Below, piece after piece: positions 1-55,225 of a stretch of DNA of 55,225 bases; position 1 is the stretch's first letter, and every line of letters begins with the position of its first letter. Made by a program: the position numbers and the translations under genes. A model generated the notes under the pieces. The model was given only the letters and a program-made list of their open reading frames with translations. It had not been told where the DNA came from and ran no database searches. The stretch is from the IMG/VR virus record IMGVR_UViG_3300044675_002532, positions 1 to 55,225 of that record; one strand, given 5' to 3'. The stretch is from a virus.

Positions 1-208
1 TGTAGAGCGTGGTGCTTCCAACGAGAACGGGAATGCGACCCGCCTGAGTGGCGACCGTGCCAGACACAGAACCGTTGGTGAGCTGAGTCGAACCAATCGT
101 CAGCGTGCTGCAAACAAGGTTATCAATCGTAGCCGAAGCAACGGTTAAAACCGTACCAGAGAACCCGTTAAGCGAAATAACCGGTCCCGTAAATGTTGTA
201 TTAGCCAT
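1..208 (-). CDS. Small capsid-adjacent protein, copy 1 (truncated by window edge)
   Basis: The gene runs off the left edge; 69 codons are visible. It is the same gene as the intact 77-residue protein at 54659-54892, with an identical sequence over the last 118 bases but a different stretch at residues about 20-29. The upstream in-frame ATG used as an alternative start in the other copy is followed by a stop here, so the ATG at 208 with AGGA upstream is the real start. The protein is rich in Thr, Ser and Gly and has no recognised domain. Lying just downstream of the major capsid gene with its own promoter, it may be a capsid decoration or other abundant virion protein; that is inference. Confidence 0.8.
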   Translation of the reverse strand, partial: MANTTFTGPVISLNGFSGTVLTVASATIDNLVCSTLTIGSTQLTNGSVSGTVATQAGRIPVLVGSTTLY

Positions 209-230
209 GTCAATTCCTCATGCACAAGTC

Positions 231-273
231 GCTCATCTGTCTGTGCATCGTCCGCTAGGCCGGTCAGATGAGC
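231..273 (-). promoter_or_regulatory. Conserved 5'-UTR hairpin with covarying stem (copy 1)
   Basis: Perfect 9-bp inverted repeat (231-239 with 265-273) enclosing a 25-nt loop, in the untranslated leader of the small capsid-adjacent gene. The second copy (54916-54958) keeps the stem and loop length while two adjacent base pairs differ on both sides (C-G to T-A and T-A to A-T), so pairing is preserved. The loop is identical in both copies. This supports a functional RNA structure in the leader; its role is unknown. Confidence 0.75.
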
Positions 274-297
274 TGGTTACACCTAGTCCTATTTTCT

Positions 298-325
298 AGT
301 TTAGGCTTTTCTATAACGCCGTCAA
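298..325 (-). promoter_or_regulatory. Candidate sigma70 promoter for the small capsid-adjacent gene
   Basis: On the minus strand TTGACG (320-325) and TAAACT (298-303) are separated by 16 bp. The element lies just after the terminator that ends the capsid transcript and before the leader hairpin, so the small gene needs it. The same sequence, unchanged, is present in the second copy at 54983-55010. Confidence 0.5.
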
Positions 326-352
326 GCAAAAAGAAAGGGGGCCGAAGCCCCC
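325..352 (-). terminator. Rho-independent terminator after the major capsid gene
   Basis: On the minus strand a 6-bp G/C stem closes a TTCG tetraloop (337-352) and is followed by a T-rich run (tttcttttt). It ends the capsid transcript. The same hairpin recurs at 54637-54652 and 55022-55037. Confidence 0.8.
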
Positions 353-380
353 TCTCTCCAGTCACTCGGACTGATCCCCG

Positions 381-1295
381 TCACACGCCAGGTGTGCCGA
401 AAACAGTGCGCGGGTCGGTCCAGCCGAAAGCGTAACGCTCCGTGCTCTTGAAGCGCGTGGAGTCGGTTTCGAAGTCACCTTCCATGCTCTTCTCAAGGCC
501 ACGACGCATCATCAGCTTCAAGCCTTCCGGAGCGTCCGTCTTCACCCACCAAGCAGTGGTCGAAGTCAAACGCGACAGGTTGGCCTGACCGCCAGCGAGG
601 AGACCCATCGACTTCACCGGGTTGATGTCGTTGTCAGCCGTGCCAGTACGGAGGACGCTCTTCAAGAGCACTTCCGCTTGGAACACGTTCGACGGCGACA
701 CAACGAGCTTCTCCGGGTTCAAACGGATGCGCTTGCCGTTGTTGTCAACAGCGTTGCGGATCTGAATGAGGATCTGCTCAAGCGAGGTCTGCGACAGGTT
801 CGCCGGAGTCGTCAACTGGTTGCTGAACGTACCCTGAGCAATCGGGTGGTTCGTCGCAACAAGCGTCACGCCGTCGCCGCCGTTGTAGCCAGCGGTGAAA
901 GCGCGGTTGAGGATGTTGGCACCGAGGGTTTCCTTCGTTTCGATCAGCGACTGCGCCAAGTGCTTGGCATAGGTCTGACCGATACGGATGTGGTCACCAT
1001 CTTCCACGAGCACCTTCGTGAGCGCGAACGCAAGGCCGTAGACCTTGTAGACGTAACGCTGCAAGAAGAGCACGCCGCCAGCATCATACGTAACAGCGGT
1101 GCCGTCCGGGAGTTCCGGAGCAGCGCCGAATCCGTACAGAACCGGCTCTTCGTGGTAGTTGCGGGGAATGCCCTGCTGCTGGACGAATACTTGCTTCCAC
1201 TCGTCAGCACGCTGGTCATAAATGCCATCGAAAGCCTCGTTAAGAATAGGCTCAACAATGGAACGAAAGTCAGTACTACGCATTGGGACTGCCAT
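381..1295 (-). CDS. Major capsid protein (HK97-fold)
   Basis: 304 residues, the usual size for an HK97-type coat protein without a long delta domain. It forms the icosahedral head shell. The call rests on length, on its place after a scaffold-like gene in a terminase-portal-scaffold series, and on a general resemblance to podovirus coat proteins, including the N-terminal region on oligomerisation and arm and the 'RGLEKSMEGDFETDSTRFKS' type C-terminal stretch. A strong AAGGAGG site lies 8 bases before the ATG. The last 50 codons reappear at the right window edge (55074-55225) with only synonymous changes near the stop. Confidence 0.85.
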   Translation of the reverse strand: MAVPMRSTDFRSIVEPILNEAFDGIYDQRADEWKQVFVQQQGIPRNYHEEPVLYGFGAAPELPDGTAVTYDAGGVLFLQRYVYKVYGLAFALTKVLVEDGDHIRIGQTYAKHLAQSLIETKETLGANILNRAFTAGYNGGDGVTLVATNHPIAQGTFSNQLTTPANLSQTSLEQILIQIRNAVDNNGKRIRLNPEKLVVSPSNVFQAEVLLKSVLRTGTADNDINPVKSMGLLAGGQANLSRLTSTTAWWVKTDAPEGLKLMMRRGLEKSMEGDFETDSTRFKSTERYAFGWTDPRTVFGTPGV

Positions 1296-1308
1296 GTTCT
1301 AGTCCTCC

Positions 1309-1869
1309 TTAAATGGCTGCACGGTCAGCGACAAACTGGTGCTCGCTGATCTGGACTTGAACAACAACGAAAGCGTCGCCCCAAGCGTTGTTGACATCCG
1401 GCTGGAGGTTAACAACACGGCAAAGAGCATTGCCCGAAGTGGTCTTGGTGGCAACGTCCAACATAGCCGCAGAGAGGCCAGTCGTCGTGCTACCAGCGGT
1501 GACACTGTCAAAGTCCATCTGGGAACCAATATCCGCAATCGACAAGGTCGCGTCCGATTGAATCTCGTACACGATAGCCGGATCGGTCGTCACATAAGCA
1601 ATGATGTCCGTGGCAGAAGTGCCAGCGGTCCACTTGTTGCTCACGCGGCGGCGACCATCGGTATCGGTGAACTCGACACCCATGAACGAACCCACGAAAG
1701 GAGTACTGGCACCAGCAGCCTGAATGTTGCCCGTTGAGCTAATCAGGACTGGCTGGAACTGGAGAATGTTGGCGTTGTAGCCCGACTCAATAGTCATCGC
1801 GACAGGGCGAACAACCCCGCTCGGATGAAAAGCCGGACGCAGGCCAAAAGCTGCACTGGTCGAAGGCAT
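1309..1869 (-). CDS. Head-associated structural protein, possible decoration protein
   Basis: 186 residues, lying 13 bases upstream of the capsid gene in the same transcript, between it and a conserved head gene. It is rich in Thr, Ser, Ala and Val, predicted mostly beta, without membrane segments or catalytic motifs. Its N-terminal part (residues about 8-45) resembles proteins encoded next to coat genes in uncultured aquatic phages. Position and composition suggest a capsid decoration or cement protein; no domain was identified with certainty. A GAGG ribosome site precedes the ATG. Confidence 0.6.
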   Translation of the reverse strand: MPSTSAAFGLRPAFHPSGVVRPVAMTIESGYNANILQFQPVLISSTGNIQAAGASTPFVGSFMGVEFTDTDGRRRVSNKWTAGTSATDIIAYVTTDPAIVYEIQSDATLSIADIGSQMDFDSVTAGSTTTGLSAAMLDVATKTTSGNALCRVVNLQPDVNNAWGDAFVVVQVQISEHQFVADRAAI

Positions 1870-1900
1870 AATTTAAATCCTCACAAAACGTAATTGCTAA

Positions 1901-2437
1901 TTACGCCCACTCTGTTGGTGCGCGTACCTTAGCGGATTCCCGTATTGCCGACATGCCATCACCTTCGTCCATCCTTGAACCGGCGCGTTCAGCCTGCTCT
2001 CGCATACGCTCATTCGCACCGACCAGCCGTTCTTCTTCCTCATTGGGGGCATCGAAGTGCACCGCCTGCATGTACTTTTTGTACAGCGACATGGGAAGCT
2101 TGAACGCAAGCATCTCGTTGACTCCAACAAAACCCGTCCATTCGCCAGTCTTAATCGAGACATATTCCCAGCCGGGAACTTCCTCGGGTTTAATCGGCTC
2201 ATAACCTAGCCGAATGCGAGACTGGATCGAATCTCTCGGATTCGTGGTGGTCAACCAGCAAGTGTGGTAACCCGGAATCTTTGGCAAATCAGGCAACGCG
2301 GCCTGAATAAACTGCTGCCGAAACATCTCAACTCGGGCATCGTCTGACAGCTCACGGCTCTCAGTTGCTGCGCGATCATACGCAAGCCGGTTCTCACGCC
2401 CTTCGCCAAGAACTTTCTTCAGTCTTTCGTCGCTCAT
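1901..2437 (-). CDS. Conserved head-module protein of unknown function
   Basis: 178 residues with a charged helical N-terminus, a central part with aromatic and Pro residues (PGYHTCWLTTTN at about 56-67, LGYEPIKPEEVPG at about 78-90) and a helical, acidic C-terminus. The central motif looks conserved among similar phages, where it sits between scaffold and capsid genes. No enzymatic motif is visible. It could be a head assembly factor or minor head protein. AGGGAG lies upstream of the start. Confidence 0.55.
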   Translation of the reverse strand: MSDERLKKVLGEGRENRLAYDRAATESRELSDDARVEMFRQQFIQAALPDLPKIPGYHTCWLTTTNPRDSIQSRIRLGYEPIKPEEVPGWEYVSIKTGEWTGFVGVNEMLAFKLPMSLYKKYMQAVHFDAPNEEEERLVGANERMREQAERAGSRMDEGDGMSAIRESAKVRAPTEWA

Positions 2438-2454
2438 ATAACTCGCTCCCTTAT

Positions 2455-3468
2455 TTAGCGAGAAGAATTGTTACGATCATAGTCAGCATAACGCTTAATG
2501 TACTTCTGACGCAAGCTGGGGTTATCCCAGACTCCAGCGTCAATCAGTGCCTGTTTGCGTTCTGGGCTGATATAAACCTCTTTTCGGCTAGATGGCGCGG
2601 CATATTCGCGCTTGCCACCTACTGGGGGACCGCCCCGTTTCGCAGCCGGTTTGGCTTTTTCCATCGGGGTATCCTCTGCATATCGGTGCGGTAGACGCTT
2701 TGCTACGCGGTTATCCAGCTCAATCCAGTAATCTTCCGAAGCCGGATTGAAGCCCTCAGCGGCAAGACGCTGGTCAATGACCTTCACAATGGCCGAATCC
2801 TCATCCTTGCCGGACGGGTCGTACCAATCGTTTATCTTGACCCACTCTTGGGCATACGCAGCCACGCGAGGATCTTTCTGGGGTTTAGCCGGTTGACGGG
2901 GCTTCTCAGCCTCTTCCTTCACCGCTTTCAATTGACGCGCACGCTCCAAAGCCTGATCACGGATCTGAAGTGCCTTAGTGACATCTTCGCCCTGACCCTG
3001 CTCAATGGCCTTCGCCATGATGCGCTCAGCCAACTGGGCTTCGTTAAGAGCCTCGTTGAGCTTCTGATCAACCGCACTCAAATTAAATTGAGAAGTCTGC
3101 TTTTCGACGCTTGATAAGCGGCGCTTGAACTCCTCATTCTCCGCACGCAGGAACGCCAACTCGCGCTCTTTGTGCTCAATTGCAGCTCGCCTTCGGAACT
3201 TGCGGTTCTGACGCTGAGCACGTTTCTCTTCAGGCGTTAGCTGCTTTTTCGAGCCTTTGCCTTCGTCTTCTTCAGACTCTTCTTCGGAGAGTCGGGCGTC
3301 TTCTTGATAGTCGTCGTCGGAGTCGGCGTCACTATCATCTGATCCTTGCGCAACTTGCCCAGAAGGCTCTTCACCTTCCACTTCAGGTTGATCCACAGGA
3401 GTTTCAACTGCCACATACTCTTCTACTCCTTCGTTATCGTCTTCCGATAACACGTTATCTTTAGCCAT
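2455..3468 (-). CDS. Scaffolding protein
   Basis: 337 residues. The first about 75 are extremely acidic and disordered, followed by a basic patch (about 75-95), a long coiled coil (about 95-190), and a Lys/Arg-rich C-terminal region. This charge layout, a helical core and a position between portal and capsid are typical of phage scaffolding proteins, which assemble inside the procapsid and are then released. No protease motif is visible here or next to it. The function is inferred from context and composition rather than a family signature. Confidence 0.7.
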   Translation of the reverse strand: MAKDNVLSEDDNEGVEEYVAVETPVDQPEVEGEEPSGQVAQGSDDSDADSDDDYQEDARLSEEESEEDEGKGSKKQLTPEEKRAQRQNRKFRRRAAIEHKERELAFLRAENEEFKRRLSSVEKQTSQFNLSAVDQKLNEALNEAQLAERIMAKAIEQGQGEDVTKALQIRDQALERARQLKAVKEEAEKPRQPAKPQKDPRVAAYAQEWVKINDWYDPSGKDEDSAIVKVIDQRLAAEGFNPASEDYWIELDNRVAKRLPHRYAEDTPMEKAKPAAKRGGPPVGGKREYAAPSSRKEVYISPERKQALIDAGVWDNPSLRQKYIKRYADYDRNNSSR

Positions 3469-3478
3469 GATTTAGCCC

Positions 3479-3877
3479 TCAAATAAACGCTTTGATGGCA
3501 AGTGGATCACCCACTACACCACCCACGATGTCGAGATCGTTAAAGATTACAAACAGGGCTTCTTCTTCCCCGTCTTTGCCAAACGGCACCTTCCAACGAT
3601 CACCGCCGTACTTCGGTACACGGACGAACTCGCCGTCTTTGCACCAATTACCTTCCGGCCAAGATTCCATCGTGTTGCGATTCTTGAAGGCCAACGGCCC
3701 AAGCTTTACAACTTTTGCGATCTGGGTATTCCAGATCTCAGTCTCACGAGTTTCGGTGTGCAAAATAATGCCACCAGCAGAAGTCTTTTTTGCTGAGCGA
3801 ATCTGCACGAGGACTCGCGAACCAAACGGAATCAAACCCGGCTCTACACTAGGGAAAGCCTCTTCCAATGCTGACAT
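3479..3877 (-). CDS. GroES-like co-chaperonin
   Basis: 132 residues. Residues 17-27 (PFGSRVLVQIR) match the first strand of Cpn10, and residues 32-39 (TSAGGIIL) match the GroEL-binding mobile loop whose hydrophobic tripeptide is IVL in GroES; here it is IIL. IAKVVKLGP (about 53-61) matches the following Cpn10 core strand. The protein is longer than host GroES (about 97) and has an insertion in the middle, as in other phage co-chaperonins such as T4 gp31. It probably replaces host GroES on GroEL to fold the coat protein. It abuts the next gene with no gap and lies in the head operon. Confidence 0.75.
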   Translation of the reverse strand: MSALEEAFPSVEPGLIPFGSRVLVQIRSAKKTSAGGIILHTETRETEIWNTQIAKVVKLGPLAFKNRNTMESWPEGNWCKDGEFVRVPKYGGDRWKVPFGKDGEEEALFVIFNDLDIVGGVVGDPLAIKAFI

Positions 3878-4075
3878 TTAGAACTCCTCTCCGTCTTCTT
3901 CGTCGGCTTTGAGAAGACGATCAATATAAGTTAATGCGGCCTGCAACCCGGCGTAAGTGCCCACTGCCTTGCCATATTCAAACGAAGCATCCTTACCTTC
4001 CAGTTGCCGCTTCATCGCGTCGTGTGCAACGCGAGCCTTGGCCAACTCCAATTCGTCAATGATGCGTTCAATCAT
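3878..4075 (-). CDS. Small helical protein, unknown function
   Basis: 65 residues, almost entirely helical, with acidic ends. It sits between a small basic protein and the GroES-like gene in the head operon, its start overlapping the previous stop by 4 bases (ATGA) and its stop touching the next start. No family recognised; tight coupling argues that it is a real co-translated gene. Confidence 0.6.
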   Translation of the reverse strand: MIERIIDELELAKARVAHDAMKRQLEGKDASFEYGKAVGTYAGLQAALTYIDRLLKADEEDGEEF

Positions 4076-4242
4076 GCGTTTTGTTTACCCTTTGAGATCA
4101 TTGCAGGCGTTGCCTTAGGGTCGCCCTTAACACCCTTTGAGCCAGTATCGGCTCCCATCTTCCCGCCAGAAGGCATCTTCTGACCGTCCAATTTCACGCC
4201 CATCGCGAGCAACTTGTGTTGCTTAATGAATTGCTTTTCCAT
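4072..4242 (-). CDS. Small basic Gly/Lys-rich protein
   Basis: 56 residues read on the minus strand from the ATG at 4242. The protein is Lys/Gly-rich with a MPSGGKMGADTGSKG core (about 24-38) and no predicted fold. It fills the gap between the portal gene and the 65-residue gene and ends in an ATGA overlap with the latter, which supports translation. A GGTGAG site precedes the start. Function unknown; it is similar in style to the other small basic late proteins of this genome. Confidence 0.55.
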   Translation of the reverse strand: MEKQFIKQHKLLAMGVKLDGQKMPSGGKMGADTGSKGVKGDPKATPAMISKGKQNA

Positions 4243-4254
4243 AACTCACCCCGT

Positions 4255-6777
4255 TTAAGGATTAATACCCGTACCCGTTGAAACACCAACCTTCTCGCCC
4301 GTGATCGCTTCCATCGCGGCAATTTGCTTCGCCGTATCGTTGTCTTCACGGTTCGTCATCATCTTAACTTCAAGCTCCGCAGCCTGACGGTTATCAAGGC
4401 GATCTTGCTTGATCATCTCGCGCTGCATGTTGTCCTGCTGACGCTGCGCCGTCTCTGCCGCTGCCTGCTGGGCCTTCGCCTGCTCAAGCTGCAACTCGGC
4501 CTGCTTAACTTGCAACAAGGCTTGATCTGCGGCGGCTTTGCGCTGCGTCTCGGCCATCTGAGCTGCCATACGCGGATCTTGCGGCGCGTTCATACCAGAC
4601 ATTTGCTGCAACATACCCATGGCTTGCTGCACAATCTGCGGAATCGCACCAAACGCCTGAGTCGCATCCGGAACCACGCGCTGACTTGCCGCTGCCAGAA
4701 GCTGATCAAAGCTCTTTTTGACCTCAACGTCCTTGATCTTCTGGAACTCGCTGATGTCTTGACCCGCTGCCTTGGAGGCCACTTCAAACACATGGGTGGC
4801 ATACCACAGAACGATATGCTCCTTGATGTGATTCAAAATTGACGGGACGTACATCGGCGCAATCAGCATCGAAGATCCCAAAATGGGACTGGTCAGATAA
4901 TCCAAGTGCGCCTGCAAATGCGCCAAGTGATCTTGCTCTGGGAACGCCGATACCGGACGACCCAAAGATGCAGCCACGTTCTCGTTGACCGCATTCATCT
5001 CCTTCGGCTCCGGGGCCGCGATCAGCAGTTCCTTCACATTCGGAATGCGTAGCTGCTGGAGAATGCGCTCTTCGACTTTGCGGACGTTGTAAATCTGCGG
5101 GAGCGCCATCGCACGTTGGGAGAGCGCCTGAACCTGAGCAAAACGCTGGGCCTCGGAGAAGATGTTCGGGTCCGAAACCGGCACCACATCCATCGGGCCT
5201 TCAAAGTCAGAACGCTTAACAAGCAATTCGCCCGTCTCGTCCTTAACCTCGTCGTCTTCCAGATACATCGCGTTGATGCGATGCAACACTTTGAGCGTGC
5301 GACCCATCGCATCATGCAAGCGAGCGTGAATGGCGTTAAACACCACCATGCCCTGCTCAATACGCGCCAACTGCGTGCCAACCGGCATATTGCCCTGATT
5401 GTCGGCAATGTCCTCTAAGGTAGTGCGAACAACGCCCTTACCCGCATCAACCAAGAATCCTAGGAGCTGATACAGAACCGGCGAGGGCTGATTGAACGGC
5501 AACGGCATCGCAATCTTGCGGATGTCATCGCTAAACGCACCACCCTCAATCTCTTTGACCTCGGTCGGATCAATACGCTCGGACTGACCGCCTTCACGAC
5601 CGCCCTTGAGCTTCAACATGCCGGGGAAGTTCGCGATATGAGCAGAATCCAAAAGCGCCCGTAAAGCACCCGTCGCCGCTGCTGAGATACCGCCAATCAT
5701 CTGCGGGATACCGATGGGATACGCACCGCGCCACGGCACAAACGGGAACTCCACAATCCACTGCATCTCTTGCAGCGTCTCGTCGCCCTCTTCCCAGTTG
5801 CGATAAACGGCGAGGACCTTACCCGTTACTTTGTCGATGGAGAAGATATACGGAGCGAGTCCATATTCCTCTTCGATGTCGGCAATAGCGTAAATCTCAA
5901 AGATCGTGCGCAGACCATCAACGTCATACGCGCTGCCATCACGGCCTTCGATCTTGTTGTTGGCTTTCTCAGCCTTCGAGACATCCGGCTCCATCGTCGT
6001 CGGAGCGAGGTCCACATCCCGGTACATCTCCGACTTCACGCGCTGGAGATACTCAATCTCCGTCACGTACTGAACGTGCGTCTTGCGCTCGGCGCTGTAG
6101 AAATTCGTTGCCGCATAGGGCAGGTACACATCGTCGATGCCGATAAAGAGGGGCACCGGTCGCTTCTTGTTCGGATCGTAAGAAAGCTTAAGATACTGAG
6201 CGCCACCGAGCGGAACCTGAGTGAGCAACTGCTCTAGTTCGGCCCGGAACTCCGGCATCTGCTGGGTCATCTGCCAGTTCAGATACCGCGTCTTGCGCTG
6301 GGCTTTGGCTACCTTGTCGGCCGTCTCGTCGCCTACGATTTGATCTTTGGCGGGTCCCTCGGGCGGGAAAAGCTCCTTAATAGCTCGGGCAGAGAAGTCC
6401 ACGCAGACTTCAGTGAGCATGGGATGGACGACCCGACTTGCGCCCTGAAACTGAGCGCCGCCCGGTGCATCGTCACCAAGTCCTGTGCGTCGGATTCCCT
6501 CTTCGTACTGCTCATCGCGCTTCTTACGCGCCTCTTTGTCCTTCGAGATTAAGCCCAAGAAGTCTTGAGCCACATCATCCATGACGCCTTCAGGGAGCTT
6601 CTCGGCTAAGTTCGCATAGAACTCGCTCTCACCTTCTGGCTCTTCCTCTTCCTCGCCAAAGCGAACAATCGCCCCACCATCCTCGGTGTCCTCAACGTCC
6701 GAAACCTCCTCAGGGAGTTCAAACATCTCACCAAGGTCTTCTTGGGCTTCGTCCAGATCGTTCGGCTCAGACGCCAT
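4255..6777 (-). CDS. Portal protein
   Basis: 840 residues. Portal proteins form the dodecameric ring at one head vertex through which DNA passes. The acidic N-terminus (1-70), the large mixed middle domain with alternating strands and helices, and the Gln/Ala-rich C-terminal coiled coil (about 700-810, resembling the barrel/crown helices of long podovirus portals) fit this role, as does the position immediately after TerL, which it overlaps by 11 bases. The length is above the usual 500-700 and matches large podovirus portals. AGAGGT lies before the ATG. Confidence 0.85.
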   Translation of the reverse strand: MASEPNDLDEAQEDLGEMFELPEEVSDVEDTEDGGAIVRFGEEEEEPEGESEFYANLAEKLPEGVMDDVAQDFLGLISKDKEARKKRDEQYEEGIRRTGLGDDAPGGAQFQGASRVVHPMLTEVCVDFSARAIKELFPPEGPAKDQIVGDETADKVAKAQRKTRYLNWQMTQQMPEFRAELEQLLTQVPLGGAQYLKLSYDPNKKRPVPLFIGIDDVYLPYAATNFYSAERKTHVQYVTEIEYLQRVKSEMYRDVDLAPTTMEPDVSKAEKANNKIEGRDGSAYDVDGLRTIFEIYAIADIEEEYGLAPYIFSIDKVTGKVLAVYRNWEEGDETLQEMQWIVEFPFVPWRGAYPIGIPQMIGGISAAATGALRALLDSAHIANFPGMLKLKGGREGGQSERIDPTEVKEIEGGAFSDDIRKIAMPLPFNQPSPVLYQLLGFLVDAGKGVVRTTLEDIADNQGNMPVGTQLARIEQGMVVFNAIHARLHDAMGRTLKVLHRINAMYLEDDEVKDETGELLVKRSDFEGPMDVVPVSDPNIFSEAQRFAQVQALSQRAMALPQIYNVRKVEERILQQLRIPNVKELLIAAPEPKEMNAVNENVAASLGRPVSAFPEQDHLAHLQAHLDYLTSPILGSSMLIAPMYVPSILNHIKEHIVLWYATHVFEVASKAAGQDISEFQKIKDVEVKKSFDQLLAAASQRVVPDATQAFGAIPQIVQQAMGMLQQMSGMNAPQDPRMAAQMAETQRKAAADQALLQVKQAELQLEQAKAQQAAAETAQRQQDNMQREMIKQDRLDNRQAAELEVKMMTNREDNDTAKQIAAMEAITGEKVGVSTGTGINP

Positions 6778-8281
6778 ACGGATTACCTCTTGGGCGCTCG
6801 TTCACAATCATCCTAGGCTGCAACGGCTTAGGCTTACTCACGCTTATCATATCTTTATCGGCAAGGAAACGTAAACCTTGGGTGCAGGCGTCCATCAAAT
6901 CGTCATGCTTGATGGTTCCCTCACCCGAAAACGAGCAGAGTTGATACAACAATGGCTCCGCCCACGAGCGAATCTGGCCTTTTCGCTTATCCGACTCCAC
7001 AAACCACACCATTCCAGCCGAAAATAGGTGCGAAACCATGTGCAATCGCGTCAATTTACTTGCTTTTCCCGGATTGTAGGCGTGAGCGACGATTCCCTCG
7101 CGTGCCAGCATCTGTCTGAGGCTAATTCCGCTGCCTTTGTCTTCGATCACGATGGTATCGGGCTTTCTTCCGGTGTTTAACATGCGACCGGGACCGAATT
7201 TCGGCTTGATCATCGGCTTTTGCTCATCGTCGCCGTAGAAAACCTCCATCTCCCGCTTCACTCGTTGGATTAAATCCGGCATTCCCAGCCGATCTTCCCA
7301 ACAATCGAGCAAAATGATGTTCGGTTTCTCGTTTTCGTAGAAAAGTCCGAGCACCACACACGCTGACGGGTCGGAATCTGACGTTTTCTTATCGCGAGTT
7401 TGCTCCGTGAAGGCCGTATCTAGGCTCATCACGATGTGTTCCAGTATCGGAAGTGGCTTCTTTGCTGGCCAGAGCTGCACCCAAGGGCGCTTGATGATGC
7501 CCTGCTCTTCGGGATTGAGTACTTCGGCGTGAATTTCCTGTCTTCCGAGCGTCGTGCCCTCAAATTTCAGGAGCTGTTGCTGGAAAGTCGGAGCCAGATT
7601 CGCAATGTTCTCGTAAGTCGATGCCCTCGTAACGTGTACATCGGCTCCGTCACGCTCCACCAAGTCTCTAATGAGGGCTTTGGGCTTCGGAGTGGTGGTG
7701 GCAACGATTCGCGGATGGGACCCTAGACGTAGCGCGAACATGATCATGTCCCACGCTTCTTGGTCATACTGCCATGCGGCTAGCTCATCACACCACGCGC
7801 CGTGCCATTGTCCACCGCGTAGCCGGTCGGGAGTCTCTGCGCTGATGCCCTTGATCAGAGAACCGTTAACGAGAATGATTTCTGATAGCGATCGGTTGTA
7901 TTCCTTCACGATCGCAGGGGGCATGACCGAGATCAGACCCGAGTCACCCTCAAAACACGTATCTCGAATGTCCGCTGAAGTCGGTGCGCTCACCAACCAG
8001 CGCGTTTCCTTCGCCTGATACGCATTCCACCAAGTCCACTCCGCTGCTGTGCGGGTCTTGCCCGCACCACGACCGGCTAGCAAGAGCCAGACAGTCCAGT
8101 CGCCCTTCGGCGGGATCTGGTGCTTGTGTCTCTTACTGCTCCACCGCGCATGAAAAGTCAGCGCCTCCAGATCCTCGGTCGGAAGCTGAGCGAGCTTCTG
8201 CTCCAGCGGAGAAAGCTTCTTCGTTGCCGGAGGGGGACCCGGCGGGGTCCCAGCAGGGGACCCTTGAGCGGGCTGGTTCAT
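6767..8281 (-). CDS. terL: Terminase large subunit
   Basis: 504 residues. The packaging ATPase/nuclease docks on the portal and translocates DNA. Walker A is GRGAGKT (70-76), Walker B WCDE (163-166), and the coupling motif ATTTPK (194-199). The RNase H-like nuclease domain has D288 (SLDTA), E380-D381 (VIEDKGSG) and H459-D460-D461 (HDDLMDA). All key residues appear intact. The N-terminus has a Gly/Pro-rich tail (residues 5-20) encoded by three GGGWCCC heptamers. The gene overlaps both neighbours. The likely TerS gene is not adjacent but lies 2.5 kb away. Confidence 0.95.
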   Translation of the reverse strand: MNQPAQGSPAGTPPGPPPATKKLSPLEQKLAQLPTEDLEALTFHARWSSKRHKHQIPPKGDWTVWLLLAGRGAGKTRTAAEWTWWNAYQAKETRWLVSAPTSADIRDTCFEGDSGLISVMPPAIVKEYNRSLSEIILVNGSLIKGISAETPDRLRGGQWHGAWCDELAAWQYDQEAWDMIMFALRLGSHPRIVATTTPKPKALIRDLVERDGADVHVTRASTYENIANLAPTFQQQLLKFEGTTLGRQEIHAEVLNPEEQGIIKRPWVQLWPAKKPLPILEHIVMSLDTAFTEQTRDKKTSDSDPSACVVLGLFYENEKPNIILLDCWEDRLGMPDLIQRVKREMEVFYGDDEQKPMIKPKFGPGRMLNTGRKPDTIVIEDKGSGISLRQMLAREGIVAHAYNPGKASKLTRLHMVSHLFSAGMVWFVESDKRKGQIRSWAEPLLYQLCSFSGEGTIKHDDLMDACTQGLRFLADKDMISVSKPKPLQPRMIVNERPRGNPYGV

Positions 8282-8511
8282 CGATAGCGCGAGGTCTTCT
8301 TCGCAATCTTCTTCGGCTGCGCTACAAACTGCTTACCCTGTGCTTTGCCCTCGCGCTTCGCACGAGTCGTGGCTGCGTACTCTTGCGGGGTCAGAGACTC
8401 AATCGCTGCCTTAGGAAGATACCGCTCGCCCGTCTTTGATGACGGCTTGCCTGACTTGGTGCGCCATTCTTGCGCGGTCCAGTCCTTGAGAGACTTCTGT
8501 GGGGCTTTCAT
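8278..8511 (-). CDS. Small basic protein (DUF5872-like), near terminase
   Basis: 77 residues from the ATG at 8511; the start is fixed by a 4-base overlap with the stop of the previous gene, and the stop overlaps the TerL start. Strongly basic, with KSLKDWTAQEWRTKSGKPS (7-25), YLPKAAI and QFVAQPKKIAKKTSRYR (61-77). From memory this matches a small protein common in aquatic phages and eukaryotic giant viruses (DUF5872-like); I cannot verify this. Function unknown; nucleic-acid or capsid binding would suit its charge. Confidence 0.7.
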   Translation of the reverse strand: MKAPQKSLKDWTAQEWRTKSGKPSSKTGERYLPKAAIESLTPQEYAATTRAKREGKAQGKQFVAQPKKIAKKTSRYR

Positions 8512-8690
8512 GACTTGTACCCGCCGCCCTTTTCTTTGTAGCGTTTGGCTAAGAGCTGGGCTTTGCGCGCACTCCATTGACCGGCTGCGGTGCCTTGGGT
8601 TGCGGATGCCTTGATCTCGTTGAATAACTTCTTGCGCATCTCGGGCTTCGTGTAGTTACCCGCTGCGTTCACTTTAGACTTCGTTGGCAT
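8508..8690 (-). CDS. Small basic conserved phage protein
   Basis: 60 residues. The ATG at 8690 has GGAG 9 bases upstream and is preferred to a GTG three codons earlier. KSKVNAAGNYTKPEMRKKLF (4-23) and GQWSARKAQLLAKRYKEKGGGY (about 37-58) form a pattern that is widespread in aquatic phage genomes. Very Lys-rich, no predicted membrane segment. It overlaps the upstream gene by 17 bases and the next by 4, so it is part of the terminase transcript. Function unknown. Confidence 0.7.
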   Translation of the reverse strand: MPTKSKVNAAGNYTKPEMRKKLFNEIKASATQGTAAGQWSARKAQLLAKRYKEKGGGYKS

Positions 8691-9228
8691 TGTCAACACT
8701 CCAAATCTCAGTTTGACGCTTCAACTTCGGCCAGTTGGCTTCGGTGATGAACGATTTATCCAGCACCAAAACGTGGTTCGTAGGTTGCGCTGTATAGCGC
8801 CCGTTGTCCAGTTTGATGAAGTAGAACTCCTTGCTCTGCTCCGGCTCCAGACTGAAACCATCCATCATCGGGATCGCGGTAAACAAGTAGTTACCGGTGT
8901 GCTCTTGCTTGGACCGTAGCCGGGTACGCATTCGGGTCCCTTCGAGAAACGGATACTCCAGCACGCTGAACTGGTTGCCATAGCAATCCCAAGTCTGTGC
9001 GTCGGCGGGGTCCCAAGGGGTCCCTGTGATTTTGTGCGCGAGCTTGTGCAGCGGGACGTTTCGGTACACCGCCCCACACTCCAACATCACATGACACCCC
9101 CACGTTCTGCCCGGATGCGATACCAACCCAAACCACGCTACCCGTACCCAGTCTTCGTTGCCAAATGTGTTGGGCTGCACGTAGCAATAGGTGTGGCGGG
9201 GTAGGGGGGCGGCTCCGGTATACAGCAT
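8674..9228 (-). CDS. Hypothetical protein, first gene of the leftward capsid operon
   Basis: 184 residues, mixed alpha/beta and rich in aromatics (W, Y, H), with no signal peptide and no motif I recognise. It starts 395 bases from the divergent early gene at 9624, so it is the first gene of the terminase-portal-capsid transcript. The ATG lies inside one of the GGGACCC heptamers, and the ribosome site (AGGG) is close and weak. Not recognised; any role in packaging is only suggested by position. Confidence 0.6.
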   Translation of the reverse strand: MLYTGAAPLPRHTYCYVQPNTFGNEDWVRVAWFGLVSHPGRTWGCHVMLECGAVYRNVPLHKLAHKITGTPWDPADAQTWDCYGNQFSVLEYPFLEGTRMRTRLRSKQEHTGNYLFTAIPMMDGFSLEPEQSKEFYFIKLDNGRYTAQPTNHVLVLDKSFITEANWPKLKRQTEIWSVDNANEV

Positions 9229-9623
9229 GGGACCCTAGAGTAAACGTGCGCAAGGGGGTAGGGCAAGTAAAAGTTGGAGTGTAATTAGGAAGTGAAATAC
9301 CGCAGATGGGACCCACCACCCACCGGGTCGTTTCGCGTGCCCGCCCGCCCGCCGGGGTGCGACTGATTCTCATTCCGATTGACTGAAAGGGACCCTAGGC
9401 CTGCGGCGCATTCCGGGCCGCGCATCGCGCCCGCCCGCCGATAGTCGCGCCCGGTTATGTGCGGGCATGTGCCCGCCACATGCGGGCGGACCGGGTCGCG
9501 CATGGTGCTAGCAATTGCGCGGAATGCCCGCGCATATATATGACGCTAGCCGCTTGCGCATGGGTGCGGAATGCCCGATAATTTCCGGGCGCAATAGTGC
9601 GCACAAACTACGGAACCAAAACG
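9229..9623. promoter_or_regulatory. Divergent intergenic region between late and early genes
   Basis: About 395 bases between divergent genes. It is GC-rich with several gcccgccc runs, three GGGACCC heptamers (9229, 9308, 9389) and two copies of GCGGAATGCCCG (about 9519 and 9567). The minus strand carries CCCCCTTGCGC (9244-9254), the same sequence found in the early promoters, and a weak possible late promoter TTGCCC with TTACTC. The plus strand holds a good early promoter at 9554-9582. No gene is seen. Confidence 0.55.
9554..9582 (+). promoter_or_regulatory. Early promoter P1 (TTGCGC - 17 bp - GATAAT)
   Basis: TTGCGC (9554-9559), a 17-bp spacer and GATAAT (9577-9582). The predicted transcript start lies about 35 bases before the ATG at 9624. 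It belongs to the set of plus-strand promoters that share TTGC at -35 with those at 12318, 14306, 14768 and 23939. Confidence 0.65.
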
Positions 9624-10430
9624 ATGAAAACTAAACTCTTGAACATCGATGCGAATGCGAAAACCGTTAAAGGGCAGGAGCACGGATATATGACGGGCGT
9701 TTTATATCTTGCGCCTGCCGACTCATCGGGCACTGAGCTTTGTGCACTATCAAAAGTCGCCGATTGTGTCGCCGATTGTCTTAACACGGCGGGCCGGGGT
9801 GGCATGTCACCCGGTAGCGTGCAATTCACAGCGCCGAACGGCGAGAGCTTGCCGGATAACGCGATTCAACGGGCGCGATTGGCGCGCACCTTTTTATTTT
9901 TGAATGATCGCGACACCTTTATGACGAAACTGGTTCGCGAAATTGAGAATGCAAAGAAAAAAGCGCACAAGGCTGGCAAGGTGCTAGTCATTCGCCTGAA
10001 TGGCACTAGTGATATTCGATGGGAAAACTACCCGGCGGAGCGTGCCGGGAAAGTGTACCCGCACGTTTTCGCCGCCTTTCCTGAGCTGCAATTCTATGAC
10101 TACACGAAATTGCCGAACCGGCGAGTGTCCGGAATTGCAAACTATCATTTGACGTTTAGCTACTCGCACGCGCCCGCATTCGCGCCAATTGTCGCAAAGG
10201 CGCTGAGCTTCTACGGCAAGTCGGTAGGATTCGCCGCTGTATTTAAGGGCAAGCTCCCGGCGCATTTTCTCGGGCGCGATGTGATCAACGGCGACGAATC
10301 AGACTTGCGCTTTTTAGATGCGCCCGGAAAAGTGGCGGGCCTGAAAGCAAAGGGCCGCGCCCGGAAAAGCGCAAGCGCCTTTGCGGTACCGGCGGACTAT
10401 TCTCCAGCCCGCGTGCTAGTCGCTGCCTGA
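9624..10430 (+). CDS. GP88/DUF7227-like phage protein of unknown function
   Basis: 268 residues from the ATG at 9624; a GTG 27 bases upstream is less likely because the conserved start of this family is MKTKLLNID. The N-terminal part has GYMTGVLYLAPADSSG (about 22-37), then a Cys group (CALSK..DCVADCLNTAGRG, about 40-60) and a helical 'ARLARTFLFLNDRDTFMTKL' stretch, which I associate with a phage family near mycobacteriophage gp88; this is memory and not a search result. The biochemical role is unknown; the Cys pattern would fit metal or cluster binding. It is the first gene behind promoter P1. Confidence 0.6.
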   Translation: MKTKLLNIDANAKTVKGQEHGYMTGVLYLAPADSSGTELCALSKVADCVADCLNTAGRGGMSPGSVQFTAPNGESLPDNAIQRARLARTFLFLNDRDTFMTKLVREIENAKKKAHKAGKVLVIRLNGTSDIRWENYPAERAGKVYPHVFAAFPELQFYDYTKLPNRRVSGIANYHLTFSYSHAPAFAPIVAKALSFYGKSVGFAAVFKGKLPAHFLGRDVINGDESDLRFLDAPGKVAGLKAKGRARKSASAFAVPADYSPARVLVAA

Positions 10431-10432
10431 GC

Positions 10433-10479
10433 TTGCAGCTTATAGGGCGCCCGCCCGTGGGGCGCCTTATGGGGTGCAA
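10433..10479 (+). promoter_or_regulatory. Long intercistronic hairpin
   Basis: Arms 10433-10451 and 10461-10479 pair over 19 bp with one mismatch and three G-U pairs around a 9-nt loop. It starts 3 bases after the previous stop and lies 25 bases before the next start. No T-run follows, so it is not a standard terminator. It may stabilise or process the mRNA or slow transcription between the two genes. Confidence 0.55.
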
Positions 10480-10504
10480 TTTCGCGCCAGCAAAAGGTGA
10501 TCAC

Positions 10505-10681
10505 ATGAAAGCTTTCCCCTATCGCGCCCGCGTGCTAGTCAAACGCGCTAATGGTGAAATTCTCGCCGACTATATCCGGACCTATCGCGGTAACCGGATA
10601 GTTGCTGCTAACCGTATGACGCGGGCCGCGTTTAAAAACTACCCGCTGGCGCGTTATGTGCGCGTCGAAGCTCTGAGCTAG
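10505..10681 (+). CDS. Small basic protein, unknown function
   Basis: 58 residues from the ATG at 10505, which has AAAGGTGA upstream; the longer frame from 10433 would start inside the hairpin. Basic, with alternating hydrophobic residues (RARVLVKRANGEILADYIRT), probably a small beta/alpha fold. Second and last gene of the unit started at P1. No family recognised. Confidence 0.55.
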   Translation: MKAFPYRARVLVKRANGEILADYIRTYRGNRIVAANRMTRAAFKNYPLARYVRVEALS

Positions 10682-10764
10682 TCGCGCCCGGAGCTTGACC
10701 GGCTGATTTTCGCGCGGGCCACGTGCTCGCCACGGATGCGCTCGCCTATTTTCCGGCGAGCCTG

Positions 10765-10784
10765 AAAACCCTCGTTTTCGAGGG
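10765..10784 (-). terminator. Terminator of the TerS gene
   Basis: CCCTCG/CGAGGG stem with an AAAA loop and TTTTC following on the minus strand, 33 bases after the stop of the leftward gene. The 10682-10817 stretch between the two converging genes also holds a second small inverted repeat (CTCGCC/GGCGAG). Confidence 0.55.
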
Positions 10785-10817
10785 CCGGTGCCGTTTTGCG
10801 CCCAGAAGCGCCCGAGC

Positions 10818-11366
10818 CTATCCCCGTGATTGGGGGTCAGAATCCGTTTTGCCCGGATTTTCCGGAATCGGCTCGGCGTCTATCGTGATCCCTTTTTGGA
10901 TTAGCCCGGTTAATTCGGACATGAGTTCGCCCCGATGGTGCACGACTTCGATGTTGGCATTCACATCGACCTGCTGTCGGTCCGACCAGCCGAGGCGCGT
11001 CTTCGTGAGCCAGATCGCTGCCGTGTCGCTGCCCGCGATCGCACGCTGGGCGAGACTTCCCACGACCTCGGCCATCACACGCTGCCGACCGTGGGTCGCC
11101 TCATCGTGATAGTACTGCGCGATCGTTTCCGCGCTGATTTTGCAGACTTTGCAGATATCAGCCTGCGAGAACCCAGCGAGGGCCATCGTGGTGATGGCCT
11201 GCGAAATAGCTGGATCTGGATGATTGTGCAGGCGCTTTTCAGGCGATACGGCAATTTGTTTCTTCAGCGATTCAATGTCCTTCTTAGGACGACCCGGCTT
11301 TCGCTTTACCGGCTTTTCAACAGCAGTTTCGATCGACACGGCTCCCTCTTCATTGGTCCGTTGCAT
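10818..11366 (-). CDS. terS: Probable terminase small subunit (DNA-binding)
   Basis: 182 residues. It has a basic AT-hook-like segment (KRKPGRPKKD, 21-30), a helix-turn-helix region (about 55-85, with GFSQADICKVCKISAETIAQYY), a helical middle and a 'TAAIWLTKTRLGWSDRQQ' stretch (about 115-132) that is typical of phage small terminases, which recognise the packaging site and stimulate TerL. It lies alone on the minus strand, separated from TerL by two plus-strand genes. The ATG at 11366 has no clear ribosome site; a GTG at 11339 behind GAGGGAG is an alternative that would keep all domains. It could also be a DNA-binding regulator. Confidence 0.6.
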   Translation of the reverse strand: MQRTNEEGAVSIETAVEKPVKRKPGRPKKDIESLKKQIAVSPEKRLHNHPDPAISQAITTMALAGFSQADICKVCKISAETIAQYYHDEATHGRQRVMAEVVGSLAQRAIAGSDTAAIWLTKTRLGWSDRQQVDVNANIEVVHHRGELMSELTGLIQKGITIDAEPIPENPGKTDSDPQSRG

Positions 11367-11780
11367 GTTGGGAATCTACAACCAAACTGCCCTGCCGCCA
11401 AGCGGGCAAAGGCATGAAAAAGAACAAATAGAACTAATTATGTTGCGCACGAACAACACCCACTCGTAAGTTGTTGATCCATAAAGGGTAGAGATATTAT
11501 ATATATTATTATTTATTATTATATTTCTTTCTCTATCTCTTTCTGTCTAGTCGTCCCTCTGATCTGTCCACAAGTTATCCACAACCTACCTTGATATGAA
11601 GTAATTAAAGTAAATTATTCTAAGTCCATGTTCCATAAGGCTTTTTCGACGAAAAAAGGCCTAGAAATAATTATGAAGAAATAGGATTAATTGGATCAGC
11701 ACACCCCCTCCGGCCACGATGCGGTCAATCGATCTGCACAAAAGTTCTACTCTCGATTTACTGTTTCACTAATGATTCAA

Positions 11781-11822
11781 ATCTTGACAAATCTTAACAA
11801 AACTTTGCAAAACTTGACTTGA
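11781..11822 (+). repeat. Four 10-bp phased repeats (CTTgACAAAa)
   Basis: Copies begin at 11783, 11793, 11803 and 11813 (CTTGACAAAT, CTTAACAAAA, CTTTGCAAAA, CTTGACTTGA), one per helical turn. They overlap the -35 box of the next promoter, so they could be regulator-binding sites, origin iterons or an A-tract bend. Confidence 0.5.
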
Positions 11823-11847
11823 CTACGCAACCGGCTTGTGCAATAAT
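11819..11847 (+). promoter_or_regulatory. Promoter (TTGACT - 17 bp - AATAAT)
   Basis: TTGACT (11819-11824), 17-bp spacer, AATAAT (11842-11847). The bases before the -10 box (CGGCTTGTGC) closely match those of the next promoter (CCGCTTGTGC at 12330-12339), giving an extended -10 (TGC). It serves the gene at 11908. Confidence 0.7.
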
Positions 11848-11907
11848 GATCATACGGTGATCCAACGCGGTCATCGCGCTCTATAACAACTTACTAGGAG
11901 AATGCAC

Positions 11908-12258
11908 ATGGCAAAGCACGATCATGTCTTGTCGAACGGTTACACCTACCTCGCTGTGACGGCGGGTAATTACGGGTCATGGGCGAAGGCAACCGACCCT
12001 ATGACCGCGATCCGAAACGCCGCCGACGAGAACGGCTACGGTGAAGCGAACAAAGTCACCGTGATGTGTATGTACGGCAAGAGCGACTCGCTCCGATGCG
12101 GTAGCTTCGGTGGGTTCTACTGGGATGAGGGTGCAAACCCAACCCCGATTGGAATGTTCACCGTCACCCCGAAGGCGATCACGAAGCACGCCGACTGCGT
12201 CAAGTTCATCGAACAGGCGCTGACGGACATTGCAGAGTCGCAAAGCGAAGCAGCCTGA
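11908..12258 (+). CDS. Hypothetical early protein
   Basis: 116 residues. The ATG at 11908 has AGGAG 7 bases upstream; the ATG at 11902 would be too close to it. The product is mixed alpha/beta, has two Cys residues, ends in an acidic helix and has no recognised domain. It is alone in its unit, with its own promoter directly next to the candidate origin and a GC hairpin after the stop. Strong expression signals suggest an early role such as host takeover or replication control; function unknown. Confidence 0.6.
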   Translation: MAKHDHVLSNGYTYLAVTAGNYGSWAKATDPMTAIRNAADENGYGEANKVTVMCMYGKSDSLRCGSFGGFYWDEGANPTPIGMFTVTPKAITKHADCVKFIEQALTDIAESQSEAA

Positions 12259-12264
12259 CCAACC

Positions 12265-12287
12265 GGCGGGGGACCTCCAACCCCGCC
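12265..12287 (+). terminator. GC-rich hairpin after the first early gene
   Basis: GGCGGGG (12265-12271) pairs with CCCCGCC (12281-12287), 7 bp around a 9-nt loop, starting 6 bases after the stop. A pyrimidine-rich stretch follows rather than a T-run, so termination is possible but not certain. Confidence 0.4.
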
Positions 12288-12317
12288 TCCCCTCTCCCAG
12301 TAAGTGAGCACCCCCTA

Positions 12318-12345
12318 TTGCAACCCAACCCGCTTGTGCTAATAT
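12318..12345 (+). promoter_or_regulatory. Early promoter (TTGCAA - 16 bp - TAATAT)
   Basis: TTGCAA (12318-12323), 16-bp spacer ending in TTGTGC (extended -10), TAATAT (12340-12345). Preceded by CCCCCTA. The leader that follows begins with GAACCCAAACTCAAACGAGG (12356-12375), which recurs nearly unchanged after two other promoters of this set. Confidence 0.7.
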
Positions 12346-12383
12346 CAGGCCGTCTGAACCCAAACTCAAACGAGGCTAAAACG

Positions 12384-12740
12384 ATGAACACCGAGTTTTT
12401 TCCGAAAGTGAACGGCTACTCGCCATGGGGTCAACTCATTAGCGTGAACCGCCTTGCCGAGGGCATCATTCTGGTATCAAGCCAGACCCACGGTGGAATC
12501 TGGTTATCTCCTGAGCGCCGCGCTCAGCTTGCCGAGCAGTCACCGTGGGCGATCACCGCCGTCGAGGGCCGCAGCTATTGCGCGAAGCCGATGTGGTGGG
12601 AAGAGGATTGCGAGGCCGTACTCCCGCTGATCGCCTTCTGGGATGAACTGCCGGTCCTGATGCGCCGCAATTCCTACTACACGCGCCTGATTCGCACCGC
12701 GAACTCCACTTACGGGCTAACCCTCTCGGAGGCAGCATGA
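12384..12740 (+). CDS. DUF7007-like phage protein
   Basis: 118 residues from the ATG at 12384. The pattern WG..I..NR.AEGIILVSSQTHGGIWLSPER (about 15-45) and WWEEDCEAVLPLIAF (about 71-85) resemble a small phage/plasmid family (DUF7007 by memory). It is probably a compact intracellular protein; the conserved His-Gly-Gly and acidic residues could bind metal, but no activity is known. First gene of a unit of six genes coupled mostly by 4-base overlaps, running to 14301. Confidence 0.6.
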   Translation: MNTEFFPKVNGYSPWGQLISVNRLAEGIILVSSQTHGGIWLSPERRAQLAEQSPWAITAVEGRSYCAKPMWWEEDCEAVLPLIAFWDELPVLMRRNSYYTRLIRTANSTYGLTLSEAA

Positions 12741-13057
12741 ACAAGCACACCACCGGCCCATGGAAAGCCACCCACGCCTTGGGCGACCAAGGTATCGCCC
12801 GCCACATCTGGTCCGCCACCGATGGCGTCACGAGCCATCGCGAACTGGTCGCGATGATTCCCGATGTTGATGGCGATCGCGAGCACATCAACGCCGACGC
12901 CCGCCTTATCGCAGCAGCACCAGAACTGTTAGAAGCACTCATTGAGTGCGAACGCTGTGTAAACGAACTGTTTCAGGAAACCGGGCTGCACGAGTATATG
13001 AACGTGAGCGATCTCGCCAGAGCCGCCATCGCGAAAGCGACCGGAGGTGCACCATGA
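12737..13057 (+). CDS. Small early phage protein (DARLIAAAPELLEAL family)
   Basis: 106 residues. The segment NADARLIAAAPELLEALIEC (about 52-71) is a very common signature in small proteins of phages and prophages, usually near recombination or early genes; their function is unknown. The N-terminal half is probably beta-rich, the C-terminal half helical. It overlaps both neighbours by 4 bases (ATGA), so it is translated in a coupled way. Confidence 0.65.
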   Translation: MNKHTTGPWKATHALGDQGIARHIWSATDGVTSHRELVAMIPDVDGDREHINADARLIAAAPELLEALIECERCVNELFQETGLHEYMNVSDLARAAIAKATGGAP

Positions 13058-13242
13058 GACAGCCCCAGACCCCTCGCGAGGCACTCACCCTCGCCCTCTT
13101 CCTCGCCATCACAGCAGATACTGAGGAACGCACCCAGATGGCAATTGATCTGGCGAACGAACTTGCCAGCATGATGCACCCGGATGACATCCGCGCAGCA
13201 AAGCTCGCCGCCAAACGCCGAGCCGCGAAGGTGCTCCAATGA
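13054..13242 (+). CDS. Small helical early protein
   Basis: 62 residues from the ATG at 13054, which overlaps the previous stop by 4 bases and has GGAGG 8 bases upstream. Almost all helical and Ala/Leu-rich with a basic C-terminus. The longer frame from 12946 lies over the previous gene and was not used. No family recognised. Confidence 0.6.
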   Translation: MRQPQTPREALTLALFLAITADTEERTQMAIDLANELASMMHPDDIRAAKLAAKRRAAKVLQ

Positions 13243-13463
13243 AGCGCCTCCAACTGGCCATGTCACCCGCCAACGGGCGCTGGTATCGCGTCTCGATCAC
13301 CCAGATGCGCTACTTTCCGATAAACCGGCTGGACGCGCTGGAGCTACTGCGCACCGGTAAAGCCACGGAGGTGCTCTACAGGCCGTTTTCACGCCCGGAT
13401 CTGCACCAAGCCGCCCGGTACGTGGAAGACGCCATCCAGAGGGCGCTGGAGGTCACCAGATGA
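13239..13463 (+). CDS. Hypothetical early protein
   Basis: 74 residues, basic, mixed alpha/beta, ending in a helix. Start and stop overlap the neighbouring genes by 4 bases. No recognisable motif. It lies in the same early unit as the DUF7007-like gene. Confidence 0.55.
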   Translation: MKRLQLAMSPANGRWYRVSITQMRYFPINRLDALELLRTGKATEVLYRPFSRPDLHQAARYVEDAIQRALEVTR

Positions 13464-13660
13464 AGCGCGGAACCATCTTCGAGCATAAGTACTGGTTCGA
13501 CACCAAGCACATGCCGCAGCTATGCGTAGTAACAGACATTCGCAGACAGCACATCTATTTCAAGGCATTGGATTCTGGCAAGCCGATTGGGAGTTCTCAC
13601 GACTTCCACATCGGATACCAGAGTCGGAACGTGGGGCAAATACTGGAGGAACCAAAATGA
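13460..13660 (+). CDS. Hypothetical early protein
   Basis: 66 residues, predicted mostly beta, with several aromatic and His residues and one Cys. Coupled by 4-base overlaps to the previous gene and to the methyltransferase-like gene after it. Its C-terminal bases include the ribosome site (GGAGG) for that gene. No family recognised. Confidence 0.55.
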   Translation: MKRGTIFEHKYWFDTKHMPQLCVVTDIRRQHIYFKALDSGKPIGSSHDFHIGYQSRNVGQILEEPK

Positions 13661-14301
13661 ACCCGTTAAGAATTAACCGAATGATGTTCTCGGAAATGTT
13701 CTGGCAGATAGTGCGCAACCAGCGGCCACGCCCGCCCGAGCTAGCCACCGATATGGACACCTTGAGCGATTTGGTGGAGAGCGCGGATTACAAGACCGGC
13801 ACCATTAATTTGGAAGATGCGTTTTGTCTTTTTGATTTGGTGAGTTACTTCAACCCGAAAGGCATCGCCGAGGTGGGCACCTTCATCGGGAGATCCACGA
13901 TCGCGATGTCATACGCAGCCGAGGTGAACACGGTCATCCACACCTGCGACGCCAGCAACGCGATCGAACTGCCTGTTCTTGGGCGGGCGAAGATCTACCA
14001 GTACCCGCGTAAGACATCCACCCAGATGTTTGAAGAACTAATCACGCAGAAGGTCAAGCCGGACTTTTTCTACATAGACGGGCGCTTGAGGGGCGACGAT
14101 GTCGCGCTCATGGCGAAGCTCAACAAGAATGCCGTGATCCTGCTGGATGACTTCGAGGGGGTCGAGAAGGGCGTCTCGAACGCTCAGCTATTGCTCTTCA
14201 GCACCGAGTTCAGCGGGCACATGCTGATCTACCCGAGAACCCCGCACGGAAAGACCGCAGTCATGCTACCCATTTCGATGCTGCAATTTGTCGTTCAATG
14301 A
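13657..14301 (+). CDS. Class I SAM-dependent methyltransferase-like protein
   Basis: 214 residues from the ATG at 13657. The SAM-binding glycine loop is EVGTFIGRS (72-80), an acidic post-II position follows in TCDAS (96-100), and YIDGR (139-143) and LLDDF (162-166) match the later motifs of the small-molecule O-methyltransferase type. It lacks the NPPY/DPPY motif of amino-DNA methyltransferases, so a sugar or small-molecule substrate is more likely than DNA. Last gene of its unit; it probably works with the second methyltransferase and the glycosyltransferases at 16.4-20.3 kb. Confidence 0.65.
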   Translation: MNPLRINRMMFSEMFWQIVRNQRPRPPELATDMDTLSDLVESADYKTGTINLEDAFCLFDLVSYFNPKGIAEVGTFIGRSTIAMSYAAEVNTVIHTCDASNAIELPVLGRAKIYQYPRKTSTQMFEELITQKVKPDFFYIDGRLRGDDVALMAKLNKNAVILLDDFEGVEKGVSNAQLLLFSTEFSGHMLIYPRTPHGKTAVMLPISMLQFVVQ

Positions 14302-14334
14302 CCCCTTGCACAGCGCAAGCGGCTTGAGTATTAT
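14302..14334 (+). promoter_or_regulatory. Early promoter (TTGCAC - 17 bp - TATTAT)
   Basis: CCCCTTG (14302-14308) includes the -35 TTGCAC (14306-14311); a 17-bp spacer leads to TATTAT (14329-14334). The spacer holds CAAGCGG, an imperfect inverted copy of CCCCTTG. It lies directly after the methyltransferase stop and serves the gene at 14380. Confidence 0.7.
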
Positions 14335-14379
14335 CCACCTGTCGATATCACGAACTGCAAACTAATTAGGAGATTTGCA

Positions 14380-14757
14380 ATGCGATACGAAGTGACGATG
14401 AGCGGTGCCAACGGCACCTTCTTTCAGGGCCTCGTGCTGGCCACCTACTCGGAGCTGGTGAACGCATTCGGTCGCCCCCTCCCCGGCGACGGCGAGAAGA
14501 CCCAAGCCGAGTGGGTCATTGAATTCCTCGACGAGAACGACGATCTGCACGTAGCCACGATCTACGACTGGCGCAAAGACACGCCCCCTGAGCAGGTCAC
14601 GATCTGGAACGTGGGCGGGTTCAAGCCCAACGTCGTGGAGATGGTGGAGGACGCCATCTCTTACGCTCGGGACATGCGCTTTGAAGAAGAGAACCGCATG
14701 TACCAGTGGGATCTGGATTGGGCGCAGGAAGAGCTGGACCGCCGCTCAGCCCACTAA
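14380..14757 (+). CDS. Conserved early phage protein
   Basis: 125 residues with a strong TTAGGAG site 9 bases before the ATG. Acidic, with AEWVIEFLDENDDLHVATIYDWRK (residues about 43-66, a 'VATIYDW' strand) and a downstream 'W.VGG' element, a pattern I recall from a family in actinophages and proteobacterial phages that has no known function. It has its own promoter and no partner gene, suggesting independent early expression. Confidence 0.6.
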   Translation: MRYEVTMSGANGTFFQGLVLATYSELVNAFGRPLPGDGEKTQAEWVIEFLDENDDLHVATIYDWRKDTPPEQVTIWNVGGFKPNVVEMVEDAISYARDMRFEEENRMYQWDLDWAQEELDRRSAH

Positions 14758-14763
14758 AACAAC

Positions 14764-14796
14764 CCCCTTGCGCTAATCACGCGAGGGGACTAATCT
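14764..14796 (+). promoter_or_regulatory. Early promoter with imperfect operator (TTGCGC - 17 bp - TAATCT)
   Basis: TTGCGC (14768-14773), 17-bp spacer and TAATCT (14791-14796). CCCCTTG (14764-14770) and CGAGGGG (14782-14788) form an inverted repeat with one mismatch across the -35 and spacer. The leader carries GAACCCAAACCCAAACGATA (14812-14831). It opens the longest early unit, which ends at the terminator near 20.9 kb. Confidence 0.7.
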
Positions 14797-14844
14797 CTAC
14801 GCAACCAGCTTGAACCCAAACCCAAACGATACAGGAACACAAAC

Positions 14845-15003
14845 ATGGACATGTACTACTACTGTCAGAAGTGCAAGATCGAATTCGAGTGCACCGAGGT
14901 TTATAGCAACGCCTACGGCGATTGGGATGTCTGCCCGTACTGTCTCGGTGAGGACTACTACGAGTTGGAGTTTAAAGAGGAAGAGCTGCTTGAAGACGAG
15001 TGA
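14845..15003 (+). CDS. Small zinc-ribbon protein
   Basis: 52 residues. Two CxxC knuckles (CQKC at 7-10, CPYC at 32-35) with Tyr-rich and acidic flanks are typical of a one-zinc ribbon. The C-terminus is a run of Glu and Asp. First gene behind the promoter at 14764. It may bind nucleic acid or a host protein such as RNA polymerase; no family was identified. Confidence 0.65.
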   Translation: MDMYYYCQKCKIEFECTEVYSNAYGDWDVCPYCLGEDYYELEFKEEELLEDE

Positions 15004-15358
15004 CTTCTGGTCGCTGTACGGGCTGACTCCAAAGCCCGTCAGATTCTGTCCGCTCTGTCACACGGAGCACTATGGCAAGTGTCACTTCTTGCGTGGACGC
15101 AAGCACGCGAAAGCGAAAGCCGAAGAGGTCGCAAAGTGGAATGCCGCGCAGCAAGAACGCAAGAAACTCTTTCACGCTCAGAAATTAATCAGGGAGCTAT
15201 CCGATGCCGTTGAAACCGGAAGACGTACTGCAAGACCCACGGGTTGGCTCGGTCGAAAGCCGGGTCCGAAAAGTAGATTGGATCTGGCAACAGATCAAAG
15301 ACAAACAAAGAGAAATACGATTACTAGAAAACGAACTAGCGAGGACAACGAACGATGA
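14990..15358 (+). CDS. Hypothetical protein with Cys/His motif, TTG start
   Basis: 122 residues if it starts at the TTG at 14990, which has GAGGAAGAG upstream and overlaps the zinc-ribbon stop. The first part holds CPLCHTEHYGKC (about 21-32), a likely zinc site, then a basic helix. The last 50 residues are Arg/Thr-rich and overlap another frame (15204-15389) that looks at least as protein-like, so the true C-terminus is doubtful. Its stop forms an ATGA overlap with the next small gene, which supports the frame. Confidence 0.45.
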   Translation: MKTSDFWSLYGLTPKPVRFCPLCHTEHYGKCHFLRGRKHAKAKAEEVAKWNAAQQERKKLFHAQKLIRELSDAVETGRRTARPTGWLGRKPGPKSRLDLATDQRQTKRNTITRKRTSEDNER

Positions 15359-15389
15359 ATATCTGGATCACGATCCTAGATTGGATTAA
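15204..15389 (+). CDS. Small helical protein in overlapping frame
   Basis: 61 residues. GGGAG lies 7 bases before the ATG. Residues 20-46 form a good amphipathic helix or coiled coil (WIWQQIKDKQREIRLLENEL). It overlaps 155 bases of the preceding frame. Either both are translated, or one of the two is a shadow; codon-level evidence is not decisive by eye. Confidence 0.45.
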   Translation: MPLKPEDVLQDPRVGSVESRVRKVDWIWQQIKDKQREIRLLENELARTTNDEYLDHDPRLD

Positions 15390-15483
15390 GCGCCGCCAAG
15401 CAGAAGCACACCGAGAATGGGCGAGCGTACCGGAGCCGAACTGGGCTTGCTCACGCCGACGCAGCGGAGGGAACTACTGGTGA
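15355..15483 (+). CDS. Very small protein, coupled
   Basis: 42 residues starting at the ATG at 15355, within an ATGA overlap, and ending in a GTGA overlap with the next gene. Starts with a hydrophobic stretch (MNIWITILDWI) and continues basic. The overlaps on both sides are the main support. Confidence 0.4.
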   Translation: MNIWITILDWIKRRQAEAHREWASVPEPNWACSRRRSGGNYW

Positions 15484-15668
15484 AGATTGAAACTAGAAAG
15501 CCGCGCACTTCAAAAGACGCGCAAATGGAAGAGATTGCCAAACTACTGGCACAGCTTGACGCCATGGAAATTGAGAAGGCCAGAGAGCGAGGCGAGATGA
15601 TCTTTATTGAGATCATGGTGTTCGTTCTGGGCTTGATGTTGGGCTTTGCAGCAGGGCGAGTGTTGTGA
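15480..15668 (+). CDS. Small membrane-anchored protein
   Basis: 62 residues from a GTG at 15480, with GGAGGGA 7 bases upstream and a GTGA overlap with the previous stop. Residues 1-38 are a charged helix; residues about 40-60 (IFIEIMVFVLGLMLGFAAG) form one transmembrane segment at the C-terminus, so it is a tail-anchored type protein. The longer frame from 15417 is less likely. Function unknown; it could be an early membrane effector. Confidence 0.55.
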   Translation: MKIETRKPRTSKDAQMEEIAKLLAQLDAMEIEKARERGEMIFIEIMVFVLGLMLGFAAGRVL

Positions 15669-15889
15669 GCGAATACACCAAGATCTCGCGCTACAACCCG
15701 CGCCTGTCATTTGAGCAGTACAAGATCGTACTGAAGCGCAAGAAGTTAGCTAGAGAAGAGAATGAGCGAGTGCGCTACAAAGATCTCGTACAAGAGTGGG
15801 GCATCCGTCAGTCCGTTATCGGCACCGCAATACGCCGAGGGATTAAGCAGTACGACTATGTGCTGTGGAAGCAGGGTGAGCAGATATGA
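15665..15889 (+). CDS. Small DNA-binding-like protein
   Basis: 74 residues, GTG start overlapping the previous stop by 4 bases. Highly basic (RKKLAREENERVRYKDL) followed by a helix-turn-helix-like region (about 40-66, EWGIRQSVIGTAIRRGIKQYDY). This could be a small early regulator. No family assigned. Confidence 0.55.
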   Translation: MSEYTKISRYNPRLSFEQYKIVLKRKKLAREENERVRYKDLVQEWGIRQSVIGTAIRRGIKQYDYVLWKQGEQI

Positions 15890-16098
15890 AGATTGAAGTC
15901 AGCTCCGACCTGCTCGAAGAGATTACGGCAGCGGAATTAAAGATCACCCTGAAGTCGCTTCAGAGAGATTACAGGGATCGCAAAGCGGGCAAGCAGATGT
16001 ACATATTCAGCTCTGATAAGGCAGCGGATCTGGCCGAGCTGAAGCAGCACATCGACGCATTCAAGTTGGTGGGGCGGTACTACGGAGCGAAGGTATGA
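15886..16098 (+). CDS. Hypothetical early protein
   Basis: 70 residues, mostly helical, with an alternation of acidic and basic residues. It overlaps both neighbours by 4 bases (ATGA). The 'SSDLLEEITAAELKITLKSLQRDY' start and a KAADLAELKQHIDAFK segment look like a small helical bundle seen in phage early operons. Function unknown. Confidence 0.55.
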   Translation: MKIEVSSDLLEEITAAELKITLKSLQRDYRDRKAGKQMYIFSSDKAADLAELKQHIDAFKLVGRYYGAKV

Positions 16099-16400
16099 CC
16101 CGCGACGACATCATCCGACTGGCGCGAGAGGCAGGAGCGGCGACAGGTCGCCACAGCCCGTACCAGAAAAATGAATCGATTATGCCGTTGTGTATGGACG
16201 TTGAACGATTCGCCGCCCTCGTTGCCGCAGCCGAGCGGGAGGCGTGTATAAAGGCGTGTGAGGAAGATTTGCGAGATAAGTATTTGCGCCAACATCGACC
16301 TATACAAGAGGAAGTTATGTTGCTGGCTGCTATTGCAGACTGCGCCGCCGCCATCCGTGCGAGGGGTAACACCGGCATCAAGTGGGAGGTAGAACCATGA
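16095..16400 (+). CDS. Conserved small phage/prophage protein
   Basis: 101 residues. The pattern MTRDDIIRLAREAGA (1-15) and ERFAALVAAAEREACIKACEE (about 37-57) is very common in proteobacterial phages and prophages, with no known function. Mostly helical with a Cys-bearing helix. Part of the early unit, with 4-base overlaps on both sides. Confidence 0.65.
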   Translation: MTRDDIIRLAREAGAATGRHSPYQKNESIMPLCMDVERFAALVAAAEREACIKACEEDLRDKYLRQHRPIQEEVMLLAAIADCAAAIRARGNTGIKWEVEP

Positions 16401-17110
16401 ACGACCCGATGGCACGAGGCGGAGTGCGCCGCTACTTGGACACCGTAACCCCCGAGGAATACATCCCTGACACGGGCGAGGTGAACCTGAAAGAGATGAC
16501 GCTCACGGGACTGGCTGACTTATTCGGCAGCGACAAGGGCAATGTAAAGCATTGCTATACAGACGTATACGAGCGCATCGTAGCCGAGATGATCCGCACC
16601 GAGGGACAGCCCCGGCACAAGTGCGTGTTCGAGATAGCCGAAGCCGGTGTAGCGTGTGGCGCATCACTCCACATGTGGGCGCACTACCTACCGGTATCGA
16701 ATATCACGGGCTTCGACATCCGCGAGGAGTGCGCGAGCCTGTGTAAGAACCTGCCGAACGTGGACATTCACATACTCGACTTGTGCAAGAACGCACCGCC
16801 TGATGATGCGATGTACGACCTGTTCATTGATGACGCGAGCCACATCTCGGAGCAGATGGTCGAGATGTTTGGCAACGTGTGGGATCAAATCCGACCCGGC
16901 GGGTATTACGTGATCGAAGATCTGAAGTGTACGTACAACGACGCCTACACCAACCAGTTCCGTCAATACTTCGACGCGCAAGCAGTCAACAGTCGCGAAA
17001 CGGTGATGTCGTTTATGGATCAGATCATGCGGATCGTTGATGCGCGTGGACAGATTGCAGAGTTTAGTTACTACCCTCAACTTTTAGTGATTCGCAAAGG
17101 TGAAGTATGA
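16397..17110 (+). CDS. SAM-dependent methyltransferase, sugar O-methyltransferase-like
   Basis: 237 residues from the ATG at 16397. LADLFGSDKG (39-48) followed by H.Y...Y (52-58), the glycine loop EAGVACGASL (82-91), GFDI (105-108), IDDASH (144-149) and GGYYVIED (168-175) match the class of metal-dependent sugar and macrolide O-methyltransferases (MycE-like). The acidic residues of IDDASH and VIED are the usual metal ligands. It lies in the same unit as two glycosyltransferases, so a methylated sugar is a likely product; the acceptor is unknown. Confidence 0.75.
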   Translation: MNDPMARGGVRRYLDTVTPEEYIPDTGEVNLKEMTLTGLADLFGSDKGNVKHCYTDVYERIVAEMIRTEGQPRHKCVFEIAEAGVACGASLHMWAHYLPVSNITGFDIREECASLCKNLPNVDIHILDLCKNAPPDDAMYDLFIDDASHISEQMVEMFGNVWDQIRPGGYYVIEDLKCTYNDAYTNQFRQYFDAQAVNSRETVMSFMDQIMRIVDARGQIAEFSYYPQLLVIRKGEV

Positions 17111-17409
17111 GCGAAGAGTTTGATTATCTTGATCCGCCAAAGACCAAGACTGACGAAGAGACTTGGTGCAAGATCGGACCAAAAGGAACGCTGGATGTTT
17201 TCAACTGGGAGTTCGTTGAAAAGACTGCTAAAGAGTTTGATCAGACTCCAGAAGGTGGTCCGAAGAACAACGCGCAGATCATCTGCAAGCTCGCGGTATT
17301 GATCCGCCAGCAGACGCTAGAGCAGGCAGCGCAGGCACTCTTGAAGTACAAGGATGTCTCCGCTGTCTCATCCGTCATCGTATTAAAAGATCCTTTGGAG
17401 GAAGTATGA
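17107..17409 (+). CDS. Hypothetical early protein
   Basis: 100 residues, acidic at both ends with a helical core (about 55-85). No catalytic motif or membrane segment. It sits between the methyltransferase and the first glycosyltransferase with 4-base overlaps. Not recognised. Confidence 0.55.
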   Translation: MSEEFDYLDPPKTKTDEETWCKIGPKGTLDVFNWEFVEKTAKEFDQTPEGGPKNNAQIICKLAVLIRQQTLEQAAQALLKYKDVSAVSSVIVLKDPLEEV

Positions 17410-17585
17410 GCAAGAAGGACGATAGCGCAGCCTACGGTATGGAGTTGCGGGATTACTTTGCAGCAGCCGCTGTTCAGGGAATTCTTGCGGGACATCAAGA
17501 CGGGGCGCACCCGAACATCTATAGCCTTGCGCGAGATGCTTACCGAGTAGCCGACGCCATGCTGAAGGAGCGGGAAGAACAATGA
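17406..17585 (+). CDS. Conserved small phage protein
   Basis: 59 residues read from the ATG at 17406; it starts and stops in 4-base overlaps with its neighbours. LRDYFAAAAVQGILAG (14-29) and AYRVADAMLKERE (about 45-57) match a small phage/prophage protein seen very often in proteobacteria. Helical, function unknown. Confidence 0.65.
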   Translation: MSKKDDSAAYGMELRDYFAAAAVQGILAGHQDGAHPNIYSLARDAYRVADAMLKEREEQ

Positions 17586-18253
17586 GCCGCTTTGTTTTCT
17601 TTCACGTTGGTGCGGACGTTACCTTCCCGACCAAGATGGTGGCATCGCTCAAGGCGGTGATGCCCGACGCCGAGGTCATCATGTGTACGGATGACGCCAC
17701 CCCCAAGGTCGAGGGCGTTGATGAGTACAAATACTCCAAAGGCGACCCGGCACAGATCATGTACTGGCGTACCCGCGCATTCGCAGAAGCTCGCATCACG
17801 CAGCCTGCTATGTACATTGACACCGACATGCTGTTCGTTCTACCGGTTAACCCGGCAGCGATACTGGGTGATAAGGAAGTCATCTTCTGTCGTCGCTCAT
17901 TTGATCGCGATGCCGGGTTCAACGGAGAGCAGCGCGGTGGAATCTTCAAGCAGTATCACAACATTCCGCTCGGCACGCTGTATCCGTATCTCGGCTGCGC
18001 GACGATCACCAAGAACTACCATGCGTGGAAAGGCATGGCGATTCTGATGGGATTTATGGATCAGAATCTGCGCTCGTGGTACGGGGATCAGGAGGCGCTC
18101 AAGGTGTACTCTCACATGCTTTACCCTGAACTCGTGGGTGAGATGGAGGAGAGCGAATATGCCTGTCTACCGGAGCGTGCTGTTGGGGGACACGTACCCA
18201 AGATTCTGCACTTCAAAGGACCGGCTCGGAAGGAGGCGTTCCTCAATGCTTAA
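17582..18253 (+). CDS. GT-A fold glycosyltransferase-like protein A
   Basis: 223 residues. The N-terminal Rossmann half leads to YIDTDMLF (78-85), whose Asp-Thr-Asp is the metal and sugar-nucleotide binding DxD of GT-A enzymes. A later WYGDQEALK (about 162-170) and the C-terminal ILHFKG element resemble GT8-like enzymes, where the His helps bind Mn. It probably moves a sugar from a nucleotide-sugar donor. The acceptor could be a host surface glycan, a phage protein or DNA; none can be read from the sequence. The start overlaps the previous stop by 4 bases. Confidence 0.7.
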   Translation: MSRFVFFHVGADVTFPTKMVASLKAVMPDAEVIMCTDDATPKVEGVDEYKYSKGDPAQIMYWRTRAFAEARITQPAMYIDTDMLFVLPVNPAAILGDKEVIFCRRSFDRDAGFNGEQRGGIFKQYHNIPLGTLYPYLGCATITKNYHAWKGMAILMGFMDQNLRSWYGDQEALKVYSHMLYPELVGEMEESEYACLPERAVGGHVPKILHFKGPARKEAFLNA

Positions 18254-18917
18254 AGTCTTCATCGGATGGGACAGCCGCGAAGAGGCAGCGTATGAGGTGT
18301 GCAAGAAGTCGCTTGAGCTTCACACTTCAGTCCCGCTCGACATCACCCCCATAAAGCAGAACGATTTGCGCGAGCAGGGTATTTATTGGCGTGGGGTCGA
18401 TACGCTCGCGTCTACGGAGTTCAGCCTCACGCGGTTTCTTACTCCACACCTCGCGGGGCACACCGGCTGGGCGGTCTTTGTAGACTGCGATTTTCTTTTC
18501 CGGGGGGACATCGCGACTCTGCTTGACTACGCCGATGGGGCAAAAGCGTGCTTCGTGGTACCGCACGATTACCGGCCTACCGAAACGGTCAAAATGAACA
18601 ACCAAGCGCAACACGTTTACCCCCGAAAGAACTGGTCTAGTTTCATGTTCCTGAACTGTGAGCATGAACAAGTTAAGAAGTTAACGCCAGAGATTGTGAA
18701 CATCGCGAGTCCGAGTTATCTTCACCGGTTCGAGTGGTTATCTGACGATGTGATCGGACACTTGCCGATTGCGTACAACTACCTCGAAGGTTGGTACACC
18801 AAGAACGACTGCCCCAATCCGATAGCAGTACACATGACCCGAGGGGGTCCGTGGTTTCAGGATTGGACTCATGTGGAGTACGGCAAGGAATGGATGGCCG
18901 TGGCATCGACGCTATGA
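18246..18917 (+). CDS. GT-A fold glycosyltransferase-like protein B
   Basis: 223 residues from the ATG at 18246, preceded by GGAGG; it overlaps the previous gene by 8 bases. VFIGWDSREEAAYEVCKKSL (4-23) is a typical start for a GT8-like family found in marine viruses and bacteria, followed by FVDCDFLF (78-85) with the DxD motif and a C-terminal PIAVHMTRGGPW (about 194-205) with a conserved His. Same length and fold as its neighbour but not a clear duplicate. Probably the second step of the same glycan pathway. Confidence 0.75.
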   Translation: MLKVFIGWDSREEAAYEVCKKSLELHTSVPLDITPIKQNDLREQGIYWRGVDTLASTEFSLTRFLTPHLAGHTGWAVFVDCDFLFRGDIATLLDYADGAKACFVVPHDYRPTETVKMNNQAQHVYPRKNWSSFMFLNCEHEQVKKLTPEIVNIASPSYLHRFEWLSDDVIGHLPIAYNYLEGWYTKNDCPNPIAVHMTRGGPWFQDWTHVEYGKEWMAVASTL

Positions 18918-20293
18918 ACAAGTACCAAAAGACAATTCAGAAAATTGAAACCGCGTTTCAGGCTGCGAAATATGCCGAGGCGATGGATCTCTGCAACTAC
19001 GCGATCAGCCTATTCCCAAAGGACATCGTAGCGTACCGGGCGAAGGCTCGACTGTTACAGATTCAGCGGGACTTTGCGGGAGCGGAGAAATACTACGATG
19101 CCTCCGAAAAGCGCGGCAAGCTGACGGCAGATGATCTTGTTAACCGTGGCATCGTGAAGAGTGAGCAGCAGAAGTATGACGCTGGCATCGAAGACTTCAC
19201 GGCTGCGCTTAAGATCAAGCCGGATTATCTCCATGCTTACATCCAGCGAGGCGCAGCCAGTTGGGAGATGCGACGGTGGGGTGAGGCGCTTGAGAACTTC
19301 CGCAAAGCAAACGAGATTGAACCCAACGACGCCAACGCGCAGTGGATTCTCGGGCTACTACTGCTACAACAGAACGAGTTCAAAGAAGGCTGGCCGTTGT
19401 ATGAAACGCGCTGGCGGAGCGACCGGTTCAAGAGCCGCCGTCTCGTAACCCAGAAGCCGCAATGGAGTTTGGAGTCCAAAGCCAAGTCTGTGTTGGTGTG
19501 GGGCGAGCAGGGCATCGGTGATCAGATCATCTATGGCTCTCTGTTACCCGCTATCCGGCAGCGAACCGATAAGGTCACCGCGATGGTTGACCCGCGCTTG
19601 ATCAAGATCTTCAAGACTTCGATGCCGGACATTGACTTCATCGCCAACAGCGATCAGGTACCGGCTGCGCTGCACGAGGAGCAGATTCCGTTCGCGAGTG
19701 TGGGTTGGTCGTTCATCAACGAGAAGGACGACATCCAGAAGTACGCAGCGCGGAACTTCTTGCAGGCTGACCCGGAGTTGGTGAAGAAGTACCGCGAGGA
19801 AGCAGGACTCGACCCGAACAAGCTGACGGTGGGTCTATCGTGGGTGAGCGCAGCCATCAAGATCGGACCTCACAAGAGCGTCAACCTTGAGCAGCTCCTG
19901 CCGATCATGAAGCAGGATGTGAATTTAGTGAACCTGCAATACGGCAGCGACAGGAAGGCGGTCGATTACTTTAATCAACAGCACGGTACGAACATCGTCA
20001 CAACCTCGGTGGATCTATATAAAGACATAGACGGTCTCGCTGCGCTGTGTCAGATGTGCGATGTGATCGTAGCCATTAGTAGCTCGACCGTGCATCTGGC
20101 CGGGGCGCTGGGACGACCGGTGCTGTTGATGGATGCGAACAAGCTCTGGTACTGGGGTAACAAAGATGGCGACCGAAGCCTGTGGTATCCCAGCATCCGC
20201 ATCTTCCCGAGGGACAACATGATTGCACCTTGGGATAACGTCATCGAACAAGTCACCAAAGCGGTGGAGGGAATGATCCATGACAATAGATAG
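18914..20293 (+). CDS. TPR protein with glycosyltransferase domain (GT9/GT41-like)
   Basis: 459 residues from the ATG at 18914. Residues 5-165 hold about four tetratricopeptide repeats. The catalytic half begins with VLVWGEQGIGDQIIYGS (193-209), continues with VGLSW (about 318-322) and KSVNLEQLLPI, and ends with VIAISSSTVHLAGALGRPVLLM (about 396-417), the donor-binding part of GT-B heptosyl/O-GlcNAc-type enzymes. TPR-GT proteins usually glycosylate proteins or assemble surface glycans. It is the last of the sugar genes and overlaps both neighbours. Confidence 0.75.
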   Translation: MNKYQKTIQKIETAFQAAKYAEAMDLCNYAISLFPKDIVAYRAKARLLQIQRDFAGAEKYYDASEKRGKLTADDLVNRGIVKSEQQKYDAGIEDFTAALKIKPDYLHAYIQRGAASWEMRRWGEALENFRKANEIEPNDANAQWILGLLLLQQNEFKEGWPLYETRWRSDRFKSRRLVTQKPQWSLESKAKSVLVWGEQGIGDQIIYGSLLPAIRQRTDKVTAMVDPRLIKIFKTSMPDIDFIANSDQVPAALHEEQIPFASVGWSFINEKDDIQKYAARNFLQADPELVKKYREEAGLDPNKLTVGLSWVSAAIKIGPHKSVNLEQLLPIMKQDVNLVNLQYGSDRKAVDYFNQQHGTNIVTTSVDLYKDIDGLAALCQMCDVIVAISSSTVHLAGALGRPVLLMDANKLWYWGNKDGDRSLWYPSIRIFPRDNMIAPWDNVIEQVTKAVEGMIHDNR

Positions 20294-20489
20294 AGAATCC
20301 CCGCCCGGAGCATGGGCAGAAGAACTACGAGCCGCGCCATGGGGTTACGGTCAAACCCAAGCCAAGAAGGTTGAGGTTGCTTTGAACAACGTCCACAAGG
20401 CAGGGCTTTGGGATGAGTACAAAGTGATCCAGATGGAACTGAATATCTTGAAGACTGAGTTGGAGTTATTACGAAATGCAAGGGGATAA
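20280..20489 (+). CDS. Hypothetical small protein
   Basis: 69 residues. A Pro/Gly-rich start is followed by a long helix (about 28-65) of coiled-coil type. It overlaps the TPR gene by 14 bases and the next gene by 14. No family recognised. Confidence 0.55.
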   Translation: MTIDRESPPGAWAEELRAAPWGYGQTQAKKVEVALNNVHKAGLWDEYKVIQMELNILKTELELLRNARG

Positions 20490-20661
20490 AGATGCAATCC
20501 GAGAATACTTGGCGTCTATCGGAAGCCGAGGTGGAAGCGCTGCTACGGGAGCAAAGAAGCGACGACCTAAGGCGCACTACCAACGCATGGCCAAGCTCAG
20601 TCATGCCAAGCGAAAGGCCAAGCGAAAAGGGAAGCTCAATGAGCGATCCGATCAATCCTAA
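20476..20661 (+). CDS. Small basic conserved protein
   Basis: 61 residues. A short helical start is followed by SRGGSAATGAKKRRPKAHYQ (17-36) and a Lys/Arg-rich helix ending the protein. The 'GGSATGAKKRR..HY..L' pattern is common in small proteins of prophages. Probably nucleic-acid binding. AAGGGG-like bases are absent but the overlap with the previous gene supports coupling. Confidence 0.55.
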   Translation: MQGDKDAIREYLASIGSRGGSAATGAKKRRPKAHYQRMAKLSHAKRKAKRKGKLNERSDQS

Positions 20662-20857
20662 TCACTACAAGAAGGGTGAGATAGAGGCGATCGACGCCAT
20701 CAAGTCAGCCCTGACTGAGGACGAGTGGCGAGGCTTTCTGAAGGGCACCGCCATTGCCTACCTCTGGAGGCTCGGTCATAAGGATGCCGTGGAACAGGAC
20801 GCCCGGAAGACCCTCTGGTACGTCTCATGGCTTGCGGGGAAAGATCCGAGGGGATAA
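20639..20857 (+). CDS. DUF3310 protein (phage 'nucleotide kinase'-annotated family)
   Basis: 72 residues from the ATG at 20639, with AAAGGGAAG upstream. DPINPNHYKKGEIEAIDAI (3-21), FLKGTAIAYLWRLGHKD (about 33-49) and KTLWYVSWL match DUF3310, a small helical protein present in many phages. It is often labelled a nucleotide kinase without direct proof. Last gene before the terminator that closes the long early unit. Confidence 0.8.
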   Translation: MSDPINPNHYKKGEIEAIDAIKSALTEDEWRGFLKGTAIAYLWRLGHKDAVEQDARKTLWYVSWLAGKDPRG

Positions 20858-20887
20858 ACTCCCCTCGTGCTATCTCCTAGAGACTTG

Positions 20888-20927
20888 GCCCCGGTGTTGA
20901 AGCTTTGCTCCGCCGGGGCATTTTTTT
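20888..20927 (+). terminator. Strong rho-independent terminator between converging units
   Basis: GCCCCGG (20888-20894) pairs with CCGGGGC (20913-20919), followed by A and seven T. It ends the plus-strand unit; the stop codon of the converging primase gene lies in the T-run. Confidence 0.85.
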
Positions 20928-23184
20928 ATCTGTAGCGCACCCGGTAGACACGACGCTCGCGCCCCGCACCGGGGTTCTTAACGACCTCTTCCAGCACATC
21001 GCCGGACTCAACGAGCGTCTGTAGGATCTCGTTACGATCGCGAGCCTTCATGCCCTGACAGGCTTTCGCAAGCTGAGTGCCGTTCATACCCTCGGCACCG
21101 GACTTGCGAATCAGGTTCAGGATCTTCTTGTGAGCCGCTTCAATATCGTTCTCAGCGACTTCGCGATACAGCAGGTCTGCCGTGTAATTGAATGACCACT
21201 TCACAAGGTCATGCGACATCTCAAAGATCTCGCCAGTCAGGACGGGCACACAGGGATCGATTGCGATTGCTTCAATCATGCCGACCTTCAGCACGATTTC
21301 GGAGAAGCGCACCCACAAGGCATCGTCGCCTCGGGACTGCTGAATCTGCCAATCCTTAATCTGGCTGTATCGCTCGAAGGCGGTCCCTTCCCACTCAACG
21401 ATGACCGGAGCCACGGTCGAGTTGGGGATCGACTGGATGTTAGTCAGGTTCCCAGCACCGTGCGGGATGACCGACACCGAGTCCAGCATATCCTTAACGA
21501 TGTCATCTGGCGGAGGCTGAAGCTCTGGGATCTGCGAGTTGGGATATTCCTCGAACGGCGGAACCAGCAGAATGCGACTTAGCGTACCGTTATCGACCAT
21601 GTCAAAGTTCAGCGCCGGAATCAGCGTTCTCGGGGTCGTAGTACCGAAGAAGTTGAAGTTGGGCTGATTGATGTCGTACCGCTGGCGATCGCGAGAGTCA
21701 GCGTACTCCTGACCGTGGTAGATACCGCTGCTCGACGAATACACTTCTAGCAGGGTCTTGATGATGTCGCGCTGATGTCCCGCTGCATTCTTCGCGGTCA
21801 AGCTCTGAAGGTACAAGCCCATCTCGTCAAGGTGAGATATGCGCGACGGGTAATCAAAAAGCGTGCGCAGGATGGCAACGCCAGAACTGAAGCGATCACC
21901 GCAGATGACCTGATTCAGGCCAGCCTTCATCAAGAGTTCTTTGATACGCTGACGGCTGTGATCTTTACCGGCACCGGGCTTCGCGACAGCGATCGCGAAC
22001 AGATTGCAACGGGTGTTGATCTGCGACATTGCATACCGACGCCCGAAGAGCGCACCGAACATGCAGAGCGTATTCATCAGCGCGAAGGTCGGCTGGGGCT
22101 GCTGTGCTGTAGAGTTAATCCAGCGAGTCACGCGCCCGACCAGAGACTGGCTCTGGAACCATTGGTGCGGGAAGTTCTCGCGGGTACTCTTAACAATGTC
22201 CTTTTTGTTTTGTTTGATGGAGCTTAAATCCACCTCAACGGCACGAGCCTTCTGCGGATTCAGACTAAGCGATACAGGCGGAACCCAGCCGTTTTGCTGC
22301 GCATGAAAGTAGAGCGAACCAGCGCCGATCTTGGTGGGCGGAGACTTGCTGTAATGATCCCAACGCTGCCGGGTTTCAATCTGGTTGTACTTGCCAGAAG
22401 CCTGCGACCACTGATCGAATATGTAGAAACCCTTCGCCTCGGTCGCGCAGTAGATCGCCATACCGATGCGGTTCCAGTCATCCCACGACAGGTCCGGATT
22501 CGGGACGTAGCGCAGGGCATCCTCAACGGCAGCGTAAGTACCAACCAGACCCTCGTAGGACGACTTCGCATCCTTGTCGGGTACGAAGACTTGACCTTTC
22601 GGGCTGAGCGATCGCTTCCGCAGGGGCGGCGGTAATGCTTTATAAGCCTCCTCCGCAGCCTCCAGCACCTGCTCACGGGTCACGAGCGGGAGCCGCTCTA
22701 ATGGGATCTCGTGCGGAGCCTCGAAGGGCCACTCGTAGGGCTTGCTGGTATCCGGGTGTATTGCGTAGGCGACGAACTGCTGGCCCTGCCCGAGCACTTC
22801 GATCGGATGCAGCGAGATCTTGCTGAACGGCTCCAGCGTGCGGTACAGGTAGAGCGCCTTCGGAGACTTGCCGATACGGATCAGGTCCGTCTGGCCGAGC
22901 TTCTTCTGGAAGACGTTACCGACTTCAATGGCTACCTGCTGGTCAAGCACATCGATATCGATCGCGACTACCTCACCCGCTAGGATGCCGATGCCGCAAC
23001 CGGGCCATTTTGACCAGATATCAACGTGGAAGTTCTGAGCGGTGACTTCGGTCCAGCGAGCAAGATCGCCCCACCTTTCACCGTCATAACGACCGGGACG
23101 CTTAGTACCCGGCATGATGGGAATGATGCGATAGCCCGCGTCAACGAGCTTCGCACCATACTGTTCCATGAAATTTTCAGACAT
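20926..23184 (-). CDS. Primase-polymerase with PriCT-2 and DUF3987 helicase domains
   Basis: 752 residues. The N-terminal AEP primase-polymerase domain (1-170) has the catalytic pair D76/D78 (VAIDIDVL). A PriCT-2 region follows (about 220-300, with SWDDWNRIGMAIY). The C-terminal half is a DUF3987-type ATPase/helicase: Walker A KPGAGKDHS (402-410), Walker B-like HLDEM (451-455) and a sensor-like GTTTPRT (514-520). It probably primes and unwinds DNA at the replication fork. No DNA polymerase gene was found in the window, so elongation likely uses the host enzyme or the AEP domain. Confidence 0.85.
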   Translation of the reverse strand: MSENFMEQYGAKLVDAGYRIIPIMPGTKRPGRYDGERWGDLARWTEVTAQNFHVDIWSKWPGCGIGILAGEVVAIDIDVLDQQVAIEVGNVFQKKLGQTDLIRIGKSPKALYLYRTLEPFSKISLHPIEVLGQGQQFVAYAIHPDTSKPYEWPFEAPHEIPLERLPLVTREQVLEAAEEAYKALPPPLRKRSLSPKGQVFVPDKDAKSSYEGLVGTYAAVEDALRYVPNPDLSWDDWNRIGMAIYCATEAKGFYIFDQWSQASGKYNQIETRQRWDHYSKSPPTKIGAGSLYFHAQQNGWVPPVSLSLNPQKARAVEVDLSSIKQNKKDIVKSTRENFPHQWFQSQSLVGRVTRWINSTAQQPQPTFALMNTLCMFGALFGRRYAMSQINTRCNLFAIAVAKPGAGKDHSRQRIKELLMKAGLNQVICGDRFSSGVAILRTLFDYPSRISHLDEMGLYLQSLTAKNAAGHQRDIIKTLLEVYSSSSGIYHGQEYADSRDRQRYDINQPNFNFFGTTTPRTLIPALNFDMVDNGTLSRILLVPPFEEYPNSQIPELQPPPDDIVKDMLDSVSVIPHGAGNLTNIQSIPNSTVAPVIVEWEGTAFERYSQIKDWQIQQSRGDDALWVRFSEIVLKVGMIEAIAIDPCVPVLTGEIFEMSHDLVKWSFNYTADLLYREVAENDIEAAHKKILNLIRKSGAEGMNGTQLAKACQGMKARDRNEILQTLVESGDVLEEVVKNPGAGRERRVYRVRYR

Positions 23185-23551
23185 TTTCTATTTGAACCTC
23201 TACTCGCTCCTCGCCGTATTCCTTTGAGGCAACGAGCTGTGCTACCGATGCATCATCCGCAAAGACGACGCCATTCAGGCCGTCCAAAATGGCCTTGACG
23301 ATGTTGTCAATATCGGGACGCGATACATGCCATCCCGTCTTTTTCTTGTGGGAAAAGTAAGCCTTAATCGTAACCTTCACAGGACCTGCGAACATGTCCT
23401 TACCGATCATCGCGACCTGAGCCAAAGACTTGATGTTCTGCTCGTAAATCTGCGTTTCTCTCGGTGTAAACGTCACGACCTTCCCGCCGCGACGGCTAAA
23501 TCTGGGACGAGCCTTGCCTGTCGGCTTCCCATAGATGACTAAATCGATCAT
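23177..23551 (-). CDS. rusA: RusA-like Holliday junction resolvase
   Basis: 124 residues, the usual length for RusA. GKPTGKARPRF (8-18) and RPDIDNIVKAILDGLNGVVFADDASV (78-103) carry the expected acidic metal ligands (D80, D82, D99/D100) and a conserved Lys (K86). It cuts four-way junctions produced by recombination-dependent replication and clears branches before packaging. It overlaps the primase gene by 8 bases and the regulator gene by 4, forming a three-gene leftward unit. Confidence 0.9.
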   Translation of the reverse strand: MIDLVIYGKPTGKARPRFSRRGGKVVTFTPRETQIYEQNIKSLAQVAMIGKDMFAGPVKVTIKAYFSHKKKTGWHVSRPDIDNIVKAILDGLNGVVFADDASVAQLVASKEYGEERVEVQIENV

Positions 23552-23919
23552 TTCAACCCCGCTACTTTGTATATACGTTCAACAATGTTTGACGGCGTAT
23601 CTGCTTGGCCCCTCACAAAACGAGCCAAAGTATTGCGATGAATGCGTATCTTTTTCGCCGCAGCAGATAGCGTAAGCCCCTGTTTCCGAAGGCTTAAATA
23701 GATTCGTTCTCCTTCGGTCAAACGACTTTCGATCGCTATATTGACTTGACCCTTGGTCTTGCGCTCAATAACCTTCAGCCACTTAGGTGATGGCGCTCTG
23801 GAACCGCTGGCCCACCGGGTCACGGCAGCGCGAGTACAGCCGCACATAAGCGCAAACTCTTCATGTGTCAAGCAGTTCTCTTCCAGCCACTCCGAAAGAG
23901 ATAAAATTCGTGTTTCCAT
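23548..23919 (-). CDS. Two-HTH transcription regulator (repressor candidate)
   Basis: 123 residues from the ATG at 23919. The first helix-turn-helix lies at about 15-45 (LTHEEFALMCGCTRAAVTRWASG, Xre/Cro type), the second at about 80-107 (GLTLSAAAKKIRIHRNTLARFVRG). No clear protease or dimerisation domain. The predicted promoter places the transcript start on the ATG, i.e. a leaderless mRNA. It is divergent from the recombination unit and borders a near-palindrome over both promoters, so it probably regulates them. Cro/CI-like or a phage-specific early regulator are both possible. Confidence 0.7.
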   Translation of the reverse strand: METRILSLSEWLEENCLTHEEFALMCGCTRAAVTRWASGSRAPSPKWLKVIERKTKGQVNIAIESRLTEGERIYLSLRKQGLTLSAAAKKIRIHRNTLARFVRGQADTPSNIVERIYKVAGLK

Positions 23920-23925
23920 GGTGAC

Positions 23926-23967
23926 ATCATGCCACCCCTTGCAATCCGTCACAAGGGGGTGTAGCAT
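23926..23967. promoter_or_regulatory. Divergent promoter pair with shared operator
   Basis: Rightward: TTGCAA (23939-23944), 17 bp, TAGCAT (23962-23967). Leftward: TTGTGA (23949-23954), 17 bp, CATGAT (23926-23931). CCCCTTG (23935-23941) and CAAGGGG (23952-23958) form an inverted repeat 10 bp apart that covers both -35 boxes. The leftward start would fall at about 23919, the A of the regulator ATG. The leader of the rightward transcript carries GAACACAAACACTAAACGAGG (23981-24001). Confidence 0.65.
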
Positions 23968-24008
23968 CTCTCTCCGTCGAGAACACAAACACTAAACGAG
24001 GAACGAAA

Positions 24009-24392
24009 ATGCGTAACGAAGTTGAGATTGCAAACGAGCTGTTCGAGGCCAAGCTGGCTGAGAAGGAAGCTAACGAGCGCCGCGTAGCCTTAGAAGAAGA
24101 ACTCATCGCACTAGTTGGTGCGCGTGAAGAAGGCTCGCAGACTCACGAGATCGGTGACTACAAGATCACCATCACCGGCAAGCTGAATCGCAAGATCGAT
24201 TGGGATCTGTTCGATCAGTCGATTGCAGCAAAAATCCCGCAGGACCTTCAGCCCGTGAAGATCAAGCGCGAGCTTGACGACACTGGCGTGAAATACCTCG
24301 CCAACAACGAGCCGCAAATTTACAAGCTGCTCGCCAAGGCGTTAACCATCAAACCCGCCAAAACAGCGGTAACCATCGTAAAAGGAGCTTAA
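24009..24392 (+). CDS. DUF7173-like protein, recombination operon
   Basis: 127 residues. First 30 residues form a coiled-coil helix, then THEIGDYKITITGKLNRKIDW (about 45-65) and a C-terminal beta region. I recall this architecture as a family found next to Sak4-type ATPases in phages (DUF7173). It may be an accessory of the recombination proteins. The ATG at 24009 follows GAGGAAC. First gene of the plus-strand recombination unit. Confidence 0.6.
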   Translation: MRNEVEIANELFEAKLAEKEANERRVALEEELIALVGAREEGSQTHEIGDYKITITGKLNRKIDWDLFDQSIAAKIPQDLQPVKIKRELDDTGVKYLANNEPQIYKLLAKALTIKPAKTAVTIVKGA

Positions 24393-24398
24393 TAGCAC

Positions 24399-25163
24399 AT
24401 GGCTATTTCACTTAGCAGTCTGAGAAAAACAGGGGTGGCTCGCCCGCCCCGGATCGTGCTCTACGGAACCCACGGCATCGGTAAGTCCACCTTTGCCGCG
24501 CAGGCTCCGAACCCGGTCTTCATTCAAACCGAAGAGGGCCTCGACGCCATCAACGTGACGGCATTCCCGCTGTGCCAGTCTTACGAGGACATCATGGAAG
24601 CTATCGGCTCGCTGGCCGAAGAGAACCATGACTTCTCAACGGTCGTGATCGACAGCGCCGACTGGGCCGAGCAGCTCGTTCACAAGCGAGTCGCGAAGGA
24701 CAACAACGTCGCCACGATCGACGCCATTGGCTACGGTCGCGGATACAAAGCCGCAGCCGACTACTGGAAGCAGATTCTGGAAGGGTTGGACCACTTGCGC
24801 TCTGCAAAGAACATGCAGGTGGTTCTGCTCGCGCACACGCAGGTCAAGCGTTTTGATGACCCGCTGGCTGATCCGTATGACCGCTATCAGTTGGATCTGC
24901 ATCACGGCAGCGCCAGCCTGATTAGCGAGTGGTGCGACATCCTGATGTTCGCGAACCAGCAGTACAGCACCGTGAAGAGTGACGTTGGCTTTAACCAAAA
25001 GATCACTCGCGCTGTGGGTAACGGTAACCGCGTGCTGTACACGCAGGAGCGACCGGGCTGGCAGGCGAAGTCTCGCTGGCCTCTGCCGGACCAACTGCCC
25101 CTTGATTACGCCAAGTTTGCAGAAGCACTTGGCACTTCTATGAACGCTGTAATTGGAGAGTAA
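24399..25163 (+). CDS. Sak4-like RecA-fold ATPase (single-strand annealing protein)
   Basis: 254 residues, the usual Sak4 size. Walker A GTHGIGKST (23-31), Walker B VVIDSAD (82-88), and VVLLAHT (141-147) before a core-ending stretch with Arg residues. Sak4 proteins anneal single strands at phage ends or during replication. It is followed by a DUF669-like protein, which often partners with it, and a Cas4-like nuclease. AAAGGAG lies about 10 bases before the ATG. Confidence 0.85.
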   Translation: MAISLSSLRKTGVARPPRIVLYGTHGIGKSTFAAQAPNPVFIQTEEGLDAINVTAFPLCQSYEDIMEAIGSLAEENHDFSTVVIDSADWAEQLVHKRVAKDNNVATIDAIGYGRGYKAAADYWKQILEGLDHLRSAKNMQVVLLAHTQVKRFDDPLADPYDRYQLDLHHGSASLISEWCDILMFANQQYSTVKSDVGFNQKITRAVGNGNRVLYTQERPGWQAKSRWPLPDQLPLDYAKFAEALGTSMNAVIGE

Positions 25164-25168
25164 ATAAA

Positions 25169-25663
25169 ATGGCTAAGCTTGATCTTAATCCCGCTGACTT
25201 TCAGAACATTGAGCAACCTGTTTCGGAACTCCTGCCTGTTGGTGATTACGTCATGCAGATTATTAAATCTGAGCGTCGTGATACCAAGTCGGGTACCGGC
25301 TGGTACTTGCAGTTGGAGTTCGACGTTCTGAGTGGTCCATGCCAACCGGGGCGCAAGTTCTGGGATCGCCTGAATCTCAAGAACGTCAGTGAGCAGGCGC
25401 AGCAGATTGCTCAGCGCCAGTTCCACGCACTTTACACCGCCATGGGCTACGACTTCCCGCCGAGCGAATCGGACGATCTACACTTCAAGCCTGTTCGCGT
25501 TGTGATCAAACATAAAGAAAATAAGCAGGGTGCTTTGGAAGCTCAGGTCAAATACTTCCCTGTTGGTGGAACGGCTCCTCAGCGCGTAGCCGCCGCCGCT
25601 CCGGCCCCGGCAGCAGCACCTACGGGCGCTGCACCGAAGCCTTGGGAACGTCATAAGAAGTAA
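25169..25663 (+). CDS. DUF669-like, single-strand DNA-binding candidate
   Basis: 164 residues. LPVGDYVMQIIKSERRDTKSG (about 23-43) and YLQLEFDVLSGP.PGRKFWDRLNL (about 47-72) are typical of DUF669 phage proteins, which are OB-like and probably act as single-strand DNA-binding proteins with Sak4. The C-terminal tail is a low-complexity Ala/Pro linker ending in PWERHKK; it lacks the acidic tip of bacterial SSB. Five bases separate it from the Sak4-like gene. Confidence 0.75.
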   Translation: MAKLDLNPADFQNIEQPVSELLPVGDYVMQIIKSERRDTKSGTGWYLQLEFDVLSGPCQPGRKFWDRLNLKNVSEQAQQIAQRQFHALYTAMGYDFPPSESDDLHFKPVRVVIKHKENKQGALEAQVKYFPVGGTAPQRVAAAAPAPAAAPTGAAPKPWERHKK

Positions 25664-25669
25664 ATAAAG

Positions 25670-25745
25670 AGGCGCGGCATCCGGGGGCATATACCTCTGC
25701 CTTACCCCACTACTACCGGGTGTCGCGCCTCCCTCTTGGAGGGGC
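25670..25745 (+). promoter_or_regulatory. Long leader hairpins hiding the next ribosome site
   Basis: GAGGCGCGGCATCC (about 25670-25683) pairs with GGGTGTCGCGCCTC (about 25717-25730) over 14 bp with two G-U pairs. A second, short hairpin CCCTC/GAGGG (about 25731-25743) contains the GGAGGGG ribosome site of the nuclease gene at 25747. The arrangement suggests translation control of the nuclease gene; the mechanism is unknown. Confidence 0.5.
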
Positions 25746-25746
25746 C

Positions 25747-26697
25747 ATGGCTAACATTTCAGACTATCAAGACTTGACGCTTCGGGCGGTTAACGCCGCC
25801 ATGGAAGCCGAGCAAGAAAATCGCCCTAGGGGGTACCTTGGGGCTTCCGCAGTGGGTGATGTATGCGATCGCAAACTGTGGTTAAATTTCCGCTGGGTCA
25901 AGCGAGGGTTTATCGAAGCCGCTGGGCTACGTCGAATTAACGATGGGCACCGGGGTGAACAGGTAGTTGCAGACCTACTCCGCAAGGTAGCGGGGCTAGA
26001 TCTTTCCACGGAAAAGGAACCCGGTGTTCAGCACTCCTTTGAGGCGCTGGGCGGACACTTTCGCGGTAACTGCGACGGGTTACTGACGGGCTTGATTCAA
26101 GACCCAGACACGCTCTACGTCTGGGAATGCAAAGTCACTAACGACACCAAGTACAAGAAGCTGGTGTCTCTCAAAGCCAAGAGCGAAGCCGAAGCATTGA
26201 AGAGCTGGGACTACGTGTACTACGCGCAGGCTCAGATCTATATGCATTACTTCGGTGCTACGAAGCATTACTTAACCGCAGCCTCTGCTGGCGTGCGCGA
26301 CATCACTAGTGTTGTCACTGAGTACAACAAAGACGATGCCGAGAAGTTTATTGAGAAAGCCAACCGAGTGATCTTTGCTAGCAGACCCGCTGGCAAGATC
26401 TCCAACAACCCGGCATGGCACGAGTGCAAGTACTGCACCTTCCATAGCATGTGTCACGAGCAGGACATGCCAAGGCAGAAGTCTTGCAGGACCTGCCTGC
26501 ACAGCACGCCGCTCAAGACGGGCGGATGGAAGTGCGAGTTGCACAATAACGGCATCAATCTAGAAGCTCAGATAAAGGGCTGCGAACATCATCTTTTCGT
26601 ACCAGACTTGATACCCGGAGAGCAGATAAACTCAGGACCGAACTGGGTTGAATACAAACTGGGGGACGGGTCTGTATGGATCGACCAATCGAAGTAG
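25747..26697 (+). CDS. PD-(D/E)XK nuclease, Cas4/AddB-like
   Basis: 316 residues from the ATG at 25747. GASAVGDVCDRKLW (32-45) is the N-terminal motif with C40; D110 (GNCDG) and E127-C-K129 (WECKV) are the nuclease residues. C227, C230 and C236, with C40, could hold an iron-sulfur cluster as in Cas4 and AddB. A further Cys group (C247, C250, C263, C279) follows. It probably trims DNA ends for annealing or replication. No CRISPR genes or repeats are near, so it is not an adaptation gene. Confidence 0.8.
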   Translation: MANISDYQDLTLRAVNAAMEAEQENRPRGYLGASAVGDVCDRKLWLNFRWVKRGFIEAAGLRRINDGHRGEQVVADLLRKVAGLDLSTEKEPGVQHSFEALGGHFRGNCDGLLTGLIQDPDTLYVWECKVTNDTKYKKLVSLKAKSEAEALKSWDYVYYAQAQIYMHYFGATKHYLTAASAGVRDITSVVTEYNKDDAEKFIEKANRVIFASRPAGKISNNPAWHECKYCTFHSMCHEQDMPRQKSCRTCLHSTPLKTGGWKCELHNNGINLEAQIKGCEHHLFVPDLIPGEQINSGPNWVEYKLGDGSVWIDQSK

Positions 26698-26885
26698 ACG
26701 ATGAAGAGATAGAAGTAGACGCAACGATGCTGCTGACCGCTGACGATCTGGACATCGTTATGAAGGCTCTGGATTGTTACGCCTACGCTCTCATCATGGC
26801 ACAAGCAGTCGGTGAACTAGAACGAGTGAAACAAGTGGCAATGGCGATTGTTCAGTCATGCCCGAAACCGGAGCTGGATTCGTGA
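26676..26885 (+). CDS. Small acidic helical protein
   Basis: 69 residues. Acidic start, then 'LTADDLDIVMKALDCYAYALI' and a second helix. It overlaps the nuclease by 22 bases and the helicase start by 4 (GTGA). No family recognised; it may be an accessory subunit of either neighbour. Confidence 0.55.
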   Translation: MDRPIEVDDEEIEVDATMLLTADDLDIVMKALDCYAYALIMAQAVGELERVKQVAMAIVQSCPKPELDS

Positions 26886-28486
26886 TTACTCTTAGACCTT
26901 ATCAACAAGAAGCGATCGATAGCACTCTAAGATACTTTGAGTTGAACGACGGCAATCCGCTGATCGTGCTACCTACCGGCACCGGCAAGAGCATTGTCAT
27001 CGCGGAGTTCTGCAAGCGCATTCTCGCTCAATGGCCAGATACAAAGATTCTGGTCGTGACGCACGTTCGCGAGTTGATCCGTCAGAACTACGATGAGCTG
27101 AAGACGCTCTGGCCGGAAGCGCCTGCTGGCGTGAACTCGGCTGGCTTGAAGCGCCGTGAGTACGACCCGTCAATTGTATTCTGTGGGATACAGTCGGTTC
27201 ACAACAAAGCATCCAAGTTCGTGAAGGTGGACTTGGTGCTGGTGGATGAGGCGCACCTGATTCCGCGTAAGACCAATACGATGTATCAGAAGTTCCTCAA
27301 GAACCTGAAAGTGATGAACCCGCACCTGCGGGTGGTGGGCCTGACGGCTACGCCATACCGGCTCGACTCCGGTCTTCTGTATGGCGGTGATGACTCGCTC
27401 TTCGACGGCCTGTCTTACGAGGCTGGCGTTCGCGAGATGGTCGAGCAGAAATATTTGACAAAGCTCGTATCGAAGCAGCCGAAGACGCGATTGGATGTCA
27501 GCGGAGTCAGCACCCGAGGCGGTGAGTTCGTAGCTGGTGAGTTGGAGCGTGCGGTCGATCGCAGCGATGTCAACGAGGCAGCGGTGCGCGAGATCGTGAG
27601 CTTCGGAGCCGAGCGCAAGTCATGGCTGATCTTCTGCTCGGGCGTGAGTCACGCCACGCACATAGCCGAGCTAATCAGGAAGCATGGTATCTCCTGTGAA
27701 ACAATCTTCGGGGACACTCCCGATGCCGAGCGCGATCGGATTGTGCGTGACTTCAAGGCAGGCAAGATCCGCTCAATAGCCTCCATGGGCGTGCTCACGA
27801 CCGGCTTTAACGCGCCTGCGGTAGACCTGCTCGCTCTGCTGCGACCGACCCAGTCAACCGGGTTGTATATACAGATCATGGGTCGCGGAATGCGCAACTA
27901 CCCCGGCAAGGAAGACTGCCTCGTGCTGGACTTCGCCGGTAACGTCGCTCGGCACGGGCCGGTGGATCGGGTCAATCCTAAAAAGCCGCGCAAGACCGAG
28001 GAGGCAGGCGAAGCTCCGACCAAGACCTGCCCAGAATGCGACAGCATCGTTTTTGCGGCGCTCACTGAGTGCCCCGACTGTGGATACGTCTGGCCCCCTA
28101 GAGAGCCTGAGATTGAGCGCACGGCGACGACGCTGCCGGTGATGAGCACCGCCATCCCGAGCCAGTGGGTCCCAGTCAACTCTGTTGCGTACAGACAACA
28201 CGTTAAGCCCGGAAGCCCTAACAGTCTGAGAGTCGAGTACCGCTCAGGCATGGTGGTTTATCGGGAATGGATCTGTCTTGAGCACAAGGGATTCGCACGA
28301 GACAAGGCAATCAAGTGGTGGATGGATCGCATGACCGGGCCGGGAATCATCCCGACCACGACAGTAGATGCGATCGGTAAGGCAAATTCCTTACTCAAAC
28401 CTGCCGAAATTAAGGTTCAGAAGAATGGCAAGTACACGGAAATTGTCGGTTTTCGGTTCGTGCAAGATCTGCAAGAGACAGGCTAG
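26882..28486 (+). CDS. SF2 DEAH-box helicase with zinc ribbon
   Basis: 534 residues from a GTG at 26882 in a GTGA overlap, with GGAG upstream. Walker A PTGTGKS (31-37), DEAH (122-125), GLTATPYR (153-160), TTGFN (306-310) and QIMGRGMR (331-338) cover the helicase motifs of the UvsW/RecG-like SF2 group. A C-terminal zinc ribbon (C383, C386, C397, C400) and about 130 more residues follow. It likely unwinds or remodels branched DNA in recombination-dependent replication with Sak4, the Cas4-like nuclease and RusA. Confidence 0.85.
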   Translation: MITLRPYQQEAIDSTLRYFELNDGNPLIVLPTGTGKSIVIAEFCKRILAQWPDTKILVVTHVRELIRQNYDELKTLWPEAPAGVNSAGLKRREYDPSIVFCGIQSVHNKASKFVKVDLVLVDEAHLIPRKTNTMYQKFLKNLKVMNPHLRVVGLTATPYRLDSGLLYGGDDSLFDGLSYEAGVREMVEQKYLTKLVSKQPKTRLDVSGVSTRGGEFVAGELERAVDRSDVNEAAVREIVSFGAERKSWLIFCSGVSHATHIAELIRKHGISCETIFGDTPDAERDRIVRDFKAGKIRSIASMGVLTTGFNAPAVDLLALLRPTQSTGLYIQIMGRGMRNYPGKEDCLVLDFAGNVARHGPVDRVNPKKPRKTEEAGEAPTKTCPECDSIVFAALTECPDCGYVWPPREPEIERTATTLPVMSTAIPSQWVPVNSVAYRQHVKPGSPNSLRVEYRSGMVVYREWICLEHKGFARDKAIKWWMDRMTGPGIIPTTTVDAIGKANSLLKPAEIKVQKNGKYTEIVGFRFVQDLQETG

Positions 28487-28769
28487 AGGGTTTCTGTATA
28501 TCCCCCAACGCGGGCATTCGAAAAAACCTGCCCAGTTTTGTTCCATTAAATGCATGGATAACTACATGATCGATAAGTCACCCAACGAGAAAGTTGCGCT
28601 CAACGAAGCCTCCGCAGCAGCGGGAGCCTTCATTGAGGCGACTGGTAACTACGACTTCACGAAGTTCACGCCGGATCAGTTCGATGAGTTCATCGAAGCG
28701 ATCGTGACCGCCTACGTGGATTCACTTCAGGCTCAGCGAATCGATGCCGAGGGTGTAAGATTCCCCTAG
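28425..28769 (+). CDS. DUF6511-like zinc-binding phage protein
   Basis: 114 residues from the ATG at 28425 (62 bases inside the helicase gene). CKIC (13-16) and CSIKC (about 37-41) form a probable zinc site, then MIDKSPNEKVALNEASAAAGAFIEATG (about 47-73) and a helical C-terminus with FDEFIEAIVTAYVDSLQAQ. This pattern is familiar as a small phage protein (DUF6511) of unknown role. Last gene of the plus-strand recombination unit; its stop overlaps the converging phosphoesterase stop by 4 bases. Confidence 0.6.
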   Translation: MASTRKLSVFGSCKICKRQARGFLYIPQRGHSKKPAQFCSIKCMDNYMIDKSPNEKVALNEASAAAGAFIEATGNYDFTKFTPDQFDEFIEAIVTAYVDSLQAQRIDAEGVRFP

Positions 28770-29761
28770 ACCTCTTTACCCCGGAACCAAGCCTTACCAT
28801 GTTCGACGACGCACAGTTCCGGCTGAAGCATCTTACCGCCCACAAAAGTAAGAACGGCAAAGCCCGATGCCCAGTTGACCGGGCCAGCCTCGGTGTAGTT
28901 GAACTGCGGCCCATATGGCTCCGCAAGCGTCCCGGTGTCTACGCCGTATCTGCGACCGCGATAATCCGCCCACGGCGTAACCTGAAGCTTGTGGAGATGC
29001 CCGTGGACATAGGACACCCCAGCCTTGAGAGTTGAATTGTACGAGGAGTGAATGCCTCCTCCTACCGGACGGTGACGGATACAGACCCAGCCATCCTGCT
29101 CGCGGTTTAGATGCAACGCCCAGCCAGCCTCCCAACGCGGGAGATAGTCGAGCAACGTCGTACCTACCATCTCTTCAAACTCGCCAGCTCGACCAGACAG
29201 ATAGTTCTCAAAGCGGCTGTCGTGGTTACCGATGGTGCGGATTAATTTAGCGCCTTTCGCAGCCCGTTCGATCTCAGCGCAGCGGTCCTGAACAGTGTGG
29301 ATCTCGTCCTTCAGCTCAGGCTGCTTTTCCCACATGATCCGAGCGTGACGGCTGATGCGAGCGCCATCCAAGATGTCGCCATTGAGCACCACCATCTTCG
29401 GACTAAGCTGCTTAGCTAACTTGCAAAAGGCTTCGTGTCCGGGAGTAACAATACCGGGCCAATAGTGCGCATCCGATGCCACGAGAACCACACCATCGTG
29501 CAGCTCGTAGTCCATCACATGCTTGTAGACCTTGGACCGATGCTCTGCGATTTTATCCAGTATCTGCCCTTTTTGTGCTCGCCAGCTATTTCCTAGGCCT
29601 TTACTCTCAGACGGCAGCGATATGCCGTATCTGATTTCTATGGTTCTTCTTCTGGCTCGGATGGCTCGTACATCCATCTTGAAGAACTCTGAGACTTTAC
29701 TGGCGCTCTTTAGTTTTTTCCAAGCTTCGATGAATTCAGAATCATTTACCTTTGTCGGCAC
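28766..29761 (-). CDS. Calcineurin-like metallophosphoesterase with N-terminal HTH
   Basis: 331 residues. The metal-binding motifs are DAH (97-99), NGD (127-129), GNHD (178-181) and HGHLH (253-257), giving a complete dinuclear site. The first 45 residues look like a helix-turn-helix (ASKVSEFFKMDVRAIRARRRT), as seen in phage phosphoesterases related to Mre11/SbcD nucleases. It may be a DNA exonuclease or a nucleotide phosphatase. It is the last gene of the leftward late block, and its stop overlaps the converging early gene. Confidence 0.8.
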   Translation of the reverse strand: MPTKVNDSEFIEAWKKLKSASKVSEFFKMDVRAIRARRRTIEIRYGISLPSESKGLGNSWRAQKGQILDKIAEHRSKVYKHVMDYELHDGVVLVASDAHYWPGIVTPGHEAFCKLAKQLSPKMVVLNGDILDGARISRHARIMWEKQPELKDEIHTVQDRCAEIERAAKGAKLIRTIGNHDSRFENYLSGRAGEFEEMVGTTLLDYLPRWEAGWALHLNREQDGWVCIRHRPVGGGIHSSYNSTLKAGVSYVHGHLHKLQVTPWADYRGRRYGVDTGTLAEPYGPQFNYTEAGPVNWASGFAVLTFVGGKMLQPELCVVEHGKAWFRGKEV

Positions 29762-29969
29762 GATCCACCTTTATGCCTAGTTCTTTGCGGCGCTTGTTGG
29801 TTGCTTTATCGTCCCGAGATGCACGCCATTCCAGATGGCCATCTACAAGCCGATACTCTTCCTTGTGAACCAACGCACAGTCACAGCACTCCGAGTGTGT
29901 GTACCCACGGACCCGGTACCATATCCCGTCTTCTATTTGGACTGGAATGTACTTGTCCTTCTTTTTCAT
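29742..29969 (-). CDS. Small basic protein, unknown function
   Basis: 75 residues, very basic, with HSECCDC (25-31) as a possible metal site and a Lys/Arg-rich C-terminus. It overlaps the phosphoesterase gene by 20 bases. No family recognised; a DNA-associated accessory to the phosphoesterase is a guess. Confidence 0.5.
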   Translation of the reverse strand: MKKKDKYIPVQIEDGIWYRVRGYTHSECCDCALVHKEEYRLVDGHLEWRASRDDKATNKRRKELGIKVDRADKGK

Positions 29970-29979
29970 GGGCTTGACT

Positions 29980-32900
29980 CTACCTGTTTGCGTAACGCCT
30001 TAGCAAGGCCCGCTCATCGGGACTGTATCGCGCAGCACCTTCCTCTTCTCGCATAATCTTGAGTAGCACTCCGGCATCGGTGTCTCGCATTACCTGACGA
30101 GCTTTCTGTTCGTTGCCATAACGCTTAATCAATGCACGAAGGATGCGATCGTTGTATTGCGTGTAATCTGTTGTGTCTTCAACGGCACCGCCCTCAGCCA
30201 TTCCGCTAGCCTGAGCAGTCGGCATCAATCGCGCCAATACCTGATCGGCGTATTGACCTACGGTCGGGGCCTTGGGGTTATTTGGATCGCGACGATCCCG
30301 GCGAATGCCACGCTCGGTAACAGCTCTGGGACCGCCATAGTATGCAGCAGCAATCTTTTCAGGATCGTTATCATAACGGCGAGCCAGATCCTGAATGAGC
30401 ACAACACCAGCCTGAGCTAAGTGCGAGACGTTATCGAAGCTATAGTCCTCCGGTAGCATTCCGGCATCTTTCATATTGTCAAAGGTATCCTTCGTAACCT
30501 GCATCGGACCCTTTGCACCAGCGTAATTCTGTTTGCTGGTATCCACCTTTCCAGAAGAAGACTCTTGCTCGTAAATAGACTTAATGAGTGGAGCTAAATC
30601 CCCAGCATCGCGTTCCGCAATGATGCTATCAATGTCATAAGACTGCTCTTCGGCTGCGGGTTCAGGCTCGCTACCGCTCTCAGCAGATACGACCTCCTCT
30701 TCCTCAGCCTGAGAAGGCTCTTCACCTGCTGGCTCAGCCCCTTCATCAGAAGCAAAAGCCTTGTAGATAGCATTAGCAGTAACGGCTCCAGTGCCCGGCT
30801 TAATTCCAAGGTTACTAAGAGCCTGATTAGCAAGGCGCTGAGCACTCATAATGTCGGCTTCATTATCAATGCGCTTCTGGATCGAAGCCCCTCTGGCTCC
30901 GGTCTGATCAGAAATGATCTTACGAAGCTCGGTTTCTATTCTGTCCGCAACTTCTTTCTTCTTGGTAGCAAAAGCGTTCTTGGCAGCTTTGCGGCGCATT
31001 AATCCGCCAGCAATACCAAGAAGACCACCAAGCGGAGAGTCAAACGCCAGCTCAGATGCGCCATATCCGACCGCAGCCAAGGCGGCGGCTTGCGAAAGTC
31101 CAAGCGATGTATCTAAAGGAATCTTGTTTGCAGCCTCGCTGATATCAATCAGCGTTTGCTCGTCAATCTGATTCCTTGCTTTTATCTTGTCTTGAGCAGC
31201 AACGCGAATGCCTTCAGCTCTCTTAAACGCTGCATTTGCAAGTTTGATTTCCAATCTTTCCTGCGCTCTACCAGTCTTAATCTTTTCAAGACCAGAGGTT
31301 GCAGCTTCAAACTCAGAGCGGGCAGGAGCCGTAGCCTTTTCAAAAGATGTGGCTTCATCCTGAAGGCGCTTCTTTGCAGAAGGGAAGGCATTCAAGAAGT
31401 CGTCATACTTTTCCAGTACTTTCGTGTACCCAGCAGCTTTTCCGCCAGCTTTGTCAACTAGCGCCTCAAGCACGACCTGCTCAATGTCATCCTTGCCTTC
31501 GTTGCCAACGAACTTCAGCAGGTTGTCAGCATTGGTCTTGCTCGGGTTATTTAGTAGAGCGTCGAGCACGGATTCAGGGTTAGACTGAAACTCTTCTTGG
31601 CTAAACTTCTGGAAGCCAGTCGCCTTCTTGCCGACCGTGTTGACCTTTAAAAAGTCCAGAGGCTCAGATGTTTCGGCGTAAGCCTTCTTGTAATCAAGGT
31701 AACCGGGTGAAAAACTTTCCATAACTTTGGAAATTTTTTCAACAAGCTCTTTTCTGTTATCGCCAATAATGGCCTTGAATCCGGTTTCAGTTACACCCGG
31801 GTCTCCCGCTGCAATACGGCGGCGAAGCTTTTCAAGTTTATTAAAAGTAATATCAATAGGCTCAAGCCTACGAACAACAGCCTTGTTACCGGCCTCATCA
31901 ATAACTGTTTCTGAAATTCGCTGCTTAGGAGTTATGTCGCGAAGAACATTTCTAAATGCTTTTATTTCTTCACGATCAAGCTCAGACTTGCCAGTTCGAC
32001 CAACACCGCGTTCTTGCAAAAATTTAACAAGATCTTTAAATTCATCAGTTTTGCTAATGAATTGACCAGCCGCCTCTTTCTCTTTAGCGACAGTAAACAC
32101 CGGAACTTCATCTCCGGATTCAAACTTGCCGATCGCCTGAGCACGCTCATCCATGTACTTCTTACGCGCAGCCATGACGGTGTCGCGCAATCGCTGACCA
32201 AGCTCCTGCTTGCCGCGAGTCGGAGTTAGCTCAACGGTTTCAAGGGCCTTAGCTTCCGCCTCTTGAGCGGCCTTCTTCTGAGCAAGCAAAGCCTGCTGCT
32301 GCTGTTCGCGAGCAGCCTCAGCAGCAGCTTGACGGGTTTTAAGAGCGGCAAGCTCCTCTCTGCGAGCGGCTTCTTCCTGCTGAGATTTAGCAACAGCGGA
32401 TAGCTCTTCTTCGCTCACTCTTGGTCCAAGGCGCTGAGAAATCTCCAAGGCAGCGCGCTCTTGCTCGGTTACCGGAGTAGTAGGCAATCCGGTAATGCGA
32501 TCAGCGAATCGATCTCGCATGGTGCGAGAGAAGTCTATTCCACGGCGAACAAGCGGAGCCGCAGCCTCGCCTGCCAAGCCAAGACCGCCCTCCACTACGG
32601 CAGCGGACTCACGAGGGCCAAGACCAAGGACGCTCATCTGCTCACGATCTTCGGAAGCAGACGGAGTAACCGCATAAGCCTGACCAGCCTGACCCGCAGC
32701 TTGAAGAAGAGCACGAGTAGCAGCACTAGCAGCGGGGATCTTGGAAACGACCTTTGCCGTAGTTGCCGCTGGAACAATCTGCGGAACAATCTTTCCGGCT
32801 TCGTAGCCCTCTTGACTCGGGGCTTGAGCGGCAAGAGAACGCTCCTTCTCCCGAAGCCAACGGGTGACTGCATTCTCACCGCCAATACCAGCGATGCCGG

Positions 32901-33144
32901 TAGCGATGTCAAGCAAGCCACCGGGCAAGCCCAGAAGACCGCTAGCGCCACGACGGACATCTACGTCTTGCGGAGTGCGGATATCTCGTGGCAGCTCGGG
33001 AGTAAACCGCTCCTTAGTAGCAACCGCAGGAGCCGGAGCGGCAGTCTTTGCTCCGGTAAAATCACTGTAAAGCGCCGCAATCTCCTCATCTGAAAGAGGC
33101 TCCGGAGAGGTAACCCGTTTACCCGCAATCGTGTAAGTAGGCAT
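29980..33144 (-). CDS. Internal virion protein with C-terminal lytic transglycosylase domain
   Basis: 1054 residues. Most of the protein is helical and Ala/Glu/Lys-rich (coiled coils at about 225-330). A Gly/Ala-rich hydrophobic stretch lies at about 690-735. The C-terminal SLT domain (about 850-945) has the catalytic Glu at 861 in EQESSSG, then GAKGPMQVTKDTF and AAAYYGG. This resembles T7 gp16-type ejection proteins that enter the cell wall during infection. It forms a block with the next three large genes, likely ejected too. A MAEGGAV motif near residue 983 is shared with other virion proteins. Confidence 0.8.
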   Translation of the reverse strand: MPTYTIAGKRVTSPEPLSDEEIAALYSDFTGAKTAAPAPAVATKERFTPELPRDIRTPQDVDVRRGASGLLGLPGGLLDIATGIAGIGGENAVTRWLREKERSLAAQAPSQEGYEAGKIVPQIVPAATTAKVVSKIPAASAATRALLQAAGQAGQAYAVTPSASEDREQMSVLGLGPRESAAVVEGGLGLAGEAAAPLVRRGIDFSRTMRDRFADRITGLPTTPVTEQERAALEISQRLGPRVSEEELSAVAKSQQEEAARREELAALKTRQAAAEAAREQQQQALLAQKKAAQEAEAKALETVELTPTRGKQELGQRLRDTVMAARKKYMDERAQAIGKFESGDEVPVFTVAKEKEAAGQFISKTDEFKDLVKFLQERGVGRTGKSELDREEIKAFRNVLRDITPKQRISETVIDEAGNKAVVRRLEPIDITFNKLEKLRRRIAAGDPGVTETGFKAIIGDNRKELVEKISKVMESFSPGYLDYKKAYAETSEPLDFLKVNTVGKKATGFQKFSQEEFQSNPESVLDALLNNPSKTNADNLLKFVGNEGKDDIEQVVLEALVDKAGGKAAGYTKVLEKYDDFLNAFPSAKKRLQDEATSFEKATAPARSEFEAATSGLEKIKTGRAQERLEIKLANAAFKRAEGIRVAAQDKIKARNQIDEQTLIDISEAANKIPLDTSLGLSQAAALAAVGYGASELAFDSPLGGLLGIAGGLMRRKAAKNAFATKKKEVADRIETELRKIISDQTGARGASIQKRIDNEADIMSAQRLANQALSNLGIKPGTGAVTANAIYKAFASDEGAEPAGEEPSQAEEEEVVSAESGSEPEPAAEEQSYDIDSIIAERDAGDLAPLIKSIYEQESSSGKVDTSKQNYAGAKGPMQVTKDTFDNMKDAGMLPEDYSFDNVSHLAQAGVVLIQDLARRYDNDPEKIAAAYYGGPRAVTERGIRRDRRDPNNPKAPTVGQYADQVLARLMPTAQASGMAEGGAVEDTTDYTQYNDRILRALIKRYGNEQKARQVMRDTDAGVLLKIMREEEGAARYSPDERALLRRYANR

Positions 33145-33150
33145 TCGGTC

Positions 33151-34500
33151 TTACTCCTCAACATCAACTTCAATGATGCGATCGCCGACTTTAATTTTTT
33201 TCTTGTATTTCTTTTTAGGTTGCCCCGGCTTTTGCTCGCTTGGTTTAGCGTCAGCAGGCTTAGACTCCCCCTGCTTCGGTAACGGCTTACCAGCCAGAAC
33301 GTCTTGAACGCTCATGCCAGCATCAAGCTTTTTAGTGTCCTCATCCGTAAGCAAAAGCTTATTCGGGTCAAGCTTTGCAAAGTCAAAGCCTCGGGTCGTT
33401 TCATTATCTGCGAAGTAGTCAAACAAATTTTGTCGCAAATTAGTGACATTTTTAATTTGCGCCAAAAGAAGTTGAACACGAGCAAGGTTTTGTTTTTCAC
33501 TAAGTCTTGGATTATAAGCTCGCTTAATAAGTTCTTTAGCTTCAAGCTGAGCAAACTGTCCACCCAAGATAGACCGCAGGTCTTCTTGAACCACAGACTC
33601 AATAACGTCCTTGACGTTCTGCGCTTCTGGATAGAAGGCGGATGCCGCAGTTGGCATGTTTTCAACAATGAATCCTTCAACCGGCCCGCTGATGTCTGTT
33701 CTAGTAGAAAGGTCGGCAATAGCATTGTTCAGCTTTGTAATTCGGCTAGAGGCAGCAGATGCTCCGCCCATCATCCACTTGCCGTAGTCTTCAGCAACTA
33801 CTTTATCAATCGCTTTAATGCCAGCAGAAGGCTCTGCTGCCTTTGGAGCTTCAGGCTTTCCACGAGTCAGATAGTTAATTCTTTCGGTTATCTCTCGACG
33901 ACGAGGATCTGTAATATCTAAAGTATCGCGATATTTCTGAAGACGAATAATTTCGTCATCTTTTCCAGCAGCCGTTGGCTTGTACTTGCCCATAAGCTCA
34001 GTAGCAAGCTTCAAGCGATTGTAGTCGCGCTCCTGACCATACTTGGCTGAAAGCTCATCAAGCTGAAGCAGCTTCTGCTGTTGCTCAAGCTTAGCCTTCT
34101 CTTCCGCCGCCTTCTTGGCAGAGCCAAGCTCTCCCACATCGCGGAGGAACGTATATAAATTCTGGCGCTCGTAAAAACGCGGATCAGTAGATTTGCGCGG
34201 AGCTGTTAAAACAGAACCAAGCTGCTGAAGATAATCACGACGGCTCATCTCAGTAGGCTGGGATAACAAAAGATCCCTAGCCTTTTGGATTTGGTTAATC
34301 TGATTATTGTAGGAGCCTTCGTAAGCCTTTAATGACTGCTCATACTCCCTTCTAACACGCGCAGGGATATATGAAAGTCCGCTAGCTTCTTCTTCGGCAT
34401 CGTAGTCCGATCCGTCAAGCTGAGCGCTTTCATCATCAACTGTATCGTCAAGAGCGGGATCGTATGGCAATCCGAGTCTTTCAGCAGTTTCTCTATCCAT
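33151..34500 (-). CDS. Probable internal virion (ejection) protein
   Basis: 449 residues, largely helical with long charged coiled-coil stretches (about 60-220), and a basic Lys-rich C-terminus (residues about 425-440). No enzyme motif or membrane segment. Position between the transglycosylase-carrying protein and the next Ala/Gln-rich one matches the three ejection-protein arrangement of podoviruses. Role inferred from context. Confidence 0.55.
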   Translation of the reverse strand: MDRETAERLGLPYDPALDDTVDDESAQLDGSDYDAEEEASGLSYIPARVRREYEQSLKAYEGSYNNQINQIQKARDLLLSQPTEMSRRDYLQQLGSVLTAPRKSTDPRFYERQNLYTFLRDVGELGSAKKAAEEKAKLEQQQKLLQLDELSAKYGQERDYNRLKLATELMGKYKPTAAGKDDEIIRLQKYRDTLDITDPRRREITERINYLTRGKPEAPKAAEPSAGIKAIDKVVAEDYGKWMMGGASAASSRITKLNNAIADLSTRTDISGPVEGFIVENMPTAASAFYPEAQNVKDVIESVVQEDLRSILGGQFAQLEAKELIKRAYNPRLSEKQNLARVQLLLAQIKNVTNLRQNLFDYFADNETTRGFDFAKLDPNKLLLTDEDTKKLDAGMSVQDVLAGKPLPKQGESKPADAKPSEQKPGQPKKKYKKKIKVGDRIIEVDVEE

Positions 34501-34502
34501 GA

Positions 34503-35936
34503 TTAGCCCCCACCAAGCTTGAGCAGGTCTTTGTAAATCTGATCATAGTCATACTGAGTGCCGTCAGATTTTGCTGGGAAGTACTTCTTGAACATGTCAA
34601 TCAAATCGGCAGCGCCTTTACCACCGGTAATCAACTTGGCGATAAGCGACGGATCTCCAGCCTGACCCGGAGTCGTGGTGGTATTGGTAATCGTCGTTTG
34701 CGGCAACTGAACACCACTGAGAACATCCGATAAGAACTTGATCTGCTCCTTCGGATACTTCTCTTGATTGAGGAAGTCCTGATAAGCCAGATCCAAGTTG
34801 GCTTGCTGCATGGCGCGTTCTTTTGCACCAACACCAGTAACTGCCTGAGCGCCAGTAAGCCCCATGGTCTGAGCAGCTTCGCCCAGCATAGAATACTTGG
34901 ATGCAAGGTTCTGAAGGTTTTGAGCATCCTGTTGGGTAAGCTGCCCTTTCGACTCTCCAATCCGAGCCAAGTTTGCCGCGTCCTGCTGAGTAAGCTGGCC
35001 CGTAGCCTTGCCAATCTCTGCAATCCGAGATGCGTCGTCAGAAGTAAGCTGACCCATCTTCGCGCCAATGTCGGCAACGCGAACGCCACTCTCCAGCATC
35101 CGGTTAAGGTCGGAAGTGCTGAGCTGACCAACGGTTCCGGCCAACTGAGCCAACCGGCCAACGTCTTGACCGTAGATGTCCGCAGCCTGACCGTAACCAG
35201 CCTGAAGCGCCTTGGCCTGCTCAGCCAGAATAGCCTCTTGCGTATCTCGCAACGCCCGAGCGCCAAACTCACCCATGCGGGTGCTGCCCGGACCCACGCT
35301 AAACTGACCGGCTCCGATGAACTCCTGACCGATGGCCGGGAGATACTTCTCTTGCAACTGGCGAACACCAATGTCGCCCATCTGCTCAACCACGTTCTTC
35401 AGGTACGGACTCATGTATTCCTGAGCCGCCTGCGGGAACGTCCGAGACGCTGCGCCCAAGAACGGTTGCGCTGCCGTTAAAGCCGAAGCCTGTCCCGCTT
35501 GCTGAATTGGAGTCAGAGCCTGCGTAAACATCGGCTGAGCGGTAGATAGCGCAGACATGCCTGCGGCTTGAGTCAGGTACGGAGCTGCTGCTTTAGCGCC
35601 CTGCATTCCCGCTGCTGTTGCAAAGTCCCCGGCTGCGGCACCCATCCCGCTCATGCCACCGGCTTGACCCAAAGCAGCACCGGCTTGATTTAAGAAGGGC
35701 TGATAAGCACCCGCTGCCGCTTTAGTCTGCTCAAAACCGGAAAGTTCGGTCGGGGTAAATCCCGCAATCCGAGGACCGGTGTACTGAGCATACGGAAGGT
35801 TAGCAATGCCCTGAGCACGACCCAGCATGTCCGTGGTGTAGTCGGTGTACCACTGAGGAAGTTGGGTTTGCGTACTGGTTGCAGTACTGCCGGGAGTGGG
35901 AGCCTTGCCCCCGAAAAGAAAGTCTACGACGCTCAT
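34503..35936 (-). CDS. Probable ejection/internal virion protein with GQLT repeats
   Basis: 477 residues, rich in Ala, Gln and Gly, predicted helical. Residues about 265-345 contain four or five copies of an 18-23-residue unit built on 'I/LGxxxGQLTxxDAxxL'. The N-terminal 60 residues are less helical and carry WYTDYTTDMLGRA. The composition is like P22 gp7/gp16/gp20 ejection proteins. It abuts its neighbours; the start codon overlaps the upstream stop by 1 base. Confidence 0.6.
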   Translation of the reverse strand: MSVVDFLFGGKAPTPGSTATSTQTQLPQWYTDYTTDMLGRAQGIANLPYAQYTGPRIAGFTPTELSGFEQTKAAAGAYQPFLNQAGAALGQAGGMSGMGAAAGDFATAAGMQGAKAAAPYLTQAAGMSALSTAQPMFTQALTPIQQAGQASALTAAQPFLGAASRTFPQAAQEYMSPYLKNVVEQMGDIGVRQLQEKYLPAIGQEFIGAGQFSVGPGSTRMGEFGARALRDTQEAILAEQAKALQAGYGQAADIYGQDVGRLAQLAGTVGQLSTSDLNRMLESGVRVADIGAKMGQLTSDDASRIAEIGKATGQLTQQDAANLARIGESKGQLTQQDAQNLQNLASKYSMLGEAAQTMGLTGAQAVTGVGAKERAMQQANLDLAYQDFLNQEKYPKEQIKFLSDVLSGVQLPQTTITNTTTTPGQAGDPSLIAKLITGGKGAADLIDMFKKYFPAKSDGTQYDYDQIYKDLLKLGGG

Positions 35937-38773
35937 CAGGTCAACCCTCCGCCCATGTACTTATCGGGCGACTTTGCGTTTGGACTAATCCGGCCACGCG
36001 ATAGGGCACGACCCTTGTGCTTTCGGATATTAGCACGGAACTTATCCATGCGCCGAGCACCCTCCTTGGTCGAGCCGTCCCCCAGCAGAGCCAGCGTTTC
36101 AGCATCAATCACATATTCCCCGTCGCTCAGAAGAGCCGGGATCTTGTCTTCTCGACCCGAGCCGGGACCATCCACGTAGCGGGAACTCTTGGAACCACCC
36201 TTGGCGTAGCCAGTCAGACCGCCCGTAGCCATCCCCGGTTCTTTAGGCGGTTCAACCATAGGCTCAGGGACAGACATCGTTAGCCCAGCATTCATGGCAT
36301 TGCGACGAGCCTCTTCCTGTTGAGCAAGCATTGCGGCCCGCCCGGCATCACTTTGACGATATGCGATTTCCGCAGCATTCTCGGCAGAGCGTTCAGACAG
36401 GTAATTGCGATAGTCGCCTTCGCTCATGCCACTCAACGGAGCCATTCGCTGAACGTACTCGTCATATCGCTCCGGACTCATCTTGCTCTTTTGAGTCCAC
36501 AAATTAAACCAATCAACTCGGTCGCCACTTGGACGCATGTCCTCCTTAACTGGAGTCAGTGGTGAAGGCACGTTCTGATCCTGAACATACTTCTTGTAAA
36601 ATTCCGGATCTTCCTCAGCAATTTGCGGCTTGATGGAAAGCGGTCCCGCAGTGTTTATTGGATACGGAACGAAATTCCTTCGGGTTGAATCGGTGTAATA
36701 ACCTTCAACTCCATCTACCGTAGCTGGGATCAGTACTTGAGCGCCCATCACCATATCTTCCGTATTGCCCGGAGGATTGGCTGGCGGAGACTCAGGCTCT
36801 GACAGGGGAGGCTGTACCGGTTTCTCTAACTGGAAACTACCCTCAAAGAACTTCGCTTCAGGACGAGTTCCGTAGGTGTAGTAGTCCATGTCCGGACTCA
36901 GTTGTTTACGGGTATAGGTGTACTTCGGCAACGCACCGCCCATGCCGCCAGAACCAATGGAAGGACCAGTCGGACCTTGCGGGGTCTTTGAAGTTGCAGA
37001 CCCAATAGCGCCAATCAACTTGAGAATGTTTTCCAAGTTTAGATACTTGTCCTTCAAATCTTTAAGCGGATCAGGCTTATTGATTTTGGGTTCTTTAACC
37101 GGATCAACTGGAGTTGTCGGAGGAACGACAATTGGCGGAATGATAATGTCATCTTTAACAGGCTTGTCTGTTTCAATAACAACTTCATCAAGCGGGTCTT
37201 TTGGAGGAGGGGTGACCACTGGCGGGGTCTCAGGCTCACGCTCCGTTTCAACCTTAACCTCATCAAGAGGCGGCTTCGTCGGAGTAGTAACAACTGGCGG
37301 AGTTTCAGGCTCACGCTCAGTCTCAACCTTAACCTCATCAAGAGGCGGCTTCGTTGGAGTAGTGACAACCGGCGGGGTCTCAGGCTCACGCTCCGTTTCA
37401 ACCTTAACTTCTTCCTCAGGCTTTTCCGGAGCAGCCTCATCCAAAGGACTTTTTGGGGTAGGCTCAGTCACAACCGGAGTAGTCGGCTGATCTCGTTCTG
37501 TTTCAACTTTAACTTCTTCTTCCGCAGCAGGTTGCTCATCAACAGGAGGCTCTTGAGACAACGGCGGTTCTACAACTGGCGGGGGAGGTTCAATCTGATC
37601 CCTAGTTGTTTCAACTTTAACTTCAGGCTCTTTAGTCGAAGGTTGCGAAGCGGCAACAGAAGTCAATGTTGTAGCGGCGTTTGTCAAAGCGCCACCAGTA
37701 TTTGTAATTACATTTACTTGATCAAGATTGTCTACAATACCCTGAGTGATATTAGACGCAGTGGCGTCGTCAATTGTTTCAACTCCACCCTGAAGAACGT
37801 CGCCAGCCTTTGAGGCTGAATTAAGAAGACCGCTATCTTGAACTGCTTTTGTAACTGCCTTAATTGCTTTGTCACTAACAAAAGTCAATCCAGCAGCCAT
37901 TGCCGCAGACTTAAGAACGTCCCCAAGATCGCCGCCTTTAGCTCCGGTAACGCCGCCAGAAATGACCGCATTACCAATCATTTTTGCCTGCAATGTGCTT
38001 AGCGTGTTGTAACCCAAAGCCTCGCCAATCTTGATGCCAATTGTTTCAGGAATAGCTAGAACGCTTTTTACCGCGCTACTGACGCTTGAAAGACCGCCGC
38101 CAGTTCCGCCAGCACTCGCAGCGCCAGCTCCACCAGCACCACCAAGACCGGCAAGCGCAGTTCCACCAGCGTACGCAACACCTCCAATAACAGCGGCGCG
38201 AATCAACTTATCAAAAGCCGTCATCTCTTTGACAAGCTCTTGAGGTTCAAATGCTCTCTGAACATCCGGATAGCCGATAAGCTCTCCAAGCGGCCCAAGT
38301 GCAGCGCCTTCCTTTGGAATCTGGGCAACTTGCAGCGATTGCTCAAGCGCCTTATCTGGCGTGAATTTAACTTCGCGTTCCTTCTGCTCGCCCATCAAAT
38401 CCTTAGGCATAGCATTGAAGAACAACTTCATTTCATCGTTACTAAACGGACCACGAAGCGTTTTCAGTTCAGTTGGATCAATTAGAAGATTCTGTACGTT
38501 GTTGTCCTTGGCATACTTAAATGCAGAATCAAACTGATTGTTTTGCAGAAGGCTAGATAATACTTCTCGCTGGGGTCGGGTCTCAGCAGCAGCTTTCTCT
38601 TTTGCAGCCAACTGCTCAGGAGACTTTCCCTGCATACGCAAGAAGGCAGCCTGCAAACCGGGCGGAATCTTGGGAGCCGCTACCTCGCCACCTTCTGCAT
38701 AAGCTTCAGACAAAGGCCCATAGACCGTCTCTTCAGCATTCGGGATCGTGCCGTAAGTGTAGTAGTTAGCCAT
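35936..38773 (-). CDS. Large virion protein with Pro/Glu repeats and conserved C-terminal domain
   Basis: 945 residues. The N-terminus has YAEGGEV; a Gly/Ala-rich hydrophobic segment lies at about 190-225; a Pro/Glu/Thr/Val repeat region spans about 360-560, including a 25-residue unit (EVKVETEREPETPPVVTTPT...) present about 2.5 times; the C-terminal about 100 residues (GYAKGG.., GREDKIPALLSDGEYVIDAETLALLGDGS) match a domain I know from aquatic phages. The repeats could make an extended, flexible linker. Probably a virion or ejected protein. Confidence 0.6.
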   Translation of the reverse strand: MANYYTYGTIPNAEETVYGPLSEAYAEGGEVAAPKIPPGLQAAFLRMQGKSPEQLAAKEKAAAETRPQREVLSSLLQNNQFDSAFKYAKDNNVQNLLIDPTELKTLRGPFSNDEMKLFFNAMPKDLMGEQKEREVKFTPDKALEQSLQVAQIPKEGAALGPLGELIGYPDVQRAFEPQELVKEMTAFDKLIRAAVIGGVAYAGGTALAGLGGAGGAGAASAGGTGGGLSSVSSAVKSVLAIPETIGIKIGEALGYNTLSTLQAKMIGNAVISGGVTGAKGGDLGDVLKSAAMAAGLTFVSDKAIKAVTKAVQDSGLLNSASKAGDVLQGGVETIDDATASNITQGIVDNLDQVNVITNTGGALTNAATTLTSVAASQPSTKEPEVKVETTRDQIEPPPPVVEPPLSQEPPVDEQPAAEEEVKVETERDQPTTPVVTEPTPKSPLDEAAPEKPEEEVKVETEREPETPPVVTTPTKPPLDEVKVETEREPETPPVVTTPTKPPLDEVKVETEREPETPPVVTPPPKDPLDEVVIETDKPVKDDIIIPPIVVPPTTPVDPVKEPKINKPDPLKDLKDKYLNLENILKLIGAIGSATSKTPQGPTGPSIGSGGMGGALPKYTYTRKQLSPDMDYYTYGTRPEAKFFEGSFQLEKPVQPPLSEPESPPANPPGNTEDMVMGAQVLIPATVDGVEGYYTDSTRRNFVPYPINTAGPLSIKPQIAEEDPEFYKKYVQDQNVPSPLTPVKEDMRPSGDRVDWFNLWTQKSKMSPERYDEYVQRMAPLSGMSEGDYRNYLSERSAENAAEIAYRQSDAGRAAMLAQQEEARRNAMNAGLTMSVPEPMVEPPKEPGMATGGLTGYAKGGSKSSRYVDGPGSGREDKIPALLSDGEYVIDAETLALLGDGSTKEGARRMDKFRANIRKHKGRALSRGRISPNAKSPDKYMGGGLT
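37226..37410 (-). repeat. 75-bp in-frame tandem repeat, about 2.5 copies
   Basis: The units start at about 37226, 37301 and 37376 and encode the EVKVETEREPETPPVV-type block of the 945-residue protein. The copies differ mostly at third positions, indicating a duplication that has been kept under selection. Confidence 0.7.
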
Positions 38774-38780
38774 AGTTCAC

Positions 38781-39014
38781 CTAGTCCAAAACTTGATAGA
38801 AGCGAAGCGCCCATTCGCGCCAGTCATCAAACTGATAAGGCGACGGAGGGTTTTGCTGCGAGATACCATTAATACCAATAATGCCTGCCGCCCAATTCTG
38901 CCACTCAGACTCTTTCTCAAGTCGAGCAATAGGACCGTAGCCCTCAAGATCAAAGACTGTGTAATCAGCCCAGTCCTGAAGCTTGTGATAGCGCGGGTCT
39001 GTCAGCAGGCTCAT
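38781..39014 (-). CDS. Small late protein, unknown function
   Basis: 77 residues, acidic and Trp/Tyr-rich (four W in WADYT, W QNWAAG, DWREWALRFY). No membrane segment. It lies between the hub-like protein and the large Pro/Glu protein, its start overlapping the previous stop by 4 bases. Possibly a minor tail or chaperone protein. Confidence 0.5.
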   Translation of the reverse strand: MSLLTDPRYHKLQDWADYTVFDLEGYGPIARLEKESEWQNWAAGIIGINGISQQNPPSPYQFDDWREWALRFYQVLD

Positions 39015-40621
39015 GGATTCTCTCCGAGCACCGTACCCGTAGCCGGTTCGATGTGGGCGATGATCTGGCCCATCTGGTAATTACCGCCCAGCGTGTTGCT
39101 CTCAAACCGGAATCGCATCTCACGACGGATCTCGCGGAAGTAAACCAACTGCTGCTGTCGATCTGTCAGCGTTGCATAGATAATCTGCGGATCGCTTGTG
39201 ACTTCACCGGCTCTGGCGTTTGCACGACCGGTTACTTGCACCGTCATGTTTCCAGAGAGAATGAAGTCTGGTTCCATGTACTCAATGCGAACCGCCATAT
39301 TCTGCGGTTGCTCAGAAGTCAGCAGCGACATATCCGCCGTTTCAAAGAACGACTGAACGGGGCGGATCTGAGTACCGTTAATCTCATCGGTACCGTACTC
39401 ATGCTGCCACACCACGTAGCCCTTGGGATCATTGATGATGCGCGGCTGGTCATCTTCGGTTACGCGAAGCTCGCTGGTTTGCGTTCCGCGATAGCCAACG
39501 GTCTCAGTATCAATAACACCAACCACAAGCGGCGAGCTAAAGACCTGAGCGTACTGACCGGCAGAGCGACCGCTATTCGGAAGCTCCGTGTCGTACCAAG
39601 TCTGCTCACGCACATTGTAGATAACGGCATGAGTGCACTCGGTTGCATTACCACGCGGGTAACACCACCAGATCTCACCCCAGCGCGGAACTTTATACAC
39701 GAAGACTTTCTGGCGCTGAGCGTAGTTCAGATTGTCAAAGAACCAGTTCAGGTTCAAGCTGTTTGGAACTTCGCGAACCACACCGTTAAACATCAAGAAG
39801 CGGTCAACACCGCACCAGTAGTAAATACCGTCGTACTCAATCACGCTCTGCGATGAGAGAATGCTCGACTGCGAAGTAATAACGTCAAACTGGAATACCG
39901 CAGTTCCACCTACGTAAGAAGCTCTAACCAAAGAGTCCAGCGACCAGAACAAACCGGCTGGCGCATTACCTGCACCGGCTCGAAGCGGTAACCCCTTGAC
40001 GATCTTCTGGCTGGTAACCCGAGCAGCACCGGCATCGCCACCGCTCCAGTCATCCGTATAGCCAGCGCGACTCCACTGCACGAAACCGTCTGATCCATAC
40101 GCAAAGACATACGGAGCCAAAGCAACGATACCGCCAGAGATAGTCAGCGACGGAACCGGAGTTAGCGGAGCTGTGCCGTTGTCATAACCAACGTACAACT
40201 GCCCCGGAGCATCCGAGGAGATGTCAGCTACGTTTGGAGCAACATGCGCCAGAATCTCGTTCTGGTTATTTGTGGTGTTGAACGCCACATCGAACTGCCA
40301 CATGTTGTTGGCATTTGAAACGTAACTCGGATCAGTACGATTCGTGACAATACTGGACTGGCCGTTTTGATCTAACCGAAATCGAAACACACCATCTGAC
40401 GTACCGATATGCACGTATGTATATGCATTATGGTTGTGGATATGCATACCACGAGCAATACCATCCAAACGATCTTGAAGCGCACGATAGCCGCCTATCT
40501 TTCTCGGCAGTCCACGCTGAAAGCGGACCCACTGTCCGTCAACGTAATAGTTGCCCTCAAACTTGGTACCGTCTCGCTTGATACCCGGTTCAGAGCGAAC
40601 AATGACCGGCTGAAGAGGCAT
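39011..40621 (-). CDS. Tail/connector protein, possible P22 gp10-like hub
   Basis: 536 residues, beta-rich with many aromatic residues. GIKRDGTKFEGNYYVDGQWVRFQRGLPRKIGGY (about 13-45) is conserved in podoviruses next to gp4-like connector genes. Repeated 'W.Y.D' and strand patterns suggest a beta-propeller, as in the P22 tail hub. It probably extends the connector below the portal. No enzyme motif. Confidence 0.6.
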   Translation of the reverse strand: MPLQPVIVRSEPGIKRDGTKFEGNYYVDGQWVRFQRGLPRKIGGYRALQDRLDGIARGMHIHNHNAYTYVHIGTSDGVFRFRLDQNGQSSIVTNRTDPSYVSNANNMWQFDVAFNTTNNQNEILAHVAPNVADISSDAPGQLYVGYDNGTAPLTPVPSLTISGGIVALAPYVFAYGSDGFVQWSRAGYTDDWSGGDAGAARVTSQKIVKGLPLRAGAGNAPAGLFWSLDSLVRASYVGGTAVFQFDVITSQSSILSSQSVIEYDGIYYWCGVDRFLMFNGVVREVPNSLNLNWFFDNLNYAQRQKVFVYKVPRWGEIWWCYPRGNATECTHAVIYNVREQTWYDTELPNSGRSAGQYAQVFSSPLVVGVIDTETVGYRGTQTSELRVTEDDQPRIINDPKGYVVWQHEYGTDEINGTQIRPVQSFFETADMSLLTSEQPQNMAVRIEYMEPDFILSGNMTVQVTGRANARAGEVTSDPQIIYATLTDRQQQLVYFREIRREMRFRFESNTLGGNYQMGQIIAHIEPATGTVLGENP

Positions 40622-41817
40622 CAGTACGTACCGCCCTCGATTGGGTCAAGACCCAATGCAATCTGGGCTGCGGATGTACTGGCTGCTGTAAACACAGCGT
40701 TGCCTATGGTGGTTGCTCCCAAGTTCGTTCGCGCACCGCTGGCCGTTGTTGCGCCAGTACCGCCCTGAGAAACCGCAACCGGAATACCAATCGTTGACGT
40801 ATCGGCATCCACCACATTCGTGCCGTCGCAATACAAGATGGCTCTGGCTGCGCTAGAAACAGTAACGCCGGGGCTTGATTGACCGGCTGTTCTGATGCCC
40901 AGCGTGTAAGAACCAGACGTTTGATTACTAACCCAGTACTGTTGAACCGTGGTAGGAACAATAACGTCTCGACTTCCGGTCAGCGTACCCGTAAAGATAT
41001 AAGCAGTCTTATTCAGCTCCGCAACCGACAGGGTATAGTTACCGCTTCCAGAGATATCAATCTGAAGCAGGCTGAATGCGTAGACAGCAGACTGACCAAA
41101 CCCAATCGTCCAGAACTGAACGCCGTTAGTAACAACGATGGCGCTATCACCCGGAGACAATACAAGCGTGCTTGCGCCGTTGATCAACTCTGAACTGCTG
41201 GGGTCCAGCGTCAGATCGCCAGTACCGCTATTGCGAACATTAACGAACCAATCGCTGCCTAAGGTCGGAGCACCATCGAACGACAGCGTGCCACCACCGC
41301 CGGTCCAAACTAGAACCTTGGCGCGATCGCTCGTACCGGTGGTGTAGTTGGTGCTGAAGCTCGTAACCGGCATCGACTGGTTGAGAGTCGTCGCAATTGC
41401 CTTGATGCCAAGGCCAGCCAGTGCAGCGGCATTAGTGGACGAAGCTGAAGCTCCGTATTGGAACGAACGCCACGTACCAGAAACCGTGCTGTTATCGGTC
41501 AGATAAATCTGAAACGTCGTGCCTGATTGCGGAGCGCAAATGACGGTGCCAGTTGCGGTCACAACCGTGAACGTATTAGCGCCGACGTTGTTAAAGAGGA
41601 CCGTCTCACCCGTACCGGCTTCAGTCGCATCCGGCATCGTGATGACAAGGCTGGTCGTCGTCGCATTAACGTCCATGATCTTCGCAACGACATCAGTGCT
41701 CGGAGCAGCCTCAAGCGGCCAGTCCAAAACCTGACTAATCGTCAGCGATACATAGCGGTACGAGACATCGCTCGGGTAGATGTTCGTTCCACCGAAGGTA
41801 TTTGTATAAGTAGTCAC
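40621..41817 (-). CDS. Tail fibre-like protein
   Basis: 398 residues, Thr/Ser/Gly-rich, beta-structured. The C-terminal part has VSQGGTGATTASGARTNLGATT (about 356-377), a common fibre motif that recurs at the end of the 818-residue fibre. The first 130 residues are different and may attach to the tail. It shares its start/stop base with the hub-like gene. Receptor-binding or fibre-linking role inferred. Confidence 0.6.
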   Translation of the reverse strand: MTTYTNTFGGTNIYPSDVSYRYVSLTISQVLDWPLEAAPSTDVVAKIMDVNATTTSLVITMPDATEAGTGETVLFNNVGANTFTVVTATGTVICAPQSGTTFQIYLTDNSTVSGTWRSFQYGASASSTNAAALAGLGIKAIATTLNQSMPVTSFSTNYTTGTSDRAKVLVWTGGGGTLSFDGAPTLGSDWFVNVRNSGTGDLTLDPSSSELINGASTLVLSPGDSAIVVTNGVQFWTIGFGQSAVYAFSLLQIDISGSGNYTLSVAELNKTAYIFTGTLTGSRDVIVPTTVQQYWVSNQTSGSYTLGIRTAGQSSPGVTVSSAARAILYCDGTNVVDADTSTIGIPVAVSQGGTGATTASGARTNLGATTIGNAVFTAASTSAAQIALGLDPIEGGTY

Positions 41818-42465
41818 TTATGCCTCCCGGCGATTCGTGGACCGATCAACGATCTTCTGGAGGTCTTCGCCATTGAGCGCAGCCAGCGACCGGTCGTAGT
41901 AGGTCTGCCACAACTGAACGCGCTGATCGTCCTTCACAAACGGCGTGGCTTCCACCAGCGACCCGTACAGCAACAGGTTCGGCGCAAACTCGGTCAGCCA
42001 GTTGGTCTGGTTCGTGTCGTCCAACAGCGGCGGCAGTTCGTAGTACAGAATCTCCATCGGGTAATCCGCAGCCGGGGTCGGCACGAAGATCCAGTGCTTG
42101 TAATCGTAATCGGCGTAAAACAGCGGCTGACCGGTCGTTGTCTCATTCGGCCAGTAGCTACGGACGTATTCGTAAGATCGCGGGAAGACCGGCGTGTGGA
42201 CGTTGTTGTTCGTCCCGGTGCCAAAGTTGATGCTGATGGTGTCGCGCCAGCGATCCGGCTTTGGATAGACCGCTACCCCAGACTGCATGGTGGTATTGAC
42301 CACCGTCTGGAAACCCTGAATCTTCAGTTCACGCGCAATCCGGCGCTCGGCCAGGGTGATCAGCCGGGGGATCTGCTCATAAACAATAGGGTCCGTCGCA
42401 CCACCTCTTTCAAGGTAGTTCCGGATGTCCACTTGCAAACTGGTAAATGTCATCGACGCAGGCAT
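41818..42465 (-). CDS. Head-tail adaptor, gp4/tail tubular A-like
   Basis: 215 residues. LQVDIRNYLERGG (about 10-22), IPRLITLAERRIARELKIQGF (about 32-52), a beta middle and FAPNLLLYGSLVEATPFVKDDQRVQLWQTYYDRSL (about 165-199) fit phage adaptor proteins that bind the portal (T7 gp11/P22 gp4 fold). A perfect TATAAT lies upstream of AAGGAGAGG, so this gene starts its own transcript. The larger connector at 50410-51411 may belong to the same broad family. Confidence 0.6.
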   Translation of the reverse strand: MPASMTFTSLQVDIRNYLERGGATDPIVYEQIPRLITLAERRIARELKIQGFQTVVNTTMQSGVAVYPKPDRWRDTISINFGTGTNNNVHTPVFPRSYEYVRSYWPNETTTGQPLFYADYDYKHWIFVPTPAADYPMEILYYELPPLLDDTNQTNWLTEFAPNLLLYGSLVEATPFVKDDQRVQLWQTYYDRSLAALNGEDLQKIVDRSTNRREA

Positions 42466-42524
42466 ACACCTCTCCTTAGTCCCGCGTCTTACCAGTCGGG
42501 CAAGACTATTTGGGCACGATTATA
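42466..42524 (-). promoter_or_regulatory. Late promoter candidate upstream of the adaptor gene
   Basis: TATAAT on the minus strand (42519-42524), 53 bases before the ATG at 42465, with no good -35 box; AAGGAGAGG precedes the start. The gap lies between the lysis genes and the adaptor/ejection genes. Confidence 0.45.
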
Positions 42525-42530
42525 CCCTAA

Positions 42531-43010
42531 TTAAGACAAATATAGCCTCTGCTCGTCCAGACGGCGCTTGATAAGACCGGGAAGTACCCGACCCCCTGCC
42601 TTGGTCCACTTCATGAACTCTTCCGCCGCCTCTTCAAACCCCCCCCGGTTGGTCTTCATCCGAAGGGAAGAACGCTGGAGATTGCCGAGGCCCACGTTGA
42701 AGGCAAAAGATACGAGAGCATCAAAGATTCCCTGACGGCCAACAGCAGCAGGGCAAAGTCGAACCACACCACGCTCAAACCGGCCAAGGTCTTGAGCAAG
42801 TATCTGGTCCACCTCGTCCATTGAGAGAGTCCGATCCCAGCCTGCGGGTATCGGTAGACTCTTGCGTTCCTCATACTTCACCGCAGCGTGAGCCGGGTCT
42901 ATAACGTGGCCGACCCCGACCGTCCATAGCAGGGCCGGACAGCGATAAGGCTTAGTCCGGACACCCTCATGGTGTTTGATCATGTCGATGGCGGCCTTGG
43001 AGACTTTCAC
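42531..43010 (-). CDS. Endolysin, T4-type lysozyme (GH24)
   Basis: 159 residues. The catalytic triad E-8-x-5-T of the family is seen as E15 (HHEG), C24 and T30 (WTVGVGH, 29-35); Cys replaces the Asp of T4 lysozyme, as known in many GH24 phage enzymes. Later motifs (FDALVSFAFNVGLGNLQRSSL, residues about 96-116) complete the fold. No signal peptide or N-terminal anchor, so it needs a holin to reach the wall. The holin-like gene lies directly before it, overlapping by 4 bases. Confidence 0.9.
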   Translation of the reverse strand: MKVSKAAIDMIKHHEGVRTKPYRCPALLWTVGVGHVIDPAHAAVKYEERKSLPIPAGWDRTLSMDEVDQILAQDLGRFERGVVRLCPAAVGRQGIFDALVSFAFNVGLGNLQRSSLRMKTNRGGFEEAAEEFMKWTKAGGRVLPGLIKRRLDEQRLYLS

Positions 43011-43492
43011 TTCTTGCCGAATGCTTGGGTACCAAACCAGAAGGCGATGATCGAAGACAGGATCAGCATCTCGTCATCCGAGAACACTTCAGCCATCGCA
43101 GCCGCAAACGGCACACCCGTGTTGTAGGCGTACCACACACCAGCGATGTTGATGGCTACCAGCTCCAGCACGAAGATGTAGGTGACGACCGGACGAACCG
43201 AAGCCCGTAGATTGATCATCCACTGCGATGCGCCTTTGCCGATTTCCATGTCGTGCTGATACAGAGCTACGCGCTCTTCGGCTGCGGACTGCACCTGAAC
43301 TTGCTCCAGCTTGATTTCTTCGACCCGAGCTTGAGCAATGAAGCCTCGTTCAGCCAGAGCTAATTCACGCTCCTTCTGAGCAGCAACAAGGGCGAGTTCA
43401 TGCTTCTTATCCTGACGATCTTGGAAGATCTCAAGAATCTTGGGCAGTCCACCTGCGAGGAATGACAGGAACGTGCTAACCATCGTCATCAT
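43007..43492 (-). CDS. Holin, 3TM family candidate
   Basis: 161 residues. A hydrophobic N-terminal segment (about 4-20), a long charged coiled coil (about 25-95) and two transmembrane segments (about 103-123 and 138-157) match holins of the 3TM type. It controls lysis timing by letting the endolysin out. It overlaps the endolysin gene and the next small membrane gene by 4 bases each. Confidence 0.75.
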   Translation of the reverse strand: MMTMVSTFLSFLAGGLPKILEIFQDRQDKKHELALVAAQKERELALAERGFIAQARVEEIKLEQVQVQSAAEERVALYQHDMEIGKGASQWMINLRASVRPVVTYIFVLELVAINIAGVWYAYNTGVPFAAAMAEVFSDDEMLILSSIIAFWFGTQAFGKK

Positions 43493-43746
43493 TTGTTGCG
43501 TTCCTCAAGCAATTTGACCCGCAGTTGCAGGTCGTAAATCTTATCTAGCAGTTCTTCTTTCTGTTTCTGGCGATTAGCGGCGCTGATTGGGCTGTCCGTT
43601 GGTACGCCCTCTGGCGTAATCAGGGCGGGCATCTTGCCCTCAATAGCGATCAGACGATTGTTGAATGATGTGATTTCCGTAAGCAGCCAGCCGACAGCGG
43701 CCAGCAGAACTGGGAACAGCATATCCACAATCTTCTGCATGTTCAT
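43489..43746 (-). CDS. Small membrane protein of the lysis cassette
   Basis: 85 residues. One N-terminal transmembrane segment (about 6-26) followed by a coiled-coil C-terminus. In this position it could be an inner spanin or a second holin. A linked outer spanin lipoprotein gene was not seen. Overlaps its neighbours by 4 bases. Confidence 0.55.
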   Translation of the reverse strand: MNMQKIVDMLFPVLLAAVGWLLTEITSFNNRLIAIEGKMPALITPEGVPTDSPISAANRQKQKEELLDKIYDLQLRVKLLEERNK

Positions 43747-43964
43747 TTGTCTACCTTCTCATCCAGCTTGTCGAAGATCTTGCCGAGCATGTTTTTAATG
43801 TCGTCAATGTCTCTCTGATAGGTTGTCTGAGTAACATAGTTAAGCGGCATATTGCGAACGTCTTTGTCCAAACGCTCAATGCTGCGGGTGATCTGATTAA
43901 GCGACCATCCACCAAAGAACGCGGCTACACCGACAACGATGTTAAACAAGGCCTGCATTTCCAT
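43743..43964 (-). CDS. Second small membrane protein of the lysis cassette
   Basis: 73 residues with one N-terminal membrane segment (about 4-22, IVVGVAAFFGGW) and an acidic coiled-coil tail. Same topology as the next gene but not a clear copy. Possibly a holin or antiholin. The start overlaps nothing; the stop overlaps the next start by 4 bases. Confidence 0.55.
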   Translation of the reverse strand: MEMQALFNIVVGVAAFFGGWSLNQITRSIERLDKDVRNMPLNYVTQTTYQRDIDDIKNMLGKIFDKLDEKVDK

Positions 43965-43966
43965 CC

Positions 43967-44338
43967 TTACGGTTCCGAATCAGTTGCAACTTCAAGCACC
44001 GGCTCCGGATCAGGAACCGGAACCCAAGGAAGCGGAACGACCTTCGGCTGCGCGACTTTCTGGTTGTCGATCTGCTGCTGCGCCATACCTTCAAAACGCG
44101 CTACGCCATCAGCGCCGAGTGCATCTTTGGTCCATTGAATGACCTGATCTTCGGTAATGCTGGCAAGGTCGGTGAAGTTGGCGGCGTCCGGCGGTAGCAA
44201 CTTGGTGTCGCCCTGCACAAAGCCCTTCAGGCCGTTCTCGTCAGCGTCGATGTCAAAGCAGACCGTGACCACGACGTTATCAAGGCCATCCTGAGATAAG
44301 CATTCGATCTGACGAACAGACCATTTAAACGTAGTCAT
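43967..44338 (-). CDS. DUF7936-like late protein
   Basis: 123 residues. TFKWSVRQIECLSQDGLDNVVVTVCFDIDA (about 3-32) is a beta-rich start I associate with a small phage tail-region family (DUF7936), and the C-terminus is Pro-rich and acidic (VPLPWVPVPDPEPVLEV). Between the fibre genes and the lysis genes. Possibly a minor fibre or assembly protein. Function unknown. Confidence 0.5.
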   Translation of the reverse strand: MTTFKWSVRQIECLSQDGLDNVVVTVCFDIDADENGLKGFVQGDTKLLPPDAANFTDLASITEDQVIQWTKDALGADGVARFEGMAQQQIDNQKVAQPKVVPLPWVPVPDPEPVLEVATDSEP

Positions 44339-44929
44339 TTAATACTCCTTGCCAAGTACGTCTTTGGCGAATTGATAGTCAGCGGCGTAGTAATTGCGAA
44401 CAAAGTTAATTACCTTGTCGGTAATCACACTTTTGCCAAAGTCGCTCGACTGATTCATAACGGGCATCGGCTCATCAAACGTAGCAACCACGCGATTTAA
44501 TTCCGCCTGCATGTTGTGGTAGTCCAATGCAGTTACCAACGGATGCTTCAGCCAGTCTACTTGTGGACGGAACAGCGCCCAGTTTTGGTCGTACACTTTG
44601 GCAAAGTTATCAATAATTTCGTCGTAACTAATTTCTTCTAGCGACTTATCAATACCGTGTTCAACAAGTCGAGATGCCACAACGCTTGAAAAAATTCGGT
44701 TTTGTTTTGAGTACAGGATCGTGCTTTCAAAACGCTCAAGCGGGTTTCGCAAAAACCCGTAGATCTTGTACTCAGACAAGTTAGGGTAAAGTTCGATGAG
44801 CTTATCGACCGTTTCATGCTTTTCCTTCAAACGGAAAAAACCGTACTGCCTGAGATAGCAACGCAGGGCGGTTGATCCGGTCTTTGTCGGAAGCACAAAC
44901 GCAATTTTTAATCGCTTATCGAAAACCAT
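44339..44929 (-). CDS. Sulfotransferase-like protein
   Basis: 196 residues. PTKTGST (14-20) is the 5'-phosphosulfate loop of PAPS-dependent sulfotransferases, and FLRNPLERFEST (59-70) contains the 3'-phosphate-binding Arg and Ser. The rest fits a short alpha/beta sulfotransferase. It could add sulfate to a fibre glycan, host surface sugar or phage protein. It lies between the fibre-end genes and the lysis cassette, abutting both. Rare in phages; a T/A-richer sequence than its neighbours hints at separate acquisition, by eye only. Confidence 0.7.
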   Translation of the reverse strand: MVFDKRLKIAFVLPTKTGSTALRCYLRQYGFFRLKEKHETVDKLIELYPNLSEYKIYGFLRNPLERFESTILYSKQNRIFSSVVASRLVEHGIDKSLEEISYDEIIDNFAKVYDQNWALFRPQVDWLKHPLVTALDYHNMQAELNRVVATFDEPMPVMNQSSDFGKSVITDKVINFVRNYYAADYQFAKDVLGKEY

Positions 44930-45219
44930 TACGGCGTCACCGCATCAAAGCCATCCGAGTATTTAAACTTCGGCTCATTTGGGTCTACAAACTTTGCTGT
45001 TGCAGGATCGTAAATAAATCCAATTCCTGCATATCTCCCTCGGAAATTGCCGTTGTACGAAGTTTGCTTCCATACGGCGTTATCTCCGTACAGCGAATGT
45101 AAGAATTCGATTCCTACAGGTTCAGACTGAGGAAACGGAAGGTCGCCAATGACTTCGTTGCTAACGACAACAACCTCAATAACTACATTATTTTCGTCTA
45201 ACTTTGCGAAGTGAGCCAT
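44929..45219 (-). CDS. Conserved small fibre-region protein
   Basis: 96 residues. MAHFAKLDENNVVIEVVVVSN (1-21) and WKQTSYNGNFRGRYAGIGFIYD (about 50-71) are well known from cyanophages and other aquatic phages, where they occur beside fibres. Predicted beta, no known activity. Its stop touches the sulfotransferase start. Confidence 0.7.
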   Translation of the reverse strand: MAHFAKLDENNVVIEVVVVSNEVIGDLPFPQSEPVGIEFLHSLYGDNAVWKQTSYNGNFRGRYAGIGFIYDPATAKFVDPNEPKFKYSDGFDAVTP

Positions 45220-45222
45220 ACA

Positions 45223-46143
45223 TCACCAAGTAATTGATCCAGAGCCGTTAAAGGTGTACATCCTGTAAACGCCATCGGTTGAGTAAGTCGGGGAGCCGGT
45301 TGTAGACGCTGCGGGTTCATAAGCAATTGGATAGCGAATAATCACCCGACCTGATCCGCCGTTACCGCCTACGTTTCCTGTGCTTGCTGTGTCGCCATAG
45401 GTACATTGCTTCGCGCCACCGCCACCACCACCACTTCCGCTATTAGTACTAGCAGACGATCCAGCAGCCTCGCCGATTGCGCCAGCGCCACCACCGTCTG
45501 AACCATAGCCGGGGCTTACGCCTTCATTAGCGATGGCACCACCGCCACCGCCGCCAGCATAGTATCCACTAGCAAATGAAGCGCCAGAACCGCCGTTGAC
45601 TCCTGATCCAACAGACCCTTTTCCGCCACCACCGCCACCGGCTCCAGTCTGTCCGCCAGCGCCGTTATTGCCTTGTCCGCTGATACCTGTTCCGCCACCA
45701 AGATTCAAATTACCTTGGAAATTGCAGAATATATCTCGGTCAATCAAGTACTGTCCGCCACCGCCCGACGCGCCATCCTTTGTGGGTGGAGATCCAGAAG
45801 TTCCGGGGCCATCGCCAACACCACCACCATCCGAAGTGATGGTGGAAAATGTCGAACTAGACCCCTTTGTTGGCGAATATGCAGCAGCGCCGCCACCACC
45901 GACTGTCACGGTATAGGTGGTGCCTTTTGCAATAGCAAGGCCCGTTGCTGTTCTATAACCACCTGCACCGCCACCACCGGCGGCTCGGGCAAGGTGAAGG
46001 TATGCTGAAATGTGCGAGATGTATTCATATACTTGATACGAATAACCGCCAGCGCCACCACCGGCGACGACAAGGTATTCAACAGACGGTGGCGCTGTTG
46101 GGCCTCCTGTAGTAGCCGCCAACAGTTGCATTATTCCCGACAT
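45223..46143 (-). CDS. Glycine-rich tail fibre tip / adhesin
   Basis: 306 residues. VEYLVVAGGGAGG (about 21-33) begins a long Gly-rich domain with runs of GGGG, as in phage fibre tips where polyglycine helices pack and short loops bind the receptor. The domain ends with SGRVIIRYP (about 267-275). Likely determines host range. It follows two fibre genes and precedes the conserved 96-residue protein. Confidence 0.75.
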   Translation of the reverse strand: MSGIMQLLAATTGGPTAPPSVEYLVVAGGGAGGYSYQVYEYISHISAYLHLARAAGGGGAGGYRTATGLAIAKGTTYTVTVGGGGAAAYSPTKGSSSTFSTITSDGGGVGDGPGTSGSPPTKDGASGGGGQYLIDRDIFCNFQGNLNLGGGTGISGQGNNGAGGQTGAGGGGGGKGSVGSGVNGGSGASFASGYYAGGGGGGAIANEGVSPGYGSDGGGAGAIGEAAGSSASTNSGSGGGGGGAKQCTYGDTASTGNVGGNGGSGRVIIRYPIAYEPAASTTGSPTYSTDGVYRMYTFNGSGSITW

Positions 46144-46146
46144 AAC

Positions 46147-47643
46147 TTAGCTCACGTTTCCGTTGACCACGCACACTGTGCCGCTGATGAACAAGATCGT
46201 CGCAACGCCGCGAGTGGCGAGCGTGATCGTGTTTTTATCTGCGTCGGTGCCGCCAATGTAGGCCGTCGTAATGCTCATCGTTAGAGTGACGTTGCCACTG
46301 GTGTTGTTGAAGATGGAGACGACATCACCCGTAGCGAACGTGCTGTTTGGCACCGTGACACTGCCGCCGCTGCCGACTTCAACAAACTGACCAACGTCGG
46401 TCGTCGCCAGCGTGTATGAAGTGGTCTTGGCAGATCCCGTGCGCGGAATGGCTCGTAAATTTCCCGCCGCATCTTCCACGCCACCAGCAAAGTAGTTCCG
46501 CGCCGTCCCCGCTGCATAGAAGTTCCAGCGGTTAGAGCCAGAGGCGATGTTGCTGTAGAAGCCGAAGTTGTTGGTGGCTCCGGTGAGGCTGCTGTCTGCG
46601 CTGAAACCATATTGATTGGTTATTGTAGAACTAGCGCCCTTGGTTCCTTGAACGGCAAAAAAATGATAAAGGTCAGTAAGCGTAAATGACGCGTTTTCCG
46701 TTGACGGAAGTGAATAAAAGTTGATGGCGTTTGTGGTCGTTCCGCTCGGAATAGTTGCATCTACAAAGAAACTTCGGCTGCGATTGATGCTTGTTGGCAG
46801 CGTTCCCGTAACATTAACTCTTGCTTGTGCGTTAGCCGTCCCGCCGATCCCGACGTTGCCGGAGGAGTCAATGCGCATCCGTTCGGTGTTGCCAGCCGTA
46901 AAAATCAACGGATGCGATGTGATTGTGCCGACGACGCCTGCCGTGTTGCCGGATACTTGCAAAATGTTGACGATGTTATCGTTAGCAGCAGCGATCGTTG
47001 TGTTTGTCGTACCGGAGCGATAAACGTCAAGTTGATAGTTTGGCGCTCGCCCAATACCGACGTTGCCCGACGTATCTATCCTGACCCTCTCGCTGCCTCC
47101 GGTGTAGAAGGTCATCGGGAGGTAGGTGCCGGTGCCGCGAATACCAGAAGTGATACGGCTGTCTGATCCGTTAATAACCAACAACTGCGTGTTGGAACTG
47201 CTGTTCAAATCGGAACTTGACTCAAGGACTACACCAGAAACGGTGCCGGTTCCGTTTGGCAGCACCATTACATTGGTATTGCCATTGCTTGTGCTGGACT
47301 GAAATGCAAGTCGGCTTGCAGGAGTCGCATTGCTAAAGTCGCCCGTGATGCGCTGGGCGGTGCTGGAGAAGTTAAGGTTGCCGGTGGTAACCGTTGCACT
47401 AGCAGCAGACAGGTTTGTGATGTTGGCGCTTGCCGCTTTAATAAGCGTAGCCGACACATCTGCGCAAGTCAGGCTGGAGGGGTTCGTACCCAGCTCCACG
47501 ACAGCACTGCTGCTGTTCATCGTGAACATGCGCTTGTCAGCGGTATTGACCGCGACTTCTGCGCCACCTGCCAGATTGGTCAGGTTAGCCGTGCTCGGGA
47601 CCGCACTCGCGGTGTCGCTTTTCTTTAATAGAATCGTGGGCAT
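46147..47643 (-). CDS. Tail fibre protein
   Basis: 498 residues. MPTILLKKSDTASAVPST starts many virus fibre proteins. The middle has repeated SGNVGIG and 'ERMRIDSSGNVGIGGTANAQ' elements, typical of fibre shafts that lead to a chaperone or tip domain, but no peptidase S74 signature was seen at the C-terminus. Position between an 818-residue fibre and a Gly-rich tip suggests a single multi-part fibre. Confidence 0.75.
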   Translation of the reverse strand: MPTILLKKSDTASAVPSTANLTNLAGGAEVAVNTADKRMFTMNSSSAVVELGTNPSSLTCADVSATLIKAASANITNLSAASATVTTGNLNFSSTAQRITGDFSNATPASRLAFQSSTSNGNTNVMVLPNGTGTVSGVVLESSSDLNSSSNTQLLVINGSDSRITSGIRGTGTYLPMTFYTGGSERVRIDTSGNVGIGRAPNYQLDVYRSGTTNTTIAAANDNIVNILQVSGNTAGVVGTITSHPLIFTAGNTERMRIDSSGNVGIGGTANAQARVNVTGTLPTSINRSRSFFVDATIPSGTTTNAINFYSLPSTENASFTLTDLYHFFAVQGTKGASSTITNQYGFSADSSLTGATNNFGFYSNIASGSNRWNFYAAGTARNYFAGGVEDAAGNLRAIPRTGSAKTTSYTLATTDVGQFVEVGSGGSVTVPNSTFATGDVVSIFNNTSGNVTLTMSITTAYIGGTDADKNTITLATRGVATILFISGTVCVVNGNVS

Positions 47644-50099
47644 TAGTAGGTGCCTCCGCTAATAGTACCGGTAGCGTTCGTCAAATCGACCAATACGCCA
47701 CTTCCAATTGATCCGCCAGTAATTGAAACGCTGCTTGCATCTTGGACGGCCATTGTACCCAAACCGAGAGCAGTTCTAGCACCCGACTGGGTGGAAGCCC
47801 CCGTACCGCCGTTGGTGATGGCGAGCGTTCCTGCCATCGTAATCGTGCCGGAGCTAGTAACCGGACCGCCGCTAAAGGTCAGCCCAGTAATCCCGCCCGA
47901 GACATCAATGCTCGTAACCGTTCCGCCAGTACCCGTCGCAGCAATCGTAATGCTGCCGGTTGCGTTTGTGACCGTAACACCAGACCCCGCCGTCAAAGAC
48001 GCTAGGGTGTAGTTTGAGCCGTTACCGATCAACAACTGACCGTTGGTCGGAGCCGAAGACTGGCCCGTACCGCCATTCAGAACGCCAACCGGAGTATCCA
48101 GCGAGAACGTCGTCGCCGTCAGGCTTAACCCGTTGCCAGCGGTGTACACCTGCGAGTTGCTGAAGAGCGAGAACGTGATAGCCGTCGAGCCGAAGCTGAT
48201 GGTTCCGCTATTGGTGTTAACCCAAGCAGCGCCCTTGTTATTTGTGCCGCCAGTCGTGAAGAAGTAGCTACCCGCATCCAAACCGACTGTTGACTGCTCA
48301 ATGTAGGTGTCCGCATCCGAAGAGCGGGTCATTACGTACTGAGCAACGGTGCTGCCCGGATTTGTAACAACATACACGCCGTTACCAATCGGATTAGAGC
48401 AGTCTTGAATCAGCACTCGGATCGTCGAGGTTGCAACAGTACCGTCAATGACCAGCGTACCGGCAGCGACAGAAGTCAGCGTGGCGCTAACACCAGCCGT
48501 TCCGTTGTTGTACGTGTCGGTACGAGAAGATCCGGGCGAAGTCGATAGCACCACAGCTTCGTGGTAGTGAAGGCCCGTGCTGGCAAGATCATCCACATAC
48601 TGTTTGTTCGCAGCATCAGTGCCGGTATTCGGCGTGTTGACGTTGCTGATAACGCCAGAGGCATTTATCGTAATGACAGAGTTTTTGAGTAACTTGCCAG
48701 TACCACCATCAAACAGCGAGATTGCGCCGCTCGTTGCACCGGCAGGGCCAACCACATCTGCCGTAGAAGTGTTTGCAATGCTGAAGCTTGGATACGTTCC
48801 GGTTACGGAAATGTTAGTTCCGCTTGTCAGGGTAACCGTCTGATCCGGAGCGGTGTTGGTGACCGTGAAGCTTGGATACGTACCCGTGACCGAGATGGCG
48901 GTGCCATTAGTCAACGTAACCGTTTGATCCGGAGCGGTGTTGGCAATGCTGATTGAGCCAGTTGCGTTCGTGACGCTAATAGCCGTTCCAGCGGTAAGCG
49001 AAGCAAGCGTATACCCGCTGCCGTTGCCAATCAGTAACTGGCCATTCGTCGGAGTACCCGCAAGACCAGTACCACCTGCGCTAATGGCAAGCGTACCACC
49101 CAGCGTCAACGTACCAGCAGAGGTAATCGGACCACCGCTGACCGTCAGTCCAGTCGTACCACCAGATCCCTGAACGCTTGTGACCGTACCAGCACCCGCA
49201 ATCGCACCCCATTCAAAGGAGGAGCCGTTCCACTTCAAGAACGTATCGGCTGAAACTGGAGCAATAACAAAGCTCGTGGCATTTGTGCCGGACTGATAAA
49301 CGACTTGATTGGCTGAACCACCAAGCAATCGGCTCGCTGCATCAACCGTTAACGACGCGGCATTACTCCAAACCGGAGCAGAAGTGCCTGCTGCTAAAAG
49401 AATTTGGCCTGTTGAACCGACCGTCGTTAGATCAAAGTTGGTTCCGTTGCTGATAACAATAGCGCCAGCGACCGGCGACATATTTGCGCCTGTGCCGCCA
49501 CGACCCATCGGCAGAACGCCAGTCGTCTCAGTCGCATCCGACAAGTCCACCGCCGGGTGAACGTGATCATCACGCGCTGCATTAACGCCGGTACCAGCCG
49601 TTGCCGAGCCTAAGGGCTGAGGGGTGGCGCTTGAAAAGCTGATGGCCAGTGTGCGATCTGCACTGAGGTTTCCCCCTCCGGACAAACCAGTACCCGCAAC
49701 AACTTGGCGCGAATCCGGAACGTAGCCGCTAATGACCAGCGGGGCCGTGCTTAAAGAAGTGACACGACCTTTCGTGTTGACTGTGACGACAGGAACATTA
49801 GACCCATCGCCATACGTCCCGGCGCTTACACCTGTTGTATCAAGCTGCTGATCACCGATGCCACCATTGGCTACGGCAATCGTAATGTCCGCTGAAAGCG
49901 AACCACCCCCCGTCAGCCCCGTGCCCGCATTGATAATTCGCGAAGCCGGAACTTCGATGTTTCCTTGAATCTGACTGAACTGAACCTTGTAGGTCGTGCC
50001 AGAAATAACAATTGGAAAATAACCAGCCGGGTCCGCAACCGGAGCCTCGGGAAGCTGGCTGATCCGTGTGGGGATCAAATTTGTGGGGACGTTTGACAT
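47643..50099 (-). CDS. Long tail fibre with repeats
   Basis: 818 residues. Repeated modules include 'GTGLSGGGNLSADRTLAI', a 28-residue NTAPDQTVTLTNGTAISVTG-type unit in tandem, and two copies of 'PTNGQLLIGNGSGYTLASLTAG'. The end has GGTGASTQSGARTALGLG as in the 398-residue fibre. The first 50 residues, with TRISQLPEAPVADPAGYFPI, may attach to the tail. Likely main host-recognition shaft. It abuts the next fibre gene with a 1-base overlap. Confidence 0.8.
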   Translation of the reverse strand: MSNVPTNLIPTRISQLPEAPVADPAGYFPIVISGTTYKVQFSQIQGNIEVPASRIINAGTGLTGGGSLSADITIAVANGGIGDQQLDTTGVSAGTYGDGSNVPVVTVNTKGRVTSLSTAPLVISGYVPDSRQVVAGTGLSGGGNLSADRTLAISFSSATPQPLGSATAGTGVNAARDDHVHPAVDLSDATETTGVLPMGRGGTGANMSPVAGAIVISNGTNFDLTTVGSTGQILLAAGTSAPVWSNAASLTVDAASRLLGGSANQVVYQSGTNATSFVIAPVSADTFLKWNGSSFEWGAIAGAGTVTSVQGSGGTTGLTVSGGPITSAGTLTLGGTLAISAGGTGLAGTPTNGQLLIGNGSGYTLASLTAGTAISVTNATGSISIANTAPDQTVTLTNGTAISVTGTYPSFTVTNTAPDQTVTLTSGTNISVTGTYPSFSIANTSTADVVGPAGATSGAISLFDGGTGKLLKNSVITINASGVISNVNTPNTGTDAANKQYVDDLASTGLHYHEAVVLSTSPGSSRTDTYNNGTAGVSATLTSVAAGTLVIDGTVATSTIRVLIQDCSNPIGNGVYVVTNPGSTVAQYVMTRSSDADTYIEQSTVGLDAGSYFFTTGGTNNKGAAWVNTNSGTISFGSTAITFSLFSNSQVYTAGNGLSLTATTFSLDTPVGVLNGGTGQSSAPTNGQLLIGNGSNYTLASLTAGSGVTVTNATGSITIAATGTGGTVTSIDVSGGITGLTFSGGPVTSSGTITMAGTLAITNGGTGASTQSGARTALGLGTMAVQDASSVSITGGSIGSGVLVDLTNATGTISGGTY

Positions 50100-50104
50100 G
50101 CTTT

Positions 50105-50407
50105 TTACGGCTCCACGTAGTCATCAAAGTTTTCAGTAGTAACAAATGTGTTACCGTCTTCGCTAATCAAACCAGCCGGGTCAGTCGCAATCGGAACATC
50201 GGGTCGGACAAACGGCAGCGTAATGCGCTCAGTCTGTCGCGCTGGCAAACGATACGGATCTAGTTCATCCAGATCCTCTCTGCACACCCGAAGCCCCGGA
50301 TAGTTACGGTCCGGCATCAACTCAACAATCGGAAATTTCCGCGAACATCTGTCGCAGATCCCGATTCCAACAAAGGCCAGTCCACGAGTATCTAGGTACA
50401 GTCCCAT
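50105..50407 (-). CDS. Small late protein with zinc-ribbon-like motif
   Basis: 100 residues. CDRC (18-21) and a later Cys in RVCRED (about 40-45) lead into LDELDPYRLPARQTE. This pattern is common in small virion-associated proteins next to head-tail connector genes of aquatic phages. Probably structural. It ends 6 bases before the long fibre start. Confidence 0.55.
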   Translation of the reverse strand: MGLYLDTRGLAFVGIGICDRCSRKFPIVELMPDRNYPGLRVCREDLDELDPYRLPARQTERITLPFVRPDVPIATDPAGLISEDGNTFVTTENFDDYVEP

Positions 50408-50409
50408 GA

Positions 50410-51411
50410 TTATCTCGTATACGGCGAAATAAGCGGTGCCCAGTAAATCGGACTGTTGTCCCGCTCTTCGTTCTCGGCCTGAGCCAGCGCCTTCTCAGCC
50501 TTGGCTTCTAAGATCGGCATCAAGTTGGCATCCACTTCCGGAGTCTCTTCCGCAAGCTTAGAGGCCAGCATCGCAACAATCGCATCGAACCAACGCTGCG
50601 GAACATCCAGCTCCTGCGTCATTGTGCCGACATCCTGAATGTAGCGATGACGCCACAAAACAATCTGCTGAGTTGTCGCAGCCGCATTGGGTGCTGGCCA
50701 GAGACGCATCACCGGCTGGTCTAACTGACGGTCAAACCAGAACTGCAAAGGTCGGCCAAGGAAGTACTTGTTGGGCAGCGCCGTATAGTCATCACGATTC
50801 AATCGCGCTATAGGGATTTCTGTAGGCGTGTTCCCAAAATAGACATCCGTGGCCGATAAGGTACCGCTCGTAGCACGAACGCGGAAATAGTTGTTCGTGG
50901 TTGTGGAAACAAAGTCTACCCACAGCCACTCGCCTGCGACCTGAGTCGGGGCAGACGCTGATTGATATTGCTCAAGAGGTACCGATGTCCAAGTCACGCC
51001 GTCAGCAGACTGCTCGACAACGAACGGAACCGAGGTTGCACTCCACAGAATGCCCACCGTCGTTAACGTCGTTCCACCAGCAACTACCATCGTCACCGTG
51101 GTTGAGCTAGTCGTCTCGGTGCCCGTTACCTGAGTCAGAGTGCGCAGGTTGGTATTGAGAACGTCTACCGTACCCAAGGGCAGCGTCACTGCGCTGTTGC
51201 CCTCGTAGAGCGGCATAATCAGTTTCTCAATACACCAGAGCTGAACGCCCCGGTTAGCAAGGTTAGCCAGAATCAGGTAAAGCTGGTCGTTCGCAATGTC
51301 GATCATCTCAGAGGTGATCTGCTGCGCACCCAAACGACAACGCCTGTAGGCATGGTCAATGACCTGCCTAGTCGTGAATTGAGTTGTCGAAACTGTACCG
51401 GAAGTCGCCAT
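50410..51411 (-). CDS. Head-tail connector, P22 gp4-like
   Basis: 333 residues. N-terminal helices (RQVIDHAYRRCRLGAQQITSEMIDIANDQLYLILANLANRG, about 15-55) form the portal-binding part, a beta-sandwich insert lies at about 90-195, and LPNKYFLGRPLQFWFDRQLDQPVMRLWPAP (about 211-240) is a conserved connector motif. C-terminal helices follow. It probably joins the portal to the tail. A hairpin (51432-51453) stands in the leader. Confidence 0.65.
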   Translation of the reverse strand: MATSGTVSTTQFTTRQVIDHAYRRCRLGAQQITSEMIDIANDQLYLILANLANRGVQLWCIEKLIMPLYEGNSAVTLPLGTVDVLNTNLRTLTQVTGTETTSSTTVTMVVAGGTTLTTVGILWSATSVPFVVEQSADGVTWTSVPLEQYQSASAPTQVAGEWLWVDFVSTTTNNYFRVRATSGTLSATDVYFGNTPTEIPIARLNRDDYTALPNKYFLGRPLQFWFDRQLDQPVMRLWPAPNAAATTQQIVLWRHRYIQDVGTMTQELDVPQRWFDAIVAMLASKLAEETPEVDANLMPILEAKAEKALAQAENEERDNSPIYWAPLISPYTR

Positions 51412-51431
51412 CAGGGTCCCTCTTGCGCCAT

Positions 51432-51453
51432 GGTCTACTGCACCGAGCAGACC
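51432..51453 (-). promoter_or_regulatory. Leader hairpin upstream of the connector gene
   Basis: GGTCTGCT and AGTAGACC pair over 8 bp (one G-U) around a 6-nt loop in the 65-base gap between two late genes. It has no T-run and overlaps no gene, so it may affect mRNA processing or translation. No clear promoter was found in the gap. Confidence 0.4.
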
Positions 51454-51476
51454 CCTCTGACTACACGGAAGTTATT

Positions 51477-52940
51477 TTAGCACTTACCGCCGCCGTACAT
51501 CGCTTTACGTCCGTATGAAGGAACGCCGCCCTTGTTGAGCTTGGTCATCGGCTTGCCGGGGTGCATCGCACGCTCGTGCTTATGGACAGCCTTCTTCACC
51601 ATGGCCTTGTCCATCTTCACATCAGAGTGTTTAACCTTGCCGCCCTTAGCGTACTTGAGCATCTCGACTTTTTTGCGGGGCTTAAGGGATTGGTATGTAG
51701 GCACCGTGCTCTCGTCTTCCATATCCAAGCTTAAGCCCGGAGCATACTTCTCAGCGTGACGCGCCTTATCCAAAGCACGACGCTCCATGGCACGCTCTTT
51801 CGCCATACGACGACCCTTAGCAGCGGTGTAGCGAGTCTTTGGACCCTTGGACTCGTAAGCCATGTACTCGTCGCTGAAAATCTCGCCACCAGCGGCCTTC
51901 TTCGCAGCGCGAGCTTCCGACAGCGCAATCGCCATCGCTTGCTTCGGGTTCTTCACAACAGGACCCTTCTTGGAACCTGAGTGCAGCTTGCCCTCTTTGT
52001 ACTCGCGCATCACTTTGGCGATCTTCTCACCCTTCACTGCGCCGCCTTTTTTGAAGACCGGAACTAACCGCTGCTCAGGAGGCAGCTCAAACGGCAATAC
52101 TTCGGGCTGACGAACCGGAGCCGGAGCACGCATACGCATCGGAGCTTCGCGACGAGCAACGCCACGCATACCCGGACGCATAACCATGTCACGACGGTCG
52201 CCCATCATGGCGCGGCGGTTGCCAACGCGGTCTACTGGTTCACGACGCGGCCTATCATAAATACTGCGATCTTCCGGCATTAACAATTTACCAACAGCAC
52301 CACGCTGTTCCTGCGGGGAATAAAACGGCTCTTCCGGCAGCGGAGTCAAAGCGCCGATGGGCTGACCAATATCTTCGCGAGGAGCAGACTCGTACCTTTG
52401 CGGCAATCCGTCATACACTTGATTTAACAGTTCTGGCGGCAGTTGCGGTCTGTCGTACTCTTCCGGGACCATGCTCATTAATTTTATAGGCGATACACGC
52501 GGAGCAAATTCCCTAAACCCAATATCACCCGGATCTTTCATGCGAGTAGGAGGCACGTAATCCGGCTGGCCAGCATCCAGTTCTGCAACCGGACCACCCT
52601 CAGCGTAGCCCTCGTACTTGCCCTTGAAGCGACGAGCCGGAGCCAGATCCTTGCCGCGACCCGGAGGACGCTTAACCGGGAGAACATCCTTTTCCTTGCC
52701 CGGAACGTAACCGCCCTTCTCGTAACCTTGGCCCTTGCCGACCTTAGGCTTGGACTCCATCTTCGGAGCGCCACGCGCAGGAGCATTCGGCTTGGCACGA
52801 GCAGGCATTCCTTTGGCGGAATCCTTAGCCTTAGCCGGGAGCTTAGTTACATGACCGCCTTTGGCATAACGCTGAACGCTGCCCGAGTGGAAACCACCCG
52901 CAGACGGGAAAGAAAAATCTTTAACGTACTTAACGCCCAT
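51477..52940 (-). CDS. Basic virion-associated protein with Y-A-K-G-G repeats and DUF6496-like core
   Basis: 487 residues, Lys/Arg/Gly/Pro-rich. It carries at least seven elements of the form (Y/F)xxGGxV (for example RYAKGGHV, GYEKGGYV, GYAEGGPV, FKKGGAV, YAKGGKV). Near residues 305-345 is KIAKVMREYKEGKLHSGSKKGPVV, a segment I know as DUF6496. The rest is low-complexity. Probably a DNA- or capsid-associated virion protein. It lies between connector and fibre-like genes. Confidence 0.6.
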   Translation of the reverse strand: MGVKYVKDFSFPSAGGFHSGSVQRYAKGGHVTKLPAKAKDSAKGMPARAKPNAPARGAPKMESKPKVGKGQGYEKGGYVPGKEKDVLPVKRPPGRGKDLAPARRFKGKYEGYAEGGPVAELDAGQPDYVPPTRMKDPGDIGFREFAPRVSPIKLMSMVPEEYDRPQLPPELLNQVYDGLPQRYESAPREDIGQPIGALTPLPEEPFYSPQEQRGAVGKLLMPEDRSIYDRPRREPVDRVGNRRAMMGDRRDMVMRPGMRGVARREAPMRMRAPAPVRQPEVLPFELPPEQRLVPVFKKGGAVKGEKIAKVMREYKEGKLHSGSKKGPVVKNPKQAMAIALSEARAAKKAAGGEIFSDEYMAYESKGPKTRYTAAKGRRMAKERAMERRALDKARHAEKYAPGLSLDMEDESTVPTYQSLKPRKKVEMLKYAKGGKVKHSDVKMDKAMVKKAVHKHERAMHPGKPMTKLNKGGVPSYGRKAMYGGGKC

Positions 52941-52952
52941 GATGGTTTCCTC

Positions 52953-53276
52953 TTAACAATCCCATTTACGGAGAGACAACGCTTTGCGCGTCGGCCTGCC
53001 CTTGTCATCTTTCATTGGACCCGGCATTCCGGACATCCTCGCACAGAACGATCTGCGTCGTGCCGCTGCTTTCGGAGATTTCTTTGCTTGGCTCGCGCTA
53101 ACCGGCGGCTTCAAGTTCATCCCTTCACGCTTCGCACTGCGACGACCGGCTTCGTTCAAACCGCCTTCTGGATTCTTTCCAGCCTTGCGTTGCCAAGCGC
53201 CAGTTTTAAACGCACCACCGCCCTTAGCAAAGTTCTCAAAGTCTTCCCAGTCTTCCCAGTTACCGCGAATCTTCAT
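52953..53276 (-). CDS. Small basic protein, DUF6321-like
   Basis: 107 residues from the ATG at 53276; a GTG one codon upstream is also possible. KNPEGGLNEAGRRSAKREGMNLKPPV (about 33-58) and RSFCARMSGMPGPMKDDKGRPTRKALSLRKW (about 75-105) match a family often seen in aquatic phages (DUF6321-like). It also has FAKGG near the start. Basic and probably nucleic-acid or capsid bound. The start overlaps the previous stop. Confidence 0.65.
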   Translation of the reverse strand: MKIRGNWEDWEDFENFAKGGGAFKTGAWQRKAGKNPEGGLNEAGRRSAKREGMNLKPPVSASQAKKSPKAAARRRSFCARMSGMPGPMKDDKGRPTRKALSLRKWDC

Positions 53277-53971
53277 CACTTAATTCTCTGCATGTTGAAG
53301 ATAACAGAGGGGACTTCCGGAGCAGTTACGGTTGCAGACGAGTAATCCAAACTAACAGCGATATTGTTTGCAGACCAAACCAACTGTATGTAACTGCTAA
53401 CAGTCATTGACTCAAAGATAGTCACTTGAGCCAGTGTTTTACCACCATCCGCTACCTTAGGCACCGAAATAATGGATGCAGAGTTTGGAATGTTTGTTCC
53501 GTTTTTAGTGAACCAGAACGTCGATGTGTGGTTAGTACTGTCAGAGTTTGCAAACTGAATGCTGGCGTTGATTGAGTAAACACCCGCAGCAGCTACCGTA
53601 ACGTTTGTGCTGGAAGCAATCGTAATTCCAGCGTTAAAGTCGGCTGCGTTGTTCATCTGCACAACGTAAGCGACGTTAGCTGATGCGGCTGTTTGATCAA
53701 TGTGAGATTCAAACTGGCCAATAGCGCGATTCGTAATGGTGTTAAACGGAATTGCTCCCGCCGTTACCGAAAGCGAGTTAAAGCTACCTACGCCGTTGCT
53801 GATCGTGACCGACCCAAGCACACCGCCCGTGATGTTAAGAGAACTCCCAACATACGTTTTGATTTGCTGAGCCGATGCCTTAACTGACGAGGAAGACTGA
53901 ACGCATTCGAACAGCTCAGTCCCGCCAAGCGCAGTCGCTGCCGTAAGATCGGTGATCTTGATGTTAGCCAT
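53276..53971 (-). CDS. Fibre-like/knob protein
   Basis: 231 residues. MANIKITDLTAATALGGTELFECVQ (1-25), a short linker that resembles many fibre starts, and a C-terminal beta sandwich (about 90-228, with NAGITIASSTNVTVAAAGVYSINASIQF) that looks like a C1q/TNF-like trimeric knob. Probably a short fibre or decoration. It shares a base with the next gene. Confidence 0.6.
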   Translation of the reverse strand: MANIKITDLTAATALGGTELFECVQSSSSVKASAQQIKTYVGSSLNITGGVLGSVTISNGVGSFNSLSVTAGAIPFNTITNRAIGQFESHIDQTAASANVAYVVQMNNAADFNAGITIASSTNVTVAAAGVYSINASIQFANSDSTNHTSTFWFTKNGTNIPNSASIISVPKVADGGKTLAQVTIFESMTVSSYIQLVWSANNIAVSLDYSSATVTAPEVPSVIFNMQRIK

Positions 53972-53974
53972 TTA

Positions 53975-54604
53975 TCAGGCCGTCGATTGCTGAACGATTG
54001 TGAAGCGAACCGAGCCGTTGCCCGAATTAATCTTCAAGCGCACCGCTCGCATCAACGTGGTCGTAAATTGCGTTTCATCGCCGCTCGCTGCTGTCAGGCT
54101 CGCATTTGGGTGCGGAACCGCTAACTGCTGGATGCTCAGATCAAACGGATCTTCGTTCGTGTACTCAACCGAGTAGTTGACCGTACCGCTGGTCTTACCA
54201 GAGATGTTGGTCACTTGGTTCGGCGTGTAGATGTCGAGCGGAATCCACGACGTATACCCAGACACACCGTTGCCGATGCTGATGGTAGATGCCGCTGCTG
54301 CGCTTGACGTAATGCCGGTCACCGTCGCAAACGACAGCGAACCCGTCACCGTACCCGAAGCCGTCAGAGCCAGTGTCTCAACCTGAGACTGCCCCGCAGG
54401 ACCCGTACCGGTCACCACAAAGTTGATGGTAGAAGAGGCTGCGTTAGTTGCTGTCAAGACAGCCGGTACCGTCAACACGGCTACGCCGTTCGATACCAAC
54501 ACTCCATCCAACGTAATCGCTCCAGATACGCTCAGCGACTGGGCTGAAACGATACTGTCCGCATCTGCCGCCGGTTGTGATCTTGTAAAACTAATAGGAC
54601 GCAT
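53975..54604 (-). CDS. Hypothetical structural protein
   Basis: 209 residues. Thr/Ser/Val-rich, predicted all-beta, with two repeated-looking halves (about 25-100 and 105-205). The second half with SWIPLDIYTPNQVTNISGKTSGTVNYSVEYTNEDPF looks like a jelly-roll strand series. No membrane segment or enzyme motif. It lies after the terminator that ends the small capsid-adjacent gene. Possibly a head decoration or spike protein. Confidence 0.55.
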   Translation of the reverse strand: MRPISFTRSQPAADADSIVSAQSLSVSGAITLDGVLVSNGVAVLTVPAVLTATNAASSTINFVVTGTGPAGQSQVETLALTASGTVTGSLSFATVTGITSSAAAASTISIGNGVSGYTSWIPLDIYTPNQVTNISGKTSGTVNYSVEYTNEDPFDLSIQQLAVPHPNASLTAASGDETQFTTTLMRAVRLKINSGNGSVRFTIVQQSTA

Positions 54605-54636
54605 GGTTGCTTTCCCTCACAATCACATTGAGAAAA

Positions 54637-54652
54637 GGGGGCCGAAGCCCCC
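54637..54652 (-). terminator. Rho-independent terminator after the small capsid-adjacent gene
   Basis: Same 6-bp G/C stem and TTCG loop as at 337-352, followed on the minus strand by TTTTCTC. It lies 7 bases after the stop at 54659, giving the small gene a terminator on each side. Confidence 0.75.
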
Positions 54653-54658
54653 TCGTCA

Positions 54659-54892
54659 TTACGGCGTCAGGCTGCTGTACAGAGCGATGTAGAGCGTGGT
54701 GCTTCCAACGAGAACGGGAATGCGACCCGCCTGAGTGGCGACCGTGCCAGACACAGAACCGTTGGTGAGCTGAGTCGAACCAATCGTCAGCGTGCTGCAA
54801 ACAAGATTGGTGATGTTGGCCGAGTTAGAAAGGATGGTGCCAGAGAACCCATTCAGCGAGTTAACCGGCCCGGTAAAAGTTGTTGACGCCAT
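54659..54892 (-). CDS. Small capsid-adjacent protein, copy 2 (complete)
   Basis: 77 residues from the ATG at 54892, with AGGG about 10 bases upstream. STTFTGPVNSLNGFSGTIL, then TLTIGSTQLTNGSVSG and a hydrophobic C-terminal end; no known domain. The first copy at the left edge differs at residues about 3, 11, 20 and 21-29 but agrees exactly over the last 39 codons or so. As a separately promoted and terminated gene next to the capsid gene, a decoration or abundant virion protein is likely, but this is inference. Confidence 0.7.
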   Translation of the reverse strand: MASTTFTGPVNSLNGFSGTILSNSANITNLVCSTLTIGSTQLTNGSVSGTVATQAGRIPVLVGSTTLYIALYSSLTP

Positions 54893-54915
54893 TGCAATAC
54901 CCTCATGCACGAGTC

Positions 54916-54958
54916 GCTCATTAGTCTGTGCATCGTCCGCTAGGCCGGTCTAATGAGC
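54916..54958 (-). promoter_or_regulatory. Conserved 5'-UTR hairpin with covarying stem (copy 2)
   Basis: GCTCATTAG (54916-54924) pairs with CTAATGAGC (54950-54958) around the same 25-nt loop as copy 1, with two compensated pair changes relative to it. Confidence 0.75.
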
Positions 54959-54982
54959 TGGTTACACCTAGTCCTATTTTCT

Positions 54983-55010
54983 AGTTTAGGCTTTTCTATA
55001 ACGCCGTCAA
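54983..55010 (-). promoter_or_regulatory. Candidate promoter of the small capsid-adjacent gene, copy 2
   Basis: TTGACG (55005-55010) and TAAACT (54983-54988) on the minus strand, 16-bp spacer; the same as at 298-325. Confidence 0.5.
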
Positions 55011-55037
55011 GCAAAAAGAAAGGGGGCCGAAGCCCCC
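55011..55037 (-). terminator. Terminator after the major capsid gene, copy 2
   Basis: GGGGGC-TTCG-GCCCCC hairpin (55022-55037) and T-rich run on the minus strand, as at 325-352; the flanking bases differ. Confidence 0.75.
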
Positions 55038-55073
55038 CTTCTCCAGTCTTTTGGACTTATCCGCGTAAGCGGC

Positions 55074-55225
55074 TCAGACGCCGGGCGTACCAAACACCGT
55101 GCGCGGGTCGGTCCAGCCGAAAGCGTAACGCTCCGTGCTCTTGAAGCGCGTGGAGTCGGTTTCGAAGTCACCTTCCATGCTCTTCTCAAGGCCACGACGC
55201 ATCATCAGCTTCAAGCCTTCCGGAG
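55074..55225 (-). CDS. Major capsid protein C-terminus, copy 2 (truncated by window edge)
   Basis: The last 50 codons of the coat gene seen at 381-1295. The final 127 bases of the window match 406-532 exactly; between there and the stop, changes are synonymous (for example T, V, F, G, T, P and V codons all keep the amino acid). This is the same locus from another variant or a second gene copy; the former is more likely given the window-edge position. Confidence 0.85.
   Translation of the reverse strand, partial: PEGLKLMMRRGLEKSMEGDFETDSTRFKSTERYAFGWTDPRTVFGTPGV

Follow-up and report, generated by a model that had tools for sequence, protein, structure and literature searches.

The small gene downstream of the major capsid protein gene in the window, by which we mean the whole IMG/VR virus contig of 55,225 bp that was analyzed, is preceded by a cis-acting 5'-leader RNA of about 80 nt, and the comparison of related loci shows that such a leader, with four helices predicted from compensatory changes (P1, P2, PK1 and PK2), is located upstream of one gene family. 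The RNA is encoded on the minus strand and forms a double pseudoknot, of which the 9-bp stem reported in the preliminary description is helix P1. The element is thus much larger than the hairpin originally described, and includes P2 and two pseudoknots beyond the stem. On the minus strand, the gene for the major capsid protein (1295..381), which is the upstream neighbor of the element, is followed by its intrinsic terminator (354..334), directly downstream of which is a sigma-70-type promoter of the small cement-family gene (325..298; TTGACG-16-TAAACT, 9/12), and then by the hairpin (273..231), the Shine-Dalgarno (SD) core GAGG (219..216) and the start codon at 208 (206-208) of the small gene itself (1..208), which is incomplete at the contig end. 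The strand and the position in a leader between promoter and start codon had been correctly assigned.

The general layout, read in the direction of transcription, consists of a PK1 5' strand of 5 nt, a linker of mostly 6-8 nt, the 5' strand of P1 (9-10 bp), an A, the 5' strand of P2 (at least 3 bp) and a hexaloop with the PK1 3' strand, followed by the P2 3' strand, ACG, a PK2 5' strand of 6 nt, AGA, the P1 3' strand, a second linker of mostly 4-8 nt, the PK2 3' strand, the SD and the start. P2 is a 3-bp hairpin within the loop of P1, its own loop pairs with the upstream (5') end of the leader to form PK1, and the remainder of the P1 loop forms PK2 with a stretch of 6 nt adjoining or overlapping the SD. 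In the window, all on the minus strand, the PK1 5' strand CUAGG (282..286), the predicted position of which is within a few nt of the 5' end of the mRNA, pairs with CCUAG (255..259) in the P2 hexaloop (255-260). The P1 strands are GCUCAUCUG (265..273) and CAGAUGAGC (231..239), and the P2 strands are CCG (261..263), preceded by the conserved unpaired A (264), and CGG (252..254), followed by the conserved ACG (249-251). The PK2 5' strand AUGCAC (243..248), followed by the conserved AGA (240-242), pairs with GUGCAU (220..225), which directly adjoins the SD core. Among the leaders, PK1 and the start codon are usually 76-87 nt apart.

The stem letters and coordinates given previously for both ends of the contig were accurate (231-239 gctcatctg with 265-273 cagatgagc, and 54916-54924 gctcattag with 54950-54958 ctaatgagc), as was the observation that two adjacent base pairs are compensated between the two stems and that the loop and near flanks are identical. 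The interpretation of the two stems as copies has to be replaced, since the pair almost certainly results from the overlap of the contig ends at one locus. Positions 1-538 and 54688-55225 represent the same place in the genome, and their alignment has 550 columns, of which 480 are identical. Exactly one copy of the element is found in 13 of 15 large relatives, which are all of the 13 near-complete relatives with a match, and the gene order in the relatives is capsid gene, element, small gene and a homolog of the window gene at 53975..54604. Based on the single copy in the relatives, the gene order and the end overlap, the pair almost certainly represents two strain alleles of one locus, located where the ends of a single circularly permuted genome overlap, and the data point to a genome of about 54.7 kb that was assembled from strain variants. 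Paralogous duplication within the genome was rejected, as the relatives are single-copy and both copies are contig ends. The covariation between the two stems is real, but it is covariation between alleles. The second allele of the whole element is located at 54899..54974 on the minus strand, with P1 at 54916-54924/54950-54958, next to a complete allele of the small gene (54659-54892) that encodes 77 amino acids with a cement-family N-terminus (MASTTFTGPV...). The hairpin sequence of the capsid terminator recurs identically 3' of the small gene (54634-54654), and this gene is thereby a transcription unit by itself, with a promoter and a terminator of its own.

The 23-nt loop was found letter-for-letter in at least 42 IMG/VR contigs, every time before a gene starting with MA.TTF(S/T)GPV or a close variant, and relatives obtained by capsid similarity contained many diverged versions of the leader. 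A structural descriptor applied to the fetched loci (3.25 Mb) gave 252 distinct matches, as compared to none after reversal of the sequence, where the 252 matches do not represent a census because many of the loci were fetched via 16-mer loop motifs. Downstream of every interpretable match was one gene family, a few matches with the gene cut off or misframed having been set aside. The range extends over hundreds of lake and ocean phages, from freshwater phages to the cultured Pelagibacter phage HTVC023P. Among 80 loci chosen solely by similarity to the HTVC023P capsid, a covariance model identified 48 leaders, all of them on the sense strand and downstream of the capsid gene. Nucleotide BLAST against named phages gave no matches, and the named relatives were reached solely via the capsid protein. 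A pattern scan of genome contigs gave 85 stretches among the matches listed, of which the covariance model recognized only four (L594, L595, L604, L648) as true elements, the others being chance matches; these four are located in contigs of metagenome-assembled genomes assigned to Nitrosomonadales, Armatimonadetes and another bacterium, which are probably misbinned phage DNA. Genes for GIY-YIG and other homing-endonuclease-like proteins have repeatedly been inserted between the capsid and cement genes (L012, L013, L014, L092, L423), and some of these genes adjoin the RNA element, which is absent from L092.

Across these hundreds of related loci the same fold was recovered with extensive covariation, and further compensated stems, which the preliminary description had named as the support to look for, were present at the same position before the gene in hundreds of loci; the claim of a selected RNA structure thereby stands. 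We aligned 74 nonredundant leaders with MAFFT without structural information (after greedy filtering at 80% identity, and with both window alleles added), all of them picked by a parser that requires P1, P2 and PK2 and, in the final set, also PK1 pairing over 4 bp or more, which was present in 278 of the 279 parsed leaders. Under the four-helix model, 92.7% of the cells in these 74 leaders were paired and both sides had changed at 22 of 23 pairs, with 581 doubly changed cells as compared to 199 in shuffles. The covariation score was 0.803, as compared to 0.258 for shuffled alignments and 0.06-0.15 with the partners slid. Up to six pair types were observed per position in P1. Various forms of the pseudoknot helices were observed, with PK2 variants such as AUGCAC/GUGCAU, ACAUGC/GCAUGU, UCAUGC/GCAUGA, CUGCAC/GUGCAG, UUGCAC/GUGCAA, GUAUAG/CUAUAC, CUAUAG/CUAUAG, UAGUAG/CUACUA and CAUACA/UGUAUG, and PK1 variants such as CUAGG/CCUAG, CCGGG/CCCGG, CUGGG/CCCAG, CUUGG/CCAAG, CCUAG/CUAGG and ACUAUAC/GUAUAGU, among others.

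Pairing with the actual partners exceeded pairing with permuted partners for both PK1 (5.06 vs. 3.75 bp) and PK2 (6.18 vs. 5.10 bp), and also in the independent HTVC023P-capsid clade of 48 leaders (5.40 vs. 3.47 for PK1 and 5.58 vs. 3.92 for PK2). RNAalifold recovered P1 and P2 unaided. Minimum free energy folding was unremarkable (z = -0.25), and the evidence for the fold is therefore comparative. G-U pairs were far more frequent than A-C mismatches in P1 and P2 taken together (42 vs. 3 cells), which indicates that the structure is formed by the sense-strand RNA, as had been proposed. With its conserved position before a gene and its compensatory changes on the sense strand, the element belongs to the general kind of structured cis-regulatory 5'-leader RNAs. 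An inverted repeat at the DNA level or a chance pairing, which a stem taken alone could represent, is excluded by the covariation and has a negligible probability given the sense-strand G-U bias, the covarying interlocked pseudoknots and the lack of matches in the reversed sequence.

Both ends of the leader have fixed neighbors. A -10-like hexamer with its end exactly 9 nt upstream of the PK1 5' strand was present in 54 of 193 nonredundant upstream regions, as compared to an expectation of about 4.8 at that position and a maximum of 15 at any position in shuffles. This spacing suggests that transcription starts about 2 nt before PK1, and hence that the element constitutes the whole 5' untranslated region. 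At the other end, 251 of 279 leaders have an SD that starts between -2 and +1 nt relative to the PK2 end, and the pseudoknot helix thus ends in or at the SD, as in leaders of the preQ1-III/SAM-II type. The SD adjoins PK2 in most leaders and is not paired within it. The SD and PK2 share 1-3 nt in 21 of the 48 leaders of the HTVC023P clade, and in part of this clade the SD is paired inside PK2 (CCUAG with CUAGGAG). Where the element is located directly after an upstream open reading frame and no -10 box is detectable, a PK1 of at least 5 bp is kept in 53 of 54 cases. A second, smaller leader with the pattern CCYUG-A-hairpin-AC...GA-CARGGAG was observed before the same gene family, including in Roseobacter phage CRP-902 (L425:4492-4545, L507:3464-3518, L559:1147-1201, L568:3482-3531, L570:3483-3539, L582:3517-3569). 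In this leader the SD itself is paired in the outer helix, and the leader resembles a reduced version of the core described above.

The N-terminal 16 amino acids of the downstream products are conserved (MA.TTFSGPV.S.NGF), while the rest of the proteins fall into at least 26 unlinked C-terminal clusters of very different lengths, and the same leader types recur across these clusters. Examples of the mosaic family are found at 54659-54892 in the window, at L426:4502-4957 and in L204, L220 and L477. Sister genes starting with MSQTTWSGPLASGD occur without the leader. The products of one branch of the family are predicted capsid cement proteins. The gene is annotated as "cement protein" in DSL-LC04, and a predicted structure from this branch (model A4; pLDDT 69.6, pTM 0.62) matched 7dn2 (E = 6e-5), 7eel_H of Pam1 (9e-5), 7dou (4e-4) and 8h89_J (5e-4) in a Foldseek search. 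The model thus resembles capsid and cement chains of KHP30, KHP40, Pam1 and GP4, and has the Ig-like beta fold of cement proteins. Usable model confidence was obtained for this one product branch, the 77-residue product of the window itself having given a poor model, and a search of the PDB by sequence with the cement protein gave no credible match. In Pam1, the N-terminal loop of the cement protein contacts the E-loop of the capsid protein (PMC9698820), and because of this contact it is plausible that the family combines a constant capsid-binding N-terminal arm with an exchangeable body. The leader and the N-terminal arm form a constant unit, downstream of which unrelated domains of the capsid surface appear to have been exchanged.

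Membership in a known Rfam family was ruled out by scans with Rfam 15. No match above the gathering cut-off was obtained with cmscan in the window or in nine loci, none with an E-value of up to 10 for the leaders of L195 and L428, and the window stretch gave only weak matches, mostly on the terminator. Neither the consensus sequence nor the structure of the preQ1-III/SAM-II families was recognized by cmscan. A literature search that covered sources other than most subscription journals and bioRxiv preprints retrieved no description of such a leader. The architecture, taxonomic spread and target gene of the leader are new to the sources searched, and its kind is that of the pseudoknotted cis-regulatory leaders. 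Covarying and widespread structured leaders of virion genes are rare in DNA phages.

The preQ1-II, preQ1-III and SAM-II riboswitches are likewise small pseudoknots in 5' untranslated regions, with a last helix that touches or includes the first SD nucleotides, and in preQ1-III the first two SD nucleotides are partially occluded (PMC11625349). The phage leader differs from these in sequence and layout, with PK1 formed to the 5' end of the leader and P2 placed inside the P1 loop, and in that it serves a virion gene. The pseudoknot of T4 gene 32, which has been called perhaps the sole viral pseudoknot used in translational autoregulation (2010 review, PMC3014915), is similarly located in a phage 5' leader, the gene of which is highly expressed, and has relatives in other T4-type phages (PMC3014915). 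That knot is situated about 67 nt upstream of the start and serves as nucleation site for gp32, a single-stranded DNA-binding protein (PMC3014915), whereas the knot described here adjoins the SD, has four helices and precedes a cement-family gene. The manA (RF01745) and wcaG motifs are also structured RNAs in 5' untranslated regions, mainly from aquatic metagenomes and phages (PMC2864571), but they have another consensus, are associated with genes of host metabolism and gave no match in the Rfam scans.

The function that we consider best suited to these patterns, at about even confidence, is that the leader controls the initiation of translation of the cement-family gene. With PK2 folded, a helix that ends at or inside the SD would hinder binding of the 30S subunit, and with PK2 open the SD would be free; stabilization or melting of the fold would thereby determine how much cement protein is made, and when, in relation to the capsid protein. 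The element makes the matching of cement to capsid dose in a phage directly testable. Since the SD mostly abuts PK2, occlusion would be steric or partial. The retention of PK1 after open reading frames without a -10 box argues for action at the ribosome-binding site. Because the protein body is freely swapped while the leader and the N-terminal arm are retained, a constant controlling factor, such as a host factor, the capsid protein, the N-terminal arm that is conserved or the fold's own stability, would be likelier than the variable body of the product, and the free exchange argues against autoregulation by that body. Against translational control stands the finding that the element is not indispensable: in G002 (locus L092) it was replaced by a homing-endonuclease insertion and the gene persists with a plain SD, which shows that the element is dispensable at least there. 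Control of translation had already been suggested in the preliminary description and is still the best reading, whereas its other suggestion, a small RNA, is disfavored because the fold enters the SD of the same gene; a trans-acting role is also not favored by the absence of a terminator between element and gene.

Alternatively, the fold might act as a constitutive insulator or enhancer of translation that shields the SD and start from upstream RNA and provides strong, context-independent expression of a structural protein made in large amounts, with no switching. We consider this unlikely, despite a mainly unpaired SD just 3' of the fold, widely varying upstream contexts (an own promoter or a position directly after endonuclease genes) and unrelated protein bodies downstream. 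Such an insulator would need neither a paired SD, yet the SD is paired in the CUAGGAG leaders and in the small leader class, nor the conserved unpaired nucleotides (A, ACG, AGA).

The exclusive link to a single gene adjoining that of the capsid protein, the N-terminal 16 amino acids as the sole constant part of the product, and the contact between cement loop and capsid E-loop in Pam1 (PMC9698820) would also fit a site for translational repression, at which the fold is bound by free capsid protein or by the N-terminal arm of the cement protein, so that synthesis is turned off or on and the cement supply follows capsid assembly. This proposal seems rather doubtful, as no RNA-binding domain was seen, and as homing-endonuclease insertions part the capsid and cement genes in some genomes in which the element is retained. 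An extended version, to which we assign a similarly low probability, is that freshwater phages and HTVC023P-type pelagiphages share an assembly-sensing leader that reads the pool of free capsid protein (or cement arm) and tunes cement translation to head assembly, with the body exchanged behind a constant leader and N-terminal anchor.

Protection of the mRNA, with PK1 locking the 5' terminus of the transcript against decay by RppH, RNase E and exonucleases, would account for the position of the -10 hexamer (54 of 193 leaders) and a start about 2 nt before PK1. It is nevertheless improbable in our judgment, because PK1 is kept equally well after open reading frames with no recognizable -10 box (53 of 54) and the fixed spacing between PK2 and the SD is left unexplained. 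A metabolite riboswitch of the small pseudoknot kind (preQ1- or SAM-II-like) is very unlikely: there are invariant unpaired nucleotides around the pseudoknot core and the SD geometry resembles that of preQ1-III (PMC11625349), but the downstream gene is always one structural gene and never a metabolic one, and no Rfam match was obtained.

Elsewhere in the window, tandem repeats of a 75-nt unit, with variants at a spacing of 105-108 nt, were observed at 37167-37624 inside a large open reading frame (35936..38773).
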